Shown here piece after piece: positions 1 to 64,000 of a DNA stretch of 64,000 bases (position 1 is its first letter; every line of letters begins with the position of its first letter). The DNA comes from Mycobacterium adipatum (lineage in GTDB: Bacteria > Actinomycetota > Actinomycetes > Mycobacteriales > Mycobacteriaceae). The stretch lies in NCBI RefSeq assembly GCF_001644575.1, contig NZ_CP015596.1:1798001-1862000 (forward strand), written 5' to 3'. The notes beneath the pieces are model-generated. The model saw only the letters and a program-made list of their open reading frames with translations. It had not been told where the DNA came from and made no database searches. Both the position numbers and the translations under genes were made by a program.

Positions 1-129
1 TGCGTGCTGGAAGCGGCCGGTGGTGGCCGCGTCGGGTGTCCGCAGGAAGCCGCCACGGCGACAGTGAGCACCACCGCCGCCGTGGCGCGGGCCATCCGCG
101 AACCCGACACCGTCACCCGGCAACGGTAG
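1..129 (+). CDS. 3' end of an unidentified gene, cut by the left edge
   Basis: Frame 1 is open from the first base to a TAG at 127-129, giving 42 residues with no start in the window. The tail is rich in Ala and Thr and ends RQR. I recognise no family in so short a piece. It could be the true C-terminus of a plus-strand gene or simply chance open frame in GC-rich DNA. The 154 bases that follow, up to the next gene, show no clear terminator. Confidence 0.3.
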   Translation, partial: CVLEAAGGGRVGCPQEAATATVSTTAAVARAIREPDTVTRQR

Positions 130-283
130 CCCGGCCGGTGGCGCTACGCCGCGGCCGTCATTGCTGTCGGGGGTCACCGGTGCATTCTCCGATTCGATGG
201 TCATTGCACTTCACCGATACCGGGTGCGGTGTCGATGTACGCTCGGCAATGATTTGCTGACCAGCGGCACGGGGGCCACGACG

Positions 284-1360
284 ATGACGGCGGCGGGACC
301 GGGTAAGTGGTTGTCACGCACCAACCACTACGGGTGGATCACCGATTACCTCGTTGCGCGGCGCATGACCGGCGCCGTGCGAGTGATCATGGCACTGGTC
401 GCCGGATCCCTGGCGGTGTGCCTGCTGGCGCTGCTGAACAGCGTCGACGCTCCCCGGTCCGCCATCCCGCTGGCGATGATGTGGACCGCGTTCGCCGGCG
501 GCGTCGCGGGTGCGGCCCTGTGGGTGCTGAAATGGCCGACGCGGGGTGAGTCGCTGGCCTTCGCCCTGGTCTCCAACACTTCGGTGGCGCTGGCGTGCCT
601 GTCGTACCCGAATCCGCAGGGCGGGCTCACCGGCTGTATCGCCTTCGCGACCGCCGCCGCCTATATCGCCTTCTTCCACGGGACGGCGTTGGTGCTGTAC
701 AACTTCGTCCTGGCCACCGCCGTCGCTCTGGTCGTCGCGGTCCGTGTCGTCGATTCCGGGCACCTCGCACTGGCGTTGGTGGACATCTTCCTGGTGTTGC
801 AGGTCAACATCGTCATGCCGCTCGCCATCCATGTGTTGGTCCGCGCGCTCGGTGTGGATCTCGAACAGGCCGAGCGGGATCCGCTCACCGGCCTGCTGAA
901 CCGGCGGGCGCTGCAACAGCACGTCAGGAAGATGTTGGCCGGCACCGACCGTGAGTATCTGGTGGTGGCGGTGGTGGACCTCGACGATTTCAAACACATC
1001 AACGACACGTACGGGCACCAGGCCGGTGACGACGCCCTGGTGGCGGTCGGGCGCGCGCTGGGGCACGCCGTCTTCGACACCACCGCGGTGATCGGACGGA
1101 TCGGAGGCGAGGAGTTTGTCGTCGCCGCCGCCTGTCGGACCGCGGACCCGACGCTGCTGTCGCGGCGCATCTGCAAGGCCATCGCCGACCTCCCGGTGCA
1201 CGTCACGGCCAGCGTCGGGACGTCATCGGCCGAGATTCGCTCGCTCGACGGTGACGAGGCGGCGCTGCACACCCTGATCGAGCGCCTGGTGGTGGCCGCC
1301 GATGAGGCGATGTACCGCGCGAAGCGAGCCGGCGGCAACAGGTTTCGTCATGCCAGCTGA
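284..1360 (+). CDS. membrane-anchored diguanylate cyclase (GGDEF domain)
   Basis: Predicted to make cyclic di-GMP from two GTP at the inner face of the membrane. The ATG at 284 gives 358 residues; an upstream in-frame start at 161 would add a sequence that looks non-coding. About six hydrophobic segments fill the first ~190 residues and form the sensor or anchor. The GGDEF domain follows, opening with DPLTGLLNRR, then DLDDFKHINDTYGHQAGD, and the active-site loop is GGEEF within RIGGEEFVV. No RxxD inhibitory I-site is visible just before the GGEEF loop, so product inhibition may be absent. No EAL domain is present. The enzyme stands alone, so its signal is unknown. Confidence 0.85.
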   Translation: MTAAGPGKWLSRTNHYGWITDYLVARRMTGAVRVIMALVAGSLAVCLLALLNSVDAPRSAIPLAMMWTAFAGGVAGAALWVLKWPTRGESLAFALVSNTSVALACLSYPNPQGGLTGCIAFATAAAYIAFFHGTALVLYNFVLATAVALVVAVRVVDSGHLALALVDIFLVLQVNIVMPLAIHVLVRALGVDLEQAERDPLTGLLNRRALQQHVRKMLAGTDREYLVVAVVDLDDFKHINDTYGHQAGDDALVAVGRALGHAVFDTTAVIGRIGGEEFVVAAACRTADPTLLSRRICKAIADLPVHVTASVGTSSAEIRSLDGDEAALHTLIERLVVAADEAMYRAKRAGGNRFRHAS

Positions 1361-1432
1361 TCCGGCGGCGGGACTCCGGGCGGACGCGGTACGCGCGCAT
1401 TTCCGATGAGTCAACGTGTCACAGGCAGGTGG

Positions 1433-1453
1433 CATAATAGAACACATGTTCGA
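1433..1453 (+). promoter_or_regulatory. -10 element and LexA/SOS box over the start of the 13E12 gene
   Basis: CATAAT at 1433-1438 is a near-consensus -10. TAGAACACATGTTCGA at 1438-1453 differs at one base from the mycobacterial SOS box TCGAAC-N4-GTTCGA. Seven bases after the -10 places +1 at about 1445-1446, which is the ATG of the gene, so the transcript should be leaderless and LexA binding would cover the start site. Confidence 0.75.
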
Positions 1454-2840
1454 GAGCCGGGGTGTGGTCTCCCACCTTGATGCCGCGCGTGATCAGTTGC
1501 GCGCCGAACGCACAGCGGTGGCCGCGAAGATTCTGGAGGCGGGCAGGTTCGCGTTGGCGCGGATGGCCGAGTTGGGGCACGCCTTCGAGGACCTGATCGT
1601 CGATGACTGGGAACTGGCCGCCGCGGAGCTGGGTGCCGAACTGGGGATCAGCCGCGGGCGGGCCTGCACCTTGATCACCCAGGGGCGGGACCTGCTCACC
1701 CGGTTGCCGAAGTTCGCCGGTATCTTCGCCACCGGCACCGTGGATTTGCGGGTGCTGCGGGTCATCCTGCACCGCACCGCCCTGGTCACCGACTCGGACG
1801 TGATGTCGGTCATCGACGCGCAGCTGGCCGCGGCGGCCCCGGCATGGAATGCGCGCTCCGATGAGCGGATCGGGGAGTTGGTGGACTGGATGGTCATCGA
1901 TGTCGACCCTGAGGCGGTGCGCCGGGCGCGCAGCGCTCGCCGATCGCGCAGTATCCGGGTGGAACCGGTCGGGGACGGGATGGTGGAGATCTACGGGCGT
2001 GTGGATGCCGCCAAGGGTGCGGTGTTCGATCAGCGCCTCGATGAGCTGGCCCGCACCACCTGCCCGGATGACCCCCGCACCTTCGATGAGCGCCGCGCCG
2101 ATGCCATCGATCTTCCGGCCCTGGGTGCCAGCGCGTTGCCGTGTGAGTGCGGCAACGAGCACTGCCCCGCCGCGGGCAGCGAGGCGCCCACCGGCCATAT
2201 TGTCCTTCACCTGCATGGGGACCGCGACACCGTCGAGGGCCGCTCGGATCGTCCGGCCCTGCTGCCCGGGTACGGGCCGGTCCCGGCCGAGCAGGTCCGC
2301 AAGATGGCCCCACGCGCGAAGATTGCGCCGGTGCCCGATGCCGCGGATCTGGGGACCGAACGCGGGTACCAGCCATCCCGCACGCTCACCGAGTTCATCG
2401 CCTGCCGGGATCTGACCTGCCGGTGGCCCGGCTGCACTATCCCGGTTGCGCGTTGCGATATCGACCACACCACGCCGTGGCCCTACGGACCCACCCACCC
2501 GTCGAACACCAAGTTGTACTGTCGAATCCATCACTTGATCAAGACATTTCACTGCGGTCCGCAAGGTTGGATCGATCAGCAACACCCGGACGGCACCATC
2601 ACGATCACCGCCCCCAACGGCCGGGTGTACACCACCACGCCCGACGGCGCGCTGTTCTTCCCCACGCTGGCCACCCCCACCGCGACGCTGGTCGTGCCAC
2701 CGGCACCGCCACCGGGCCCACACCGTGAACTCGCCGCCCCCAAACGCACGCGCACCCGCGCCCAGAACCGCGCCTACCGAATAGCCCACGAACGCGCACT
2801 CAACCGCGCCGACTACGAAGCCAACCCGCCACCGTTCTGA
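1446..2840 (+). CDS. 13E12 repeat family protein (DUF222 plus HNH endonuclease domain)
   Basis: A 464-residue member of the REP13E12/DUF222 family that is multi-copy in mycobacteria. The N-terminal DUF222 region covers roughly residues 20-300. Near the C-terminus is an HNH-type nuclease core: a CRWPGC zinc knuckle, a second Cys in VARCDIDHTTPW with the catalytic DH pair, then KLYCRIHHLIKTF. The last ~50 residues are basic and Pro-rich. The ATG at 1446 (MFESRG) is chosen over one at 1416 because family members usually begin with MFE or similar and because a -10 sits at leaderless distance. The biological role is not established. The LexA box over the start points to DNA-damage induction. It converges with the DeoR gene, with 5 bases between. 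Confidence 0.85.
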   Translation: MFESRGVVSHLDAARDQLRAERTAVAAKILEAGRFALARMAELGHAFEDLIVDDWELAAAELGAELGISRGRACTLITQGRDLLTRLPKFAGIFATGTVDLRVLRVILHRTALVTDSDVMSVIDAQLAAAAPAWNARSDERIGELVDWMVIDVDPEAVRRARSARRSRSIRVEPVGDGMVEIYGRVDAAKGAVFDQRLDELARTTCPDDPRTFDERRADAIDLPALGASALPCECGNEHCPAAGSEAPTGHIVLHLHGDRDTVEGRSDRPALLPGYGPVPAEQVRKMAPRAKIAPVPDAADLGTERGYQPSRTLTEFIACRDLTCRWPGCTIPVARCDIDHTTPWPYGPTHPSNTKLYCRIHHLIKTFHCGPQGWIDQQHPDGTITITAPNGRVYTTTPDGALFFPTLATPTATLVVPPAPPPGPHRELAAPKRTRTRAQNRAYRIAHERALNRADYEANPPPF

Positions 2841-2845
2841 CGGCT

Positions 2846-3610
2846 TCAGGCTCGAATCACACTGGGCCCCAGCGCTTCGTACCGGTGAGCGTCGGGCACC
2901 GGGAGCTCGGTGCCGGTCACGATGGTCTGAAAGTCGGACACCTCGGCGAATCGGCAGAAGCTGGTCTGCCCGAACTTCGAGTGCGCGGCGACCAGCACCC
3001 GGCGCGAGGCGACCCGTACCGCGGTCTGCTTCACCGCGGCCACCGCCGGATCGGGCGTGGTGAGGCCGTGCTCCAAACAGATGGCGTTGGTCCCGAGAAA
3101 GGCCACGTCGATGACCAGACTGCGCAGCCGCTCCAAGGCCCATTCATCCACCGTGGCAAGGGTTCTGCCGCGCATCCGGCCGCCCAGCAGCAGCACCGTC
3201 ACGGTGCTGCTGTGCGCCAGTGCCTCGGCGGCCAGCAGCGACGCGGTCACCACGGTCAGGCTCTGGTCGGCGAGCAACTCGGCGATCAGGCGGGGGGTGA
3301 ACCCCTCGTCCAGATAGACGGTTTCCGCGCCGTGCAGCTCGTTGGCCGCTGCGCCGGCGATCCGGTGTTTCTGGGCCAGATCCACCTGACTGCGAAACTC
3401 GACACCGGACTCGAAGGCCACCGTCTCCAGCGGGACCGCCCCACCGTGCACCCGCTTGAGCAGTCGTCGGCCCGCCAGCACCTTGAGGTCCCGGCGGATG
3501 GTCTCCGTCGCCACCTGGAGTTCCTCGGCCAGGGCGGGTACCTCGACGCGCCCCCGACTGCGGGCGAACTCGACGATCTGGCGCTGGCGGCTGTCCGAAT
3601 CCACGCTCAC
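2846..3610 (-). CDS. DeoR-family transcriptional regulator of the mannitol PTS locus
   Basis: A 254-residue DeoR/GlpR-type repressor. Residues ~6-60 form the DeoR winged helix (VPALAEELQVATETIRRDLKVL, then the HGGA motif), and the rest is a sugar-phosphate-binding DeoRC domain (YLDEGFT, LLGGRMR, FLGTNAI). The start is a GTG at 3610. It lies 13 bases downstream of the PTS gene on the same strand, so the two are probably one transcript. By analogy with DeoR repressors that answer to phosphosugars, it likely controls the PTS gene and the divergent dehydrogenase. The effector is inferred, not shown. Confidence 0.85.
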   Translation of the reverse strand: MSVDSDSRQRQIVEFARSRGRVEVPALAEELQVATETIRRDLKVLAGRRLLKRVHGGAVPLETVAFESGVEFRSQVDLAQKHRIAGAAANELHGAETVYLDEGFTPRLIAELLADQSLTVVTASLLAAEALAHSSTVTVLLLGGRMRGRTLATVDEWALERLRSLVIDVAFLGTNAICLEHGLTTPDPAVAAVKQTAVRVASRRVLVAAHSKFGQTSFCRFAEVSDFQTIVTGTELPVPDAHRYEALGPSVIRA

Positions 3611-3623
3611 ATTGTGGTCGGTG

Positions 3624-5603
3624 TCATTCCCCGGCGTTCAGCACGGCCTGGATTTCCTCGGCCGTGGTCGCCGCCCGGAGTTGGGCGACACGGTCCTTGT
3701 CCAGGAACACGTGCGCGATGCGGGTCAGCAGGGCCATGTGATCGTTTCCGGCGCCGGCGATCCCGACGACGAATTCGGCGGGCTTGCCGTTCCAGTCGAT
3801 GGGCTGCGGGTAGCGCACGAACGAGATGCCGGTGCGGCGGATCGCGGTCTTGGCCTCGTTGGTGCCGTGCGGGATGGCCAGGCCGTTGCCCATGTAAGTC
3901 GACACCGATCCCTCGCGTTCGTGCATGGCGCCGACATAGGACGGTTCGACCGCTCCGGCGGCGACCAGCAGGGCGCCGGCCTCGTCGATGGCCTGCGCGG
4001 CGGTGCTCCCCGTGCCGTTCAGCACGATCGCGGACACCGGCAGTACGTCGGCATCGCCGACCGGGGCGTCCTCGGTGGCCGGTGCGGCCGGCGCCGGTGT
4101 GGAGTCGGCGTTGGCCTGCTTGAGTTGCTCGACGATCTCGTCGTAGCGCGGGCTGCCCATGAAATCCTCGACGGAGACGTGCGCCGCCGACGGTGTCTTC
4201 TGCCGAGCCCGCGCGGTCAGATCGCGGTGCGAGACGACCAGGTCGTAGGTGTCGCTCAGGTTGGAGATGGCCGAGTTGGTGACCGTCACATCGCCGAAAC
4301 CTGCCTTCTGAATCTTCCTGCGCAGCACCGAGGCGCCCATTGCCGAGGATCCCATGCCGGCGTCACAGGCGAACACGATCGTGGAGATGGTTCCGCCGCG
4401 GCCCGCGCCCACCAACGCCGAAGCGACGCTGGACTTCTTGCCCTTCATCGCCTCCATCTCGGCGGTGGCGGCCGCCAGATCCGGCTCGTCGGTGGCGCGG
4501 TCGGTCTTGAGCAGCAGTGCCGCAACGGCGAACGACACCGCCGCGGCGCCGAAGACCGACAGCGTGACCCCGAGAAAGCTGCCACTGGCGGTCTGGGCGT
4601 AGACGGCGATGATCGACCCGGGCGCGGCGGGTGCACGCAGGCCGGAACCGAACAGCACGTTGACGAAGACGCCCGTCATACCGCCGAGGATGGCCGCGAT
4701 GATCAGCTTGGGCTTCATCAGGACGTAGGGGAAGTAGATCTCGTGGATGCCGCCGAAGAACTGGATGATCGCCGCACCCGGTGCCGAGGCGCGCGCGATG
4801 CCGCGGCCGAAGGCCATGTACGCCAGCAGGATTCCCAGGCCCGGGCCGGGGTTGGCCTCCAGCAGGAACAGGATGGACTTGCCGGTCTCCAGCGCCTGCG
4901 TGGTACCCAGCGGTGTCAGCACACCATGGTTGATGGCGTTGTTGAGGAACAGCACCTTGGCCGGTTCGATGAGGATCGAGGTGAGTGGCAGCAGATCGTT
5001 GTTCACCAGGAAATCGACGGCGTTGCCGGCGGCCCGGGTGAACGAGGACACGATGGGGCCGATGCCGAAGAAACCGAAGATGGCCAGGATCATGCCGAGA
5101 ATGCCGGCGGAGAAGTTGTCCACCAGCATCTCGAAGCCGGGCCGGATCTTGCCGTCCCACAGGGCATCCAACTTCTTCATGGCCCAGCCGCCCAGCGGAC
5201 CCATGATCATGGCGCCCATGAACATCGGCACATCGGCGCCGGTGACCACGCCGATCGTGGCGATCGCACCGACCACGGCGCCGCGGTTGCCGTGGATCAT
5301 CCGGCCGCCGGTGTACCCGATCAGGATCGGCAGCAGATAGGTGATCATCGGGCCGACGATGCCGGCGCCGTCATAGGCGCCCCAGCCGCCGAGCTTGGCG
5401 ACCCAGCCGTCGGGATCCCGTAGCGCCGGGAAGATGCCCTGTAGCCAGCCGGCCTTGATGAACAGCGCGGTGATCAGGCCCCAGGCGATGAACGCCCCGA
5501 TATTGGGCATGACCATGTTGGACAGCGCCGTGCCCAGTTTCTGCACCCGCACCCGTAATCCGGTCTGCGGTGACGCCGCGGCAGATGCTTCGACAGTGGA
5601 CAT
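3624..5603 (-). CDS. mtlA: PTS mannitol-type permease, EIICBA
   Basis: A 659-residue three-domain phosphotransferase permease that would import a hexitol, probably mannitol, and phosphorylate it during transport. Residues ~20-350 are the EIIC membrane channel (ALSNMVMPNIGAFIAWGL; the GGIHEIYFPYVL segment is characteristic of mannitol EIIC). EIIB follows at ~400-495 with its phosphocysteine in FACDAGMGSSAMG. EIIA at ~515-659 carries its phosphohistidine in GNGLAIPHGTNEAK. The ATG at 5603 is preceded by GGAGG at good distance; upstream starts lack this. EI and HPr are not in this window, so the phosphate must come from elsewhere. A PTS of this type is not a standard part of the mycobacterial core. 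Confidence 0.88.
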   Translation of the reverse strand: MSTVEASAAASPQTGLRVRVQKLGTALSNMVMPNIGAFIAWGLITALFIKAGWLQGIFPALRDPDGWVAKLGGWGAYDGAGIVGPMITYLLPILIGYTGGRMIHGNRGAVVGAIATIGVVTGADVPMFMGAMIMGPLGGWAMKKLDALWDGKIRPGFEMLVDNFSAGILGMILAIFGFFGIGPIVSSFTRAAGNAVDFLVNNDLLPLTSILIEPAKVLFLNNAINHGVLTPLGTTQALETGKSILFLLEANPGPGLGILLAYMAFGRGIARASAPGAAIIQFFGGIHEIYFPYVLMKPKLIIAAILGGMTGVFVNVLFGSGLRAPAAPGSIIAVYAQTASGSFLGVTLSVFGAAAVSFAVAALLLKTDRATDEPDLAAATAEMEAMKGKKSSVASALVGAGRGGTISTIVFACDAGMGSSAMGASVLRRKIQKAGFGDVTVTNSAISNLSDTYDLVVSHRDLTARARQKTPSAAHVSVEDFMGSPRYDEIVEQLKQANADSTPAPAAPATEDAPVGDADVLPVSAIVLNGTGSTAAQAIDEAGALLVAAGAVEPSYVGAMHEREGSVSTYMGNGLAIPHGTNEAKTAIRRTGISFVRYPQPIDWNGKPAEFVVGIAGAGNDHMALLTRIAHVFLDKDRVAQLRAATTAEEIQAVLNAGE

Positions 5604-5808
5604 CCGTTGACCTCCGGTTCCGCCGGCAATGGGGTGATGCCGGTCACATGCATATCTAGTAATACGCATACTCGGGCAGGTTTGCAAGCGATTCGGGCAA
5701 AAACGGGCAGTCAAATCTGTGGTTTTGTGACCATATTGGCGCTACAGTTCGGACAGCGAGTTCGAACGACAGCTCCCGGGACCTGGCCGACGACCGAAAG
5801 GACCGCCC
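5604..5808. promoter_or_regulatory. divergent promoter region between mtlA and the zinc dehydrogenase
   Basis: This 205-base gap is more AT-rich than its surroundings. It holds the mtlA ribosome-binding site (GGAGG on the minus strand near 5610) and a small inverted motif, AGTA-N7-TACT, around 5656-5670 that could be part of a repressor site. The dehydrogenase start is preceded by GAAAGGA. No operator can be named with confidence, but both genes and their DeoR regulator probably answer to this region. Confidence 0.45.
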
Positions 5809-6867
5809 ATGAAAGCCCTGCGTTTCTACGCCCCCGAGGATGTCCGGCTGGAGGACGTCCCGGAGCCGCAGTGCGGCCCGGACGAGGTCAAACTGCGCGT
5901 GCGCAACTGCTCCACCTGCGGCACCGACGTCAAGATCTTCCACAACGGGCATCAGAACCTCACGCCACCACGCACCATCGGTCATGAGATCGCCGGCGAG
6001 ATCGTGGAGGTGGGTGCCGACGTCAACCCCACCTACGGCAGCGACTGGTCGGTCGGTGACCGCGTCCAGGTGATCGCGGCCGTTCCGTGCGGCGAGTGTC
6101 ACGAATGCCGCAAGGGCTGGATGGCGGTCTGCCAGAACCAGACCTCGATGGGCTACCAGTACGACGGTGGCTTCGCCGAGTTCATGATCGTGCCGAAACA
6201 GGTGCTCAAGGTCGACGGGCTGAACAAGATCCCGGACAACGTCGGCTTCGACGAGGCCTCGGCGGCGGAACCGTTCGCCTGCGCCATCAATGCCCAGGAA
6301 CTGCTCGGCATCGAGGAGGGCGACACCGTGGTGGTCTTCGGGGCGGGCCCCATCGGCTGCATGCACATTCGTATCGCGCGGGGCGTGCACAAGTGCGGTC
6401 CGATCTACCTCGTCGACGTCAACGACGCCCGGCTCAAGATGTCCGCCGACGCGGTGCACCCCGACGGTGTCATCAACGCCGCCGATGTCGACGTGGTGGA
6501 CAAGGTCATGGAACTCACCGGCGGGCGGGGCGCGGATATCGTGATCACCGCCACCGCGGCCAACGTCGCCCAAGAGCAGGCCATCGCGATGGCCGCCCGC
6601 AACGGCCGGATCTCCTTCTTCGGCGGTCTGCCCAAGACCGACCCGACGATCACCTGTGACTCCAACGTGGTGCACTACCGGCAGCTGCACATCCACGGCG
6701 CGAACGGCTCGGCCCCCGAGCACAACAAGCGCGCCCTGCAGTACATCTCCTCCGGGCAGGTTCCCGTCAAGGATCTGATCACCCGCCACATTCCGCTGGA
6801 CAACGTCCTGGACGCCTTCGACATCGTGAAGAAGGGCGAGGCCATCAAGGTCACCGTCGAACCCTGA
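5809..6867 (+). CDS. zinc-dependent medium-chain dehydrogenase, probable polyol(-phosphate) oxidation
   Basis: A 352-residue MDR/alcohol dehydrogenase. The catalytic zinc site is indicated by the Cys in NCSTCGTD and by GHEIAGEIVEVG. The structural zinc site is CGECHECRKGWMAVC. The Rossmann fold is VVFGAGPIGCMHI, and an Asp at the end of the next strand (LVDVND) suggests NAD rather than NADP. It is transcribed away from mtlA with a shared upstream region. The family includes sorbitol, threonine and galactitol-1-phosphate dehydrogenases. From context, oxidation of the phosphorylated polyol delivered by the PTS, or of the free polyol, is the best guess. No classical mtlD is nearby. Confidence 0.8.
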   Translation: MKALRFYAPEDVRLEDVPEPQCGPDEVKLRVRNCSTCGTDVKIFHNGHQNLTPPRTIGHEIAGEIVEVGADVNPTYGSDWSVGDRVQVIAAVPCGECHECRKGWMAVCQNQTSMGYQYDGGFAEFMIVPKQVLKVDGLNKIPDNVGFDEASAAEPFACAINAQELLGIEEGDTVVVFGAGPIGCMHIRIARGVHKCGPIYLVDVNDARLKMSADAVHPDGVINAADVDVVDKVMELTGGRGADIVITATAANVAQEQAIAMAARNGRISFFGGLPKTDPTITCDSNVVHYRQLHIHGANGSAPEHNKRALQYISSGQVPVKDLITRHIPLDNVLDAFDIVKKGEAIKVTVEP

Positions 6868-6884
6868 TCGCGGTTCGGCGCGGG

Positions 6885-7247
6885 TCAGCCTCCCACAGCG
6901 ACGAGGTAGCCCCCGATCCCCGCGACGCACGCGAGCGCGCACAGCGCCAGCGTGCCGATCGCGAACGGCCATGCCGCGGCACGGCGCACCATCGCCACGA
7001 TCGTCAGTGTCGTGCCGACCAGCCACATCACCGCGGCCACGGTGAAACCGGTGAACATGGCCGTCACCCCGGCGTCGATGTCACATGTCTCGGGCGGGCA
7101 GTGGTCGGTGAACGCCATGAAGAAGATGCCGAAGAAGGCCGCCACGCCGCCGCCGGCAACGGTGAGCACCAGCGCGGTGATCGACACCGCGATATCGATG
7201 CCCGACGCCCGGGGTTTCGGTGGCGGGTACCCGTACGGGTAGGTCAT
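6885..7247 (-). CDS. small four-helix membrane protein of unknown function
   Basis: A 120-residue protein starting MTYPYGYPPPKPR, a short Pro/Tyr-rich cytoplasmic tail typical of small actinobacterial membrane proteins. About three to four hydrophobic helices follow (IDIAVSITALVLTVAGGG, GIFFMAFT, MFTGFTVAAVMWLVGTTL, FAIGTLALCALACVAGIGG). A loop after the first pair carries two cysteines, CPPETCD. The ATG at 7247 is chosen because the longer open frame upstream has non-coding composition. It converges with the dehydrogenase and is divergent from nnrDE. Confidence 0.65.
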   Translation of the reverse strand: MTYPYGYPPPKPRASGIDIAVSITALVLTVAGGGVAAFFGIFFMAFTDHCPPETCDIDAGVTAMFTGFTVAAVMWLVGTTLTIVAMVRRAAAWPFAIGTLALCALACVAGIGGYLVAVGG

Positions 7248-7333
7248 GACGCACGATCGTATGGCCTTGCCCCCGGCGGTGCCGCAGAACGCGTAACCTG
7301 TTGGCGCGCGGGCACGAGAGGGAGCGGGAGCCG

Positions 7334-8752
7334 ATGCGGAACTACTACACCGCGGAAACGATCCGTGCTGCCGAGGCGCCGCTGCTCGCATCGCAACCCG
7401 AGGGAACGCTGATGCGACGCGCCGCCTGCGGCCTGGCAGGCGTCGTCGCCGCTGAGTTGCGGCGCCGTACCGGCGGTGTCGCCGGACGCGATATCTGTGC
7501 CGTCGTGGGCTCCGGTGACAACGGTGGTGACGCGCTCTGGGCGGCGACCTTCCTGCGGCGTCGCGGCGCCCGCGCCGCGGCGGTGCTGCTCGCGCCCGAT
7601 CACACCCACCGGCGGGCGCTGGCCGCGTTCCGCAAGGCCGGTGGTCTGATCTGCGAAAGTGTCCCGGCGGCAACCGATCTGGTGCTTGACGGCGTGGTGG
7701 GGATCTCCGGGCGCGGCCCACTGCGTCCCGATGCGGCGGCCGTCTTCGCCGCCACCGACGCACCCGTCGTGGCCGTGGATCTGCCCAGCGGTATCGACGT
7801 GCACACCGGCGCGGCCGAGGGTGCACATGTGACCGCGACGGTCACCGTCACCTTCGGCGGACTGAAACCCGTTCATGCACTGGCCGATTGCGGGCGGGTC
7901 GAACTCATCGACATCGGCCTGGACCTGCCGGCATCCGACATCATGGGACTCGACGCCGCCGATATCGCGGACTGCTGGCCGATCCCGGGCCCGCGCGACG
8001 ACAAATACAGCCAGGGGGTCACCGGGGTGATGGCCGGGTCGGCCACCTACCCGGGCGCGGCGATCCTGTGCACGGGAGCAGCGGTCGCGGCCACCTCCGG
8101 GATGGTGCGCTACGCGGGAACCGCGGCCGCAGAAGTCGTTTCGCATTGGCCGGAGGTCATCGCGACGTCTGACCGAGAGTCGGCGGGCCGGGTGCAGGCC
8201 TGGGTGGTGGGCCCGGGCCTCGGCACCGACGAATCGGCCTGCGAGGCGCTGCGCTGGGCGCTGCAGACCGACCTTCCGGTGCTCGTCGACGCCGACGCGC
8301 TCACCCTGCTGGCCACCGCGCCCGAGCTTCTGGCCGACCGCCGCGCGCCCACGGTGCTCACCCCGCACGCCGGCGAATTCGCCCGGCTGGCCGGTGAACC
8401 GCCCGGCACCGACCGGGTGGCCGTCGCTCGCGGCCTCGCCGACCGTCTCGGCGCCACCGTGCTGCTCAAGGGCAACGTCACCGTCATCGCCGAGCCCGGC
8501 TCGAAAGCCGTCTACCTCAACCCCGCCGGGCAATCCTGGGCTGCCACCGCGGGTTCCGGTGACGTGTTGTCCGGCGTGATCGGCGCACTGCTGGCCGCCG
8601 GCCTGCCCCCCGGCCGCGCCGCGGCGGCCGGAGCGTTCGTGCACGCCCGCGCGGCGCGCGCCGCCGCCGAGGATCCCGGACCGGCGCCGGCACCGACATC
8701 GGCGTCGGCGATTCTGGCCCATCTGCGTGCCGCGCTCGGTTCCGTCCTCTAG
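7334..8752 (+). CDS. nnrDE: bifunctional NAD(P)H-hydrate epimerase / ADP-dependent hydrate dehydratase
   Basis: Repairs damaged hydrated NAD(P)H (NADHX/NADPHX). The 472-residue protein has an N-terminal YjeF_N epimerase domain (residues ~1-210; VVGSGDNGGDALW and VDLPSGIDVHTG). A C-terminal carbohydrate-kinase-like dehydratase domain (~225-470) carries VVGPGLGTDE, LTPHAGEFARL and the nucleotide loop TAGSGDVLSGVIGALLAAG. The ATG at 7334 follows a purine-rich GAGAGGGAGCGGGAG. A TAACCT at 7294-7299 could be the -10. Order nnr-gadB matches Rv3433c-Rv3432c of M. tuberculosis. Confidence 0.9.
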   Translation: MRNYYTAETIRAAEAPLLASQPEGTLMRRAACGLAGVVAAELRRRTGGVAGRDICAVVGSGDNGGDALWAATFLRRRGARAAAVLLAPDHTHRRALAAFRKAGGLICESVPAATDLVLDGVVGISGRGPLRPDAAAVFAATDAPVVAVDLPSGIDVHTGAAEGAHVTATVTVTFGGLKPVHALADCGRVELIDIGLDLPASDIMGLDAADIADCWPIPGPRDDKYSQGVTGVMAGSATYPGAAILCTGAAVAATSGMVRYAGTAAAEVVSHWPEVIATSDRESAGRVQAWVVGPGLGTDESACEALRWALQTDLPVLVDADALTLLATAPELLADRRAPTVLTPHAGEFARLAGEPPGTDRVAVARGLADRLGATVLLKGNVTVIAEPGSKAVYLNPAGQSWAATAGSGDVLSGVIGALLAAGLPPGRAAAAGAFVHARAARAAAEDPGPAPAPTSASAILAHLRAALGSVL

Positions 8753-8761
8753 AAAGGACAC

Positions 8762-10165
8762 ATGCCCAACGTCTCCCGTCATTCCTCCCTGACCCCCGCC
8801 TACACCGGACGGCTGTCGACCAGCCCGATCCCGGCCCTGCGGTTGCCGGACGAATCGATGGAGCCCGAGCAGACCTATCGCTTCATCCATGACGAGCTGA
8901 TGCTCGACGGCAGTTCGCGGCTGAACCTGGCGACCTTCGTCACCACCTGGATGGACCCCGAAGCCGACCAGCTCATGTCGGAGACGTTCGACAAGAACAT
9001 GATCGACAAGGACGAATACCCCGTCACCGCGGCGATCGAGCAGCGTTGCGTGTGCATGGTCGCCGATCTGTTCCACGCCGAGGATCTGCGCGACGACGAT
9101 CAGTCGACGGCGGTCGGGGTGTCGACGGTCGGCTCCAGCGAGGCCGTCATGCTGGCCGGTCTGGCGATGAAATGGCGCTGGCGCGACAAGTTCGCCGGCA
9201 AGAACGGGGACGGCTGGAAGTCCCGCACCCCGAATCTGGTGATGGGTTCCAATGTTCAGGTGGTGTGGGAGAAGTTCTGCCGCTACTTCGACGTCGAGGC
9301 CCGGTACCTGCCGATGGCCGACGGGCGCTACGTGATCACCCCCGAGCAGGTGCTCGACGCGGTGGACGAGGACACCATCGGGGTGGTCGGCATCCTCGGC
9401 ACCACCTACACCGGCGAGCTGGAACCGATCGGCGAGATCTGTGCCGCCCTGGACCGCCTGGCCAAGGACAAGGGACTCGACATCCCGGTCCACGTCGACG
9501 CGGCCAGCGGCGGTTTCGTGGTTCCGTTCCTGCACCCGGACGTGGTGTGGGACTTCCGGCTGCCGCGCGTGGTGTCCATCAACGTCAGCGGCCACAAGTA
9601 CGGGCTCACCTACCCGGGCATCGGCTTCGTGGTGTGGCGCAACAAGGAGCACCTGCCCGAGGAGCTGGTCTTCCGGGTCAATTACCTCGGCGGGGACATG
9701 CCCACGTTCACGCTCAACTTCTCCCGCCCGGGCAACCAGGTGGTCGGCCAGTACTACAACTTCCTGCGTCTCGGCCGGGAGGGTTACCTGCAGGTGATGC
9801 GCTGCCTGTCGGAGACCGCGCAGTGGCTGGCCAGGGAACTTGCCGCGATGACCGTGGATAACACGCCGCTGTTCGAGGTCATCACCGACGGATCGGCAAT
9901 CCCGGTGGTCGCGTTCAAACTGGCCACCGACACCTCGTACACGGTGTTCGACATCTCCGCGCTCCTGCGCAGCTACGGCTGGCAGGTCCCGGCCTACACC
10001 ATGCCCGATGATGCCTCCGACGTCGCCGTGCTGCGCATCGTCGTGCGCGAGGGATTCTCGGCGAACCTGGCCCGCGCGCTGCGCGACGACCTGGTCGAGG
10101 TGCTGGGCAAACTGTCCAAGGTCGGCATCGGCGGCTTCGCCGACGAGGAGCATTTCGCGCACTGA
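8762..10165 (+). CDS. gadB: glutamate decarboxylase
   Basis: PLP enzyme that converts glutamate to GABA and CO2, consuming a proton; linked to acid tolerance and GABA shunt metabolism. The 467 residues match the GadA/B family length. The PLP lysine is in [13 protein letters not shown], preceded by the strand [13 protein letters not shown] that contacts the cofactor, and substrate-contact segments such as [13 protein letters not shown] are intact. It lies 9 bases after nnrDE with AGAAAGGA before the ATG, so the two are probably co-transcribed. No antiporter (gadC) is adjacent. Confidence 0.92.
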
Positions 10166-10248
10166 CCCGCCACCTTGTGCTGGCTTCGCCGGTGGCCTCA
10201 GCTGTGAGGCACCGCGAGCACTCTGGGACAATCGACAGCGGTGACCCA

Positions 10249-11436
10249 ATGACCATGAACCCGACTTCCCGGACCACACCGCCGACGCCCTCCGCATCCG
10301 AGCGGGCGGTGCTGCCCACTGTGTCGATCGATCTCGACGCCATCGCGCACAACGTGCGCATCCTGCGCGAACACGCCGGTTCGGCCGCGGTGATGGTGGT
10401 GGTCAAGGCCGACGGCTACGGCCACGGCGCCGCGCCGGTGGCGCGTGCCGCGCTGGCCGCCGGCGCCGCCGAGATCGGGGTGGCCACCGTTGCCGAGGCG
10501 CTGGCGCTGCGCCGGGACGGCATCAGCGCGCCGGTGCTGGCGTGGCTGCATCCGCCGGGCACCGACTTCGCCCCGGCGCTGGCCGCCGACGTGCAGATCG
10601 CGGTGTCGTCGGCCGAACAGCTCGATGACCTCGTCGACGCGGCCCGGCGCACCGGCATCACCGCCGTCACCACCCTCAAGGTCGACACCGGGCTGAGCCG
10701 CAACGGGGTGGCCGCCGCCGATCTGCCCAAAGTGGCGACCGCGCTGGCGCACGCGGTCGCCGAGGGCACCATCCGCACCCGCGGCATCATGAGTCACCTC
10801 GCGTGCGGTGACGATCCGGCCAACCCCGGGCCCACCGACCTGCAGGCGCAGCGGTTCGAGGCCATGCGCGCCCAGGCCGACGCCGCCGGCGTGCGGTTCG
10901 AGATCGCGCACCTGTGCAATTCGCCGGCCGCCATGACCCGGCCGGACCTGGCCTACGACATGGTGCGTCCCGGGATCGCGGTGTACGGCCAACCCCCGAT
11001 TCCCGCGCTCGGCACCATGGGGCTGCGCCCGGCGATGACGCTCACGGCGCCGGTGGCGATGGTGCGGACGATCCGTGCCGGTGATGGGGTGTCCTACGGG
11101 CACACCTGGGTCGCCGACCGGGACACCACCGTGGCGTTGATACCGCTGGGCTACGCGGACGGGATCTTCCGGGCGCTCAGCAACCGCCTGCAGGTGTCCA
11201 TCAACGGGCAGCGCCGGCCGGGGATCGGTCGGGTCTGCATGGACCAGTTCGTGGTCGACCTCGGGCCCGGACCGGTCGACGTCAGCGTCGGGGACGAGGC
11301 AATCCTGTTCGGCCCCGGCGATTCCGGTGAGCAGACCGCCCAGGACTGGGCCGAGTTGATCGGCACGATCAACTACGAGGTGGTCACCAGCCCGCGGGGC
11401 CGGGTCACCCGCGTGTACCGCGGCGGGACGGGCTGA
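10249..11436 (+). CDS. alr: alanine racemase
   Basis: Interconverts L- and D-alanine for peptidoglycan; PLP-dependent. The PLP lysine sits in [12 protein letters not shown] (residue ~49), the catalytic tyrosine in [11 protein letters not shown], and [10 protein letters not shown] is conserved. The ATG at 10249 gives 395 residues; ATG at 10255 is a close alternative. GGGACAAT near 10225-10232 fits a -10, so the leader would be short. An Alr of ~390 residues is standard. It precedes the tsaE-tsaD block as in M. tuberculosis (Rv3423c). Confidence 0.92.
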
Positions 11437-11440
11437 AACC

Positions 11441-12559
11441 TTGGTAGACGACGATGTCCGCGAGCCGGAGAGCTGGCCTATCGCGCGCTGGCTGGCCGGG
11501 GTGGCCGGGCTGACGGCCGTCGGCTCGCTGGCCGGGGTTTCGGTGGCGCGTTCGCTGGCCCGCCGGGCCAGCGTGGACGACCCTTACGCGGGTGAGGATT
11601 TCGAGCTGCTGCACGATGACCGCAGCGTGGTGGTCACGACCGATGACGGGGTGCCGCTGGCGGTCCGCGAATGCGGACCGCCGGATGCTCCGCTGACCGT
11701 GGTGTTCGCGCACGGGTTCTGTCTGCGGATGGCCGCCTTTCACTTTCAGCGGGCTCGCCTCGCCGAGCAGTGGGGACCGCAGGTCCGGATGGTGTTCTAC
11801 GACCAGCGCGGCCACGGCCTGTCCGGTGACGCCTCACCGGACACCTTCACCGTGGCGCAACTGGGTCGCGACCTCGAGTCGGTCCTGGCGGTGCTGGCTC
11901 CGCGCGGTCCGGTCGTGCTGGTCGGGCACTCCATGGGCGGCATGACCGTGCTGGCACACGCCCGCCAGTTTCCGCAGCGCTATCCCACCCGGATTGTCGG
12001 GGCCGCGCTGATCTCCTCTGCCGCCGAAGGTGTTTCACGCTCCCCGCTGGGTGAGATCCTGCGCAATCCGGCACTGGAGGCGGCCCGGTTCGCGGTCCGT
12101 TACGCCCCCGGCCTGGTGCACCGCGGCCGAGGCGTGGCCCGCTCGATCATCGGGCCGGTGCTGCGCGCGGCCTCCTACGGTGACGAGAGCATCAGCCCCA
12201 GTGTGGTGGCCTTCAGCGAGAAGATGATGCACGACACCCCGGTGCACACCCTGGTCGGGTTCCTGCATGCGCTGGAGGTGCACGACGAAACCGAGGGCCT
12301 CATGGCACTGGCGAAGATCCCGACCCTGATCGCCTGCGGTGACCGTGATCTGCTCACGCCGCTGGAGTACTCGCAGGAGATGGCCTTGGCGCTACCCAAA
12401 TCGGAACTGGTGATCGCCGAGGGCGCCGGACATCTCGTCCAATTGGAACAACCCGAGTTGATCGATGACGCACTGGTGCGCCTGGTCGAACGGGCCACCC
12501 CCTCCAAGCTGGTCGCGCTCACTCGTCGGTTGAAGGAACGGGCCCGCAACCATGGCTGA
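11441..12559 (+). CDS. alpha/beta hydrolase, membrane-associated N-terminus
   Basis: A 372-residue alpha/beta-fold hydrolase. An N-terminal hydrophobic stretch (IARWLAGVAGLTAVGSLAGVSVA) may anchor it. The nucleophile elbow is VGHSMGGM, the acid is the Asp in CGDRDLLTP and the His is in EGAGHLVQLE. Substrate cannot be told; this fold covers lipases, esterases and epoxide hydrolases. The start is uncertain: TTG at 11441, four bases after alr, is the longest option. It overlaps tsaE by 8 bases, so it is part of the alr-tsaE operon. Confidence 0.82.
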   Translation: MVDDDVREPESWPIARWLAGVAGLTAVGSLAGVSVARSLARRASVDDPYAGEDFELLHDDRSVVVTTDDGVPLAVRECGPPDAPLTVVFAHGFCLRMAAFHFQRARLAEQWGPQVRMVFYDQRGHGLSGDASPDTFTVAQLGRDLESVLAVLAPRGPVVLVGHSMGGMTVLAHARQFPQRYPTRIVGAALISSAAEGVSRSPLGEILRNPALEAARFAVRYAPGLVHRGRGVARSIIGPVLRAASYGDESISPSVVAFSEKMMHDTPVHTLVGFLHALEVHDETEGLMALAKIPTLIACGDRDLLTPLEYSQEMALALPKSELVIAEGAGHLVQLEQPELIDDALVRLVERATPSKLVALTRRLKERARNHG

Positions 12560-13016
12560 GCGCACCGCGGGCACCGCCGTACTACCCACCGCCGAGGACA
12601 CCGCCGCGCTCGGCGCGCGCCTGGGTGCGGAGTTGCGCGCGGGGGACGTGGTGGTGCTCTCCGGTCCGCTCGGTGCGGGAAAGACGATGCTCACCAAGGG
12701 TATTGCGGCGGCCATGGATGTCGATGGTCCGGTCACCTCGCCCACCTACGTGTTGGCGCGGGTGCATCCGGCCCGCCGCGCCGGGGCGCCGGCCCTGGTG
12801 CACGTGGACATCTACCGGCTGCTCGACCACGGCGGCGATCTGCTCGGCGAACTCGACTCGCTGGACCTCGACACCGATCTCGCCGACTCGGTCGTCGTGG
12901 TCGAGTGGGGGGAGGGTTTGGCCGAGCGCCTCTCCGAGCGCCACCTCGACATCCGCCTCGACCGGGCCGGGGACTCCGAGACCCGCACCGCGACATGGCA
13001 ATGGAGCACTTCATGA
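12552..13016 (+). CDS. tsaE: tRNA t6A biosynthesis ATPase TsaE
   Basis: ATPase partner of TsaB-TsaD in making N6-threonylcarbamoyl-adenosine at position 37 of ANN-decoding tRNAs. The 154 residues carry a Walker A, SGPLGAGKTMLTKG, then the conserved SPTYVLARVH and HVDIYRL segments and the VVVEWGEGL motif. The gene starts inside the end of the hydrolase gene and its stop overlaps the tsaB start as ATGA, so translation is likely coupled. Confidence 0.92.
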   Translation: MAERTAGTAVLPTAEDTAALGARLGAELRAGDVVVLSGPLGAGKTMLTKGIAAAMDVDGPVTSPTYVLARVHPARRAGAPALVHVDIYRLLDHGGDLLGELDSLDLDTDLADSVVVVEWGEGLAERLSERHLDIRLDRAGDSETRTATWQWSTS

Positions 13017-13642
13017 TTGTGTTGGCCCTCGACACCGCAACTCCCGCAGTCACCGCCGGAATCGTGGAGGTCGGCGAGGCGATCACCACGCTGGCCGAGC
13101 GCACCATCGTCGACGCCCGCGCCCACGCCGAACGGCTCACCCCCAATGTGATTGCCGCACTGGCCGACAGCGGCAAGGCGATGGCCGATCTACATGCAGT
13201 GGTGGTGGGCTGCGGGCCCGGCCCGTTCACCGGGCTGCGAGTCGGGATGGCCACCGCGGCCGCCTACGGTCAGGCGCTCGGCATCCCGGTGCACGGCGTG
13301 TGCACCCTCGATGCGATCGCCCGCGCCACCCTTGGTGATGTCCTCATCGTCACCGATGCGCGCCGCCGCGAGGTGTACTGGGCCCGCTACCGCGACGGCT
13401 TGCGCCTCACCGGCCCGGCGGTCAACGCGGCAACCGACGTGAGCACCGACGGTGTGCAGTCGGTGGCCGGCTCACCGGCCCTTGCCGCGGTCTTCGGGCT
13501 GCCGGTGATCGGACCGGAGTACCCGGGCGCCGCCCAACTCGTTGCGGCCGTGCCGGATTGGACGCGTGACCCGGACCCGCTGGTGCCGCTGTACCTGCGT
13601 CGACCGGATGCCAAGACGCTCGCCGAACGGGGCTTGGCGTGA
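13013..13642 (+). CDS. tsaB: tRNA threonylcarbamoyladenosine protein TsaB
   Basis: Inactive ASKHA-fold partner that dimerises with TsaD in the t6A complex. The 209-residue protein opens with IVLALDTATPAVTAG and contains the family signature GCGPGPFTGLRVGMATA. The ATG at 13013 overlaps the tsaE stop; a longer frame upstream is non-coding in composition. Its end overlaps the rimI GTG (GTGA). Confidence 0.92.
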   Translation: MIVLALDTATPAVTAGIVEVGEAITTLAERTIVDARAHAERLTPNVIAALADSGKAMADLHAVVVGCGPGPFTGLRVGMATAAAYGQALGIPVHGVCTLDAIARATLGDVLIVTDARRREVYWARYRDGLRLTGPAVNAATDVSTDGVQSVAGSPALAAVFGLPVIGPEYPGAAQLVAAVPDWTRDPDPLVPLYLRRPDAKTLAERGLA

Positions 13643-14103
13643 CCGAACCGACCACAGTGAAGATCGAGGCGCTGACCAAGGCGGACGCGGTGCGGTGTGC
13701 GGAACTTGAGGCGCAGCTGTTCGCCGGTGACGATCCGTGGCCGCCCGCGGCGTTCCTGCACGCGCTGGACGGTAAGCACAACCACTACGTGGCGGCCCGC
13801 GACGAGGGCCGGCTGATCGGGTATGCCGGCATCTCCCGGCTGGGCCGGATCCCACCGTACGAGTACGAGGTGCACACCATCGGCGTCGACCCGGCCTATC
13901 AGGGCCGCGGTATCGGCCGCCGGCTGCTCGATGACCTGCTGCACTTCGCCAGCCGCGGTGAGGTGTTCCTGGAGGTCCGCACCGATAACGACGCGGCCAT
14001 CAATCTGTACAAGAGCGTCGGCTTCGCCACGGTGGGTGTGCGCAAGCGGTACTACAAGGTCAGCGGTGCCGATGCCTACACCATGAAACGGGACGCGACA
14101 TGA
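13639..14103 (+). CDS. rimI: GNAT N-acetyltransferase RimI
   Basis: Acetyl-CoA-dependent N-terminal acetyltransferase; in E. coli it acts on ribosomal protein S18. The 154 residues show the GNAT acetyl-CoA loop [18 protein letters not shown] and the C-terminal [23 protein letters not shown] motif typical of RimI. The GTG start overlaps the tsaB stop, and the end overlaps tsaD (ATGA). In mycobacteria rimI is placed between tsaB and tsaD in the same way. Confidence 0.9.
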
Positions 14104-15134
14104 TCATCCTGGCCATCGAAAGCTCCTGTGACGAAACCGGAGTCGGCATCGCGCGGCTCGACGCGGAACCGGGCGGGCCGGTGTCGGTGACGCTGCTGGC
14201 CGACGAGGTGGCCTCCAGCGTGGAGGAGCACACACGCTTCGGTGGGGTGGTGCCCGAAATCGCCTCCCGGGCGCACCTGGAGGCGCTCGGTCCCACCATG
14301 CGCCGCGCCCTGGACACCGCGGGCATCGCGCGCCCCGACGTTGTGGCCGCCACCATCGGACCGGGCTTGGCGGGCGCCCTGCTGGTGGGAGTCGCTGCCG
14401 CCAAAGCCTATTCGGCCGCCTGGGGGGTGCCGTTCTATGCGGTCAACCATCTCGGCGGACACCTGGCCGCCGACGTGTACGACCACGGCCCGCTGCCCGA
14501 ATGCGTGGGGCTGCTGGTCTCGGGCGGGCACACCAACCTGCTGCACGTGCGGTCGCTGGGCGAGCCCATCACCGAGCTGGGCAGCACCGTCGACGACGCG
14601 GCGGGGGAGGCCTATGACAAGGTCGCGCGCCTGCTCGGGCTCGGCTACCCCGGCGGCAAGCCGCTCGACGATCTCGCCCGTACCGGGAACCCCGACGCCA
14701 TCGTGTTCCCGCGCGGGATGACCGGTCCGCGGGATGCACCGTACGCGTTCAGCTTCTCCGGGCTCAAGACCGCCGTCGCCCGCCACCTGGAGAAGCACCC
14801 GGATGCCTCGCCGGCCGATGTGGCCGCCGGCTTCCAGGAGGCCGTCGCCGATGTGCTGACCGCCAAGGCGGTGCGCGCGGCGACCGACCTCGGGGTGTCC
14901 ACACTGCTGATCGCCGGCGGGGTGGCCGCCAACTCCCGGGTGCGTGAACTCGCCGAGCAGCGCTGCGCGGCAGCCGGTCTGACGCTGCGCGTGCCGCGTC
15001 CCCGGTTGTGCACCGACAACGGCGCGATGATCGCCTCGTTCGCGGCCCATCTCATCGCGGCCGGGGCGCCGGCGTCGGCACTGGATGCGGCCAGCGACCC
15101 CGGCCTGCCGGTGGTCAAGGGCCAGGTCGCATGA
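14100..15134 (+). CDS. tsaD: tRNA N6-adenosine threonylcarbamoyltransferase TsaD
   Basis: Transfers the threonylcarbamoyl group to A37 of tRNA. The 344-residue ASKHA protein carries the metal-binding pair in [10 protein letters not shown], the ATP-binding segments [12 protein letters not shown] and VSGGHTNL, and the C-terminal [11 protein letters not shown] and DNGAMIA motifs. Starts within the rimI stop (ATGA) and overlaps the following NTF2-like gene the same way, making a five-gene coupled chain. Confidence 0.93.
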
Positions 15135-15556
15135 AACAGGACATTCTGGAGCTGCTGTACCGCTACGCCGAACTGATCGATGCGGGGGACTTCGACGGTG
15201 TCGGGGTGCTGCTGGGGCGCGGCTCGTTCATGGGGGTGACCGGCGCCGAGGCGATCGCCGGACTGTTCGCGGCGTCCACCCGTCGCTTTCCCGAGCACGG
15301 CGGAACGCCACGCACCCGGCATCTGGTGCTCAACCCGATCGTCGACATCGACGGGGACACCGCGCGGGCGCGCTCGACGTTCTGCGTGCTCCAGCAGACC
15401 GACACCGTCGCACTGCAACCCATCGTCGTCGGCCGTTACGCCGACACCTTCGCCCGTGACGAGCAGGGCTGGTATTTCACCGGCCGCCACGTCGATATCG
15501 AGATGCTCGGCGACGTGTCCGACCACCTGATGATCGACCCCACCCGGCTCGGCTGA
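15131..15556 (+). CDS. SnoaL/NTF2-like protein
   Basis: A 141-residue cone-fold protein of the NTF2-like superfamily: helix [24 protein letters not shown], then [28 protein letters not shown] and the closing strand [14 protein letters not shown]. Members include hydroxylating or dehydrating enzymes and binding proteins; the substrate here is unknown. Its ATG overlaps the tsaD stop (ATGA), so it is translated with the t6A block although no functional link is known. It converges with the PucR gene. Confidence 0.78.
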
Positions 15557-15585
15557 CGGTCGGCCGGCGGACGAGCAATCGCCGC

Positions 15586-16614
15586 TCAGTGATCGCTGCG
15601 CGCCTCGTTGATCTGGTGCACGCGCACACTGACCTCCAACTGGAAGCGATCCGCGGGATTCTTCAGCGACAACCCGGTGAGGTCCTCGATCAGTTTGATC
15701 CGGTACAGCAGCGAATGCCGATTCAGGAACAGCGCTCGCGCGGCCGCACTGGTGTTGACGGCCTCGTTGAGCAGGATCTCCAACGTGTGCACGAGTTGGC
15801 CGCGGCGGGTCTTGTCGTAATCGACCAGCGGCTGCAGCGTTTTGAGGATGGTCGCCATGCTGCGGGGGTGCTGGCGCAGCACCTCGGCGAACTGTTGCGG
15901 TCCGATCGGGCCGTCGGGAACGGGCGCGACGGTGACGGACCCGTTGTGCTCCGGCGGCAGCAGCACCCAGCTGGCCAGACCGTCGGGCAGGCCGCTGGGC
16001 CGCCGCGCCGACTCGACCAGCTCGGAGCCCACCGACGCGGGCAGCGGTGCGGACAGGTGGATCATCACCAGGTCCTCGGTGATCGAGGTCCTGGTGGTGA
16101 TCCCGTAGGTGTGCGCCAGCTGGGCCAGGGTGTGGGCGAAGGTCTCGGTGTGTTCGGCCCACCGCGGGTCGTGGTCCTCGCGCCGGCCGATGACCATCTG
16201 GATCAAGGCATCGACGGGCGCGGCATTCAGCAGCGGCAACAGCTGGCGCTGGATGTCGGCGAAGGGGACCTCCCACGGCAACATCACCAACGGGAATTCG
16301 TGGGTGTCGGCCAATGGAACCAGCGTGGCCAACAGGTCGCGGGTGTCGATATCCGGTGGCCCGCCCAGTGCCACCCCGGCAGCCGGCGAGGACATCAGGA
16401 AGGTGAGGAACTCACGTACCCCGGGCTGGCGGACATCGGTACCGGTGGTCAGGACGAAATCGCCGGGCCGCACGAAGTCCTCGGCGGGCGCGTGCATGAT
16501 GTCGACCCACAACACCTCACGGGTGAGCCCCCGATGCCCGGCCAGGACCGAACCCTGATCCAGCGGCGGGATGGTCAAGGCCTCCGCCACGGTCAGTGAC
16601 GCACCCGCAGACAT
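15586..16614 (-). CDS. PucR/CdaR-family transcriptional regulator
   Basis: A 342-residue regulator. The N-terminal ~125 residues match the PucR effector domain (LTVAEALTIPPLDQGSVLAG, EDFVRPGDFVLTTGT). The C-terminal ~60 residues are the PucR helix-turn-helix (LEILLNEAVNTSAAARALFLNRHSLLYRIKLIEDLTG). It is the distal gene after an APC permease on the same strand and is divergent, across the permease, from the diol dehydratase cluster. PucR proteins often control use of nitrogenous or alcohol substrates, so it probably regulates this cassette; its effector is unknown. Confidence 0.82.
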   Translation of the reverse strand: MSAGASLTVAEALTIPPLDQGSVLAGHRGLTREVLWVDIMHAPAEDFVRPGDFVLTTGTDVRQPGVREFLTFLMSSPAAGVALGGPPDIDTRDLLATLVPLADTHEFPLVMLPWEVPFADIQRQLLPLLNAAPVDALIQMVIGRREDHDPRWAEHTETFAHTLAQLAHTYGITTRTSITEDLVMIHLSAPLPASVGSELVESARRPSGLPDGLASWVLLPPEHNGSVTVAPVPDGPIGPQQFAEVLRQHPRSMATILKTLQPLVDYDKTRRGQLVHTLEILLNEAVNTSAAARALFLNRHSLLYRIKLIEDLTGLSLKNPADRFQLEVSVRVHQINEARSDH

Positions 16615-16638
16615 ATCGCCCGTTTCCTCTCGAAATCG

Positions 16639-16682
16639 GCGGGTCGCTGACGCGCCGGATTCCGACGGTATCAGCGACCCGC
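16639..16682 (-). terminator. 12-bp inverted repeat between permease and regulator genes
   Basis: A perfect 12-bp stem, GCGGGTCGCTGA at 16639-16650 against its complement at 16671-16682, encloses a 20-base loop. It lies just after the permease stop and before the PucR start on the minus strand. No U-run follows, so it could be a mycobacterial-type terminator, an attenuator lowering regulator expression, or a protein-binding site. Confidence 0.5.
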
Positions 16683-16707
16683 GACGTGCCGAGGGGGCTC
16701 CTGGCGA

Positions 16708-18141
16708 TCAGGACTTCGCGACCGCCAGGTCGTCGGGTACCCGTCCGCTCAGGGCCGCGCCGATCGCGAGGAACACCACCGGCGCGATGCCGAAGATGAT
16801 CGCCAGGGTGGTGGAACCGCCGACGACCAGCGTGAGGTTCGCGATGATGAGCGCCACGGCCGCCGCCAGGACGATCGTGGCCACCGCGGCGAGGACGATG
16901 ACGTTCGCCGGTCCGCCGCGCCGCTTGAAGAACAACCCGACGGAGATCGTCGTGAGCAGCCACAGGATCGACAGCCCCCAGATGCCCAGCCCACCGAGCG
17001 GGCCGAAGATCTGCAGCACGGGATCGAGCCCGATCACCACGAACACGCCCATGATCACGATCGACACCACGGAGACCACGACCGAGGCATTGGCCGGCGA
17101 TCCCAGCCTGGGGTGCACCTCGCCGAGCCGCTTCGGGAGCACGTTGTCGCGGCCCAGCACGAACGTGTACCGCGAGCAGATGTTGTGAAAGGCCAGCGCG
17201 CAGGCGAACACGCTGACGAACCAGAACAGGGTGGTGAGGTCCTTGCCCAGCATGCCGAGGTACTTCTCGGCGGTGTTCACCATGAAGTTGTCCGGGTCGT
17301 CGGTGGCAACCTGGATGGCGTCGTTCCCGCCGTTGCCCTCGACCAGCGCCCAGCTGGAGAACGCGTAGAAGCTGGCCACGATCCCGACGGCCCAGTAGGT
17401 GGCGCGCGGGACCGTGCGGTCGGGGTCGCGCGCCTCGTCCCGGAAGACTGCCGTCGCTTCGACACCGACGAAACCCCACAGGGCGTAGAGCAGCGCGATG
17501 CCGAACGCCCCGCTGATGCCCGACGGGGTGAAGGAATCGCCGGTGATGCCCTTCTCGCCGCCCTGGAGCACGATGACCAGATCGAGGATGACCAGGATGG
17601 CGACCTCGGAGACCAGGAAGATGCCCAGCACCTTGGCGCTGAGTTCGATATCGCGGTACCCGAGGAACGCGATGATGAGCAGGACCAGCCCGGTCAGGAC
17701 CCACCACGGCACCGCCGGGGCGCCGACGATCTCCAAGAGGCCGGCCAGGATGACGCCGTCGTACGCGGCGACCGCCAGCAGCGTCGCCAGGTAGGCGGGC
17801 AGCGCCAGTACGGCGGCACCGGTACCGGCCGCTTTGCCGAGGCCCTTCTGGATGTAGGCGTAGAAGGCGCCGGTGTCGGTGACGTACTTCGACATGGCCA
17901 CGAAGCTCGCGGCAAACAGCAGGAAAATGACGCCGGCGACCAGGAACGCCACCGGGATGCCCGTGGAACCGCCGAGCACCATCGCGATGGGGACGTTGCC
18001 GCCGACGGTCGACAGCGGTGCCGCGGCGGCCACCACCATCAGCACGATGGCGGGCACGCCGAGGTTGCCCCGCAGGCGGCCGCGCGTATCCGGTGGCGTC
18101 GCGCCACCAGGACTTTCGCCAGTATTGAGTACTTCGGACAT
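16708..18141 (-). CDS. APC-family amino acid/amine permease
   Basis: A 477-residue secondary transporter with about 12 membrane helices. It opens, after a ~30-residue polar tail, with the APC signature LGVPAIVLMVVAAAAPLSTVGGNVPIA (cut here for clarity) followed by helix 2 GVIFLLFAASFVAMSKYV. The conserved helix 6 region is GFVGVEATAVFRDEARDPDRTV. The ATG at 18141 follows GAGGAGGA. It is divergent from the B12-dependent dehydratase, so it may bring in the substrate, perhaps an amino alcohol or amino acid; this is inference. The PucR gene lies downstream. Confidence 0.85.
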   Translation of the reverse strand: MSEVLNTGESPGGATPPDTRGRLRGNLGVPAIVLMVVAAAAPLSTVGGNVPIAMVLGGSTGIPVAFLVAGVIFLLFAASFVAMSKYVTDTGAFYAYIQKGLGKAAGTGAAVLALPAYLATLLAVAAYDGVILAGLLEIVGAPAVPWWVLTGLVLLIIAFLGYRDIELSAKVLGIFLVSEVAILVILDLVIVLQGGEKGITGDSFTPSGISGAFGIALLYALWGFVGVEATAVFRDEARDPDRTVPRATYWAVGIVASFYAFSSWALVEGNGGNDAIQVATDDPDNFMVNTAEKYLGMLGKDLTTLFWFVSVFACALAFHNICSRYTFVLGRDNVLPKRLGEVHPRLGSPANASVVVSVVSIVIMGVFVVIGLDPVLQIFGPLGGLGIWGLSILWLLTTISVGLFFKRRGGPANVIVLAAVATIVLAAAVALIIANLTLVVGGSTTLAIIFGIAPVVFLAIGAALSGRVPDDLAVAKS

Positions 18142-18386
18142 CGGGATCCTCCTCTGGCCGCGGCGCGACGGTTCGTCGGCGCCGAGTTCGGGGGAAAGTC
18201 TGCGAGACGGCGGCGGTGTCTGCCAGCGGTCTTCGTCACTTTCCAACATCTTGTTGTAATCCGGTCACAGATTTGGGGGGCAATATGTGCTCTTCTCACA
18301 CATGTTGTTGGAAGCTCGAGTCGTACCGTTGTCCGCCCCGAGCGCCTGGCCGATGCTGTGTGCACACGCGACGAGAGAGGCCCACC
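18142..18386. promoter_or_regulatory. divergent regulatory region, permease versus diol dehydratase
   Basis: The 245-base gap has a comparatively AT-rich centre (18235-18315). CAACA-TCT-TGTTG at 18244-18256 is a small perfect inverted repeat. TTCCAACA at 18241-18248 recurs inverted as TGTTGGAA at 18306-18313, 58 bases apart, a layout that would suit a regulator binding two sites. The PucR protein is the obvious candidate. No cobalamin riboswitch core was recognised. Confidence 0.45.
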
Positions 18387-20663
18387 GTGAACAGCCCCGA
18401 ACCCGAACCGGATCGCCGGCTCGGTCGCATTCGTCTCCTCGACGAGCAGCGCGTCAATCTCGACGGCTTCGCCGAACCCGACCCCGACCTGGGCATGATC
18501 TCGCACCTCTCGCCGAACGACCCGGAGCCTTCCTGGGTGGTCGACGAAGACGGCACGGTGCTGGAGATGGACTCCACGCCGGCCGCGGAGTTCGACGCGA
18601 TCGACGAGTTCGTCGTGCGCTACGCCGTCGACCACGCACAGGCTCCGGCATCGATGGCGATGGACGAGGTCGAGCTTGCGCGGCTCATCGTCGACTCCAG
18701 CGTGCCGCGCGCGGATGTCCTGACGGTGTGTTCGGGGCTCACCCCGGCGAAGATGGCGCGCGTCGTGGCTATGCTGCACCCCGTCGAGATCCAGATGGCG
18801 ATGATGAAGATGCGCGCCCGGCGCACGCCCGCCAACCAGGCCCACGTCACCAACCGGCTCGACGATCCACTGCTGATCGCCGCCGACGCGGCGACCGCTG
18901 TCTTGTACGGCTTCCGGGAGTTGGAGGCGACCGTCCCCGTGCTCGACGATGCGCCCGCGGTGGCGGTCGGCCTGCTGATCGGGTCCCAGGTACCCGCCCC
19001 CGGTGCGTTGACCCAGTGCTCGGTGGAGGAGGCCCGCGAACTGGAACTCGGTGTGCGTGGGCTGGTTTCGTACGCCGAGACGGTATCGGTGTACGGCACC
19101 GAGCAGGTCTTCACCGACGGTGACGACACCCCGTGGTCCAAGGCGTTCCTGACATCGTCCTACGCGTCGCGCGGCATCAAGATGCGGTTGTCCAGCGGTG
19201 CGGGCTCCGAGGTGCTGATGGGAGCCGCCGAGGGCAAGTCGATGAATTACCTGGAGGCCCGATGTGTCGCGCTGGCCAAGGGCATCGGCGCGCAGGGTGT
19301 GCAGAACGGTGGGGTGGACGGAGCCGCGATCACCGCCTCGGTGCCCGGCGGGGTCAAGGAACTGCACGCCGAGAACTTGATGGTGATGTTGCGTGGGCTC
19401 GAATCCTGCAGTGGCAACGACTCGTTGATGAGTGAATCCACCATGCGGCGCACCAGTCGCACGTTGCCGACGCTGCTGTCCGGATCGGACTTCATCTTCT
19501 CCGGCTTCGGATCGATCGTGCCCTACGACAACATGTTCGGGCCGTCCAACTTCAACGCCGACGACCTGGATGACTACCTGGTGATGCAGCGGGACTGGGG
19601 CGTGGACGGCGGCCTGCGGTCCTGCGACCCGACCACGCTGGAGTCCATGCGCCGCCAGGCCGCCGAAGCCACCCGGGCGGTGTTCGAATATCTCGGCCTG
19701 GCCGACTTCGACGACGACCACGTGGAAGCCGTTGTCGGGGCGGCTGGGTCGAAGGACCTGCCGGACAACGACGGGGTCAAGGTGCTGAGTGCGGCCCGGA
19801 TGATCGACCAGTCGGGGCTCACGGTGCTCGATGTCGTCACCGCGCTCGCCGAGACCGGATTCACCGACCTTGCCGACCGGGTGCTGGGGATGTCGCGGGC
19901 CCGGGTGATCGGCGACTACCTGCAGACCGCGGCGATCTTCGACGAGGAGATGAACGTGCTGTCCGCGCTGGAGGACCCGAACCACTACCGCGGGCCCGGA
20001 ACCGGATACCGGCCCACCCCCGAGCGGCAGGCCCAGATCGATACCGTGCGGCAGGCCCGCTCAGTGACCGACCTCGTCCGGGAACAGGCGGCGTTCGCGG
20101 AGCCGGAACGTCTGCGGGTGCTCGGCCCGTCCCTGGTCGGTGCCGATCCGCGCGAAGTCGTCGTCGGTGTGTCGCCGGCGTTCGGCACCAAGCTGTTCCG
20201 CACGCTGTCGGGGATGACGATCTACGACGCTCTCGAGCAGATCCTGGCCGGTCTGGAGGAGGAGAAGTGCGTGCCCCGGCTCGTCCGGATCGCCGACAGC
20301 ATCGATCTCGGATCGATCGGCAAGTCCGCCGCGGGGCTGTCCGGTTCCGGCATCGGGGTCGGCCTGCAAGCCAAGGGCACCACGTTGATTCACCGTCGTG
20401 ACCTGCCCCCGCTGGCCAACCTGGAACTGCTCAGCGTGGCGCCGCTCATCACTGCCGAGATGTACCGCATCATCGGGATCAACGCGGGCCGGCATGCCAA
20501 GGGCGCGACCCCGTCGCCCATGCGCAACGCCTACAGCGACGAGGCGATCACGGCGCGCTACCACACCCGGGTCGTGTCCATGGTTGCCATCGAACGCGCC
20601 GAATGCCCGGCGCTGCCGGGCCGCGAACGCCCCACCCACACGGACATGGAGTTCACGCGATGA
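18387..20663 (+). CDS. B12-dependent diol/glycerol dehydratase, fused large and medium subunits
   Basis: Adenosylcobalamin radical enzyme that would dehydrate 1,2-propanediol or glycerol to the aldehyde. The 758 residues equal PduC plus PduD: residues ~1-555 are the large subunit (SSYASRGIKMRLSSGAGSE, NYLEARCVALAKGIGAQGVQNGG, GSDFIFSGFGSIVPYDNMFG) and ~570-758 the medium subunit (VVVGVSPAFGTKLFRTLSG, SGSGIGVGLQAKGTTLIH, MYRIIGINAGRHAKGATPSP). In enterobacteria these are separate genes. The GTG at 18387 follows GAGAGAGG. The small subunit overlaps its end. No microcompartment shell gene is present. Confidence 0.88.
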   Translation: MNSPEPEPDRRLGRIRLLDEQRVNLDGFAEPDPDLGMISHLSPNDPEPSWVVDEDGTVLEMDSTPAAEFDAIDEFVVRYAVDHAQAPASMAMDEVELARLIVDSSVPRADVLTVCSGLTPAKMARVVAMLHPVEIQMAMMKMRARRTPANQAHVTNRLDDPLLIAADAATAVLYGFRELEATVPVLDDAPAVAVGLLIGSQVPAPGALTQCSVEEARELELGVRGLVSYAETVSVYGTEQVFTDGDDTPWSKAFLTSSYASRGIKMRLSSGAGSEVLMGAAEGKSMNYLEARCVALAKGIGAQGVQNGGVDGAAITASVPGGVKELHAENLMVMLRGLESCSGNDSLMSESTMRRTSRTLPTLLSGSDFIFSGFGSIVPYDNMFGPSNFNADDLDDYLVMQRDWGVDGGLRSCDPTTLESMRRQAAEATRAVFEYLGLADFDDDHVEAVVGAAGSKDLPDNDGVKVLSAARMIDQSGLTVLDVVTALAETGFTDLADRVLGMSRARVIGDYLQTAAIFDEEMNVLSALEDPNHYRGPGTGYRPTPERQAQIDTVRQARSVTDLVREQAAFAEPERLRVLGPSLVGADPREVVVGVSPAFGTKLFRTLSGMTIYDALEQILAGLEEEKCVPRLVRIADSIDLGSIGKSAAGLSGSGIGVGLQAKGTTLIHRRDLPPLANLELLSVAPLITAEMYRIIGINAGRHAKGATPSPMRNAYSDEAITARYHTRVVSMVAIERAECPALPGRERPTHTDMEFTR

Positions 20664-21019
20664 CCGCGCTTTCGCACTCGGGCCGCAGCGTTACCGACGT
20701 GACCGTCGAGGCCGCCTGCAACGGCGAACTCGCCCTCGACGACATCCGCATCAGCCGGCAGACCCTGCTGATGCAGGCGGAGAAAGCGGAGCGCAGCGGA
20801 TCGATGCAGCTGGGTCTGAACCTGCGTCGCGCCGCCGAGATGACCGCCTTGAGTGCGGCGGACATGCTGGCCTCCTACGAGGCGCTGCGCCCGGGTCGTT
20901 CGTCGTTCGACGAGTTGCAGGAGCTGGCGGAGCGGCTCGACGCCCATGACGCCCCCACCTGCGCGGCATTGGTTCGCGAGGCCGCCGTCGTGTATCGGCG
21001 GCGCGGCCTGCTGCGATGA
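20660..21019 (+). CDS. diol/glycerol dehydratase small subunit
   Basis: A 119-residue PduE/DhaC-like subunit completing the dehydratase heterohexamer. The conserved block LDDIRISRQTLLMQAEKAERSG and the terminal YRRRGLLR match the family, which usually runs to 130-175 residues, so it lacks most of the N-terminal extension known to serve solubility or shell targeting. Its ATG overlaps the fused-subunit stop (ATGA). Confidence 0.85.
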   Translation: MTALSHSGRSVTDVTVEAACNGELALDDIRISRQTLLMQAEKAERSGSMQLGLNLRRAAEMTALSAADMLASYEALRPGRSSFDELQELAERLDAHDAPTCAALVREAAVVYRRRGLLR

Positions 21020-21037
21020 CCGGCCTGCTGCGATGAC
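21004..21037 (+). repeat. 17-bp tandem duplication at the pduE / reactivase junction
   Basis: CGGCCTGCTGCGATGAC occurs twice head to tail, at 21004-21020 and 21021-21037. The first copy holds the pduE stop codon and an ATG overlapping it; the second supplies the reactivase ATG. Seventeen is not a multiple of three, so the copies are read in different frames. Confidence 0.95.
21016..21036 (+). other. six-codon relay ORF created by the duplication
   Basis: ATG at 21016 overlaps the pduE stop as ATGA and reads MTGLLR before TGA at 21034-21036, which itself overlaps the reactivase ATG at 21033 as ATGA. This looks like the ancestral ATGA coupling copied twice. Whether the mini-ORF is translated is inference. 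Confidence 0.6.
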
Positions 21038-22610
21038 ACTGTGGGCCGGTGTCGATATCGGCAATGCGACCACCGAGGTGGTGCTGTGTCGTGATCGCGA
21101 CGTGGTGACCAGTGCGCGCACCCCGACGCGCGGTGGCAAGGGTTCGTTGCGGGCGGTTGCGGGTGCGGCCCAACTCGTCCGACGGCTCGCCGACAAACAC
21201 GGTCTGACCGTCGACAGGGCAGCTTTCGCGCCGACCCCTCCGGTGCACTCGACCGTCGAACGTGTCCAGCTGGAGGTGCCGCGCACCGGTCGGCTCACCA
21301 TCGTCACCCGGGCGGCGGCGACCACCGCGGGTGACGCGGTCGGCGCCGGCGCCCCGGTGTCGGTCGAGCGTCTCGACACCGTGGAGCCGGGCCGGCCCGT
21401 CATTGCCTGCGCGGGGCCCGAACACGGCTACGCCGAGGTCGCCGGATGGGTGAACGCCGCCGTAGGCGCGGGCCGCGATGTCGCCGCGGTGCTGACCGCC
21501 AATGACGAGGCGGTGCTGGTGTCGAACCGGTTGGTGACCGCCCTGCCGGTCGTCGACGACGTCGACATCGAGCGTGTGCTGGCGGCCCAGCTGGTCGCCG
21601 TCGAAGTGCGCGAAGGGGTGTCGCCGCTGCAGCGGCTCACCGATCCGTTCTGGCTGGCCGACACCTTCGGGCTGGGTGATGACGAACGCGCCGACGCCAG
21701 GGTCGTCGCCGATCAGCTCTTCGACAGCGTGTGTGCGGTGGTGGCACTGGATGAAACGGCCGGCCGGCTCGAGTCGGCGCCTCCGCCCGAGCTGCCCTCC
21801 GGGCCGGCACACATCGTGTACCTGGCCGACATTGCCGCGCAGGCCAATTCGCGCCGCGGGTCGGTGACGGCCGACAGTCTGGTGATGGCGGCGATGGGCG
21901 CAGCCGGGGGTGCGCCTGCCGATGCCGACGCGCTCGCCGACGCATTGGGGGTGCCGGTCACCCGCATCGAATCCGAAGCCGACGCGGCGCGTGCCGGCGC
22001 GCTGACCACCCCCGGTATCCCGGCCGGTGTCGTGGTGGTGGACGTCGGCGGCGGCACCGTCGACGTGGTGGCCGCCGACGGCCGGGCGGTGCTACCGGGG
22101 GCGGGGCAGCTGTTGACGGTGGCCACGGCCACGGCACTGGACATCTCGATCAGTGCTGCCGAGTACGCCAAGCGGGCAGAGGCGGTCACCGCGGTCACGG
22201 TGCAGCTGGTGGAGGACGAACACGGCCGGCGCCGGTTCCTGGACGCGCCGATCGACGGTCGTTGCACGGGCTGGCTGCTGACCGCGGCGCCGAGCGGGCT
22301 GCTGCCGTTCACATCCGCGCTCTCCGGCGCGGAGTGGCGCAGCTGGCGGTTGGCGGCCAAGCGTCTGGTGATCGGGGGAAACGTGACCCGGGGTGTGCAG
22401 CAGGTCGCGTCCGGGGCGACGGGGGTGCTGCTGGTTGGCGGCGGAGCCGGCGACGACGAACTCGTCCGGGCGCTGACCGAGCAACTCGGCCGCGACGTCA
22501 CCGTGGGGCGTGGCAACGTCGCTGGTGGGTTGGGTCACCGCTTCGCGGTGGCGTATGGGCTCGTCGTGCTGGCGGCCGGCGGCGATCACCCCCGCACAGC
22601 CCACCCTTGA
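21033..22610 (+). CDS. diol/glycerol dehydratase reactivating factor, large subunit
   Basis: ATP-dependent chaperone that releases damaged cobalamin from the dehydratase (DdrA/PduG/DhaF family). The 525-residue ASKHA-like protein starts LWAGVDIGNATTEVVLC and has the second phosphate motif VVVVDVGGGTVDVV and LLVGGGAGDDELVRAL near its end. Known large subunits are ~600 residues, so this is a little short. The small reactivase subunit (PduH/DdrB) is not seen here. The gene ends just before the groES regulatory region. Confidence 0.85.
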   Translation: MTLWAGVDIGNATTEVVLCRDRDVVTSARTPTRGGKGSLRAVAGAAQLVRRLADKHGLTVDRAAFAPTPPVHSTVERVQLEVPRTGRLTIVTRAAATTAGDAVGAGAPVSVERLDTVEPGRPVIACAGPEHGYAEVAGWVNAAVGAGRDVAAVLTANDEAVLVSNRLVTALPVVDDVDIERVLAAQLVAVEVREGVSPLQRLTDPFWLADTFGLGDDERADARVVADQLFDSVCAVVALDETAGRLESAPPPELPSGPAHIVYLADIAAQANSRRGSVTADSLVMAAMGAAGGAPADADALADALGVPVTRIESEADAARAGALTTPGIPAGVVVVDVGGGTVDVVAADGRAVLPGAGQLLTVATATALDISISAAEYAKRAEAVTAVTVQLVEDEHGRRRFLDAPIDGRCTGWLLTAAPSGLLPFTSALSGAEWRSWRLAAKRLVIGGNVTRGVQQVASGATGVLLVGGGAGDDELVRALTEQLGRDVTVGRGNVAGGLGHRFAVAYGLVVLAAGGDHPRTAHP

Positions 22611-22640
22611 GTGCTAGCACTCTCATGTATAGAGTGCTAG
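22607..22640 (+). promoter_or_regulatory. CIRCE element and promoter of groES-groL1
   Basis: CTAGCACTC at 22614-22622, nine bases, then GAGTGCTAG at 22632-22640. This matches the HrcA operator CIRCE (TTAGCACTC-N9-GAGTGCTAA) apart from the outermost base of each arm, and keeps the nine-base spacing. TTGAGT at 22607-22612 and TAGAGT at 22630-22635, 17 bases apart, could be the -35 and -10, so HrcA binding would cover the promoter. Confidence 0.9.
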
Positions 22641-22773
22641 GTGGCACGCGGCCAGCCCCAGCGCCGGCACCCGCGACGACGGAGCGAAGGTGTGGACGCA
22701 TGCCGAACACCTGAAAACCAGAGGACCCGGAGCCAATCCGGACTCCGACCCAACAAAGTGGAGGGCTCCCATC

Positions 22774-23073
22774 GTGGCAGTCAACATCAAGCCACTCGAG
22801 GACAAGATCCTCGTTCAGGCCAACGAGGCCGAGACCACGACCGCTTCCGGTCTGGTCATCCCGGACACCGCCAAGGAAAAGCCGCAGGAAGGCACCGTCG
22901 TCGCAGTTGGCCCCGGCCGCTGGGACGAGGACGGCGAGAAGCGGATCCCCCTGGACGTTGCCGAGGGTGACACCGTCATCTACAGCAAGTACGGCGGCAC
23001 CGAGATCAAGTACGGCGGCGAGGAGTACCTGATCCTCTCCGCGCGTGACGTGTTGGCTGTCGTCAACAAGTAA
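22774..23073 (+). CDS. groES: co-chaperonin GroES (Cpn10)
   Basis: The 99-residue lid of the GroEL chamber. It has the family opening [18 protein letters not shown], the mobile loop [17 protein letters not shown], and the closing [18 protein letters not shown]. The GTG start at 22774 follows GTGGAGGG. A ~130-base leader separates it from the CIRCE promoter. Confidence 0.95.
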
Positions 23074-23082
23074 GCACCCGTG

Positions 23083-24797
<1,715 letters not shown>

Positions 24798-24814
24798 GTC
24801 ATAGCTCTACGGAG

Positions 24815-24847
24815 ACGCCCCCGGTCCTGTTGGGCCGGGGGCGTTTT
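24815..24847 (+). terminator. rho-independent terminator after groL1
   Basis: ACGCCCCCGG at 24815-24824 pairs with CCGGGGGCGT at 24835-24844 and is followed by TTTT. It lies 18 bases after the groL1 stop and is the cleanest intrinsic terminator in the window. Confidence 0.9.
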
Positions 24848-24887
24848 CGTGCGGGCACCGGCGAGCGGCGCCCTGTTTTCAGCATCC

Positions 24888-24905
24888 TGACACAATGTGA
24901 CGGTG
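24888..24905 (+). promoter_or_regulatory. extended -10 before the kinase gene
   Basis: TGA followed by CACAAT at 24891-24896 resembles an extended -10. Seven bases on, +1 would be at 24903, a GTG in frame with the reading frame that can also start at GTG 24897. The transcript may therefore be leaderless from 24903. No good -35 is seen. Confidence 0.45.
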
Positions 24906-26115
24906 GTTTCACCAGCGGAGCGACGCCTGGAACGGGTCCTGAGGCAGTACAACAGCGACGAACCCGTCGATCAGGACTACCTCGACATGTACCTGACCCC
25001 GCCGTCGTGGGGCCTCGATGCTCCCGTGGAGCGGGCGTTCGCATCGATCCATGAGCGGCTCGACAACGAGCTGGAGTTCTTGAACCAGAAAGCGCGCAGC
25101 GGAGGTCCGTTTGCCGGAGGGCACTTCAACGCTGACAACAGTCGCAGATTGCTCAATCTCATCGACGAGGTGGCCGAACTGAGAGCGGCCTTGGAAAAGG
25201 TCGGCAAGTCGCTGACGGTGTCCCCCGAATACCAGCGGGTACTGGACACTGCAAAGGACTGGCTGGTCGACAGTGGCGGGAGTCCGATACCCGAGGGCTT
25301 TGCGCCCGTGGTTCTGGAAAAGTATGACACCATTTTTGGTTTGGCCGATGCTGCGATCGAACTGTCCGAGCACTCGCGTGTTTCGCTCGTTCCAGTGGGG
25401 GAGGGGTCTTTCGCGCTGGTGCACAAATTTGTGGATCCGAACTACGACATCACCTTCGCCAGGAAGAAGCTGAAGTCGACCGCCGACGATCGGGGACGTC
25501 GAGCGGTTCCGTCGTGAGTACGAAATCATGAAGGGCCTGGACTTTCCCTACATTCTCAAGGTCTACCGGTACAACGAGGTGGAAAATTCCTACCTCATGG
25601 AGTTCTGCGAGAGCACGCTGGAGGAGTACGTCAAACGTCGAAACAACCAGCCGCAGTTTGACTTCAGCGTTCGCCGCAGGATCGCTCTCCAGTTCCTGTA
25701 CGGACTGAACTACCTTCATCTCAAAGGCATCTGCCACCGTGACTTGAGCCTGAAAAATATCCTTCTGCGGGTGTTTTCTGACGGGGCCGTGACGGTCAAA
25801 TTGTCGGACTTCGGATTGGCAAAGCCGAAAGAATCTGATTTCACCAGGACGGAAACCGAGATCCGCGGAACATTTGTGGATCCCGCTCTTAATAGGTTCA
25901 AGGATTTCGAGCCCGTCAACGACATCTACGTTGTCGGAATCGTTCTCTCGTACATTTTCAAGGGGGTAAGCCACCTCATCTCCGACTCCACTCCGTTGGC
26001 TGAGATCGTCCAGAAGTGTTCCCATTCGGATCCGGCGCAGCGGTATCAAACGGTCCTGGAGATAGTAAAAGCGGTCGAAGATCTGGACACCGAGCCGGAT
26101 GGCGCTCCGGCCTGA
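24897..26115 (+). pseudogene. protein kinase, split by an apparent one-base insertion
   Basis: Two reading frames, 24897-25517 and 25528-26115, together encode one eukaryotic-like kinase. The first has ~170 helical residues of unknown fold, then the glycine loop VGEGSFALVHK and the ATP lysine in FARKKLK. The second gives the αC helix (FRREYEIM, just upstream of its first ATG), the hinge EFCESTLEEY, the catalytic loop HRDLSLKN and the metal site SDFGLAK. The frames meet at CGGGGAC (25491-25497); dropping one G restores a continuous 405-residue protein through the β3-αC link. The DNA is less GC-rich than its neighbours, suggesting transfer. It may be a dead gene, an assembly error or, less likely, a +1 frameshift site. 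The final stop lies in the target duplication of the adjacent IS. Confidence 0.8.
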
Positions 26116-26120
26116 TTCAC
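26113..26120 (+). repeat. left target-site duplication of the IS element
   Basis: TGATTCAC directly precedes the left inverted repeat and is repeated exactly at 28377-28384. It includes the kinase stop codon, TGA at 26113-26115. Confidence 0.95.
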
Positions 26121-26145
26121 GGCTCTTCACAGATGAGGGTGTAGA
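26121..26145 (+). repeat. left terminal inverted repeat
   Basis: Twenty-five bases starting GGCTCTTCA and ending GAGGGTGTAGA. They match the complement of 28352-28376 except for a few bases in the middle. Confidence 0.92.
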
Positions 26146-26230
26146 GGTGGTTGGCGCGTCGTTGCCGGGATAGAGGTCGAGGTCTCTCGAAAATGAGGGT
26201 TCCTACACTCCTCATCCGAAAGACCTCGAC

Positions 26231-27553
26231 GTGCCTGACGCTACCGGTCGGGCGGGCTTCGCCTGCGCTGACCTGACGACTTTCTGCCGCCTCGACGAAC
26301 TTGGGCTGCAGGTGACCGGACAACGCCTTGAGCCCGGCCGTGCTGTGCTGGCGTGCCGGGTGACCGACGAGGACCGGTGGTGTCGTCGCTGCGGCGAAGA
26401 AGGCATCCCACGCGACAGCCTCACCCGTACTCTGGCCCATGAGCCGTTCGGGTGGCGCCCCACCACACTGCTGGTGACCATCCGTCGCTACCGGTGCGCC
26501 GGCTGCGCCCACGTGTGGCGACAAGACACCACCAGGATGGCCGAACCACGTGCCAAGCTGTCGCGGCGTGCTCTGCGGTGGGCGCTGGAAGCCATTGTCT
26601 GCCAGCATCTATCCGTGGCTCGCATCGCCGAAGCGCTCGCGGTGTCGTGGAACACCGCCAACAACGCGGTGCTGGCAGAAGGCCGACGGGTGCTGATCGC
26701 CGATCCGGCCCGTTTCGACGGCGTGGCGGTGATCGGCGTCGATGAGCACGTCTGGCGGCACACCCGTCGCGGTGACAGGTACGTCACCGTCATCATCGAT
26801 CTCACCCCTGTGCGTGACGGGACCGGTCCGGCTCGGCTGCTCGACATGGTCGAGGGTCGCTCAAAAAAGGCGTTTCAGGACTGGTTGGCCGAGCGGCCGC
26901 AGGACTGGCGTGACGGCGTGGACGTTGTTGCTATGGATGGCTTCTCCGGGTTCAAGACCGCTACCGCCGAGGAACTGCCCGAGGCGGCGACGGTGATGGA
27001 CCCTTTCCACGTGGTGCGCCTGGCTGGCAACGCCCTCGATGAGTGCCGCCGCCGGGTGCAGCTGGCGACATGTGGGCACCGCGGCCGCAAGTCCGACCCG
27101 CTCTACACCTGCCGACGCACCCTGCACACCGGTGCCGATCTGCTCACCGACCGCCAGCGCACCCGGCTGGCCGCCTTGTTCGCCGCCGACGCCCACGCAG
27201 AAGTCGAGGCCACCTGGCAGATGTATCAGCGCACCGTGGCCGCGTATCGTGAACCCGACCGCACGAAAGGCCGCACGATGATGGCGGCGCTGATCACCAC
27301 GCTGAGCACCGGCGTTCCCAAGCCGCTGACCGAACTGATCACCCTGGGACGGACCCTGAAGAAGCGTGCCGCCGACGTGCTGGCCTACTTCGACCGCCCC
27401 GGCACCTCCAACGGGCCCACCGAAGCGATCAACGGCCGCCTCGAACACCTGCGCGGATCCGCGCTGGGCTTCCGCAACCTCACCAACTACATCGCCCGGT
27501 CACTGCTCGAGACCGGAGGCTTCCGAACTCAGCTCCTTGCACCTCGGCAGTGA
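26231..27553 (+). CDS. tnpA: ISL3-family transposase TnpA
   Basis: The 440-residue DDE transposase of the IS. The N-terminus has zinc-ribbon pairs (WCRRCGEEG, YRCAGCAHVW) and a helix-turn-helix (LSVARIAEALAVSWNTANNAV). The acidic triad is the Asp in VIGVDEHVW, the Asp in VVAMDGFSGFK and the Glu in NGPTEAINGRLE. The GTG start at 26231 is the first plausible one inside the left end. Length and motifs are complete. Confidence 0.93.
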   Translation: MPDATGRAGFACADLTTFCRLDELGLQVTGQRLEPGRAVLACRVTDEDRWCRRCGEEGIPRDSLTRTLAHEPFGWRPTTLLVTIRRYRCAGCAHVWRQDTTRMAEPRAKLSRRALRWALEAIVCQHLSVARIAEALAVSWNTANNAVLAEGRRVLIADPARFDGVAVIGVDEHVWRHTRRGDRYVTVIIDLTPVRDGTGPARLLDMVEGRSKKAFQDWLAERPQDWRDGVDVVAMDGFSGFKTATAEELPEAATVMDPFHVVRLAGNALDECRRRVQLATCGHRGRKSDPLYTCRRTLHTGADLLTDRQRTRLAALFAADAHAEVEATWQMYQRTVAAYREPDRTKGRTMMAALITTLSTGVPKPLTELITLGRTLKKRAADVLAYFDRPGTSNGPTEAINGRLEHLRGSALGFRNLTNYIARSLLETGGFRTQLLAPRQ

Positions 27554-27560
27554 AGAGTCC

Positions 27561-28313
27561 TCAACGCATATTCGACGCGGCCAGAGCGTCATTGGTCTCG
27601 GTCACCGAGAAACGATCGGGGTGCCAGCCTCGGGGCAGCCAGTCGCGCATCTCCTGCGCACCCAGCCCCATCGGTGTTGCCCGCGGGTCGTACCCGCCAC
27701 GAACCCACGCAGCCAATTCCTCATAGCCGCCCAAGCCACCACAATCCTCCGGCGGGCAGGCCATCTTGCCCGCCAGGCACACCGGAGCCGAAGGTGGATC
27801 ATCGAGAACGTCTTCGACCACCAGCACGTGCTCCCATCCGTCGCCGAAGTCGTAGTCATAGAACAACCGGTCGCCCTTACCGGAGACCACCTGATCCAGG
27901 CGCACACCGTCCTCGACGAGACCGTCGTCGCCTTCGCTGAGATCAAATCTGGTGACGAAGTAGGCACGGGTACGCCGGTCCGCCCCGACACCGAACTTAT
28001 GCAGATGACCGTCCTGCCAGCCCATCGCAACCTGCAGCACGTCATGCAGCTCATCGAGCACGAGGTCACCCGGCAGGACCAGACGACGCCAGATCGGCGG
28101 CTTGGCGTACATCAGGTCGACCCGCACCCGGAAACCCCGCACACGCTCCGGCACAGCTCCCACCTCGGGTGTCGGTTCATCGAACACTCCCGCGAACAAA
28201 TCCCGGCCAGCATCGGCCATCAGCTGTTGCAGCATCGACAGGTCCACACCACCCCCGGACACCGCGCTCTTCCTCTTACTCTTCCGCTTCTCCTCCGGCA
28301 CACACCCAGCCAA
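27561..28313 (-). CDS. tnpR: IS1096-type passenger protein TnpR (pRiA4b ORF-3 family)
   Basis: A 250-residue protein of the PRiA4_ORF3 family, the second gene of IS1096. Characteristic segments are RVDLMYAKPPIWRRLVLPGDLVL (in two parts), VAMGWQDGHLHKFGVG, YDYDFGDGWEHVLVVE and the Cys pair in CPPEDCGGLGGYEEL. IS1096 TnpR was first proposed as a resolvase, but the fold is not a known recombinase and the role is unproven. It converges on tnpA with 7 bases between and starts close to the right inverted repeat. Confidence 0.88.
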   Translation of the reverse strand: MAGCVPEEKRKSKRKSAVSGGGVDLSMLQQLMADAGRDLFAGVFDEPTPEVGAVPERVRGFRVRVDLMYAKPPIWRRLVLPGDLVLDELHDVLQVAMGWQDGHLHKFGVGADRRTRAYFVTRFDLSEGDDGLVEDGVRLDQVVSGKGDRLFYDYDFGDGWEHVLVVEDVLDDPPSAPVCLAGKMACPPEDCGGLGGYEELAAWVRGGYDPRATPMGLGAQEMRDWLPRGWHPDRFSVTETNDALAASNMR

Positions 28314-28351
28314 CCAGACACCCCAATCACAGGCCGACAGCAGCTGACCGT

Positions 28352-28376
28352 TCTACACCCTCAATCATGAAGAGCC
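28352..28376 (-). repeat. right terminal inverted repeat
   Basis: TCTACACCCTC at the inner side through GAAGAGCC at the outer end, the inverted partner of 26121-26145. Confidence 0.92.
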
Positions 28377-28384
28377 TGATTCAC
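28377..28384 (+). repeat. right target-site duplication of the IS element
   Basis: TGATTCAC, identical to 26113-26120. The 171 bases from here to the next gene at 28556 show no ORF, repeat or promoter I can support. Confidence 0.95.
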
Positions 28385-28555
28385 TCAGATCTACGGCGGA
28401 TCATTTTCGAAGCATCGTGCAGAGCGTGTGTGCTACCGCTGGTGCGCAATCGGGCGTCGCCCTAGATCCCTAGATTGAGGACCGCTTCCTGCGCCACTCG
28501 ACTTGGCCTCAATACCTTCGTCTGCTGCGCAACGATTGTGGTTGTGCAGGATCGT

Positions 28556-28843
28556 TCAGCCGGCCAGGAACGTCAGCCGCGGATCGGTGATATTCGGTTC
28601 GATCTCCGCGATTTCGGCGCCGACGACTTCGTGCACCACAAACGGGTCGTCGGCGACGCGCTGCGCGATCTCCTCGCGTGAGATGCCCGTGGCGATCAGT
28701 GCGCCGCCCACGCCGGGGTGGATGCCGCCGACCAGCACGAGTACACCATCATCGACACCCTGCTGCACCCAGTCGCGATGAGCGGCCATATGGTCGGCGG
28801 CAGCAGATTTGTTGTCGGCGAAGCGGAGAAGAACGACGAACAT
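28556..28843 (-). CDS. YciI-like protein
   Basis: A 95-residue dimeric alpha+beta barrel protein of the YciI/YCII family, starting MFVVLLRFADNKSAAADHMAAH, with the conserved His in this segment and the later DDPFVVHEVVGAEI strand. Some YciI proteins have hydrolase or dechlorinase-like activity; the substrate here is unknown. It follows the TetR gene on the same strand by 48 bases, so it is probably a target or partner of that regulator. Confidence 0.82.
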   Translation of the reverse strand: MFVVLLRFADNKSAAADHMAAHRDWVQQGVDDGVLVLVGGIHPGVGGALIATGISREEIAQRVADDPFVVHEVVGAEIAEIEPNITDPRLTFLAG

Positions 28844-28891
28844 CGATACTCCTTGTGCAGCAGCGGTTTTGGGCAGGGGGCAGGTCTGTCG

Positions 28892-29464
28892 TCACGAGGT
28901 GGCGAGTTCGTCGCGCAGCCACCGCTGGAACCGGTCGACCTCGCGGCGGGTCCAGGCGGGATCGCGAAACGCATTGGCGACGGTCGCCGTTCCTTGGCTG
29001 AACATCAGCACGTGCAGCGCCAGATCCTCGGCGTCGCGCGCGCGGCCGAGCAGGCCGAATTGGATCACCAGCCAGTCGCGGAACATCTCGAACACTTCCA
29101 ATGCCTGCCGGCGGGCCGGGTGGTCGAGCTTGCTCAGTTCGCCGGTGAGGGTCCCGACCGGACATCCGTGCAATTGAATGGCGTCTTCGTTGCGGATCAC
29201 GATCTCCACGTACTGCCGCACGCGCTCGGCGGGGTCGGCCGACATCGCCTCCCATTCGTCGAGCATGGCGCGGGTCGCCCCCAGGCGGGACTCGATCACC
29301 GCCGTGAGGATCTCGTCCTTGGTCCTGAAGTGGTGGTAGAAATTTCCCCGCGAAATCCCCACGGCGGCAGCGATCATGGCGAACGAGGTGCGCTCGAAGC
29401 CGTTCTCGTAGAACAGTCGATCGGCGGTTTCGACGATCCGGTCCCGGGTCGGCGTCGTGGTCAT
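28892..29464 (-). CDS. TetR-family transcriptional regulator
   Basis: A 190-residue repressor. The N-terminal DNA-binding domain covers residues ~6-55 (RIVETADRLFYENGF, then FAMIAAAVGISRGNFYHHFRTKDEIL). The ligand domain has a Cys in LHGCPVGTL, shared with the TetR_C_13-like group that includes redox- or electrophile-sensing members. The ATG at 29464 is chosen because homologues start close to the helix-turn-helix. Two matching operators lie upstream, pointing to autoregulation. Confidence 0.88.
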   Translation of the reverse strand: MTTTPTRDRIVETADRLFYENGFERTSFAMIAAAVGISRGNFYHHFRTKDEILTAVIESRLGATRAMLDEWEAMSADPAERVRQYVEIVIRNEDAIQLHGCPVGTLTGELSKLDHPARRQALEVFEMFRDWLVIQFGLLGRARDAEDLALHVLMFSQGTATVANAFRDPAWTRREVDRFQRWLRDELATS

Positions 29465-29571
29465 GGTTCGGCACCCGCGGCTTCGGCCGCCGGGTGCGCG
29501 GCATTCATCCACAGTGGCCGGCCCGGCCAGGCCCACGGCAGCACGGATCCGACCTCCTCGCACCTCAGTTT

Positions 29572-29617
29572 TAGGACACTTGTCCTACGCGAGGATCAGG
29601 GTAGGACAATCGTCCTA
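29572..29617. promoter_or_regulatory. two tandem TetR-type operators
   Basis: TAGGACACTTGTCCTA at 29572-29587 and TAGGACAATCGTCCTA at 29602-29617 are both perfect inverted repeats with the shared form TAGGAC-N4-GTCCTA. Their centres are 30 bases apart, close to three helical turns, so two dimers would bind the same face. They lie between the TetR gene and the upstream secreted-protein gene. Confidence 0.85.
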
Positions 29618-29630
29618 TCCAGGCAAGCGG

Positions 29631-30125
29631 CTACCGCAGCACGGGCTGGATGGACACCAGCTGGTATGCGCCCGGCTGCGCCTGCTCGGATCGGAACCCG
29701 ACGAGCAGGCTGCCGGGTGGCAGCCGGGTTGCGATGTCGTTGAGGGTCCTGGGCAGGAACACCCGGGCCTTGGCATTGCCGTACCAGTTGGGATCGGCGG
29801 GGGACACGTCGAGGCCACTGACCTGCTCGATGGTGTTGTCCCAAGTGCGCACGGCCTCCGGCGGCGCGGCGCCGAATCCCACCGACGGCAGGTATGCCTC
29901 GCCCGGTCCGGCCAACGTGATCGGTTGTGTGCCTGCGAGCGGCGTGCCGGTGAGCGTCCCGTTGACGGCATCGGTGGTCACCGAGGTCAAGCGCATGGTG
30001 CAGATGCCGTCGACGACGGCGGCCGGCACGCAGACGTCGGGCAGCGGTGCGGCGTGGGCCGGAGCGGCGGACAGGACGGCGGCGGTCGCCAACGCGGCGG
30101 CGCCTGCCAGCCGTAGGGAGTTCAC
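29631..30125 (-). CDS. small secreted protein of unknown function
   Basis: A 164-residue protein with a Sec signal peptide (MNSLRLAGAAALATAAVLSAAPAHA, cleavage likely after AHA) and a mature part with two cysteines (DVCV, GICTM) that could pair. The rest is beta-rich and ends YQLVSIQPVLR. It resembles small secreted proteins common in mycobacteria, but no function is recognisable. Confidence 0.7.
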   Translation of the reverse strand: MNSLRLAGAAALATAAVLSAAPAHAAPLPDVCVPAAVVDGICTMRLTSVTTDAVNGTLTGTPLAGTQPITLAGPGEAYLPSVGFGAAPPEAVRTWDNTIEQVSGLDVSPADPNWYGNAKARVFLPRTLNDIATRLPPGSLLVGFRSEQAQPGAYQLVSIQPVLR

Positions 30126-30161
30126 ACGAGTCTGATCGGCGCCGGGCGTGCCCGAGTTACA

Positions 30162-30219
30162 CGAGCAGACGCATATGGCCTCTCAAACGGGTGTCTGAGA
30201 GGCCATATGCGTCTGCTCG
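30162..30219. terminator. 24-bp perfect palindromic hairpin after whiB3
   Basis: Bases 30162-30185 are the exact reverse complement of 30196-30219, with a 10-base loop. The stem begins CGAGCAGACGCATATGG. It lies 14 bases past the whiB3 stop and before the secreted-protein gene. No U-tract follows. It probably terminates whiB3 transcription, as many mycobacterial terminators are bare hairpins. Confidence 0.8.
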
Positions 30220-30232
30220 CGCAGAGTTGAGG

Positions 30233-30523
30233 TCAGGCGCTGCGGCGCATCCCGCGCTTGAGCAGCAGTTCGCGTTCGGACTCGGACAGGCCGCCCCAGA
30301 TGCCGTAGGGCTCGCCGACCGAGAGGGCATGCGAGCGGCACTGGGTGATGACCGGGCAGGTGCGGCACAACTCCTTGGCCCGCATCTCGCGCTGTGCCCG
30401 AGCGCGACCACGCTCCCCGTCGGGATGGAAGAACATCGACGAATCGACTCCCCGGCAATGACCCGCCATTTGCCAATCCCAGATGTCGGCGTTGGGTCCG
30501 GGCAGTTGCTGCGGCTGTGGCAT
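30233..30523 (-). CDS. whiB3: iron-sulfur redox regulator WhiB3
   Basis: A 96-residue WhiB protein that binds a [4Fe-4S] cluster and the main sigma factor; WhiB3 controls redox balance and lipid synthesis in mycobacteria. Cysteines at 23, 53, 56 and 62 give the C-x29-C-x2-C-x5-C pattern, followed by the GIWGG turn and a basic C-terminus. The opening MPQPQQLPGPNADIWDW closely matches M. tuberculosis WhiB3, and the position between groL1 and sigD is the same. The ATG at 30523 follows GAGAGGGG. Confidence 0.95.
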   Translation of the reverse strand: MPQPQQLPGPNADIWDWQMAGHCRGVDSSMFFHPDGERGRARAQREMRAKELCRTCPVITQCRSHALSVGEPYGIWGGLSESERELLLKRGMRRSA

Positions 30524-30549
30524 ATGAAAACCCCTCTCGTCGCACCCAT

Positions 30550-30566
30550 TTCACGAAACGCGTGAA
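30550..30566. promoter_or_regulatory. inverted repeat upstream of whiB3
   Basis: TTCACG-AAACG-CGTGAA at 30550-30566 is a perfect six-base-arm inverted repeat 27 bases before the whiB3 start, in its leader or promoter. A regulator site or an mRNA hairpin are both possible. Confidence 0.55.
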
Positions 30567-30921
30567 GTGCGTGAGTCGCGGAACTGAACCGAGCTCATGT
30601 CGCCGATGACATCTCGTGCACACAACGTAGAAGGGCTACCGAAAAACCGTCAATACCCAGGCTCACCGCGAAAAGGCATAACTGCAGGGTATGAATTTAC
30701 GTCACGTTCATCATGTTCACTTGCGGGCAATGCGCCGGGTGGTTCGGGCCCGTCGGCGAGTGGTCGCCGAACCGCATTTCCCCAGCTCGCATCAATTCGG
30801 CAAATTCGACGCCATGCGGCCCGTTGACCTATTGGTAACGTGCCGACCACCAATTGTTAACCAAGGTCGAATTGGTCACTCTTTTCGGCCCATCACGCCG
30901 GCGTTGATAGCGTCCGGTGCG
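30567..30921. promoter_or_regulatory. long divergent intergenic region between whiB3 and the TPR-like gene
   Basis: About 355 bases without a supportable gene. The right half is AT-richer and contains imperfect dyads, for example TTGGTAAC against GTTAACCAA and CCAATT against AATTGG between about 30830 and 30880. GATAGC near 30905 could be a -10 for the rightward gene. The length suggests multiple inputs on whiB3. Confidence 0.45.
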
Positions 30922-31725
30922 ATGGCCAGCCCGAAATCCTCCGTGTCCGACCGCCTGGCCGACGCCGCCTTCGGCGCCGCGCCGCAGCTCTGGCCGTTGC
31001 CGACGGCCGGCTCTGCGCGGGAGCGCTGGCTGCGCGCCGTCGCCGCCGGCGGGCAGGGGCACTACGGCACCGCGTTTCACGAACTCGACGAGATCATCCG
31101 CACCGGACCACCCGGACCGACGCACTCCCTGGCGCACAGCACCCGCGCGTCGTTCCTACGCCAGCTCGGCGGACACGATCAGGCGCGTGGCTGGGACGGC
31201 CGGGCCTGGTTGCTTGCCGGGGGCGATCCCGAGGCCGGTGTGGACGCCCTCGTCGGTCTCGCCGCCGATGCCCTGGGCGTGGGACGGTTGGCCGCCTCCG
31301 CGCGGCTGCTGCAGCGCGCCCGCGAGCTGCTCGCACCCCCCGCCCCGCCTCGGCTGCCGGTCCGGCTGCAGTGGGTGGCCGCGGAACTCGCCATGGCCGG
31401 CGGCGACGGCACCGCCGCCGTCGCGCACGCCCAGACCGCCGTGACGCTGGCCGACAAGCTCGGCTCGATACGCCACACCGTCAAATCACAGGTGGTGTTG
31501 GCGGCCGCCCTGTGTTGCGCCGGCCGCCTCGACGACGCGCGCGAGGTGGCCGACGCGGCGTTCGCTGAGACGGACCGGTTCGCGCTGATCCCGCTGCGTT
31601 GGGCGCTGGGATGTCTGCTCGCCGATATCGGCAGTACCACGCATTCCGCCCCGCAGGTCGCCGCCGTACGGGACGCCGCCGCCGATACAGTGCGACGCGG
31701 AGGCGGCGTGTGGTCGCGTCGCTGA
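30922..31725 (+). CDS. TPR-like conserved mycobacterial protein (Rv3415c-type)
   Basis: A 267-residue helical protein located next to sigD as Rv3415c is in M. tuberculosis. Repeating Ala/Leu-rich helix pairs (GHYGTAFHELDEII, LLQRARELL, AVAHAQTAVTLADKLG, CAGRLDDAREVADAAFAE) look like tetratricopeptide repeats. Function is unknown. The ATG at 30922 is preferred; the frame is open further upstream but contains promoter-like, AT-rich sequence. Confidence 0.72.
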   Translation: MASPKSSVSDRLADAAFGAAPQLWPLPTAGSARERWLRAVAAGGQGHYGTAFHELDEIIRTGPPGPTHSLAHSTRASFLRQLGGHDQARGWDGRAWLLAGGDPEAGVDALVGLAADALGVGRLAASARLLQRARELLAPPAPPRLPVRLQWVAAELAMAGGDGTAAVAHAQTAVTLADKLGSIRHTVKSQVVLAAALCCAGRLDDAREVADAAFAETDRFALIPLRWALGCLLADIGSTTHSAPQVAAVRDAAADTVRRGGGVWSRR

Positions 31726-31813
31726 GACGATTCACCCCTGCTCGATCGTTAGTGTTTATCTGACGCAAACGTCCGCTGAAGTCCCATCCGTAACGCTGGA
31801 GAGATCAACCACG

Positions 31814-32389
31814 ATGACAATTTCGGGAGAACGTCTCGATGCTGTCGTCGCTCATGCCGTGGCGGGGGATCGTGAAGCTCTCCGGGTGGTCTTGGAGACC
31901 ATCCGCCCGATCATCGTCCGGTACTGCCGGGCACGGATCGGGTCAGCTGAACGAAGTGGTCTGTCCGCAGACGACATTGCGCAGGAGGTGTGCTTGGCCG
32001 CCATCACGGCGTTGCCGCGCTACAAGGATCAGGGACGTCCGTTCCTGGCCTTCGTGTACGGCATAGCTGCGCACAAGCTTGCCGATGCCCACCGGGCTTC
32101 GGCGCGCAACCGTGCTGAGCCCACCGACAACGTGCCGGAGCGCTTCTCCGGCGAGGCCGGCCCAGAACAGCTGGCCATCGACGCCGACGCCTCGGCCCGG
32201 ATGGAGAAGCTCCTGGCCATCCTTCCGGAAAAGCAGCGCGAGATCCTCATCCTGCGCGTCGTCGTCGGGATGAGTGCAGAGGAAACCGCGGAAGCGGTCG
32301 GAAGTACACCAGGCGCGGTGCGGGTCGCCCAGCACCGCGCGCTAGCCCGACTGAAGTCGGAGATCACAACGGGAGGTGAACATGCCTGA
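31814..32389 (+). CDS. sigD: ECF-type RNA polymerase sigma factor SigD
   Basis: A 191-residue alternative sigma factor. Region 2 is seen in LSADDIAQEVCLAAITALPRY and PFLAFVYGIAAHKLADAHR, and region 4 in LPEKQREILILRVVVGMSAEETAEAVGSTPGAVRVAQHRALARLK. The ATG at 31814 has GGAGAG upstream. The 88 bases between the preceding gene and sigD, with TTATCT near 31760, should hold its promoter. It overlaps its anti-sigma gene by 8 bases. Confidence 0.95.
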   Translation: MTISGERLDAVVAHAVAGDREALRVVLETIRPIIVRYCRARIGSAERSGLSADDIAQEVCLAAITALPRYKDQGRPFLAFVYGIAAHKLADAHRASARNRAEPTDNVPERFSGEAGPEQLAIDADASARMEKLLAILPEKQREILILRVVVGMSAEETAEAVGSTPGAVRVAQHRALARLKSEITTGGEHA

Positions 32390-33587
32390 TTTCGGTCGCT
32401 GGACCGCCAACGGCGGTGACCCCTCCCTCAACGACATCAACCGCGCCGACAAGTTCCTGGACGCACTGGCCGCCGAGCAGCCGGTATTCTCCACCGACCG
32501 CGGTGACGCCGACCTCGCGTTCCTGCTGTCGGGCTGGCGCGACGAGGTCCGCCAGGTCCCGATGGACCACGTCGTGACACCTGCCGAGGCCGGCGCGGCC
32601 CTCGTCGATGCCACCGCGGCACCGTCGCGGCGCAACCGGTTCGGGCTGGCGGTCGTCGGCTCCGCGGCCGCCGCCGTGCTCTGTCTCGGCGGCTTCGGCA
32701 CCGCGGTTTTCGCGGCCGGGCCCGGCGACGGTCTGTACCCGATCCGCAGCATGTTCTTCGGTGACGAGCGGGCCACCCGTGACGACGCCGTCGTGTTGGC
32801 CGCCCAGACCGAGCTCGCCCAGGTGCAGCAACTGGTGGATCAGGGTCAGTGGGACCAGGCGCAGGACAAGCTCGCCGCGCTGTCGGCGACGGTGCAGAGT
32901 GTCGATCGGGTCGAGCAGAAGCAAGAGCTGATCCAGCAGTGGAATGCCTTGACCTACAAGGTTGTCGAGCAGGACCCCGCCGCCACCCTGCCCCCGCCGG
33001 GGGAGCCGTTGCCGGAGCTGCCCGCCTCACCGCTGACGCTGCTGCCCATGCCGGTGATCGAGGAATCCGTCACGGTCACCACGACCCCGGGCCCCGAAGT
33101 GCTCTCGACCACGGTGACTTCGGAGACGACGACCTCGGAGACGACGACCTCGGAGACGGTGACCTCGGAGACGACATCGACGACCAGCACGTCGGAGACC
33201 GCCACGTCGACCAGTCCGGCCACCGAGACGACAACCTCGCCGACCGCGACTTCGGCCCCGTCGACCACGCCGTCAACGACTGCGACGACCACCACAGCGC
33301 CGACGACCACCGCGCCGACGACCACCGCGCCGACGACGACCACGACCACCACCGTGGTGACGCAGTCGACGTCGGTGGCTCCGCCGCCGCGTGCCAGCGC
33401 GCCCGCGTCGACGCCGGCTGCGCCGCCCTCGACGCCGGCTGCGCCGCCCAGCACTCAGCAGCAGGCGCCGGTGGTACAGGAGGCGCCGGCGGTCACGTCA
33501 GCGCCGGCCGCCGAACCCGTGCAGGAAGCACCCGCGCCGGCGGTGGTCACGACCACCACGGTGCCAGTGCCCGCCGACGGCGAGTGA
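32382..33587 (+). CDS. rsdA: anti-sigma-D factor RsdA
   Basis: A 401-residue membrane protein that holds SigD inactive. Residues ~15-65 form the cytoplasmic sigma-binding part (INRADKFLDALA, DLAFLLSGWRDEV), one membrane helix spans ~88-111, and a periplasmic region follows. Its second half is a low-complexity Thr/Ser/Pro/Ala linker with TSETT and APTTT repeats. RsdA of M. tuberculosis is degraded by the ClpP machinery after proteolysis. The ATG at 32382 follows GGGAGG. Confidence 0.92.
   Translation: MPDFGRWTANGGDPSLNDINRADKFLDALAAEQPVFSTDRGDADLAFLLSGWRDEVRQVPMDHVVTPAEAGAALVDATAAPSRRNRFGLAVVGSAAAAVLCLGGFGTAVFAAGPGDGLYPIRSMFFGDERATRDDAVVLAAQTELAQVQQLVDQGQWDQAQDKLAALSATVQSVDRVEQKQELIQQWNALTYKVVEQDPAATLPPPGEPLPELPASPLTLLPMPVIEESVTVTTTPGPEVLSTTVTSETTTSETTTSETVTSETTSTTSTSETATSTSPATETTTSPTATSAPSTTPSTTATTTTAPTTTAPTTTAPTTTTTTTVVTQSTSVAPPPRASAPASTPAAPPSTPAAPPSTQQQAPVVQEAPAVTSAPAAEPVQEAPAPAVVTTTTVPVPADGE
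33117..33176 (+). repeat. four 15-bp repeats in rsdA
   Basis: Units of ACCTCGGAGACGACG, with one or two changes each, encode TSETT-type pentapeptides four times in a row. Such in-frame repeats vary readily between strains. Confidence 0.9.
33297..33341 (+). repeat. three 15-bp repeats in rsdA
   Basis: GCGCCGACGACCACC occurs three times, the last with one change, encoding APTTT. Confidence 0.9.
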
Positions 33588-33594
33588 CGAAAGT

Positions 33595-33999
33595 TCAGCG
33601 GTATCCGTCGGGTTCCGACGCCGCCTCGTTGAGTGAGGCATCGGCGTAGCCGCGACAGTAATCCCAGGTCACGTAGGCGTCGGGCTCGGGATCGTAGGCC
33701 GGCTCGTGCGGGCGCACCGTACCGTCGACGAGCAGCTGCAGCAGGTTCGCCCGCAGCATGTCCCAGTCGTGATAGTGGTCCTGCTGGCATTCATCACAGC
33801 ACACCACGAGGCCACGAATCCCTCTGTGCGCCAACAACGCCTCGTACACCGACAGGTCGGCCAGGTCCGCTTCCACGGCACTACGTTCCTGCGCATCCAA
33901 CGGCAACCCGGGCTCGATCGCGTCGAGAGCCGCCGATGGATCGGACGGGTCATCGGCGAACGGGTCGGGTGGCAGGCCAGGCGGGAGGTCATCTCGCAC
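33595..33999 (-). CDS. DUF5319 protein (Rv3412-type)
   Basis: A 134-residue acidic protein. CCDECQQDHYHDWDML holds three cysteines and two histidines that could bind zinc or a cluster. The N-terminal half is Asp/Pro-rich. It lies between rsdA and guaB2 exactly like Rv3412. The GTG at 33999 is preceded on the minus strand by TAGGCT (34006-34011), seven bases from the G, so the mRNA is probably leaderless. It converges with rsdA. Confidence 0.82.
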   Translation of the reverse strand: MRDDLPPGLPPDPFADDPSDPSAALDAIEPGLPLDAQERSAVEADLADLSVYEALLAHRGIRGLVVCCDECQQDHYHDWDMLRANLLQLLVDGTVRPHEPAYDPEPDAYVTWDYCRGYADASLNEAASEPDGYR

Positions 34000-34119
34000 G
34001 CATCTAGCCTACGCAGCCGCGCTGCTTTCGCGCCACCGGTTCACCCCGCGTGCCGCCCGCGCGGACCGAACTGTGGACCCACCTCGCGGCGTGGCCGCGA
34101 GCGCCGAGGTCAGTGCCGA

Positions 34120-35709
<1,590 letters not shown>

Positions 35710-35762
35710 CGAGCGCTTGCGCGAGGAACCGGAAACTCAGCAGCCCGAAAGGCATCCCGTAC

Positions 35763-36899
35763 ATGCGTGACATGGTTGAAATCGGCATGGGCAGAACAGC
35801 TCGCCGCACCTATGAACTCGACGACATCAACATCGTCCCGGCCCGCCGGACCCGTTCCTCCAAGGACGTCTCGACGGCCTGGCAGCTGGACGCCTACCGG
35901 TTCGAGATCCCGGTGCTCGCGCATCCGACCGACGCACTGGTGTCGGTGGAGTTCGCCATCGAGATGGGCAGGCTCGGCGGTCTGGGTGTGCTCAACGGGG
36001 AAGGGCTGATCGGCCGCCACGCCGACGTCGAGGCCAAGATCGCCGCGGTCGTCGAGACCGCGGCCACCGCCGATGACGAGTCGGCCTCCATCCGGATGCT
36101 GCAGCAGCTGCACGCCGCACCGCTGGATCCCGAACTGCTGGGTGCCGCCGTCGCGCGCATCCGGGATGCCGGAGTCACCACCGCGGTGCGGGTGAGCCCG
36201 CAGAACGCCGCGGCACTGACCCCGGCGCTGGTGGCCGCCGGCATCGACCTGCTGGTCATCCAGGGCACCCTCATCTCCGCCGAGCGGGTCGCCAACGACG
36301 GCGAACCGCTCAACCTCAAGACCTTCATCTCCGAACTCGACGTGCCGGTGGTGGCCGGCGGCGTACTCGACCACCGCACCGCGCTGCACCTGATGCGCAC
36401 CGGCGCGGCCGGCGTCATCGTCGGCTACGGCTCCACCTCCGGAGTGACGACCTCGGACGAGGTGCTCGGCATCAGCGTGCCGATGGCCACCGCGATCGCC
36501 GACGCCGCGGCCGCCCGGCGCGAATACCTCGACGAGACCGGCGGCCGATACGTCCACGTCCTCGCCGACGGCGACATCCAGACCTCGGGCGACCTGGCCA
36601 AGGCGATCGCCTGCGGTGCCGACGCCGTGCTGCTCGGCCCGCCGCTGGCGGTGTCCGCCGAGGCCCAGGGCGACGGCTGGTTCTGGCCGTCGGCGGCGGC
36701 GCACCCGTCGTTGCCGCGCGGTGCCCTGCTGCAGGTGGCGCTCGGAGCCCGGCCGCCGCTGGAGCAGGTGCTCAACGGCCCCTCCGATGACCCGTTCGGA
36801 TCGCTGAACCTGGTGGGCGGTCTGCGCCGTTCGATGGCCAAGGCCGGCTACTGCGACCTGAAGGAATTCCAGAAGGTCGGCCTGACGGTCGGGTCCTGA
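35763..36899 (+). CDS. guaB3: GuaB3, IMP dehydrogenase family protein
   Basis: A 378-residue member of the IMPDH/GMP reductase superfamily without CBS domains, found next to guaB2 in actinobacteria. Segments include YELDDINIVPARRTRSSKDV and a barrel with VVAGGVLDHRTALHLMRTGAAGVIVG. The usual Cys loop of IMPDH is replaced in this region by GYGSTSGVTTSDEVLG, so its reaction may differ. It starts 53 bases after guaB2 and is probably in the same transcript. Confidence 0.9.
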   Translation: MRDMVEIGMGRTARRTYELDDINIVPARRTRSSKDVSTAWQLDAYRFEIPVLAHPTDALVSVEFAIEMGRLGGLGVLNGEGLIGRHADVEAKIAAVVETAATADDESASIRMLQQLHAAPLDPELLGAAVARIRDAGVTTAVRVSPQNAAALTPALVAAGIDLLVIQGTLISAERVANDGEPLNLKTFISELDVPVVAGGVLDHRTALHLMRTGAAGVIVGYGSTSGVTTSDEVLGISVPMATAIADAAAARREYLDETGGRYVHVLADGDIQTSGDLAKAIACGADAVLLGPPLAVSAEAQGDGWFWPSAAAHPSLPRGALLQVALGARPPLEQVLNGPSDDPFGSLNLVGGLRRSMAKAGYCDLKEFQKVGLTVGS

Positions 36900-36956
36900 A
36901 CAGGATTTCTTTACAACTTAGGCCCTCCTGTCTAGAAAGTTACCTGCCGGTAGCGT

Positions 36957-36962
36957 CATACT
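36957..36962 (+). promoter_or_regulatory. -10 element of choD, leaderless
   Basis: CATACT ends seven bases before the ATG at 36969, so transcription should begin at the start codon. Confidence 0.6.
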
Positions 36963-36968
36963 GGTCCG

Positions 36969-38726
36969 ATGCAGCCTGACTACGACGTCTTGATCATCGG
37001 CTCGGGATTCGGCGGTAGCGTCAGCGCCCTGCGGCTCACCGAAAAGGGATACCGCGTGGGGGTTCTGGAAGCCGGCCGGCGGTTTGCCGACGCGGACTTC
37101 GCGAAGACCTCCTGGAACCTGCGCAAGTTCCTGTGGGCCCCGCAGTTCGGGATGTACGGCATCCAGCGCATCCACCTGCTGCGTAACTGCATGATCCTGG
37201 CCGGAGCCGGTGTCGGCGGTGGCTCGCTGAACTACGCCAACACCCTCTACGTGCCGCCGGAGCCCTTCTTCGCCGACCCGCAGTGGCGGGATATCACCGA
37301 CTGGCGCGAAGAGCTCATGCCGCATTACGACCAGGCCCAGCGGATGCTCGGGGTCGTCACCAACCCCACGTTCACCGATGCCGACCGGATCATGAAGGAG
37401 GTCGCCGAGGACATGGGCGTGGGGGACACCTTCGTCCCGACCCCGGTGGGCGTCTTCTTCGGTGAGAACGGTGAGAAGACACCGGGCAAGACCGTGCCCG
37501 ACCCGTACTTCGGCGGTGCCGGCCCCGCGCGCACCGGATGCATCGAGTGCGGCGAGTGCATGACGGGCTGCCGGCACGGCGCCAAGAACACGCTGCTGAA
37601 AAACTATCTGGGCCTGGCCGAGTCGGCCGGCGCGCGCGTACATGCGCTGACGTCGGTGCGGTCGTTCGAGCAGCGCCCCGACGGCGTGTGGGAGGTGCAC
37701 ACCGTGCGCACCGGAGGCAAACTGCGCCGCCGGAAGAAGACCTTCACCGCCAATCACCTGATCCTGGCCGCCGGCACGTACGGCACCCAGAAGCTGCTGT
37801 TCCGGATGCGGGACACCGGGCGACTGCCCGAGTTGTCGTCGCGGCTCGGCGTGCTCACCCGCACCAACTCCGAGTCCATCGTCGGGGCCGGACGGCTCAC
37901 CGTCGGTGACGATCTCAACCTCACCCACGGCGTGGCCATCACCTCGTCGATCCACCCGACCAGTGACACGCACGTCGAACCGTGCCGGTACGGCAAGGGA
38001 TCCAATGCGATGGGTCTGTTGCAGACCCTGATGACCGACGGCACCGGTCCGGAGGGCACCGATGTGCCGCGCTGGAAACAACTCGTCGCGACGGCCAAGG
38101 CCGACCGCCGGGGGACGCTGCGCCTGCTGAATCCGCGGCGGTGGAGCGAGCGGACCATGATCGCGCTGGTCATGCAGCATCTGGACAACTCGATCACGAC
38201 GTTCACCCGCAAGACCTGGTTCGGTTACCGGATGCTGGACAGCAAGCAGGGTCACGGCCTGCCCAACCCGTCCTGGATCCCGGCGGGTAACGAGGTCACC
38301 CGCCGCATCGCCGAGAAGATCGACGGGGTGGCCGGCGGCACCTGGGGCGAGCTGTTCAACATCCCGCTCACCGCGCATTTTCTCGGCGGGGCCGCCATCG
38401 GGGACAGTGTCCAGACCGGCGTCATCGACCCCTACCAGCGGGTGTACCGCTACCCGACGCTGTATGTGGCCGACGGAGCGGCGATCTCGGCCAATCTCGG
38501 GGTGAACCCGTCGCTCTCGATCACCGCGCAGGCCGAACGGGCCGCGGCGCTGTGGCCGAACAAGGGCGAGGTGGATCAGCGTCCGGCGCAGGGCGAGCCC
38601 TATCGCCGGTTGGAGCCCATCGCCCCGATCCGGCCCGTGGTGCCGGCGCAGGCACCCGCCGCGCTGCGTCGGCTGCCGATCTTTCCGGTGAACTCGCAGC
38701 TGTCCAGCTCGCCGCAGGCCGGCTGA
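36969..38726 (+). CDS. choD: cholesterol oxidase-family GMC oxidoreductase
   Basis: FAD enzyme annotated in mycobacteria as ChoD; expected to oxidise a sterol or related alcohol, though ChoD is not the main cholesterol-degrading enzyme. The FAD fold is VLIIGSGFGGSVSAL and a GMC motif LAGAGVGGGSLNYANT follows. Between them and the substrate domain is a Cys cluster, CIECGECMTGC, unlike classical cholesterol oxidases. The C-terminus holds the GMC signature YVADGAAISANLGVNPSLSI (last 20 residues cited). The 585 residues match Rv3409c, and guaB3-choD order is conserved. Confidence 0.9.
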   Translation: MQPDYDVLIIGSGFGGSVSALRLTEKGYRVGVLEAGRRFADADFAKTSWNLRKFLWAPQFGMYGIQRIHLLRNCMILAGAGVGGGSLNYANTLYVPPEPFFADPQWRDITDWREELMPHYDQAQRMLGVVTNPTFTDADRIMKEVAEDMGVGDTFVPTPVGVFFGENGEKTPGKTVPDPYFGGAGPARTGCIECGECMTGCRHGAKNTLLKNYLGLAESAGARVHALTSVRSFEQRPDGVWEVHTVRTGGKLRRRKKTFTANHLILAAGTYGTQKLLFRMRDTGRLPELSSRLGVLTRTNSESIVGAGRLTVGDDLNLTHGVAITSSIHPTSDTHVEPCRYGKGSNAMGLLQTLMTDGTGPEGTDVPRWKQLVATAKADRRGTLRLLNPRRWSERTMIALVMQHLDNSITTFTRKTWFGYRMLDSKQGHGLPNPSWIPAGNEVTRRIAEKIDGVAGGTWGELFNIPLTAHFLGGAAIGDSVQTGVIDPYQRVYRYPTLYVADGAAISANLGVNPSLSITAQAERAAALWPNKGEVDQRPAQGEPYRRLEPIAPIRPVVPAQAPAALRRLPIFPVNSQLSSSPQAG

Positions 38727-38735
38727 GTCTCACCG

Positions 38736-40184
38736 CTACGTGACCGCGGCGGCGACCCTGTCGCCGAGATCCTTGTCCACGTTGCGCCAGTATTCGAAGG
38801 CACGCTCCAACACCGCATCGGACACCCCGTCGGAGAGGTGACCGGCGATGTTGGAGACCAGCCGGTCGCGCGCCGCGTCGTCGAGCACCTCGCGCACCAG
38901 CGTGCCGGCCTGGCCCCAGTCGTCGTCCTCGGCGTGCAGTGAGTACGCCGAGCGCACCATGTCGCCATCGGCATGCCACAACGGCTCGCCGGTGCGTGCC
39001 GGATCGGCCTTCGGCCCGCCGTAGGAGTTCGGCGCGTACACCGGGTCGGTGACGTTGGTGACCCGCATCGCCCCGTCCTTGGAGTAGCTGTTGACCTCGG
39101 TCTTCGGGGTGTTCACCGGAATCTGGCGGTAGTTCACCCCGAGCCGGGCGCGGTGCGCGTCGGAGTAGGAGAAGTCGCGCGCCAGCAGCATCTTGTCCGG
39201 GCTCAGCCCGGTACCTGGGACCGCATTGTTCGGCTCGAACGCCGCCTGCTCCATCTCGGTGTGGTAGTCGCTGACGTTGCGATCCAGGGTCAGCCTGCCG
39301 ACATCGATCAGCGGGTAGTCGCTGTGCGGCCACACCTTCGTCAGGTCGAACGGGTTGAACCGGTAGTTCTTGGCGTCCTCGAACGGCATGATCTGCATCT
39401 TCAACGTCCAGCTGGGGAAATCGCCCCGCTCGATCGAGTCGAACAGGTCGCGCTGGTGGGCGTCACCGTCCTGGCCGGCCATCTGATCGCCCTCGTCCTG
39501 GGTGAGGAACTCGATGCCCTGATCGGACTTGAAGTGGTATTTCACCCAGAAGATCTCGCCGGCGGCGTTGATCCAGCTGTAGGTGTGGCTGGAGTAACCG
39601 TTCATGTGCCGCCAGGTGCGCGGGATCCCGCGGTCACCCATCAGCCAGGTGACCTGGTGTGCCGACTCCGGCGACAGCGTCCAGAAGTCCCACTGCATAT
39701 CGTGGTCGCGCAGGTTGTTGGCGGCCCGGCGCTTCTGCGACCGGATGAAATGCTGGAACTTCATCGGGTCGCGGATGAAGAACACCGGAGTGTTGTTGCC
39801 GACCATGTCGAAATTGCCGTCCGATGTGTAGAACTTGGTGGCGAAACCGCGCGGGTCGCGCCAGGTGTCCGGGCTGCCGCGCTCACCGGCGACGGTGGAG
39901 AACCTGGTCAGCGTCTCGGTTTTCGCCCCGGGCTGCAGGAATGCGGCCTTGGTGTAGGCGCTGACATCTGCGGTCACTTCGAAATGGCCGAAGGCGCCAC
40001 CGCCCTTGGCATGCGGCTGGCGCTCCGGGATCCGCTCGCGGTTGAAGTTCGCCATCTGCTCGATCAAATAGTGATCCTGCAGCAGGATGGGGCCGTCGGG
40101 ACCGACGGTCAGGGAATGCTCGTCGCTGTAGACCGGTATCCCGGCGTCCGTGGTGGTCGGTTTGGGCTGTGTATTCGTCACCAT
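38736..40184 (-). CDS. katA: monofunctional haem catalase
   Basis: Breaks down hydrogen peroxide. The 482 residues fit small-subunit (clade 3) catalases. The distal His is in [14 protein letters not shown], the distal Asn in [14 protein letters not shown], and the haem-ligand Tyr in [12 protein letters not shown]. No signal peptide. The ATG at 40184 follows GAGAGGAG. It converges with choD and diverges from the urc operon. Distinct from KatG; not part of the M. tuberculosis core. Confidence 0.93.
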
Positions 40185-40373
40185 TGCTCCTCTCGAGCGT
40201 GCGTGCGGACTGCAAGGCCGTGTACCCCGTGCTCACGGATTCGACACCTGGCGGCGAATACTGCTGTGAGACTGCGATATTCGCACACCGAGCTGGTATG
40301 TCGGGGCGCTGATACGATGCAGGTGACAATGCCGTCGCCGCAGTTGTGAGGCGTTCGTCCGAGAGGAGCCGGC
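40185..40373. promoter_or_regulatory. divergent promoter region, katA versus urc operon
   Basis: A 189-base gap. TGCGA-TAT-TCGCA at 40273-40285 is a perfect inverted repeat near the middle and could be a shared operator. TACGAT at 40313-40318 may be the -10 of urc1, with GAGAGGAG just before its start. Confidence 0.5.
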
Positions 40374-41630
40374 GTGGGAACTGGTACAGATCGCGCCGGC
40401 GCGCGCCATATCCGGCTGACCTCGCACAGCGGGGGCGCCACCGCCGCGGCGATCCAGTGGGGCGCGCCCACACCGGCCGAGCGCGGCCCGGTGGTGGGCA
40501 CCACCGGCACCCGGGCCCATCGCAATGTCATCGGCACCCACAGCGGTTCCTACGGCGTCTACCGGGCGCTGGCGGTCGCCGCCGGAGCCCTCTCCCCGCA
40601 GCACCGCGCCGACCTGACCAACACCGCGCCGACCGATGTGATCGGCCCGCACCCGCAGTGGCAGGACCCGTCGGCCATTGTCAGCCTGGACCCGTGGGGC
40701 GCCGCGGTCGCCGACGTGTTCGCCGCCGAGCTGGAGGCCGGCCAGGACATTCGCCCGACGATCGCCGTCACCAAGGCGCACGTGATGCTGCCGGAGGTTG
40801 CCCTCGCCGTGCAGCAGGGCCGGTTGCGACCGGACGGCAAGGTGCTCCTGGACAGTGGAGCCGCGGTGGTGACCAAGGTGGCCGTCGAACCGGTCTGGTA
40901 TCTGCCCGGCGTCGCCGCGCGCTTCGGCTGCACCGAATCAGCCTTGCGCCGTGCACTTTTCGAGGAGACCGGCGGGATGTACCCGGAGCTCGTCACTCGT
41001 GGTGATCTTGAGGTCTTCCTGCCACCGATCGGCGGTCAGACCGTCTACATCTTCGGTGAGCCAAGGGATCTGGCCGATCCGTCGGTGGAGCTGACCGCCC
41101 GCGTGCACGACGAGTGCAACGGCTCCGATGTGTTCGGCTCCGACATCTGCACGTGCCGGCCGTATCTGACGCACGCGATCGAGGAGTGCATCGCCGGCAC
41201 CCAGCGCGGCGGGGTCGGTCTGGTGGCCTACTCGCGTAAGGAGGGTCGCGCACTCGGTGAGGTCACCAAGTTCCTGGTCTACAACGCGCGTAAGCGCCAA
41301 GTCGGTGGTGACACCGCCGATCAGTATTTCGCGCGCACCGAATGCGTGGCCGGCGTGCAGGACATGCGCTTTCAGGAACTGATGCCCGATGTGCTGCACT
41401 GGCTGGGCGTCACCCGCATCCACCGGCTGGTGTCGATGAGCAACATGAAGTACGACGCCATCACCGGGTCCGGTATCACCGTCGGGGAACGGGTGAACAT
41501 CCCCGACGACCTCATCCCCGCCGATGCCCGCGTCGAGATCGACGCCAAGATGGCGGCCGGCTACTTCACCCCGGGGCCGGTTCCGGACGCCGAGGACCTG
41601 AAGAACACGGTGGGCCGGGGCCTGGTGTGA
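40374..41630 (+). CDS. urc1: GTP cyclohydrolase II-like protein, URC1 type
   Basis: Homologue of GTP cyclohydrolase II assigned to the URC uracil-catabolic pathway rather than riboflavin synthesis. The zinc ligands are kept (VHDECNGSDVFGSDICTC, spacing C-x10-C-x-C), but an N-terminal extension of ~200 residues is added and the HRQEGR motif reads SRKEGR. The 418-residue length and the neighbouring urc4 and upp genes separate it from RibA. The reaction is thought to act on a uridine nucleotide ring; this is from family knowledge, not shown here. The GTG at 40374 follows GAGAGGAG. Confidence 0.82.
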   Translation: MGTGTDRAGARHIRLTSHSGGATAAAIQWGAPTPAERGPVVGTTGTRAHRNVIGTHSGSYGVYRALAVAAGALSPQHRADLTNTAPTDVIGPHPQWQDPSAIVSLDPWGAAVADVFAAELEAGQDIRPTIAVTKAHVMLPEVALAVQQGRLRPDGKVLLDSGAAVVTKVAVEPVWYLPGVAARFGCTESALRRALFEETGGMYPELVTRGDLEVFLPPIGGQTVYIFGEPRDLADPSVELTARVHDECNGSDVFGSDICTCRPYLTHAIEECIAGTQRGGVGLVAYSRKEGRALGEVTKFLVYNARKRQVGGDTADQYFARTECVAGVQDMRFQELMPDVLHWLGVTRIHRLVSMSNMKYDAITGSGITVGERVNIPDDLIPADARVEIDAKMAAGYFTPGPVPDAEDLKNTVGRGLV

Positions 41631-42829
41631 GCGCCGCAGCCACCCTGCGCAGCACCGCCGAGATCCGGGCCCGTTCGCAGCACCTGTTGACCAGGGCGCG
41701 GGACGGCTCGTCGGCATGGTTCACCGTGCACGAAGACGCCATGGATGCCGCGGCCGCCGCCGTCGCCGACCTCACCGTCACCCGGTTTCCCGATCTGGTG
41801 ATCCCGTTCCACAGCCGGTGGCGCCATTTCGAGGCCGGCGGGGTGCACCGCACCCTGGCGCTCGACGGAACCGATGCCGCCGCACGCGCCCGCGCGATGA
41901 TCGACCTGACCGTCATCAGCGTGCTGCTCGACGCGGGTGCCGGCCCGCGGTGGCGTTACCGCGAAGCCGACACCGGCCTGGAACTCACCCGGTCCGAGGG
42001 CCTCGGCGTGGCCAGCTGGCACGCATTCACCGCGGGCACGTTCTCCTCGGACCCCGAGTGCCCGCTGCAGGCCGACGCCGCCGGTCTGCAGACACTGGAC
42101 CCCGAGCGGCTGGCCGCGCACCTGCAGGTGGTCCCGGACAACCCTCTGGTCGGCTTCGACGGGCGGGTCGACCTGTTGCGCCGCCTCGGCACCGCGCTCG
42201 CCGAGCAGCCCACGGTCTACGGCACCCCCGGACGGCCCGGGGGACTGTTCGATCTGCTGATCGTCGATCCCGCCGCACCGACGGTGGCGACCCACGACAT
42301 CCTGAGTGCCCTGTTGTCGTCACTGTCGCGGATCTGGCTGGCCGACAATCACATCGATGGTGAGCCGCTGGGCGACTGCTGGCGACACGACGCGGTCCCC
42401 GGGGTGGGCGCCACCGCGGGCTGGATGCCGTTCCACAAGCTGTCGCAGTGGCTGACCTATTCCTTGCTGGAACCATTCGGCTGGGCCGGTGTGCAGGTGA
42501 ATGGGCTCGACGCGCTGACCGGTCTGCCCGAGTACCGCAACGGCGGGTTGTTCCTGGACACCGGTGTGCTGCGGCTGCGTGAGGCCGGGTGGGCCGAGCG
42601 CGCATGGACACCCGCCGACGAGCTCGTGGTGGAGTGGCGCGCACTGACGGTCGCCCTGCTCGACGATCTCGCGGTGCTGGTCCGCGAGCGCCTCGGCGTC
42701 AGCGCCCAGGCGTTGCCGCTGGCCTGCGTCCTCGAGGGCGGCAGCTGGGCGGCCGGCCGGGCCCTGGCCCAGGAGTTGCGCGGCGGACTGCCGCCGCTCA
42801 CCGTGATCAGCGACGGCACCGTGTTCTGA
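41627..42829 (+). CDS. urc4: URC4/DUF1688 protein, uracil catabolism
   Basis: A 400-residue DUF1688 protein. Recognisable family segments are [40 protein letters not shown] and [26 protein letters not shown], ending in [14 protein letters not shown]. In yeast URC4 is required to use uracil as nitrogen source, with unknown chemistry. Its GTG overlaps the urc1 stop (GTGA), so the two are translated together. Confidence 0.85.
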
Positions 42830-42843
42830 GGAGAGGATCTGCC

Positions 42844-43479
42844 ATGGCCCCATCGTCTGCGGTGCATGTGATCGAGCACCCGCTGGTCACTCACAAGCTG
42901 AACACCCTGCGCCGTAAAGACGTGTCCACCAACAGTTTCCGGCGCCTGGTCAGCGAGGTGTCGGCGTTGATGGCCTATGAGGTGCTGCGCGATATCCCAC
43001 TCCACGAAGAGCAGATCGAGACGCCGCTGGAGACCATGACCGCCAAGGTGATCGACGGCAAGAAGCTGGTCTTCGTATCCATCCTGCGGGCCGGTGGCGG
43101 CATTCTCGACGGCATGCTGAGCCTGGTGCCCAGCGCACGGGTCGGGCATATCGGGCTGTACCGCGACCCGAAGACCCACATCGCGGTGGAGTACTACTTC
43201 AAGGTCCCCAATGACCTGCACGAGCGCGACGTGGTGGTCGTGGACCCGATGCTGGCCACCGGCCACACCGCGATCGCCGCCATCGACCGGCTCAAGGAGC
43301 ACCAGCCGCGGTCCATCAAGTTCGTCTGCCTGCTCAGCTGCCCGGAAGGCCTGGCGGCGCTGCACGAGGCCCACCCCGACATCCCGGTGTACACCGCCGC
43401 GATCGACCGCCAGCTCGACGAACACGGCTATATCGTGCCCGGCCTCGGCGATGCCGGGGACCGGCTGTTCGGTACCTGA
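42844..43479 (+). CDS. upp: uracil phosphoribosyltransferase
   Basis: Makes UMP from uracil and PRPP. The 211 residues carry the PRPP loop [13 protein letters not shown], the [13 protein letters not shown] segment and the uracil-contacting C-terminal [16 protein letters not shown]. Within the urc operon it plays the role of yeast URC6, feeding uracil into the pathway as UMP, while also allowing salvage. It starts 14 bases after urc4 with GAGGAGAGG. Confidence 0.93.
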
Positions 43480-43483
43480 CCAC

Positions 43484-43489
43484 TACACT
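43484..43489 (+). promoter_or_regulatory. -10 element of guaA, leaderless
   Basis: TACACT sits so that +1 falls at 43496-43497, the first base of the guaA GTG. It lies just after upp, so guaA can be expressed independently of the urc genes. Confidence 0.65.
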
Positions 43490-43496
43490 GTCGCAG

Positions 43497-45086
43497 GTGG
43501 AACCAGCTTCTTTAGACGCTCTTCGCGCAAGCGCGTCATCGCAGACCCGCCCCGTTCTCGTCATCGATTTCGGCGCGCAGTACGCCCAGCTGATCGCGCG
43601 CCGCGTCCGCGAGGCGCGGGTGTTCTCCGAGGTCATCCCGCACACCGCGACGGTCGAGGAGATCAAGGCCCGCGATCCGCAGGCCATCGTGCTCTCCGGC
43701 GGCCCGGCCAGCGTGTACGCCGACGGTGCGCCGAAGCTGGATCCGGCGCTGTTCGATCTGGACGTTCCGGTGTTCGGTATCTGCTACGGCTTCCAGGCCA
43801 TGGCGCAGGCACTCGGCGGGACCGTCGCGCACACCGGCACCAGCGAGTACGGCCGTACCGAATTGAATGTCACTGGCGGCCAGCTGCATTCAGACCTGCC
43901 CGAGCATCAGCCGGTGTGGATGAGCCACGGCGACGCGGTCACCGAGGCGCCCGACGGCTTCGACGTGGTGGCGGTCAGCGCGGGGGCGCCGGTGGCGGCC
44001 TTCGAGAACCGGGCCCGTCGGCTCGCCGGGGTGCAGTACCACCCCGAGGTCCTGCATTCCCCGCACGGCCAGCAGGTGCTGAGCCGCTTCCTGCACGAGT
44101 TCGCCGGGATCGGACCGGCCTGGACGCCGGCGAATATCGCCGAGCAGCTGATCGCGCAGGTCCGCGAGCAGATCGGCGACGGAGAGGCGATCTGCGGGCT
44201 GTCCGGCGGGGTGGACTCAGCGGTCGCCGCGGCGCTGGTGCAGCGGGCCATCGGAGACCGCTTGACCTGCGTGTTCGTCGATCACGGTCTGCTGCGGGCC
44301 GGGGAACGCGCCCAGGTGCAGCGTGACTTCGTCGCCGCGACCGGCGCCAAGCTGGTGACCGTCGATGTCGCCGATCGGTTCCTGGAGGCGCTGTCCGGCG
44401 TCACCAACCCGGAGGGCAAGCGCAAGATCATCGGCCGCGAGTTCATCCGCGCGTTCGAGGGAGCCGTGCGTGACCTCGTCGAGGGCGAGGGCACGGTCGA
44501 CTTCCTGGTGCAGGGCACCCTGTACCCGGATGTCGTGGAGTCCGGCGGCGGTGCGGGCACCGCGAACATCAAGAGCCACCACAATGTGGGCGGCCTGCCC
44601 GACGACCTGAAGTTCACGCTCGTCGAACCGCTGCGCCTGCTGTTCAAGGACGAGGTGCGCGCCGTCGGACGCGAACTCGGCCTGCCCGAGGAAATCGTTG
44701 GCCGCCAACCGTTCCCGGGCCCGGGGCTGGGCATCCGCATCGTCGGCGAGGTCACCGCGTCCCGGCTGGACACGCTGCGCCGCGCCGACTCGATCGCCCG
44801 CGAGGAGCTCACGTCGGCGGGGCTCGACCAGCAGATCTGGCAGTGCCCGGTGGTGTTGCTCGCCGACGTGCGCTCGGTGGGTGTGCAGGGTGACGGGCGT
44901 ACCTATGGCCACCCGATCGTGCTGCGTCCGGTGTCCAGTGAGGACGCCATGACCGCGGACTGGACACGGGTGCCCTACGAAGTGCTGGAGCGGATCTCGA
45001 CCCGGATCACCAACGAGGTACCCGAGGTCAACCGGGTGGTGCTGGACGTGACCAGCAAACCGCCCGGCACCATCGAGTGGGAGTGA
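43497..45086 (+). CDS. guaA: GMP synthase (glutamine-hydrolysing)
   Basis: Converts XMP to GMP. The 529-residue protein has an N-terminal class I glutaminase (Cys in [16 protein letters not shown], His and Glu in VQYHPEV), then an ATP pyrophosphatase ([15 protein letters not shown]) and the C-terminal XMP-binding dimerisation domain ending [19 protein letters not shown]. It completes the guaB2-guaB3-guaA set of the window. Confidence 0.95.
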
Positions 45087-45140
45087 CGATTCATCCGTTC
45101 GGGTGACAGCGTTGACGTCGCACCGGACTGATCTTGAGCC

Positions 45141-45146
45141 GATACT
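45141..45146 (+). promoter_or_regulatory. -10 element of the antigen-85-like gene, leaderless
   Basis: GATACT at 45141-45146 puts +1 at 45153, the ATG itself. Confidence 0.55.
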
Positions 45147-45152
45147 CGGCGC

Positions 45153-46133
45153 ATGACCATTCGCAAGCGCGGGGGATACGCGTGGTTGTTCGTCCTTGCT
45201 CTCTTCTCCAGTCTGCTTGTCGTGCCGCCGGTGGCGGTGGCCGAGGGGGCGCGTATCACCGGGATCGAGCATGTCAACGATCGGTGGGACAAGGTGTCGG
45301 TGTTCTCGCCGTCGATGAACAAGGTGATCGTCAACGATGTGTTCAAGGCGGGGCGTGGTGGGGCGCCGACGTTTTATCTGTTGCCGGGTATCGATGGTGG
45401 GGACAATTTGGACCCGGGTGGGATGTGGGCGCCGGGTACCAAGAGTTGGTTCGGGATGGCCGATATTGCGGGTTTCTTCGCCGATAAGAACGTCAATGTG
45501 GTCTCGCCGCTGGGTGGGCAGTTCAGTTGGTTCACCGATTGGGTGGCCGATCCGGGGAAGCAGTATCAGACGTATATGACGCGGGAGCTGCCGCCGTTGA
45601 TCGATGCCGAGTACGACACGAATGGGCGTAATGCGGTCGGTGGGTTGTCGAGCACCGGGGGGACGGCGGTCGATTATGCGGTGCAGGCGCCGGGGGTGTA
45701 TCGGGCTGTCGGTTCGTATAGCGGGTTGTTGACTCCGGCGGCCAATCCGCAGCAGGTGTCGATCACGTTGATGGGTGGTGGGGCGAGTGCGGATGCGATG
45801 TGGGGGCCGGCGGGTGGGCCGTTGTGGGTGGCGCATGATCCGTCGTTGAATGTGGCCAAGTTGCGGGGTGTGGCGGTGTATGTGGCCGCGTCGGGTTCGG
45901 GCAATGTGGGGGCGGTTGATCGGTTGCCGCCGGGGTTCGGGCCGAATATCACCGGTGGGTTGATCGAGCGGATTGTCGCTGATAGCACCCGGGTGTTCGC
46001 CGATAATGCTGCGGCTGCGGGGGTTCCGGTGACGTATGTGGTGCGCCCGGATGGTTCGCATACCTGGGGTCTGTTCGAGTCGGAGATGCAGGAGTCCTGG
46101 AACACCACGATCGGCCCCGCGCTGCGGGCGTGA
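45153..46133 (+). CDS. secreted antigen 85-like esterase / mycolyltransferase
   Basis: A 326-residue exported alpha/beta hydrolase of the antigen 85 superfamily. Signal peptide residues 1-31 (LFVLALFSSLLVVPPVAVA). The nucleophile Ser is in GGLSSTGGTA, matching GLSMAG of antigen 85, and the C-terminal His in DGSHTWGLFE. A mycolic-acid transferase or cutinase-like esterase role is likely. Its codons end in G or T far more often than in neighbouring genes, which use mostly C and G, suggesting recent acquisition or a different expression class. Confidence 0.85.
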   Translation: MTIRKRGGYAWLFVLALFSSLLVVPPVAVAEGARITGIEHVNDRWDKVSVFSPSMNKVIVNDVFKAGRGGAPTFYLLPGIDGGDNLDPGGMWAPGTKSWFGMADIAGFFADKNVNVVSPLGGQFSWFTDWVADPGKQYQTYMTRELPPLIDAEYDTNGRNAVGGLSSTGGTAVDYAVQAPGVYRAVGSYSGLLTPAANPQQVSITLMGGGASADAMWGPAGGPLWVAHDPSLNVAKLRGVAVYVAASGSGNVGAVDRLPPGFGPNITGGLIERIVADSTRVFADNAAAAGVPVTYVVRPDGSHTWGLFESEMQESWNTTIGPALRA

Positions 46134-46180
46134 CCGGCGAAACGGCCGAACACCGGCGGCTGGTCTGCTAATTTGCCGCC

Positions 46181-46990
46181 GTGGTCGATAATTCCGTGCG
46201 GAACAAAGCCATCTGCCTGGCCGCGCTGGCATTGCTGATGAGCGGCTGCTCCACCGATACCGCTGAGCCGGCCGCGCCCGGCACCAGTTCGGTTTCGGCG
46301 CAACCGCATTCGGGCTGCAGCCCGCGGGATGGGCGACCCACCGAAGTCCCGGTCCGAATCAAGGAACCGGAGCAGACGCCCGAACCGGCAGCCAAACCCG
46401 ACCCGCCCGACGGGGTCTACGGTGACCCGGATGCCGCGACCCGCTACTGGGCCGAGCAGTCCGAAGGCGACTGCGGACTGATGGCCACCCGCACGGTCAT
46501 CGGGGAGCTGACCGGCCAGGCGCCCACCGAACGCGACATCATCGATATGGCGGCCGACACCCCCAGCGAATGTAGCCCCGGCGAGCCGGTCTATGACGAA
46601 AGCGTCGACCCGACCGACGGCGGCGTCGGTCACGGCACCTGCACCACCGACCTGATGTTGCTGCTCGACCAGTTCGGCATCGAGTCCGACTACACCAATG
46701 ACGATGTGGCGGCCGACGGCGGTGTGGACACCGGCATGGATGCGCTGCTGGATTACCTGAACGACGACCGGCAGGTCATCGTGTGTGTCAACTCGCGCAT
46801 CATCTGGGACACCGAGGGGGACCGAACCAACTGTGGTCACCTGATCACCGTTGCCGCCGTGGATGTTCCGAATGACATCGTCTATCTCGGTGACAGCGGT
46901 GGTGCGGACACCCGCGGCGAGCAGGTGAGCATGGCGACCTTCGAGCAGGCCTGGGCCACCGGTGACCACGAGCTGCTCGTGACCCGCTGA
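46181..46990 (+). CDS. lipoprotein with a C39-like cysteine peptidase domain
   Basis: A 269-residue exported protein. The N-terminus has a signal and a lipobox-like LLMSGC. After a Pro-rich linker comes a papain-like fold with the Cys in EGDCGLMATRTV and the His in NCGHLITVAAVD, followed by VYLGDSG; these match C39-like peptidases that lack a bacteriocin transporter. Substrate is unknown; cell-envelope or self-protection roles are possible. GTG start at 46181. Confidence 0.68.
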   Translation: MVDNSVRNKAICLAALALLMSGCSTDTAEPAAPGTSSVSAQPHSGCSPRDGRPTEVPVRIKEPEQTPEPAAKPDPPDGVYGDPDAATRYWAEQSEGDCGLMATRTVIGELTGQAPTERDIIDMAADTPSECSPGEPVYDESVDPTDGGVGHGTCTTDLMLLLDQFGIESDYTNDDVAADGGVDTGMDALLDYLNDDRQVIVCVNSRIIWDTEGDRTNCGHLITVAAVDVPNDIVYLGDSGGADTRGEQVSMATFEQAWATGDHELLVTR

Positions 46991-46991
46991 G

Positions 46992-47900
46992 TCAGCCGCC
47001 CTGCTCGGCTTCCTTGTCGATGAGGTCGCCGAGGATCTGGCCGACCGCCGACTCGATGGTCGACTCGATCGAGAAGGCCAGCGTCGCGGACACCGCCGAG
47101 ACGGCCTGGGTGCGGAAGCGCACCAGCATGGTGAGCAGCTCGGCGATCTCGGTGTCCGCCGGCAAGGCGGCACCCGGATTGATACGGTGCAGCACCTCCT
47201 CGATCCCGGCCTGCACCAGCAGACCGCTGATCTGGTCGACCAGCGGGGCGATCTGCTCGTGCAGGCCGATGAGCTTGTCGGTGGACACCCCGTACTGGCG
47301 GATCTCGTTGAACGCCTCGATCAGCTTGGGGCGGACGACGACTGCCTCACCATCTTCGAGCTTGATGACGCCCAGGCCGACCATACGCTCGAATCCCGGG
47401 TCATCGTCGACCAGCCGTCGGGCGTCGGCCACACTCATCCGTTCGGGTTTCTCGGTCGCCCAGCTCCCGGCGATCGCGGATTCCAGCCCGAGCAGCTCAC
47501 CCACGCCCTTGCCCTGCTCCCAGGCCGAGAGCATCTCGTGCACGTGGGCGATGTTGTAGCCACGGTCCAACAGGGAGGTGATCAGTCGCAGCCGGGTCAG
47601 GTGGGTGTCGTTGAACAGCGCGATGCGGCCGACCCGCAGCGGCGGGTGCAGCAGCCCGCGGTCGCGGTAGACGCGGATGTTGCGGGTGGTGGTGCCGGCC
47701 AGCTGCGCCAGCTCGTCGATCCGGTACTCGCCGGAGGCGGCGACACCGTGCGGCTGCACCGCCGCGTCGAAGAGCTGGGTGACCGCGTTCTCGACGACGT
47801 CACGCGAGCTGCGCCGGATCTGGCGCGGAGCCCGACGCAGCCCGGTGAGAATCGTCGAGATCGCGCCGGCGGGTTGCCGGGGTGGCTTAGGCGTCCCCAT
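46992..47900 (-). CDS. MerR-family transcriptional regulator
   Basis: A 302-residue regulator. The first ~55 residues are basic and unusual; the MerR helix-turn-helix follows at ~58-125 (YRIDELAQLAGTTTRNIRVYRDRGLL, FNDTHLTRLRLITSLL). The C-terminal ~150 residues are helical and carry no metal-binding cysteines, so a small organic effector is more likely. It lies immediately downstream of the monooxygenase operon on the same strand and is a candidate regulator of it. Confidence 0.82.
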   Translation of the reverse strand: MGTPKPPRQPAGAISTILTGLRRAPRQIRRSSRDVVENAVTQLFDAAVQPHGVAASGEYRIDELAQLAGTTTRNIRVYRDRGLLHPPLRVGRIALFNDTHLTRLRLITSLLDRGYNIAHVHEMLSAWEQGKGVGELLGLESAIAGSWATEKPERMSVADARRLVDDDPGFERMVGLGVIKLEDGEAVVVRPKLIEAFNEIRQYGVSTDKLIGLHEQIAPLVDQISGLLVQAGIEEVLHRINPGAALPADTEIAELLTMLVRFRTQAVSAVSATLAFSIESTIESAVGQILGDLIDKEAEQGG

Positions 47901-47927
47901 CAGATCTCACCCATCACATCTCAGCCG

Positions 47928-49421
47928 TCAGGCCGACGACAGCGCGGTCGCCCGTGCGTCGCGTGCCACCGCCGTGTAGTCACCGAACCGGAAGTCCCGC
48001 ATCTGTCGAAGATACTGGGTGGCGAACCCGGGGTACATGGAGGCATTGAATCCGTCCGCGGTGAGGTACCAACTGCTGCACCCGCTCATCCAGGTGGTCT
48101 TGCGCAGTCGGCGCTGCAGCGCGGCGTTGTGCCGTTGCTGGACATCCGCGCGGACGTCGAGGTAGCGCAGGTTGTCGCGCACGATCGTGCCGATGGCGGT
48201 GACGGCGTAGTCGATCTGCCCCTCGGAGTACACCAGCAGCGAGTTGTGTCCCGGGCCGGAGTTGGGCCCGGTCATCATGAAGAGGTTCGGGTACCCGTGG
48301 GCCTGGATGCTCTTGTACGCCTGTGCACCACCGGCCCATTCCTCGGCGAGTACGCGTCCACCGAGGCCGGTGACCGGGAACGGCGGGCCGGACAGGTGGA
48401 CGTCGTATCCGGTGGCGAACACGATGGCGTCGAGATGGTGTTCGATCCCGTCGCTGGTACGGATGCCGACCGGGCTGATCGTGGCGATGGGCCAGTCGAT
48501 GAGCTTGCAGTTGTCCTTCTGCAGCGCCGGGTAGTAGTCGTTGGAGATCAGCATGCGTTTGCAGCCCGGGGTGAAATCGGGTGTGAGTTGGCGGCGCAGC
48601 CACGGATCGGCGACCTGGCGGCGCAGGTGCGCCTTGCCCAGCCGTGACACCAGGCCGGTCAGCGGGGTGTCCCAGACCAGTGCGGTCGCGGTGACCTCGT
48701 GGCCCCAGAACAGCACCTGGCGGGCCAGTTCCTGGGCGGCCGGCACGTGGGCGAACAGGGCCTTGGCCGCCGCCGGGGTGGCGACATCCATCCGCGGTAC
48801 CACCCAGCCCGGGGTGCGCTGGAAAACCTTCACGTACCCGGCCTGCTTGACCAGTTCCGGCACGATCTGCACGGCGCTGGCGCCGGTCCCGATGACGGCC
48901 ACTCGCTTGCCGGTGAAGTCGTAGTCGTGATCCCAACGCGCGCTGTGGATCTTGTGACCGGTGTAGGTGTCCAGCCCGCGGATGTCGGGGAACTTGTGGT
49001 CGGTCAGCGGTCCCGAGGCCAGCACCACGGTGCGGGCCCGCAGGTGGGTTCCCGCGGTCGTCTCTACCGTCCAGATACCGGCCGCCTCGTCGAAGGACAG
49101 TCCGTTGACCTCGACGCCGAACCGGATGCGCCGGCGCAGGTCGAAATCGTCGATCATCGCCTCGATGTGTGCGCAGATCTCGCCGGCCGGCGAGTAGGCC
49201 CGCGACCAGTCCGGGTTCTTCGCGAACGAGTAGGAGTAGAGCAGTGAGGGGATATCGCAGGCCGCGCCGGGATAGGTGTTGTCCCGCCAGGTCCCGCCCA
49301 CTCGGTCGGCGCGTTCGACGATGACGAAGTCGTCGATGCCCGACTCGGCGAGCTTGATCGCGGTGCCGATTCCACTGAACCCCGCTCCGACGATGATGGT
49401 GTCGTGGGTGTGAGAGGTCAT
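47928..49421 (-). CDS. FAD-containing Baeyer-Villiger-type monooxygenase (mymA-like)
   Basis: A 497-residue flavin monooxygenase. FAD loop VGAGFSGIGTAI, the second Rossmann VIGTGASAVQIVPEL for NADPH, the BVMO long fingerprint GGTWRDNTYPGAACD and the short fingerprint YTGHKIHSARW. Expected to oxygenate a ketone or long-chain substrate. With the SDR and LipR-like genes upstream it resembles part of the M. tuberculosis mymA operon (Rv3083-Rv3085), which acts in envelope lipid modification under acid stress. Confidence 0.88.
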   Translation of the reverse strand: MTSHTHDTIIVGAGFSGIGTAIKLAESGIDDFVIVERADRVGGTWRDNTYPGAACDIPSLLYSYSFAKNPDWSRAYSPAGEICAHIEAMIDDFDLRRRIRFGVEVNGLSFDEAAGIWTVETTAGTHLRARTVVLASGPLTDHKFPDIRGLDTYTGHKIHSARWDHDYDFTGKRVAVIGTGASAVQIVPELVKQAGYVKVFQRTPGWVVPRMDVATPAAAKALFAHVPAAQELARQVLFWGHEVTATALVWDTPLTGLVSRLGKAHLRRQVADPWLRRQLTPDFTPGCKRMLISNDYYPALQKDNCKLIDWPIATISPVGIRTSDGIEHHLDAIVFATGYDVHLSGPPFPVTGLGGRVLAEEWAGGAQAYKSIQAHGYPNLFMMTGPNSGPGHNSLLVYSEGQIDYAVTAIGTIVRDNLRYLDVRADVQQRHNAALQRRLRKTTWMSGCSSWYLTADGFNASMYPGFATQYLRQMRDFRFGDYTAVARDARATALSSA

Positions 49422-49422
49422 G

Positions 49423-50343
49423 TCAGGCCGCCGGCTTGTAGGTCAGTTCCTTGAACCAGGACGGGATCGGTTTCAGGATGGCCCGGGGCAGGTGGTCGGA
49501 GGCGGCCACCATCGGGTTGGCCACCCAGTGGTAGGGATTGCGGTCGTTGACCACCATGCGGGCGTGGAGCTTGAGGATCTGGTAAGTCGGTACCCGCCAG
49601 GTGTTCTCACCTCGTCCGCCGATGTCCTTGAAGCGCATCATCGCCTTGTAGAGACGCTCGGGTTCCAGGCCCATGCCGACGATGTTGTTGCGCATCCGGT
49701 TCAGCAGCGGGACGTAGATGATCATCCCGATGATGAGTCCGGGGGAGGCGACGCTGCCGACGAAATCGATGGCCAACTTGCGTGCCTTGGCGTTCCCGAT
49801 CATGTTGAGCACTTCGAAATCCACCGCGATGTGCCGTGATTCGTCGCTGTTGATCTTCTCGAACACCTGATGGCAGACCGGGTCGTCGACCTCGTCGAGC
49901 AGGAACTTCAGCAGCGCGCCGTCCAGCGCGACCTCGAGCATCGGGATGACGGTGCCCAGCACCGACAGCGACATGTCGTCGGCGTAGGTGTCCAGCCAGT
50001 CGATCGCCAGCCGGATGTTGACGTTGGGTTCCGGCATTTCGCCGTCCTCGAGCATTCCCCAACGTTTCATCAGCGCCAGTTCGGCATTGGCGTGCCGCTG
50101 TTCCTCGGCGTGGAAGTAGCGGTAGATCTCGGCCAGTGTCGGGGTGGGCGCCTTCTTGGCCAGCGCGGCGAACCCGCGTGCGCCGACGTTCTCGATCCAG
50201 CACAGGTCGGCCATGAAAGCCTTGAGCTTGGGCCGGAACTCGTCACTGATGGTCTCGGCGCCCGGCGCGTCCCAGTCGATATCGGCCAGCGCCCACTGCC
50301 GGTCCTTGATCTTGGTGAGCATGACGTCCATGTCGATAGCCAT
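49423..50343 (-). CDS. ferritin-like diiron oxygenase
   Basis: A 306-residue ferritin-like protein. Two metal motifs, FHAEEQRHANAE and NSDESRHIAVDFE, provide the carboxylate-His pairs of a diiron site, and earlier glutamates (CWIENVG) complete it. Such proteins include N-oxygenases and desaturases. The gene sits between the SDR and the monooxygenase with gaps of 1-2 bases, so it is part of the same operon; it is not found in the classical mymA operon. Substrate unknown. Confidence 0.72.
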   Translation of the reverse strand: MAIDMDVMLTKIKDRQWALADIDWDAPGAETISDEFRPKLKAFMADLCWIENVGARGFAALAKKAPTPTLAEIYRYFHAEEQRHANAELALMKRWGMLEDGEMPEPNVNIRLAIDWLDTYADDMSLSVLGTVIPMLEVALDGALLKFLLDEVDDPVCHQVFEKINSDESRHIAVDFEVLNMIGNAKARKLAIDFVGSVASPGLIIGMIIYVPLLNRMRNNIVGMGLEPERLYKAMMRFKDIGGRGENTWRVPTYQILKLHARMVVNDRNPYHWVANPMVAASDHLPRAILKPIPSWFKELTYKPAA

Positions 50344-50345
50344 TG

Positions 50346-51197
50346 TCAGACCTCCTGGGGTGCGGTGATGCGGGCGGTGAGGCCGACGGCGCGGGTGTAC
50401 ACCGTCGGTGTGAATCGTTTGATGCCCCAGCCGATCCGGGCGTCGGGTTGCGGCATGCAGTACAGGCCGCCGCGGTCGTTGGTGTCCAGGCACATCCGGG
50501 CGACCTTCTGCGGGCTGAACCCCGTCCAGCGCATCAGGGTGTCGGCGAGCTGGCTGGAACCGGCGGTGATGCGTTCGGTGTCGAGAATGTTGGTCTTGAC
50601 GAAGGTGGGACACAGCGCGGTGACGTTGATCCCGGTGCCGGCGAGTTCGGCGGCCAGGGTCTCCGACAGCGACAGGGTGCCGGCTTTGCTCACGTTGTAG
50701 GCGGCCATCCCGGGTGCCGCGCCGAATGCCGCCGCCGAGGCGACGTTGATGATGCCGCGTGGCTGGTCGGTCTGGGCGCTACGCAGCAGTGGGGCGAACA
50801 CGTGGCAGCCGTGGATGGGCCCCCACAGGTTCACTCCGAGCACCCAATGCCAGTCCTGCAGGCTGGTCTGGCCGATCGGGGTGCCGCCGGCGCCGACCCC
50901 GGCGTTGTTGATCACCAGCGTGGGCGGCCCGCCGAACCAACTCTGCGCATCGTCGGCCAGGGCCTGCACGTCCTCGATCCGCGAGACATCGCAACGCAGT
51001 ACGGTCGCCTCGCCGCCTGCGGCGGTGATCTCCGCGGCGGTGGCGGCCGCGGTGTTCTCGTCGATGTCGCTGCACACCACCCGTCCGCCGCGGGCGGCGA
51101 GTTCGAGGGCGAACGCGGCGCCGATCCCACTGCCGGCTCCGGTGACGACGGCGTCGGCGTGGCGGCTGCGCCGGCGTGGGTTGAGAAACGGGATCAT
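50346..51197 (-). CDS. short-chain dehydrogenase/reductase
   Basis: A 283-residue classical SDR: cofactor loop VVTGAGSGIGAAFA, NNAG, the catalytic YNVSK. It resembles Rv3085 of the mymA operon. The ATG at 51197 overlaps the stop of the LipR-like gene (ATGA), so translation is coupled. Confidence 0.88.
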   Translation of the reverse strand: MIPFLNPRRRSRHADAVVTGAGSGIGAAFALELAARGGRVVCSDIDENTAAATAAEITAAGGEATVLRCDVSRIEDVQALADDAQSWFGGPPTLVINNAGVGAGGTPIGQTSLQDWHWVLGVNLWGPIHGCHVFAPLLRSAQTDQPRGIINVASAAAFGAAPGMAAYNVSKAGTLSLSETLAAELAGTGINVTALCPTFVKTNILDTERITAGSSQLADTLMRWTGFSPQKVARMCLDTNDRGGLYCMPQPDARIGWGIKRFTPTVYTRAVGLTARITAPQEV

Positions 51198-52180
51198 CCG
51201 GCTACCCGATCGGCAGTGTTGTGCCGCAATGCATCCGCGATGAAGGCGGTGATCTTGCGCATGGCCGGGACGGCCTCGGGGGTCAGTCGGGGTAGCGCCT
51301 GGAACACATGCACCTGATCCGGCCAGATCTGCAACTCGCTGGTGCCGCCGGCGGAGCGGATGTCCGCGGCCAGGGTGCGGGCATCGGCTTGCAGCATCTC
51401 GGCGCCACCGGCCTGGATCAGGGTGGGGGGCATCCGGCGCCCGCCCGCGACGTCGAGGGTGAGCCGATGATGGTTGAGATCCATTCCAGCGCAATACAAG
51501 CCGATCAGCCTGGCGGCATCGGCGGCGCGGATCGCCGGATCGTCACGCAGTGTCTCGCGGGCGCGGGCCAGCGCGAAGGTGAGGTCGTAGAGCGGGGAGA
51601 GCAGTGCCAGCGCGGCCGGATGCGGGACGCCGGGCTGCAGCAGCATGTCGACCGCGAGGTGACCACCCGCGGAATCGCCGGCGATCACCATGCGTTCGGG
51701 GTCCAGGTCGCATTGGGTAGTCAGCCAGTCCCAGCCGGCGCGCACATCGTCAGCGGCGGTGGGGAAGCGGTGTCTGGGTGCAAGCCGGTAGTCCACGCAG
51801 AACACCGGGAGACCGGTGAGCCGGGACAGCCAGGCGGTGAGTCTGCGGTGGGTGCGTGGCGAGCACAGCGCATAACCGCTGCCGTGCACGTAGTAGATCG
51901 CCCGGGTCTCGTCGGTGGCGGTGCGGGTGGCGCTGCGGACCCATTCCCCGACCACCCGGCGGCCGTCGGGAAGGCAGACGTCGACCTGCTCGACGTCGGT
52001 GCCCGCCAGTGACGGCCCGAAGGTGTCCATCACGCGGGCCACGATCTGCCGCGACGCCCACAACCCCCACGCCCGTTCGGGCGGCAATATCGTGCTGATC
52101 TGCCGCAACGTCACGCTGCTGATGACGGCGGCGCCGCGGGACTGCAGCGATCCGCGGGCGGGAAGGGACTGCTCGGGCAT
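51194..52180 (-). CDS. hormone-sensitive-lipase-type esterase, LipR-like
   Basis: A 328-residue alpha/beta hydrolase of the HSL group. The nucleophile is in GDSAGGHLAVD, the acid/His in the C-terminal DQVHVFQ. The oxyanion loop reads YVHGSGYALCS, where most members have HGGG. The ATG at 52180 follows GGAGG in place; upstream alternatives lack a site. First gene of the mymA-like operon. Confidence 0.87.
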   Translation of the reverse strand: MPEQSLPARGSLQSRGAAVISSVTLRQISTILPPERAWGLWASRQIVARVMDTFGPSLAGTDVEQVDVCLPDGRRVVGEWVRSATRTATDETRAIYYVHGSGYALCSPRTHRRLTAWLSRLTGLPVFCVDYRLAPRHRFPTAADDVRAGWDWLTTQCDLDPERMVIAGDSAGGHLAVDMLLQPGVPHPAALALLSPLYDLTFALARARETLRDDPAIRAADAARLIGLYCAGMDLNHHRLTLDVAGGRRMPPTLIQAGGAEMLQADARTLAADIRSAGGTSELQIWPDQVHVFQALPRLTPEAVPAMRKITAFIADALRHNTADRVAG

Positions 52181-52226
52181 TCGGACCTCCATCGGTCGAG
52201 CGTCCGATGAGTACACCTTCAATTGG

Positions 52227-52247
52227 TGACATTTGTCAATGTCAACA
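52227..52247 (-). promoter_or_regulatory. candidate operator/promoter of the mymA-like operon
   Basis: TGACA-TT-TGTCA at 52227-52238 forms an inverted repeat, and TGTCA is repeated again at 52240-52244. On the minus strand TTGACA at 52241-52246 is a consensus -35, so a repressor here would block the promoter 47 bases before the operon start. Confidence 0.6.
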
Positions 52248-52294
52248 TTCGGTGTTGTGTGACCCAGCTCCCATGCTCGGGCTACCGGCCTCGG

Positions 52295-54214
52295 TTACCG
52301 GGGTGGGTCGCCGCGCCAGCTGAAACTGTTGACGTACTTGCCCATATCCAGTGCCAGCTGCAGGTTGGCCGCCGACGGCTTACCGGAACCGAAATCCGGA
52401 CCGAAGGCGCGATACGGCCCCACCGCGCCGGCGATCAACGCCAGATCGTTCTTCACCGCCACCATCACGATCACCCGCATCCGGGTCGAACTGCTCATCG
52501 CCCCCTGCGGCCACAGATCGGCGGCCAAGCCGTAGCCGTGCTGGTACCCGACCATCGTGTTCGGGATCTCGTAGGCCGTCTTGGTGTCCGGGAACGTCTC
52601 GTTCACCAGATCCACCGCGATCTCCTTCGGGGTGCGCCCGGCGGCCGGGCGGCTGAACAGCTGCATCGTTCCACCGTCGCCGGCCTGCAGCACGGCGGTG
52701 ACGCCGTTGTCCTGCTTGGAGATCTGATACGCGGCGCCCTCCACCGGATACGACACCGAAAATGCCCCGTCTGCGGAGGTGAACCGGGGATTGATCTCGA
52801 CCGCGCGGTTCATCGGCGGACTGCCGCAGTCCGGCGGGCAGATGTACTTGGCGGCCGGTTTCGAGATCAGCCCGGACAGCCCGACCAAGGAGCCGGCCAG
52901 CACGACGACCGCGATCCCCAGCACCAGCGCCACCGTGCGGAACGATGTCTTCGGTGGCTCAAGCGCCTCGAAGGTGCCCGCGTGCAGCGAGTAACCGGGC
53001 TTGAGGCCCACCACAATCTCCCCGGTTGCGGGTTCCTCGGCCAGCCGGATGGGGCGATCGTCGCGCCGGGTTCGCCGCGATCGGCGTGAGGAGGCGTGCA
53101 TGGCCGCCCCGCAGGCCGCGCAGAACGGCGCATCGGGGACGACGTGGTCACACTCGACGCACAGGATCGGTTCGTCGGTGCGGATCTCGTCCTGTGCCTC
53201 GTGCAGCAGGGCCAGGTGCAGGCCGATCCGCAGCGCGAGAAGCGCGAGCGCGGTGAGCGTCAGGTGCCCGGCCAGTTGCAGCCACTGGGGGAAGCGCGCC
53301 ACGTCGAGCAGGCCGAGCCCGGCGTAGACCGCGACCACCACCAACGCGATCACGATGAGGGTGCCGCGCACGAAGCCGCGGTTCTTGTACACCTTGGTCG
53401 GCGGCCTGGTGAACCACAGTGCGGTACCGATCAGGCCGCCGACGGCGGCGGCGGTCAGCGGCATCGCGATACCGCGGATCCCGGCCTCCACGAGCAGCCC
53501 GTCCAGCGGGCGGACCCGGTTGATCATCCCGGTGCTGAATTGCGGTGCCAGCCGGCTCAGGGTCGCCGCGGCGGTGAACGTCAGTGCCCCCAGCGCGCCG
53601 ATGGCGTAGCCGTCCAACGATTCTCGGTTGCCGCGCCAACCGAGCCTGGCCACCAGCGCGGGTACGAGCATCAGCAGCATGCTGCCCACCGGCACGCCGA
53701 TGCCGTCGCGCAGGATGCGTCCGCCCGCGATACCGGCGCCCAGCGGGACACCGTAGGCCCGCGCCACGGCCGCTCCGGTCAACAGCACCCAGCCGACGCC
53801 GAGTACCACCCCGAGCGTGACCGTCAGGATCAGCGTGCTGCGGGGGATGTCGCGGGACACCCCGGATTCGCGCAGGTACAGCGCGAACAGCAGGGGGATG
53901 CCGAGGGAGGCGACGGCGATGAGCGCGGCCGGCATGCGCAGGACGGTGCCCACGGTGAGGGCCGTCGCCAGCAGCACCAGACCCATCAGGAACACCTTGC
54001 GTGACCGCGGTGCCAGATGCGGGAACAGTGAACTGGTCAGCGAGGGGGTGAGCAGGCGCTGTCCGGGTGCGGCGCTGAAGGCGCGGGCGCGCAGCCAGTG
54101 CGGACCGTCACCGCGTTGGTGATCGGCCAGGGGGACGCCGCAGAGTCCGCAGTAAACCCCTGCGGGAACGTCGATCTGGCAGACCTGGCATTCCATCATG
54201 CCGGGCGCGCTCAT
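52295..54214 (-). CDS. polytopic membrane protein with two zinc ribbons
   Basis: A 639-residue protein of unknown function. A zinc ribbon opens it (CQVCQIDVPAGVYCGLCG), then about 10 membrane helices in residues ~70-340, a second ribbon (CVECDHVVPDAPFCAACG), one more helix and an exported C-terminal domain of ~190 residues that starts after ISKPAAKYICPPDCG. The ATG overlaps the sedolisin stop by one base. The shared operon suggests it anchors, presents or is processed by that peptidase. Confidence 0.72.
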   Translation of the reverse strand: MSAPGMMECQVCQIDVPAGVYCGLCGVPLADHQRGDGPHWLRARAFSAAPGQRLLTPSLTSSLFPHLAPRSRKVFLMGLVLLATALTVGTVLRMPAALIAVASLGIPLLFALYLRESGVSRDIPRSTLILTVTLGVVLGVGWVLLTGAAVARAYGVPLGAGIAGGRILRDGIGVPVGSMLLMLVPALVARLGWRGNRESLDGYAIGALGALTFTAAATLSRLAPQFSTGMINRVRPLDGLLVEAGIRGIAMPLTAAAVGGLIGTALWFTRPPTKVYKNRGFVRGTLIVIALVVVAVYAGLGLLDVARFPQWLQLAGHLTLTALALLALRIGLHLALLHEAQDEIRTDEPILCVECDHVVPDAPFCAACGAAMHASSRRSRRTRRDDRPIRLAEEPATGEIVVGLKPGYSLHAGTFEALEPPKTSFRTVALVLGIAVVVLAGSLVGLSGLISKPAAKYICPPDCGSPPMNRAVEINPRFTSADGAFSVSYPVEGAAYQISKQDNGVTAVLQAGDGGTMQLFSRPAAGRTPKEIAVDLVNETFPDTKTAYEIPNTMVGYQHGYGLAADLWPQGAMSSSTRMRVIVMVAVKNDLALIAGAVGPYRAFGPDFGSGKPSAANLQLALDMGKYVNSFSWRGDPPR

Positions 54215-55818
54215 CAGGCACCCACCCGTTGGGCGATTTGGAGGTTGCGGACCAGATTGTCGATATCCGGGGTGCCGAGGCCGGTGACCAGGTCGTAGCC
54301 GGGGCCGGCATTGTCGACGGCGTTGCCGCCCAAGGTCACATCGCGGAAAGCCGGTCGGGGCGCGCCCTGGGCGATGCGGTACAGCAACGGGTTGATGTCA
54401 CCGATCAGGGCGTCGCCGTTCTCCAGAAGGTACTGGTTCATCACCGCGGTGAGTCCGGCCCAGATGGGTGCGGACTGCGAGGTGCCGCCACCGACGACGA
54501 TCTGATCGTTGAGGACGATCTTCACGCCGGTGAACGGGTCGGCCACCGCAGCGATGTCCGGCGTCATGCGCTTGCCGTCGTGTCGTTCGGCTGCGACCGT
54601 GGAAGCGGCGGTCCGTTGCCACGGCGGCATGTCGAAGAGTGCCGATACGCCGCCACCGGTGCCCTGGGACAGCGGGACGTCGAACCAGGTCTGCTCGGAC
54701 ACCCACGACCCGTCGGCGTCGGTGGACAGGGTGGTGCCGCCGACGCTGGTCATCTCGGGCAGCGAGGCGATCGAGTCGAGACCGACGTCCTGTTCGCTCG
54801 GTGGTGACGACCAGTCTTGTCCGCCACGGCATTCCATGCCGGCCAGATCGCCACTGGCGTTGTAGGCGGTGGTCCCGTGCGACTGGGCGGTGCGCAGCGC
54901 GGAACGGACCGGGGCCAGGTCGGCGGCGGTGATGAGTTTGTCGCAGCCCCAGCCGATCGAGAAACTCCAGACCGCGCCGGGGAACCGGCGATCGGTGTCC
55001 TCGAGCATCTCGCCGATCTTGCGGTACCCGCCGCCACCTTCGACGGTGGGCCGGGCATTGACCACGATCTTGCGAGCATCGGGGGCAATCGCATGTGCCA
55101 CTTGGAGATCCATCGACAGTTCGCCGCGCGGTTCCCCGGGTGATCCGCCGATGACCTCGGGGGTGAACTGTGGCAGGCCGAATGTGGTGGTGAACTTGTC
55201 CAGGTCGGACTGCCGGAAACCGTCGAAGGCGAAGATCACGATGGTGATACCCCTGCCGGTGAATCCGTCCCTGGCCAGATCGTCGGCGTTATAGGTGTTC
55301 AGCAACGCCTCCGGGGCCAACCCCTGATCGGGGACATCGAGGGGGATGTGGTCGGGGCGGGACATGTGATGTGGTGTGTAGCTGAGGATCCGGCCGATCT
55401 CGGCAACCTCGTCGCGCAACTGCTCGGGTACCGACGGCTGATGCGGTGAGGCATAGAAGAGTTGCCCTTTCCTGCCCCGATAGTCGCGCACGGAGACGTC
55501 GAATGCCCGCTCGACGGCATCGGGGGCTCCCTCGACGATGACCCAGTCATCGCCCGGGCGCCAGCGCACCGACAGCGACTGGTCCTGCGCCCAGTCCATC
55601 AGCGCGGTCGGCCGGGATTGGTCGGTGAGGGTGGCGGTGAGTTCGATGCGCTCCTCGCGGGCCGGTCCGAGATCGGTCGATGCGTCCAGCAGAGATGCGA
55701 AAGGGCCCTTGATGAGCGAGGCATCAGGGCGTTCCCGGTCGGCGTACAGATCCGCGGCGACCACCAGTGCTCCGATGAGGAGCAGGGCGGTCAGTGAGCG
55801 TGCGAGCACCGTTCTCAT
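54214..55818 (-). CDS. exported sedolisin (S53) serine-carboxyl peptidase
   Basis: A 534-residue acid-acting endopeptidase. A signal anchor (LTALLLIGALVVAADLYA) is followed by a pro-kumamolisin activation domain (~40-180). The catalytic Glu and Asp are in GELSMDLQVAHA, the oxyanion Asp in NASGDLAGM and the nucleophile Ser in GGGTSQSAPIWAG; the calcium site is FRDVTLGGN and GYDLVTGLGTPD. It is the first gene of a two-gene unit with the zinc-ribbon membrane protein. Confidence 0.88.
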   Translation of the reverse strand: MRTVLARSLTALLLIGALVVAADLYADRERPDASLIKGPFASLLDASTDLGPAREERIELTATLTDQSRPTALMDWAQDQSLSVRWRPGDDWVIVEGAPDAVERAFDVSVRDYRGRKGQLFYASPHQPSVPEQLRDEVAEIGRILSYTPHHMSRPDHIPLDVPDQGLAPEALLNTYNADDLARDGFTGRGITIVIFAFDGFRQSDLDKFTTTFGLPQFTPEVIGGSPGEPRGELSMDLQVAHAIAPDARKIVVNARPTVEGGGGYRKIGEMLEDTDRRFPGAVWSFSIGWGCDKLITAADLAPVRSALRTAQSHGTTAYNASGDLAGMECRGGQDWSSPPSEQDVGLDSIASLPEMTSVGGTTLSTDADGSWVSEQTWFDVPLSQGTGGGVSALFDMPPWQRTAASTVAAERHDGKRMTPDIAAVADPFTGVKIVLNDQIVVGGGTSQSAPIWAGLTAVMNQYLLENGDALIGDINPLLYRIAQGAPRPAFRDVTLGGNAVDNAGPGYDLVTGLGTPDIDNLVRNLQIAQRVGA

Positions 55819-55835
55819 GGTCTCAAACGAACTGA

Positions 55836-55864
55836 GGGCGGGTCCGAAAACTCCGGACCCGCCC
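55836..55864 (-). terminator. hairpin terminator of the small lipoprotein gene
   Basis: GGGCGGGTCCG at 55836-55846 pairs with CGGACCCGCCC at 55854-55864. It lies 20 bases beyond the lipoprotein stop on the minus strand. Confidence 0.7.
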
Positions 55865-55883
55865 CGTTCTCGGTTGATGTCGC

Positions 55884-56132
55884 TCAGTCGTTCTGCTGCG
55901 GGTCGAAGGTCGGCTGAGGCGCCGTGACCGGGGGAGTGAAGACGTTACCGCCGGTGGGGTTGATCGACTTCTCGGTCGGGGTCAACGACGACTCGGTGGT
56001 GGTCGTGGGGGTGGTCTCTTCGGGCTTGTCGCTGTCACTGCTGCACGCGGCGGTGAAGCCGATCATCGCGATGATGGCGGCACCGCCCACTGCTGCCGAA
56101 ATCCGCCGACGAGCCAGACGATTTGATGCCAT
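55884..56132 (-). CDS. small lipoprotein
   Basis: An 82-residue exported lipoprotein: twin-Arg-like RRRISAAVGGAAIIAMIGFTAAC ends in a lipobox FTAAC, and the mature part is a flexible Thr/Pro-rich chain with no recognisable domain. Start at 56132. The ~235 bases upstream to 56366 hold no other gene and should include its promoter. Confidence 0.65.
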   Translation of the reverse strand: MASNRLARRRISAAVGGAAIIAMIGFTAACSSDSDKPEETTPTTTTESSLTPTEKSINPTGGNVFTPPVTAPQPTFDPQQND

Positions 56133-56366
56133 GTTCGGTCCTTTACTTGTTCTCGGTGTAGTGAATCACTGGTCGGCGCGAAGATCCGCGAAAACCGGGT
56201 GCAGCAGTCCCGTTTTGAGGTCGGGATCTGGTGTCAGAAACTGTAACGCAGCGCCTGTATCAGTGCATTCCCTTACTCGAGCGTTGTTGATGACCGATTT
56301 GTGACGCTGATCTGGGCGTCCATTCCACCGCTTGACTGGCACACCCGACGAGTGTTTACTCGAGAC

Positions 56367-56382
56367 ATCGAACATGCGTTCG
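56367..56382 (+). promoter_or_regulatory. perfect SOS (LexA) box of imuA'-imuB
   Basis: TCGAACATGCGTTCGA matches TCGAAC-N4-GTTCGA at every defined base. It is 38 bases upstream of the imuA' start. Confidence 0.92.
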
Positions 56383-56419
56383 AACAAAGCTCGTTTCGGA
56401 TGATGCTGGAGGTGCTGCT

Positions 56420-57154
56420 GTGGTGGTGGCCATGGACCTGGAGCAGCACCGAAAAGAGCGTGCTGAGCAGGTAGAACAGCTGCGTCACAGGATAGCCGAA
56501 GTCTCCGGGAGGATGGGCATCCCGGGTGCGCGAAGAGGCGCCGACGCCGGACCGAATTCCGCCTCGGAGGCTTTGCTGAAACCTCTGGATCCGCCGATCG
56601 GGCCGCCTGAGGACGCGTTGCCGGTGCCATCCGGGTCCGAGCCTCTTTCGCAGCTGTTGCCCCGGGGGACGGTGGCGGTGCTGTCCGGGGCCAGATCACT
56701 GGCACTGCGGATGGTGGCGGCGGCCACCGCGGCCGGCGGGCACGCGGCCATCGTCGGGCAGCCCGATGTCGGTCTGATGGCGGCTGTGGAGATGGGCGCC
56801 GACCTGAGCCGGGTCGCGGTGATTCCCTATCCGGGGACCGATCCGGTGGAGGTGGCCGCGGTTCTGCTGGACGGTCTGGATCTTGTGGTGCTGGCGCTGG
56901 CCGGGCGATCGGTGCCGATGAGCAGAGCGCGGGCGGTCACGGCGCGCGCCCGGCAGAAGGGGTGCACGCTGCTGGTCACCGGGGGTGATTGGCACGGTGC
57001 CTCGGCTCGGCTGGATGCCAGGGTCTGCGGCTACGAGATGGTCGGTTCCGGGGGTGCCGCGATTCCCGGCCGGGGACGGATCGGGCGGGTGCGGTTGGAC
57101 ACCCGGACCAGGAGCCGGATTCCCGGGCAGCCGCGCCTCGCGGTCGGTGGCTGA
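56420..57154 (+). CDS. imuA': mutasome accessory factor ImuA'
   Basis: A 244-residue RecA-like remnant that works with ImuB and DnaE2 in SOS mutagenesis. Residues ~75-210 resemble a RecA core without an intact Walker A ([22 protein letters not shown]), as in Rv3395c. The GTG at 56420 has GGAGG seven bases upstream; ATG at 56432 is an alternative. The basic C-terminus is thought to contact ImuB. Two bases separate it from imuB. Confidence 0.88.
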
Positions 57155-57156
57155 CG

Positions 57157-58806
57157 GTGTCGCGGGTTCTAGCGCTCTGGTGCATGGATTGGCCTGCGGT
57201 GGCTGCCGCCGCCGCGGCCGGGCTCGCCGCCACCGACCCGGTGGCGGTCACCCTGGCCAACCGGGTCATCGCCTGTTCGGCCGCGGCCCGGGCGGTCGGG
57301 GTGCGGCGCGGGCTGCGCCGTCGTGAGGCGCAGTCCCGGTGCCCGCAGCTGCACGTCGTCACCGCAGACCCGGCGCGCGATGCCCGCCACTTCGAGGCCG
57401 TGACGGCGGCGGTCGACGAGGTGGTTCCCCGGGCCGAGGTGCTGCGCCCCGGTCTGCTGGTGCTGTCGGTCCGGGGCGCATCCCGCTATTTCGGATCAGA
57501 ACAGGAGGCCGCCGAACGGCTGGTCGACGCGGTGGCCGCGGCGGGCGCGGAATGCCAGACCGGTATCGCCGATCAGTTGTCCACCGCGGTGTTCGCGGCC
57601 AGGGCGGGGCGCATCCTCGAGCCGGGCCGGGACGCGGCATTCCTGTCCGGGCTGTCCATCCGGCAGTTGGCCACCGAACCCAGCCTCTCCGGGGCGAGCC
57701 GGGAAGACCTGGCAGACCTGCTGTGGCGGATGGGAATCCGCACCATCGGTCAGTTCGCCGAGTTGTCGCGCACCGATGTGGCCTCCCGGTTCGGCGCGGA
57801 CGCTCTTCTCGCCCACCGATTCGCCTGCGGGGAGCCCGACCGCGGACCGTCGGGGCGTGATCTTCCCGCGGAGCTCGATGCGGTGATGAACTGCGATCCA
57901 CCCATCGACCGGGTGGACGCGGCGGCCTTCGCCGGCCGATCGTTGGCCGGCGAACTGCACCGCAGCCTGGAAGGCGCCGGGGTGGGCTGCACCCGGCTGG
58001 CCATCCAGGCCGTCACCGCCAATGGTGAAGAGCTGAACCGGGTTTGGCGCTGTGCGGAACCGCTGACCGAGGATGCCACCGCGGATCGGGTGCGGTGGCA
58101 ACTGGACGGCTGGCTGACCCGGCGGGCCACCGGGGGGACGGGGCCCACCGCGGCCATTGTCACCCTGCGGCTGCATCCGGTGGAGGTGGTGTCGGCCGGC
58201 GCGCTGCAGCTCCCGCTGTGGGGGTCATCCGGTGACGACGACCGGTTACGGGCCCGTCGGGCGCTGGTGCGGGTGCAGGGTCTGCTGGGGCTGGAGGCGG
58301 TTCAGGTGCCGGTGCTCAGCGGTGGCCGTGGGCCGGCCGAGCGCATCACCTTCACCCCGTTGGGAGATGAGCCGTTACCCCGGGCGGATCCGGATCAACC
58401 CTGGCCGGGGCAGTTGCCCGAGCCCTCGCCGGTGGTGCTGCTCGACGATCCGGTGGAAGTGCTTGACGCTGAAGGCAAACCGGTGCGGGTGACGAGTCGG
58501 GGATTGTTCTCCTCGGCCCCGGTGCGGCTGGTGTCCCCAGGGCGGGGCGAGCGAAGCGACGGGAGAGATGTCCGGGGCGAGCGAAGCGACGGGAGAGATG
58601 TCCGGGGCGAGCGAAGCGACGGGAGAGATATCAGCTGGTGGACCGGGCCATGGCCGGTCGACGAACGCTGGTGGGATCCCGAACGCAAACCGGTGGGCCG
58701 GACCGCTCGTGCTCAGGTGGTGGTCGACGCCCGCGACCGTGTCGGTGTGGCGATGCTGCTGTGCTACCGCCAACGGCAGTGGCATGTGGAGGGCATCTAT
58801 GAATAA
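57157..58806 (+). CDS. imuB: Y-family polymerase-like mutasome hub ImuB
   Basis: A 549-residue inactive Y-family polymerase that joins DnaE2 and ImuA' to the beta clamp. It opens RVLALWCMDWPAVAAA, with a Cys-Met where active polymerases have the first catalytic acid motif. The palm and finger part runs to ~residue 170, helix-hairpin-helix and little-finger parts to ~360, and a clamp-binding QLPLWG lies near residue ~350. The C-terminal region contains a three-fold RGERSDGRDV insertion. GTG start at 57157. Confidence 0.9.
   Translation: MSRVLALWCMDWPAVAAAAAAGLAATDPVAVTLANRVIACSAAARAVGVRRGLRRREAQSRCPQLHVVTADPARDARHFEAVTAAVDEVVPRAEVLRPGLLVLSVRGASRYFGSEQEAAERLVDAVAAAGAECQTGIADQLSTAVFAARAGRILEPGRDAAFLSGLSIRQLATEPSLSGASREDLADLLWRMGIRTIGQFAELSRTDVASRFGADALLAHRFACGEPDRGPSGRDLPAELDAVMNCDPPIDRVDAAAFAGRSLAGELHRSLEGAGVGCTRLAIQAVTANGEELNRVWRCAEPLTEDATADRVRWQLDGWLTRRATGGTGPTAAIVTLRLHPVEVVSAGALQLPLWGSSGDDDRLRARRALVRVQGLLGLEAVQVPVLSGGRGPAERITFTPLGDEPLPRADPDQPWPGQLPEPSPVVLLDDPVEVLDAEGKPVRVTSRGLFSSAPVRLVSPGRGERSDGRDVRGERSDGRDVRGERSDGRDISWWTGPWPVDERWWDPERKPVGRTARAQVVVDARDRVGVAMLLCYRQRQWHVEGIYE
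58544..58633 (+). repeat. 30-bp tandem repeat, about three copies, inside imuB
   Basis: Units begin GGGGCGAGCGAAGCGACGGG at 58544, 58574 and 58604. The first two are identical and the third diverges at its last bases. In frame, each encodes RGERSDGRDV or close to it. Confidence 0.95.
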
Positions 58807-59859
58807 CTAGCGATGTCCCACCCCGCGCGCGAAGGGGCCGACCCGCTCGATGAAACGCTCGAAGAACGCGGCGGGGTCCACCTCGACGCCGATGTGCGCG
58901 TTGTGCTCCCGCCCCCAGTGACCGCGCCAGTCGGCCACCGTCATCCCGCGGGTCAGGGTGCCGGTCAGTTCCACGTCGACGGTCGCGGACTGGTAGCGCA
59001 CCAGGTCGGGGTCCAGCGCGACCGCGGCGGCCAGCGGATCATGCAGGTGTGCCAGGTAGCCCTCGCCCTGGTCGAAGTGGAACTCGAAGTAGAAGCGCAT
59101 GGCATCTTCGAGCACCCGGATCAGCGGATTGGCTGCCGCCGATGGGGTGCCCCGATCGTCGAGCACACTGAGTTGCGCCGACGGGGAACCGGCGGCGGCG
59201 GCCAGCCGGCCCAGGATGGACGGTGTCATCGCCACGTTCTCGGTGAGGTTGAGGCCCAACACAATCGGTAGATGTGTGGGCGTGCTCAGGCCCCACGCCG
59301 CGCCCCACACCGCGAACACCTCGGCGGCGGCCTCCGGGTCGACATGGGTGTTCCATTCCGCGACGGGGGTGGTGTTGCCGCGGTAATCGAACGCGCCCCC
59401 CATGATCACCAGCCGGCGCAGCAGCCGGGGCAGTGCGGGCTCCAGACGCAGCGCCAGCGCGAGGTTGGTCAGCGGGCCGGTGACCAATCCGAGGAGTTCG
59501 CCGGGGTATTCGCGGGCCGCGGCGACCCAGGCGTGGGCGGCGTCGTACGGGGTGAGTGATCGGTCGGTCTCCGGCAGTCGCGCGTAGCCGAGCCCTTCGG
59601 GACCATGGGTGTCCTCGGCGGTGCGCAACGGAATGCTCAGCGGCACCGGGGCGCCCTCGGAGACGGGAACATCGTCGATCCCGAACAGTTCGAGCAGCCC
59701 CAGATTGTTGATCGACACCTGCGCGACGGGCACATTGCCCGCCGTCGACGCGATGCCCACCACATGGGCGTCCGGGCTGGCGAACAGATAGGCCAACGCC
59801 ATCGCATCGTCGACTCCGGTGTCGACGTCGGCGAACACCGGCAGGCGCACATCTGTCAC
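58807..59859 (-). CDS. iunH: inosine-uridine-type nucleoside hydrolase
   Basis: Hydrolyses the N-glycosidic bond of ribonucleosides. The 350 residues show the calcium-binding DVDTGVDDAMAL, the GNVPVAQVSINNL region, EWNTHVDPEAAAEVF and the C-terminal HDPLAAAVALDP. The GTG at 59859 has TATCGT seven bases upstream, so it is probably leaderless. It follows imuB convergently without a gap, as in M. tuberculosis (Rv3393). Confidence 0.9.
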   Translation of the reverse strand: MTDVRLPVFADVDTGVDDAMALAYLFASPDAHVVGIASTAGNVPVAQVSINNLGLLELFGIDDVPVSEGAPVPLSIPLRTAEDTHGPEGLGYARLPETDRSLTPYDAAHAWVAAAREYPGELLGLVTGPLTNLALALRLEPALPRLLRRLVIMGGAFDYRGNTTPVAEWNTHVDPEAAAEVFAVWGAAWGLSTPTHLPIVLGLNLTENVAMTPSILGRLAAAAGSPSAQLSVLDDRGTPSAAANPLIRVLEDAMRFYFEFHFDQGEGYLAHLHDPLAAAVALDPDLVRYQSATVDVELTGTLTRGMTVADWRGHWGREHNAHIGVEVDPAAFFERFIERVGPFARGVGHR

Positions 59860-59882
59860 GCCACCACGATAGGTGTGGCCCC

Positions 59883-61877
59883 CTACCAGTGCACACCCGG
59901 AATCGCCCGCACCGCCCGCTTGACCGGTCGGGGCACCCGCACGGTCCGCGCGGCGCGCGACGGCTTGCGGGGTACGCGCTCGCGAATGGGCTCGTCGGCA
60001 GCCTCGCCGCGGGCGGCGGCGGAGTCCGGGTAGCCCAGATAGAGCTGGTGCAGGACACGGCGGGACAGCCGCGGTGTGAAGTAGGTGCCCAGATCGGCCA
60101 GTGTGCCCAGCGGGGTGTCGATGCGGGACGGCTTCTCGATGAGCCCGCGGACCACCATCGCCGCCGCATGCTCGGCGGTGATCGGGGGCACCGGGTTGAG
60201 TCGGCGAGACGGCGCGATCATCGGCGTGCTCACCAGTGGCATATGGATATTGGTGAAGGTGATGTGATCCGAGAGCGTTTCGGTGCCGACCACGTCGGAG
60301 AACGCGTCCAGCGCGGCCTTGGTCGGCAGATACGCGCTGTATTTGGGACTGTTGGCCTGCACGCCGGCACTGGATACGTTGACCACGTGGCCGAACCGGC
60401 GTTCCTGCCAATGTGGTAGCAGCGCCAACACCATCCGCACCGCGCCGAAATAGTTGACGGCCATCACCCGTTCGTAATCGTGCAGGCGGTCGGTGGAGGC
60501 CGACACCGACCGGCGGATGGACCGGCCGGCGTTGTTGACCAGATAGTCGACGTGCCCGAATCGGCCGAGGATGTCCATGACGGTGTGATCCACCGAACCG
60601 GAATTGGTAACGTCACAGGTGAATGCGTGTGCGTCGCCACCGTCGGCGCGGATCTCGGAGATCAGGTCGTCCAGCGCTGCGGCATTGCGCGCCAATGCGA
60701 ACACCGTGGCGCCACGCTGGGCGACCGCGATTGCCGAGGCGCGCCCGATGCCGCTGGAGGCGCCGGTGATGATGACGTGCCTGCCCACCAGCGGCCCGTC
60801 CGGGTCATCGCGGCGGGCCCGGTCAGGGTCCAGGTTCTGCGCCCAGTATCTCCACAATTTCGGCGCGTACGAGGCGAATTCGGGCACCTCGATACCGGTC
60901 CGGGCGAGCGCGGCCGTGGTGCGGTCGGCGACGAATGTCGGCGCGAGGTCGACCACGTCGAGGATCTCCGCGGGCACCCCGAGTTGGGTGGCAGCCATGT
61001 TGCGCACGATCTTGGCGCGGCCGGTGGCCTTGAGGACGGGGGACACCGCCGCTCCGGGGAGCGAGCCGACCAGCGGCGGCAACCCGGCGGCCTTGGCCAC
61101 ACCGCGGTAGATGCCGCGCAGCCCAATGGTTTTCGGAGCCGTGAGATGGAAGGTGCGACCGTCGGAGTCGGGGATGTGCATCAGGTGAACCATGGCGTCA
61201 ACCACGAAGTCGACCGGCACGATGTTCGTTCGGCCGGTGTCGGGCAGCACCATCGGGGTGAAGCCGGGCAGAGCGGCGAGTTTGGCCAGGATGGGGAAGA
61301 AGTAGTACGGCCCGTCGGCCTTGTCCATCTCGCCGGTCCGGGAGTCGCCGACCACGACGGCCGGGCGGTAGATGCGCGTCCGCAGTCCGTGTTCGGCGCG
61401 CACCAGTGCCTCGGCCTCGAACTTGGTCTGGTGATACGGGGTGGGCAGATACTGGCCGACGTCGAAATCGTCCTCGGTGTACTCGCCGCGGAAGTCCCCG
61501 GCCACCGCAATGGACGACACATGATGCAGTGTCGCTCCGAGGCGCCGGGTCAGGTCGATGACCGCGCGAGTGCCCTCGACGTTGGCGGCGCGCTGGATGC
61601 CCTCGGGTGCGGTCATGTCGTAGATGGCGGCGCAGTGCACCACATGGTCGGCGGTGCCGAGGTCGTCTCCGAGGCCCAGTCCGGGCTCGGTGAGGTCTCC
61701 GACCAGTGGTTTCGCTCGGGGGCCCCATTTGCTGGACAGCCGTTCGAAGTGTTGCAGTGACCCGCGGCGGACCAGCACGGAGACCTCGGCGGCGGGGTCG
61801 CGGGCCAGCAGGCGGGCGACCACTCGACTACCGATAAACCCGGTACCGCCGGTAACGACATAATGCATGCGGCTCAT
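59883..61877 (-). CDS. acrA1: fatty acyl-CoA reductase, two SDR domains (AcrA1-type)
   Basis: A 664-residue protein that reduces long-chain acyl-CoA toward the alcohol. The N-terminal extended SDR (VVTGGTGFIGSRVVARLL, active YHQTK) is the reductase, followed by a classical SDR from ~residue 375 (IITGASSGIGRASA, NNAG, SAYLPTK). The C-terminal ~50 residues are basic (VPRKPSRAARTVRVPRPVKR). The ATG at 61877 follows GAGGACC; ATG 61868 is an alternative. Corresponds to Rv3391. Confidence 0.9.
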   Translation of the reverse strand: MSRMHYVVTGGTGFIGSRVVARLLARDPAAEVSVLVRRGSLQHFERLSSKWGPRAKPLVGDLTEPGLGLGDDLGTADHVVHCAAIYDMTAPEGIQRAANVEGTRAVIDLTRRLGATLHHVSSIAVAGDFRGEYTEDDFDVGQYLPTPYHQTKFEAEALVRAEHGLRTRIYRPAVVVGDSRTGEMDKADGPYYFFPILAKLAALPGFTPMVLPDTGRTNIVPVDFVVDAMVHLMHIPDSDGRTFHLTAPKTIGLRGIYRGVAKAAGLPPLVGSLPGAAVSPVLKATGRAKIVRNMAATQLGVPAEILDVVDLAPTFVADRTTAALARTGIEVPEFASYAPKLWRYWAQNLDPDRARRDDPDGPLVGRHVIITGASSGIGRASAIAVAQRGATVFALARNAAALDDLISEIRADGGDAHAFTCDVTNSGSVDHTVMDILGRFGHVDYLVNNAGRSIRRSVSASTDRLHDYERVMAVNYFGAVRMVLALLPHWQERRFGHVVNVSSAGVQANSPKYSAYLPTKAALDAFSDVVGTETLSDHITFTNIHMPLVSTPMIAPSRRLNPVPPITAEHAAAMVVRGLIEKPSRIDTPLGTLADLGTYFTPRLSRRVLHQLYLGYPDSAAARGEAADEPIRERVPRKPSRAARTVRVPRPVKRAVRAIPGVHW

Positions 61878-61903
61878 GGTGGTCCTCGGACGGGCAAAGG
61901 TCA

Positions 61904-61930
61904 ACTATGGTCCCGGTCACACCCCATAGC
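61904..61930. promoter_or_regulatory. facing -10 elements for acrA1 and htdY
   Basis: CTATGG at 61905-61910 and CCATAG at 61924-61929 are inverted copies. On the minus strand the first reads CATAGT, a -10 for acrA1; on the plus strand CATAGC is a candidate -10 for htdY. The two promoters would compete or share one regulator. Confidence 0.5.
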
Positions 61931-61952
61931 CGTCACGAAGGGATGTCCGCCC

Positions 61953-62819
61953 ATGCCGCTCGACCCGAACGCCGTCGGTGCCAAGACCGAACCCCAGACC
62001 TTCAGCTGGACCGACCGCGAGACGCTGCTGTACGCGCTCGGTGTCGGCGCGGGCACCGACGACCTGGCCTTCACCACCGAGAACAGCCACGATATCGAGC
62101 AGCAGGTGCTGCCCACCTTCGCCGTGATCGCCTGCTCGCCGTTCGCGGCCGCGCTGCTGATCGGGTCGTTCAATTTCAGCCTGCTGTTGCACGGCTCCCA
62201 GGCGATCCGGTTGTTCGCGCCGCTTCCGCCCGCCGGAAGCTTGAGCGTGCACTCCGAGGTCGCCGATATCCAGGACAAGGGTGCGGGCAAGAACGCGGTG
62301 GTGATGCTCAAGGGCGTCGGTGCCGACCCGGACAGCGGTGAGGTGCTGGTGGAAACCCTGACCACGGTGGTGATCCGGGGCGAGGGTGGGTTCGGCGGTC
62401 AGCCCGGTCAGCGGCCCGCGGCCCCGCAGTTCCCCGACCGCGCGCCCGATGCCCAGGTCGCCCTGCCGACACGTGGCGATCAGGCACTGCTGTACCGGCT
62501 CTCTGGCGACCGCAATCCGTTGCACAGCGACCCGTGGTTCGCCCAGAATCTCGCCGGTTTCCCCAAGCCGATCCTGCACGGCCTGTGCACCTACGGGGTG
62601 GCCGGCCGGGCCCTGGTCGCCGAACTCGGGGGCGGCGACGCCACCAAGGTCACCGCGGTGGCGTCGCGGTTCAGCTCGCCGGTATTCCCCGGCGAGACGC
62701 TGACGACGTCGATATGGCGCACCGAGCCAGGCCACGCGGTGTTCCGCACCGAGGCCGCCCACCCGGACGGCTCGGACGCCCGGGTGGTGCTGGACGACGG
62801 CGCCGCTGAATACAACTGA
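61953..62819 (+). CDS. htdY: (R)-3-hydroxyacyl-thioester dehydratase, double hot-dog MaoC type
   Basis: A 288-residue (R)-specific hydratase/dehydratase acting on 3-hydroxyacyl thioesters. The hydratase-2 motif YRLSGDRNPLHSDPWFA holds the catalytic Asp and His; the first half is a degenerate hot-dog. It corresponds to Rv3389c (HtdY). The ATG at 61953 follows GAAGGGA. Confidence 0.88.
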   Translation: MPLDPNAVGAKTEPQTFSWTDRETLLYALGVGAGTDDLAFTTENSHDIEQQVLPTFAVIACSPFAAALLIGSFNFSLLLHGSQAIRLFAPLPPAGSLSVHSEVADIQDKGAGKNAVVMLKGVGADPDSGEVLVETLTTVVIRGEGGFGGQPGQRPAAPQFPDRAPDAQVALPTRGDQALLYRLSGDRNPLHSDPWFAQNLAGFPKPILHGLCTYGVAGRALVAELGGGDATKVTAVASRFSSPVFPGETLTTSIWRTEPGHAVFRTEAAHPDGSDARVVLDDGAAEYN

Positions 62820-62872
62820 TTTCGTAGGCCCAAACGCCGGTGCGCATGGCCGCGCGTTGACAGGATGGCCCG

Positions 62873-63742
62873 ATGAGACTGGTTGTCGGATACCTCGCCA
62901 TCCCCGGCGGCGCGGACGCGGTCGCCCTCGGCGTCCGATTGGCCCGCAGCCTGGGCGCCGAACTGGATCTGTGCCTGGTGCTGCCGCAGGACCGCGGCAT
63001 CCCCGCCATCGTCCCGGAGGACGTGCTGGCCGAACAGGCGCAGGAATGGCTCGCCGATGCGATGGCCGAGATCCCCGACGATGTGGTGGCCCACCCGCAC
63101 GTCAGTTTCAGCAACTCACCGGCTGACGGCCTGATCCGGGAGGTCCGCCGACTCGGCGCCGAGGCGCTGGTCGTCGGTGGTTCGGGCGGCGGTCTGGTCG
63201 GCAACTTCTCCCTCGGCTCGGTGGTCAACGAACTGCTGTATTCGGCCCCGGTCCCGGTGGCCGTGGCCCCGAAGGGCACTCGGCTTTCGACCGTGCCGCG
63301 GGTACGCGAGGTGACCTGCGCCATCGGTGAGCGGGCCGGTGCCGATGCGCTGCTGGACGCGGCGTTGCGGGCCGCCAAGGCCGCGGACGTGCCGTTGCGG
63401 TTGGTGTCGCTGGTGGCCCTCGACCCGATGTACGGATCGCTGCGCAGCGACGCCGAAGCGCTGCGTGAGCGGGCGATGGCGCACGCCCACCATGTCTTGG
63501 AGGAGGCGAAAAGCTATCTTCCCGAGGGCTTCTCGGTGACCTCGACGGTGGTCGACGGTTCGACCGTGGAGGATGCGGTGAGCAGACTGCCCTGGCAGGA
63601 CGGCGATCTGCTCATGGTCGGTTCCAGTCGGTTGGCCGCGCCGCGCCGGCTGTTCCTCGGTTCGACGGCGGCCAAGATGTTGCGTGTGCTCGACGTTCCG
63701 ATGGTCGTCGTACCCCGATCTGTCGATGAGGAGAATTCATGA
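62873..63742 (+). CDS. tandem universal stress protein
   Basis: A 289-residue protein with two USP domains (~1-140 and ~145-289). The first contains VVGGSGGGLVGNFSLGSVVNELL and the second LMVGSSRLAAPRRLFLGSTAAKML, both near the ATP-binding G-2x-G-9x-G(S/T) pattern. CAGGAT at 62861-62866 lies seven bases from the ATG, so it may be leaderless. Its stop overlaps the next gene (ATGA), suggesting it regulates that permease. Confidence 0.87.
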   Translation: MRLVVGYLAIPGGADAVALGVRLARSLGAELDLCLVLPQDRGIPAIVPEDVLAEQAQEWLADAMAEIPDDVVAHPHVSFSNSPADGLIREVRRLGAEALVVGGSGGGLVGNFSLGSVVNELLYSAPVPVAVAPKGTRLSTVPRVREVTCAIGERAGADALLDAALRAAKAADVPLRLVSLVALDPMYGSLRSDAEALRERAMAHAHHVLEEAKSYLPEGFSVTSTVVDGSTVEDAVSRLPWQDGDLLMVGSSRLAAPRRLFLGSTAAKMLRVLDVPMVVVPRSVDEENS

Positions 63743-64000
63743 CCACCCAGGACTCGGGAACGGTGTCGAAAGGCCTGGCGGCGGGCAAGGTCGGCACCCT
63801 TTCCGGCGCCGTGCTCGGCATCTCCTGTGTGGCGCCCGGTTACACGCTGACCGCGAGCATCGGCGTCATCGTCGCCACGGTCGGTTTGAAAATGCCGGCG
63901 ATCTTCATCGCCGGCTTCATCCCGATGTTCCTCACCGCGTACGCCTATCGCGAGTTGAACTCCCGGACCCCGGACTGCGGGGCGTCGTTCACCTGGTCCA
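63739..64000 (+). CDS. APC-family permease, 5' part only
   Basis: Eighty-seven residues before the right edge. After ~20 polar residues come GAVLGISCVAPGYTLTASIGVIVATVG and IFIAGFIPMFLTAYAYRELN, the first two helices of an amino acid or amine permease of the APC superfamily. Translation is coupled to the universal stress protein. Substrate cannot be judged. Confidence 0.8.
   Translation, partial: MTTQDSGTVSKGLAAGKVGTLSGAVLGISCVAPGYTLTASIGVIVATVGLKMPAIFIAGFIPMFLTAYAYRELNSRTPDCGASFTWS

Follow-up and report, generated by a model that had tools for sequence, protein, structure and literature searches.

An intact urc1-urc4-upp operon in Mycobacterium adipatum and the kinship of its DUF1688 protein with the queuosine-5'-monophosphate glycosidase Qng1

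The window, by which is meant the whole 64-kb stretch of DNA analysed (C1:1798001-1862000), belongs to a mycobacterial genome of 6.05 Mb in two contigs and carries an ordinary, intact URC uracil-catabolism operon. Sequence reading and open reading frame calls place three intact and co-directional genes, urc1, urc4, and upp, on the + strand. The urc1 gene (40374..41630, +) begins with GTG and encodes a 418-aa protein predicted to be a UTP cyclohydrolase; the heptamer AGAGGAG, read directly at 40362..40368 (+), 5 bases 5' of this start, is its likely ribosome-binding site. Stop and start codons of urc1 and urc4 overlap as GTGA (41627..41630, +). The urc4 gene (41627..42829, +) encodes a DUF1688 protein of 400 aa, a predicted ribosylurea-5'-phosphate N-glycosidase with a Qng1-like fold, and is followed after 14 bases by upp (42844..43479, +), the gene for the uracil phosphoribosyltransferase (UPRT) of the cluster. 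Beyond upp a guaA frame opens at 43497. On the other side, divergent from urc1 across a 189-base gap, lies a gene for a small catalase (482 aa; 38736-40184, - strand), preceded by one for a cholesterol-oxidase-like GMC oxidoreductase (36969-38726, +; NCBIfam, 573 bits, under the cut-off of 850). Three of the best 80 of 576 loci have a catalase gene close to urc. The preliminary description of this DNA had claimed a three-gene urc1-urc4-upp cluster whose first pair overlaps as GTGA, and coordinates, strand, order, and overlap all agree.

Profile searches with the URC1 and DUF1688 models, proposed in that description as a check, returned the expected families. Urc1 matches PF12471 (272 bits) and PF00925 (56 bits) in Pfam and NF005536 (788 bits) in NCBIfam; Upp matches PF14681 (250 bits) and TIGR01091 (270 bits). 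Urc4 matches PF07958/DUF1688 with 479 bits across model positions 2-420 of 420 and has no NCBIfam match at E <= 0.001. Rfam gave no match over the 64-kb window, and no promoter or terminator was found in a scan of 40150-43560, a kind of scan that is weakly informative for a mycobacterium.

Relatives of the locus are numerous. Among 576 confirmed loci the best 80 were kept, with Urc4 identities of 60-91%; their record titles name Mycobacteriaceae, Rhodococcus, Gordonia, other actinobacteria, and Comamonadaceae-type betaproteobacteria. In these best 80 of 576, urc1 lies directly upstream of urc4 on the same strand in every case (80/80), and upp directly downstream in 79, two of which run off the end of the available DNA; L067, the single miss, has only 76 bases of DNA past the urc4 match. 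Adjacency at this frequency argues that the grouping is not due to chance. The order is also kept in two distant actinobacterial copies, L091 and L092 (Urc4 identity 42% and 38%), in which the UPRT is strongly diverged (29% and 33% identity). Among sampled genomes, DUF1688 occurs in 4 of 296 for the phylum, one of these being the host, and in 72 of 198 for the host genus. The urc cluster is thus an already-known set of patchy yet frequent occurrence.

Neighboring genes, counted by tblastn, vary among the loci. The earlier placement of the cluster next to guaA is true here but is limited to the host species and its close kin: guaA lies nearby in 4 of the 80 loci (best 80 of 576), which are the closest relatives, and a guanine-related reading of the neighborhood was rejected on this count. 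Of the 32 betaproteobacterial loci, picked from the 80 by record title (L069 is titled only 'Proteobacteria bacterium'), 19 encode a cytosine deaminase and 16 a Bmp/PnrA-like substrate-binding protein in flanks of up to 8 kb to each side; 26 have a gene for at least one such deaminase, binding protein, or permease. The reference deaminase scores 799 bits against an NCBIfam cut-off of 438, while the best NCBIfam models for the importer are putative B6 transporters, below their cut-offs (88 of 400 bits). The remaining 48 loci, among them those of mycobacteria, gave no match to these queries for either a betaproteobacterial-type importer or such a deaminase. A cytosine deaminase near urc genes fits the use of pyrimidine bases.

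Another upp above the cut-off lies elsewhere in the genome (C1:4965304, 218 bits), along with four weak PF14681 matches. This second copy is 40% identical to the cluster upp, whereas the latter shares 67-78% identity with the betaproteobacterial cluster copies (72-78% where these are complete); a UPRT of its own thus appears to come with the urc cluster. A tree built from 15 Upp sequences contained no supported fork, and the comparison uses identities alone.

The best evidence on the first enzyme comes from solved structures. Urc1 aligns with 7ej3 and 7eev over residues 5-417 of 418 (774 bits) at 82-83% identity, and both entries are titled UTP cyclohydrolase; the AlphaFold2 model of Urc1 is poor (pLDDT 54.5) and served solely for retrieving these PDB titles through Foldseek. 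UTP cyclohydrolase is reportedly the subject of a 2021 paper. The protein had been introduced as GTP cyclohydrolase II-like, but its identity to UTP cyclohydrolase means that it is not an unexplained member of that group. Likewise, the statement that the URC route is not fully resolved is partly out of date, because Urc1 is 83% identical to 7EEV. The cysteines C248, C259, and C261 (codons within 41115..41156, +), which correspond to the zinc ligands of GTP cyclohydrolase II, are kept as had been claimed and are identical in 112/112 loci, a set in which some genomes are counted twice, as in the two counts that follow. The motif SRKEGR occupies residues 287-292, with RKEGR (288-292) identical in 112/112 loci and position 287 a serine in 100 of the 112. 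It had been described as a change from HRQEGR; the motif itself is present, but the RibBA of the host has RGHEGR rather than HRQEGR. Further downstream, D330-M-R332 (41361..41369, +) aligns with D-x-R in 4i14, a RibBA chain, and its D330 and R332 are identical in 112/112 loci; in GTP cyclohydrolase II the arginine at the place of R332 has been proposed to act as the nucleophile. Full-length similarity to 7EEV and the retained zinc cysteines together point to Urc1 as a UTP cyclohydrolase.

The new point of the locus is the kinship of Urc4. In Pfam, PF07958 is labeled a protein of unknown function, and in one relative (P0174) it is accompanied by a match to PF10343 (Q_salvage). An alignment of 116 Urc4s was assembled from the window's protein, 13 of 120 listed sequences, and 102 of 120 listed in a second search; fragments and redundant rows were left out, others were omitted for space, and no row is named as fungal. 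Scanned singly, all 116 match DUF1688 and 20 also reach Q_salvage with E-values of 0.01 or less, the best being 1.3e-5, families other than these two not being found. When eight Urc4s were scanned at E <= 10, five matched Q_salvage, P0174 with 25.4 bits against a cut-off of 25; the window's own Urc4 has no PF10343 match at E <= 10. The Qng1 set for comparison comprised the Q_salvage proteins of nine of the ten matching phylum genomes, the tenth, below the cut-off, being dropped. One of the nine, searched against the PDB, had DUF2419 sequences as its five best matches (E 7e-33 to 2e-24). A weak Q_salvage match at a contig start in genome G190 (L134; 21.8 bits, below cut-off) was omitted from the Qng1 alignment.

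Comparison of the Urc4 and Qng1 profiles by hhalign gave a probability of 95.5, an E-value of 1.5e-8, and a score of 67.4. As controls, 100 column-shuffled versions scored at most 22.7, a reversed one 22.0, and profiles of Urc1, Upp (the first 60 of 115 sequences each), and CodA (18 sequences) 10-17 against either alignment. With filters off, and with E-values valid for these small sets only, the Qng1 profile matches 29/116 Urc4s at E <= 1e-3, the window's Urc4 at E 0.71 only, and the Urc4 profile in reverse finds 3 of 9 Qng1 proteins under 0.01. Searched with hmmsearch against PDB sequences, the Urc4 profile had no match up to E 10. The AlphaFold2 model of Urc4 is confident (pLDDT 94), and all 11 of its Foldseek matches at E <= 0.001 are Qng1/DUF2419 chains. 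Profile comparison and predicted structure thus agree in relating DUF1688/Urc4 to the queuosine-5'-monophosphate glycosidase Qng1/DUF2419. Queuosine and URC4 were not found together in the literature searched, a limited paper collection; the term DUF1688 occurs in four papers there, PMC2174524 among them, and is absent from PMC11592518. The genome that carries the distant cluster L091 (G258) has a Q_salvage gene as well, so both sister families are present in one organism.

Two residues mutated in Qng1, K199 and D231, align with Urc4 K271 (codon 42437..42439, +) and E302 (codon 42530..42532, +). The first is lysine and the second glutamate, in place of the aspartate of Qng1, in 116/116 Urc4s, none of them named as fungal, and W374 is equally invariant. 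The stretch from E370 to W374 (codons 42734..42748, +) aligns at its ends with Qng1 D298 and W302; at position 370 the active-site D298 of Qng1 is replaced by glutamate in 104 and glutamine in 12 of the 116.

The yeast pathway suggests what such an enzyme may do. According to PMC7530994, the URC loci of L. kluyveri allow growth with uracil as sole nitrogen source, the products of yeast URC1 and URC6 convert uracil to 3-hydroxypropionate and ribosylurea through steps that are uncharacterised, and the URC4 product converts ribosylurea to urea. This last step needs an enzyme that removes the base from a 5'-mononucleotide, as Qng1 does. A four-step scheme can be proposed on this basis. Upp would form UMP from uracil and PRPP, and housekeeping kinases would presumably raise UMP to UTP. 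Urc1, as a zinc-dependent UTP cyclohydrolase, would then hydrolyse the uracil ring of UTP. GTP cyclohydrolase II releases pyrophosphate and leaves a 5'-monophosphate, and by analogy Urc1 may release pyrophosphate too; malonate semialdehyde (3-hydroxypropionate in yeast) would leave and ribosylurea 5'-phosphate would stay. A cyclohydrolase of this kind would hand a 5'-monophosphate to the Qng1-like Urc4, in which Lys271 and Glu302 may cut the C1'-N bond to yield urea and ribose 5-phosphate. Substrate, phosphate state, and bond are here inferred, and kinship of fold does not settle the substrate of Urc4. In the fourth step a urease encoded elsewhere would convert urea to ammonia.

The genome is equipped for that final conversion. 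Urease alpha is encoded twice, by distinct full-length genes at C1:3208034 (L137) and C1:1662654 (L136) with scores of 861 and 1177 bits, and urease was found in 15/15 other urc-bearing genomes tested, which were picked from the best 80 of 576 loci. Because urease is common (82/296 phylum genomes and 5/5 of the host genus in that sample), its presence is permissive and lends weak support to the URC reading. A urea carboxylase gene (1729 bits), an allophanate hydrolase gene (727 bits), and two DUF1989 genes stand in a row at C1:4727707-4735545 (L135:1708-9546), where Rfam has no family at gathering score. DUF1989 genes beside a urea carboxylase set presumably mark guanidine degradation, and a yeast-type amidolyase was rejected for the urea step since the carboxylase/allophanate hydrolase set sits with these two genes. 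The preliminary description correctly placed the later steps outside the window, but with two ureases and this set elsewhere in the genome they are not missing from the organism. The Rut pathway was likewise rejected as a competing route: the best of 19 RutA-model matches reaches 132 of 498 bits (TIGR03612) and none passes. Three PF00860 permease genes occur in the genome, none inside the window.

Taken as a whole, a URC uracil-catabolism operon in which Urc4 acts as a Lys271/Glu302 glycosidase within the four-step scheme is given a probability of roughly three in four. Its central element, DUF1688/Urc4 as an N-glycosidase of the Qng1 superfamily that frees urea from ribosylurea 5'-phosphate via these two residues, is itself considered probable. 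The same operon could function with an Urc4 that keeps only the fold and either cuts another bond, for example by deacylating a ring-opened intermediate, or merely binds nucleotides, a different hydrolase splitting ribosylurea. The remote sequence similarity to Qng1 and the changes of D298 to E/Q and D231 to E would be in keeping with this alternative, which is nevertheless unlikely given the 116/116 retention of K271, E302, and W374, the adjacency of urc4 to urc1 in 80/80 loci (best 80 of 576), and the position of yeast URC4 between ribosylurea and urea in PMC7530994.

More doubtful still is an operon that serves to trim UTP/UMP pools or to salvage nucleoside carbon rather than to obtain nitrogen from uracil. 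Consumption of UTP, expected from the solved relatives of Urc1, and the PnrA-like importer of 16/32 betaproteobacterial loci would suit this role, but an own upp and the cytosine deaminase of 19/32 betaproteobacterial loci point to free bases, urease is present in the host genome, and the URC loci let L. kluyveri grow when uracil is its only source of nitrogen (PMC7530994). That urc1 might be a second riboflavin ribA has a negligible chance of being right. The PF00925 match (56 bits) would allow it, yet Urc1 stays far under the ribA cut-offs (TIGR00505, 45.5 vs 205.85 bits; NF001591, 58.1 vs 148 bits), is 82-83% identical to UTP cyclohydrolase, and coexists with a separate RibBA-type open frame elsewhere in the genome (424 residues, motif RGHEGRGIGL). 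The earlier warning against a riboflavin annotation, with its advice to look for a separate ribA, is upheld.

The cluster itself is widespread and ordinary; it is important because Pfam still lists one of the three families as a DUF. The match to Qng1 gives Urc4 a chemistry, two mutable residues, and a candidate substrate, so that the urea-releasing step common to the fungal and bacterial URC pathway becomes testable by a single assay. If the glycosidase reading is true, the URC pathway after UTP would comprise two enzymes, a cyclohydrolase and a base-cutting enzyme; Urc1 would leave a nucleotide with urea as its base, Urc4 would have been recruited from a DNA glycosylase fold, and the substrates of the Qng1 fold would widen to a one-carbon base, urea.

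Among known proteins, Qng1/DUF2419/PF10343 is the closest to Urc4, which differs in being longer (400 aa vs 315-344 for the Qng1-type chains in Foldseek), in falling below the PF10343 cut-off of 25 bits in the case of the window's protein, and in adjoining urc1 in 80/80 loci (best 80 of 576), unlike Qng1. The Urc4 model also resembles the helix-hairpin-helix DNA glycosylases (AGOG, endonuclease III, OGG1, and MutY), but these act on DNA, and the likeness is far weaker than that to Qng1, in a range where a common helical arrangement may explain the score. Urc1 differs from the UTP cyclohydrolase of 7EEV/7EJ3 by ordinary sequence divergence only. The same three families make up URC1, URC4, and UPRT of L. 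kluyveri and urg1-urg2-urg3 of Schizosaccharomyces pombe, in the latter of which they are clustered. Compared with the yeast URC systems, the mycobacterial cluster has no regulator gene among its five neighbors scanned with Pfam, and its urea probably passes to urease, whereas yeast uses urea amidolyase.
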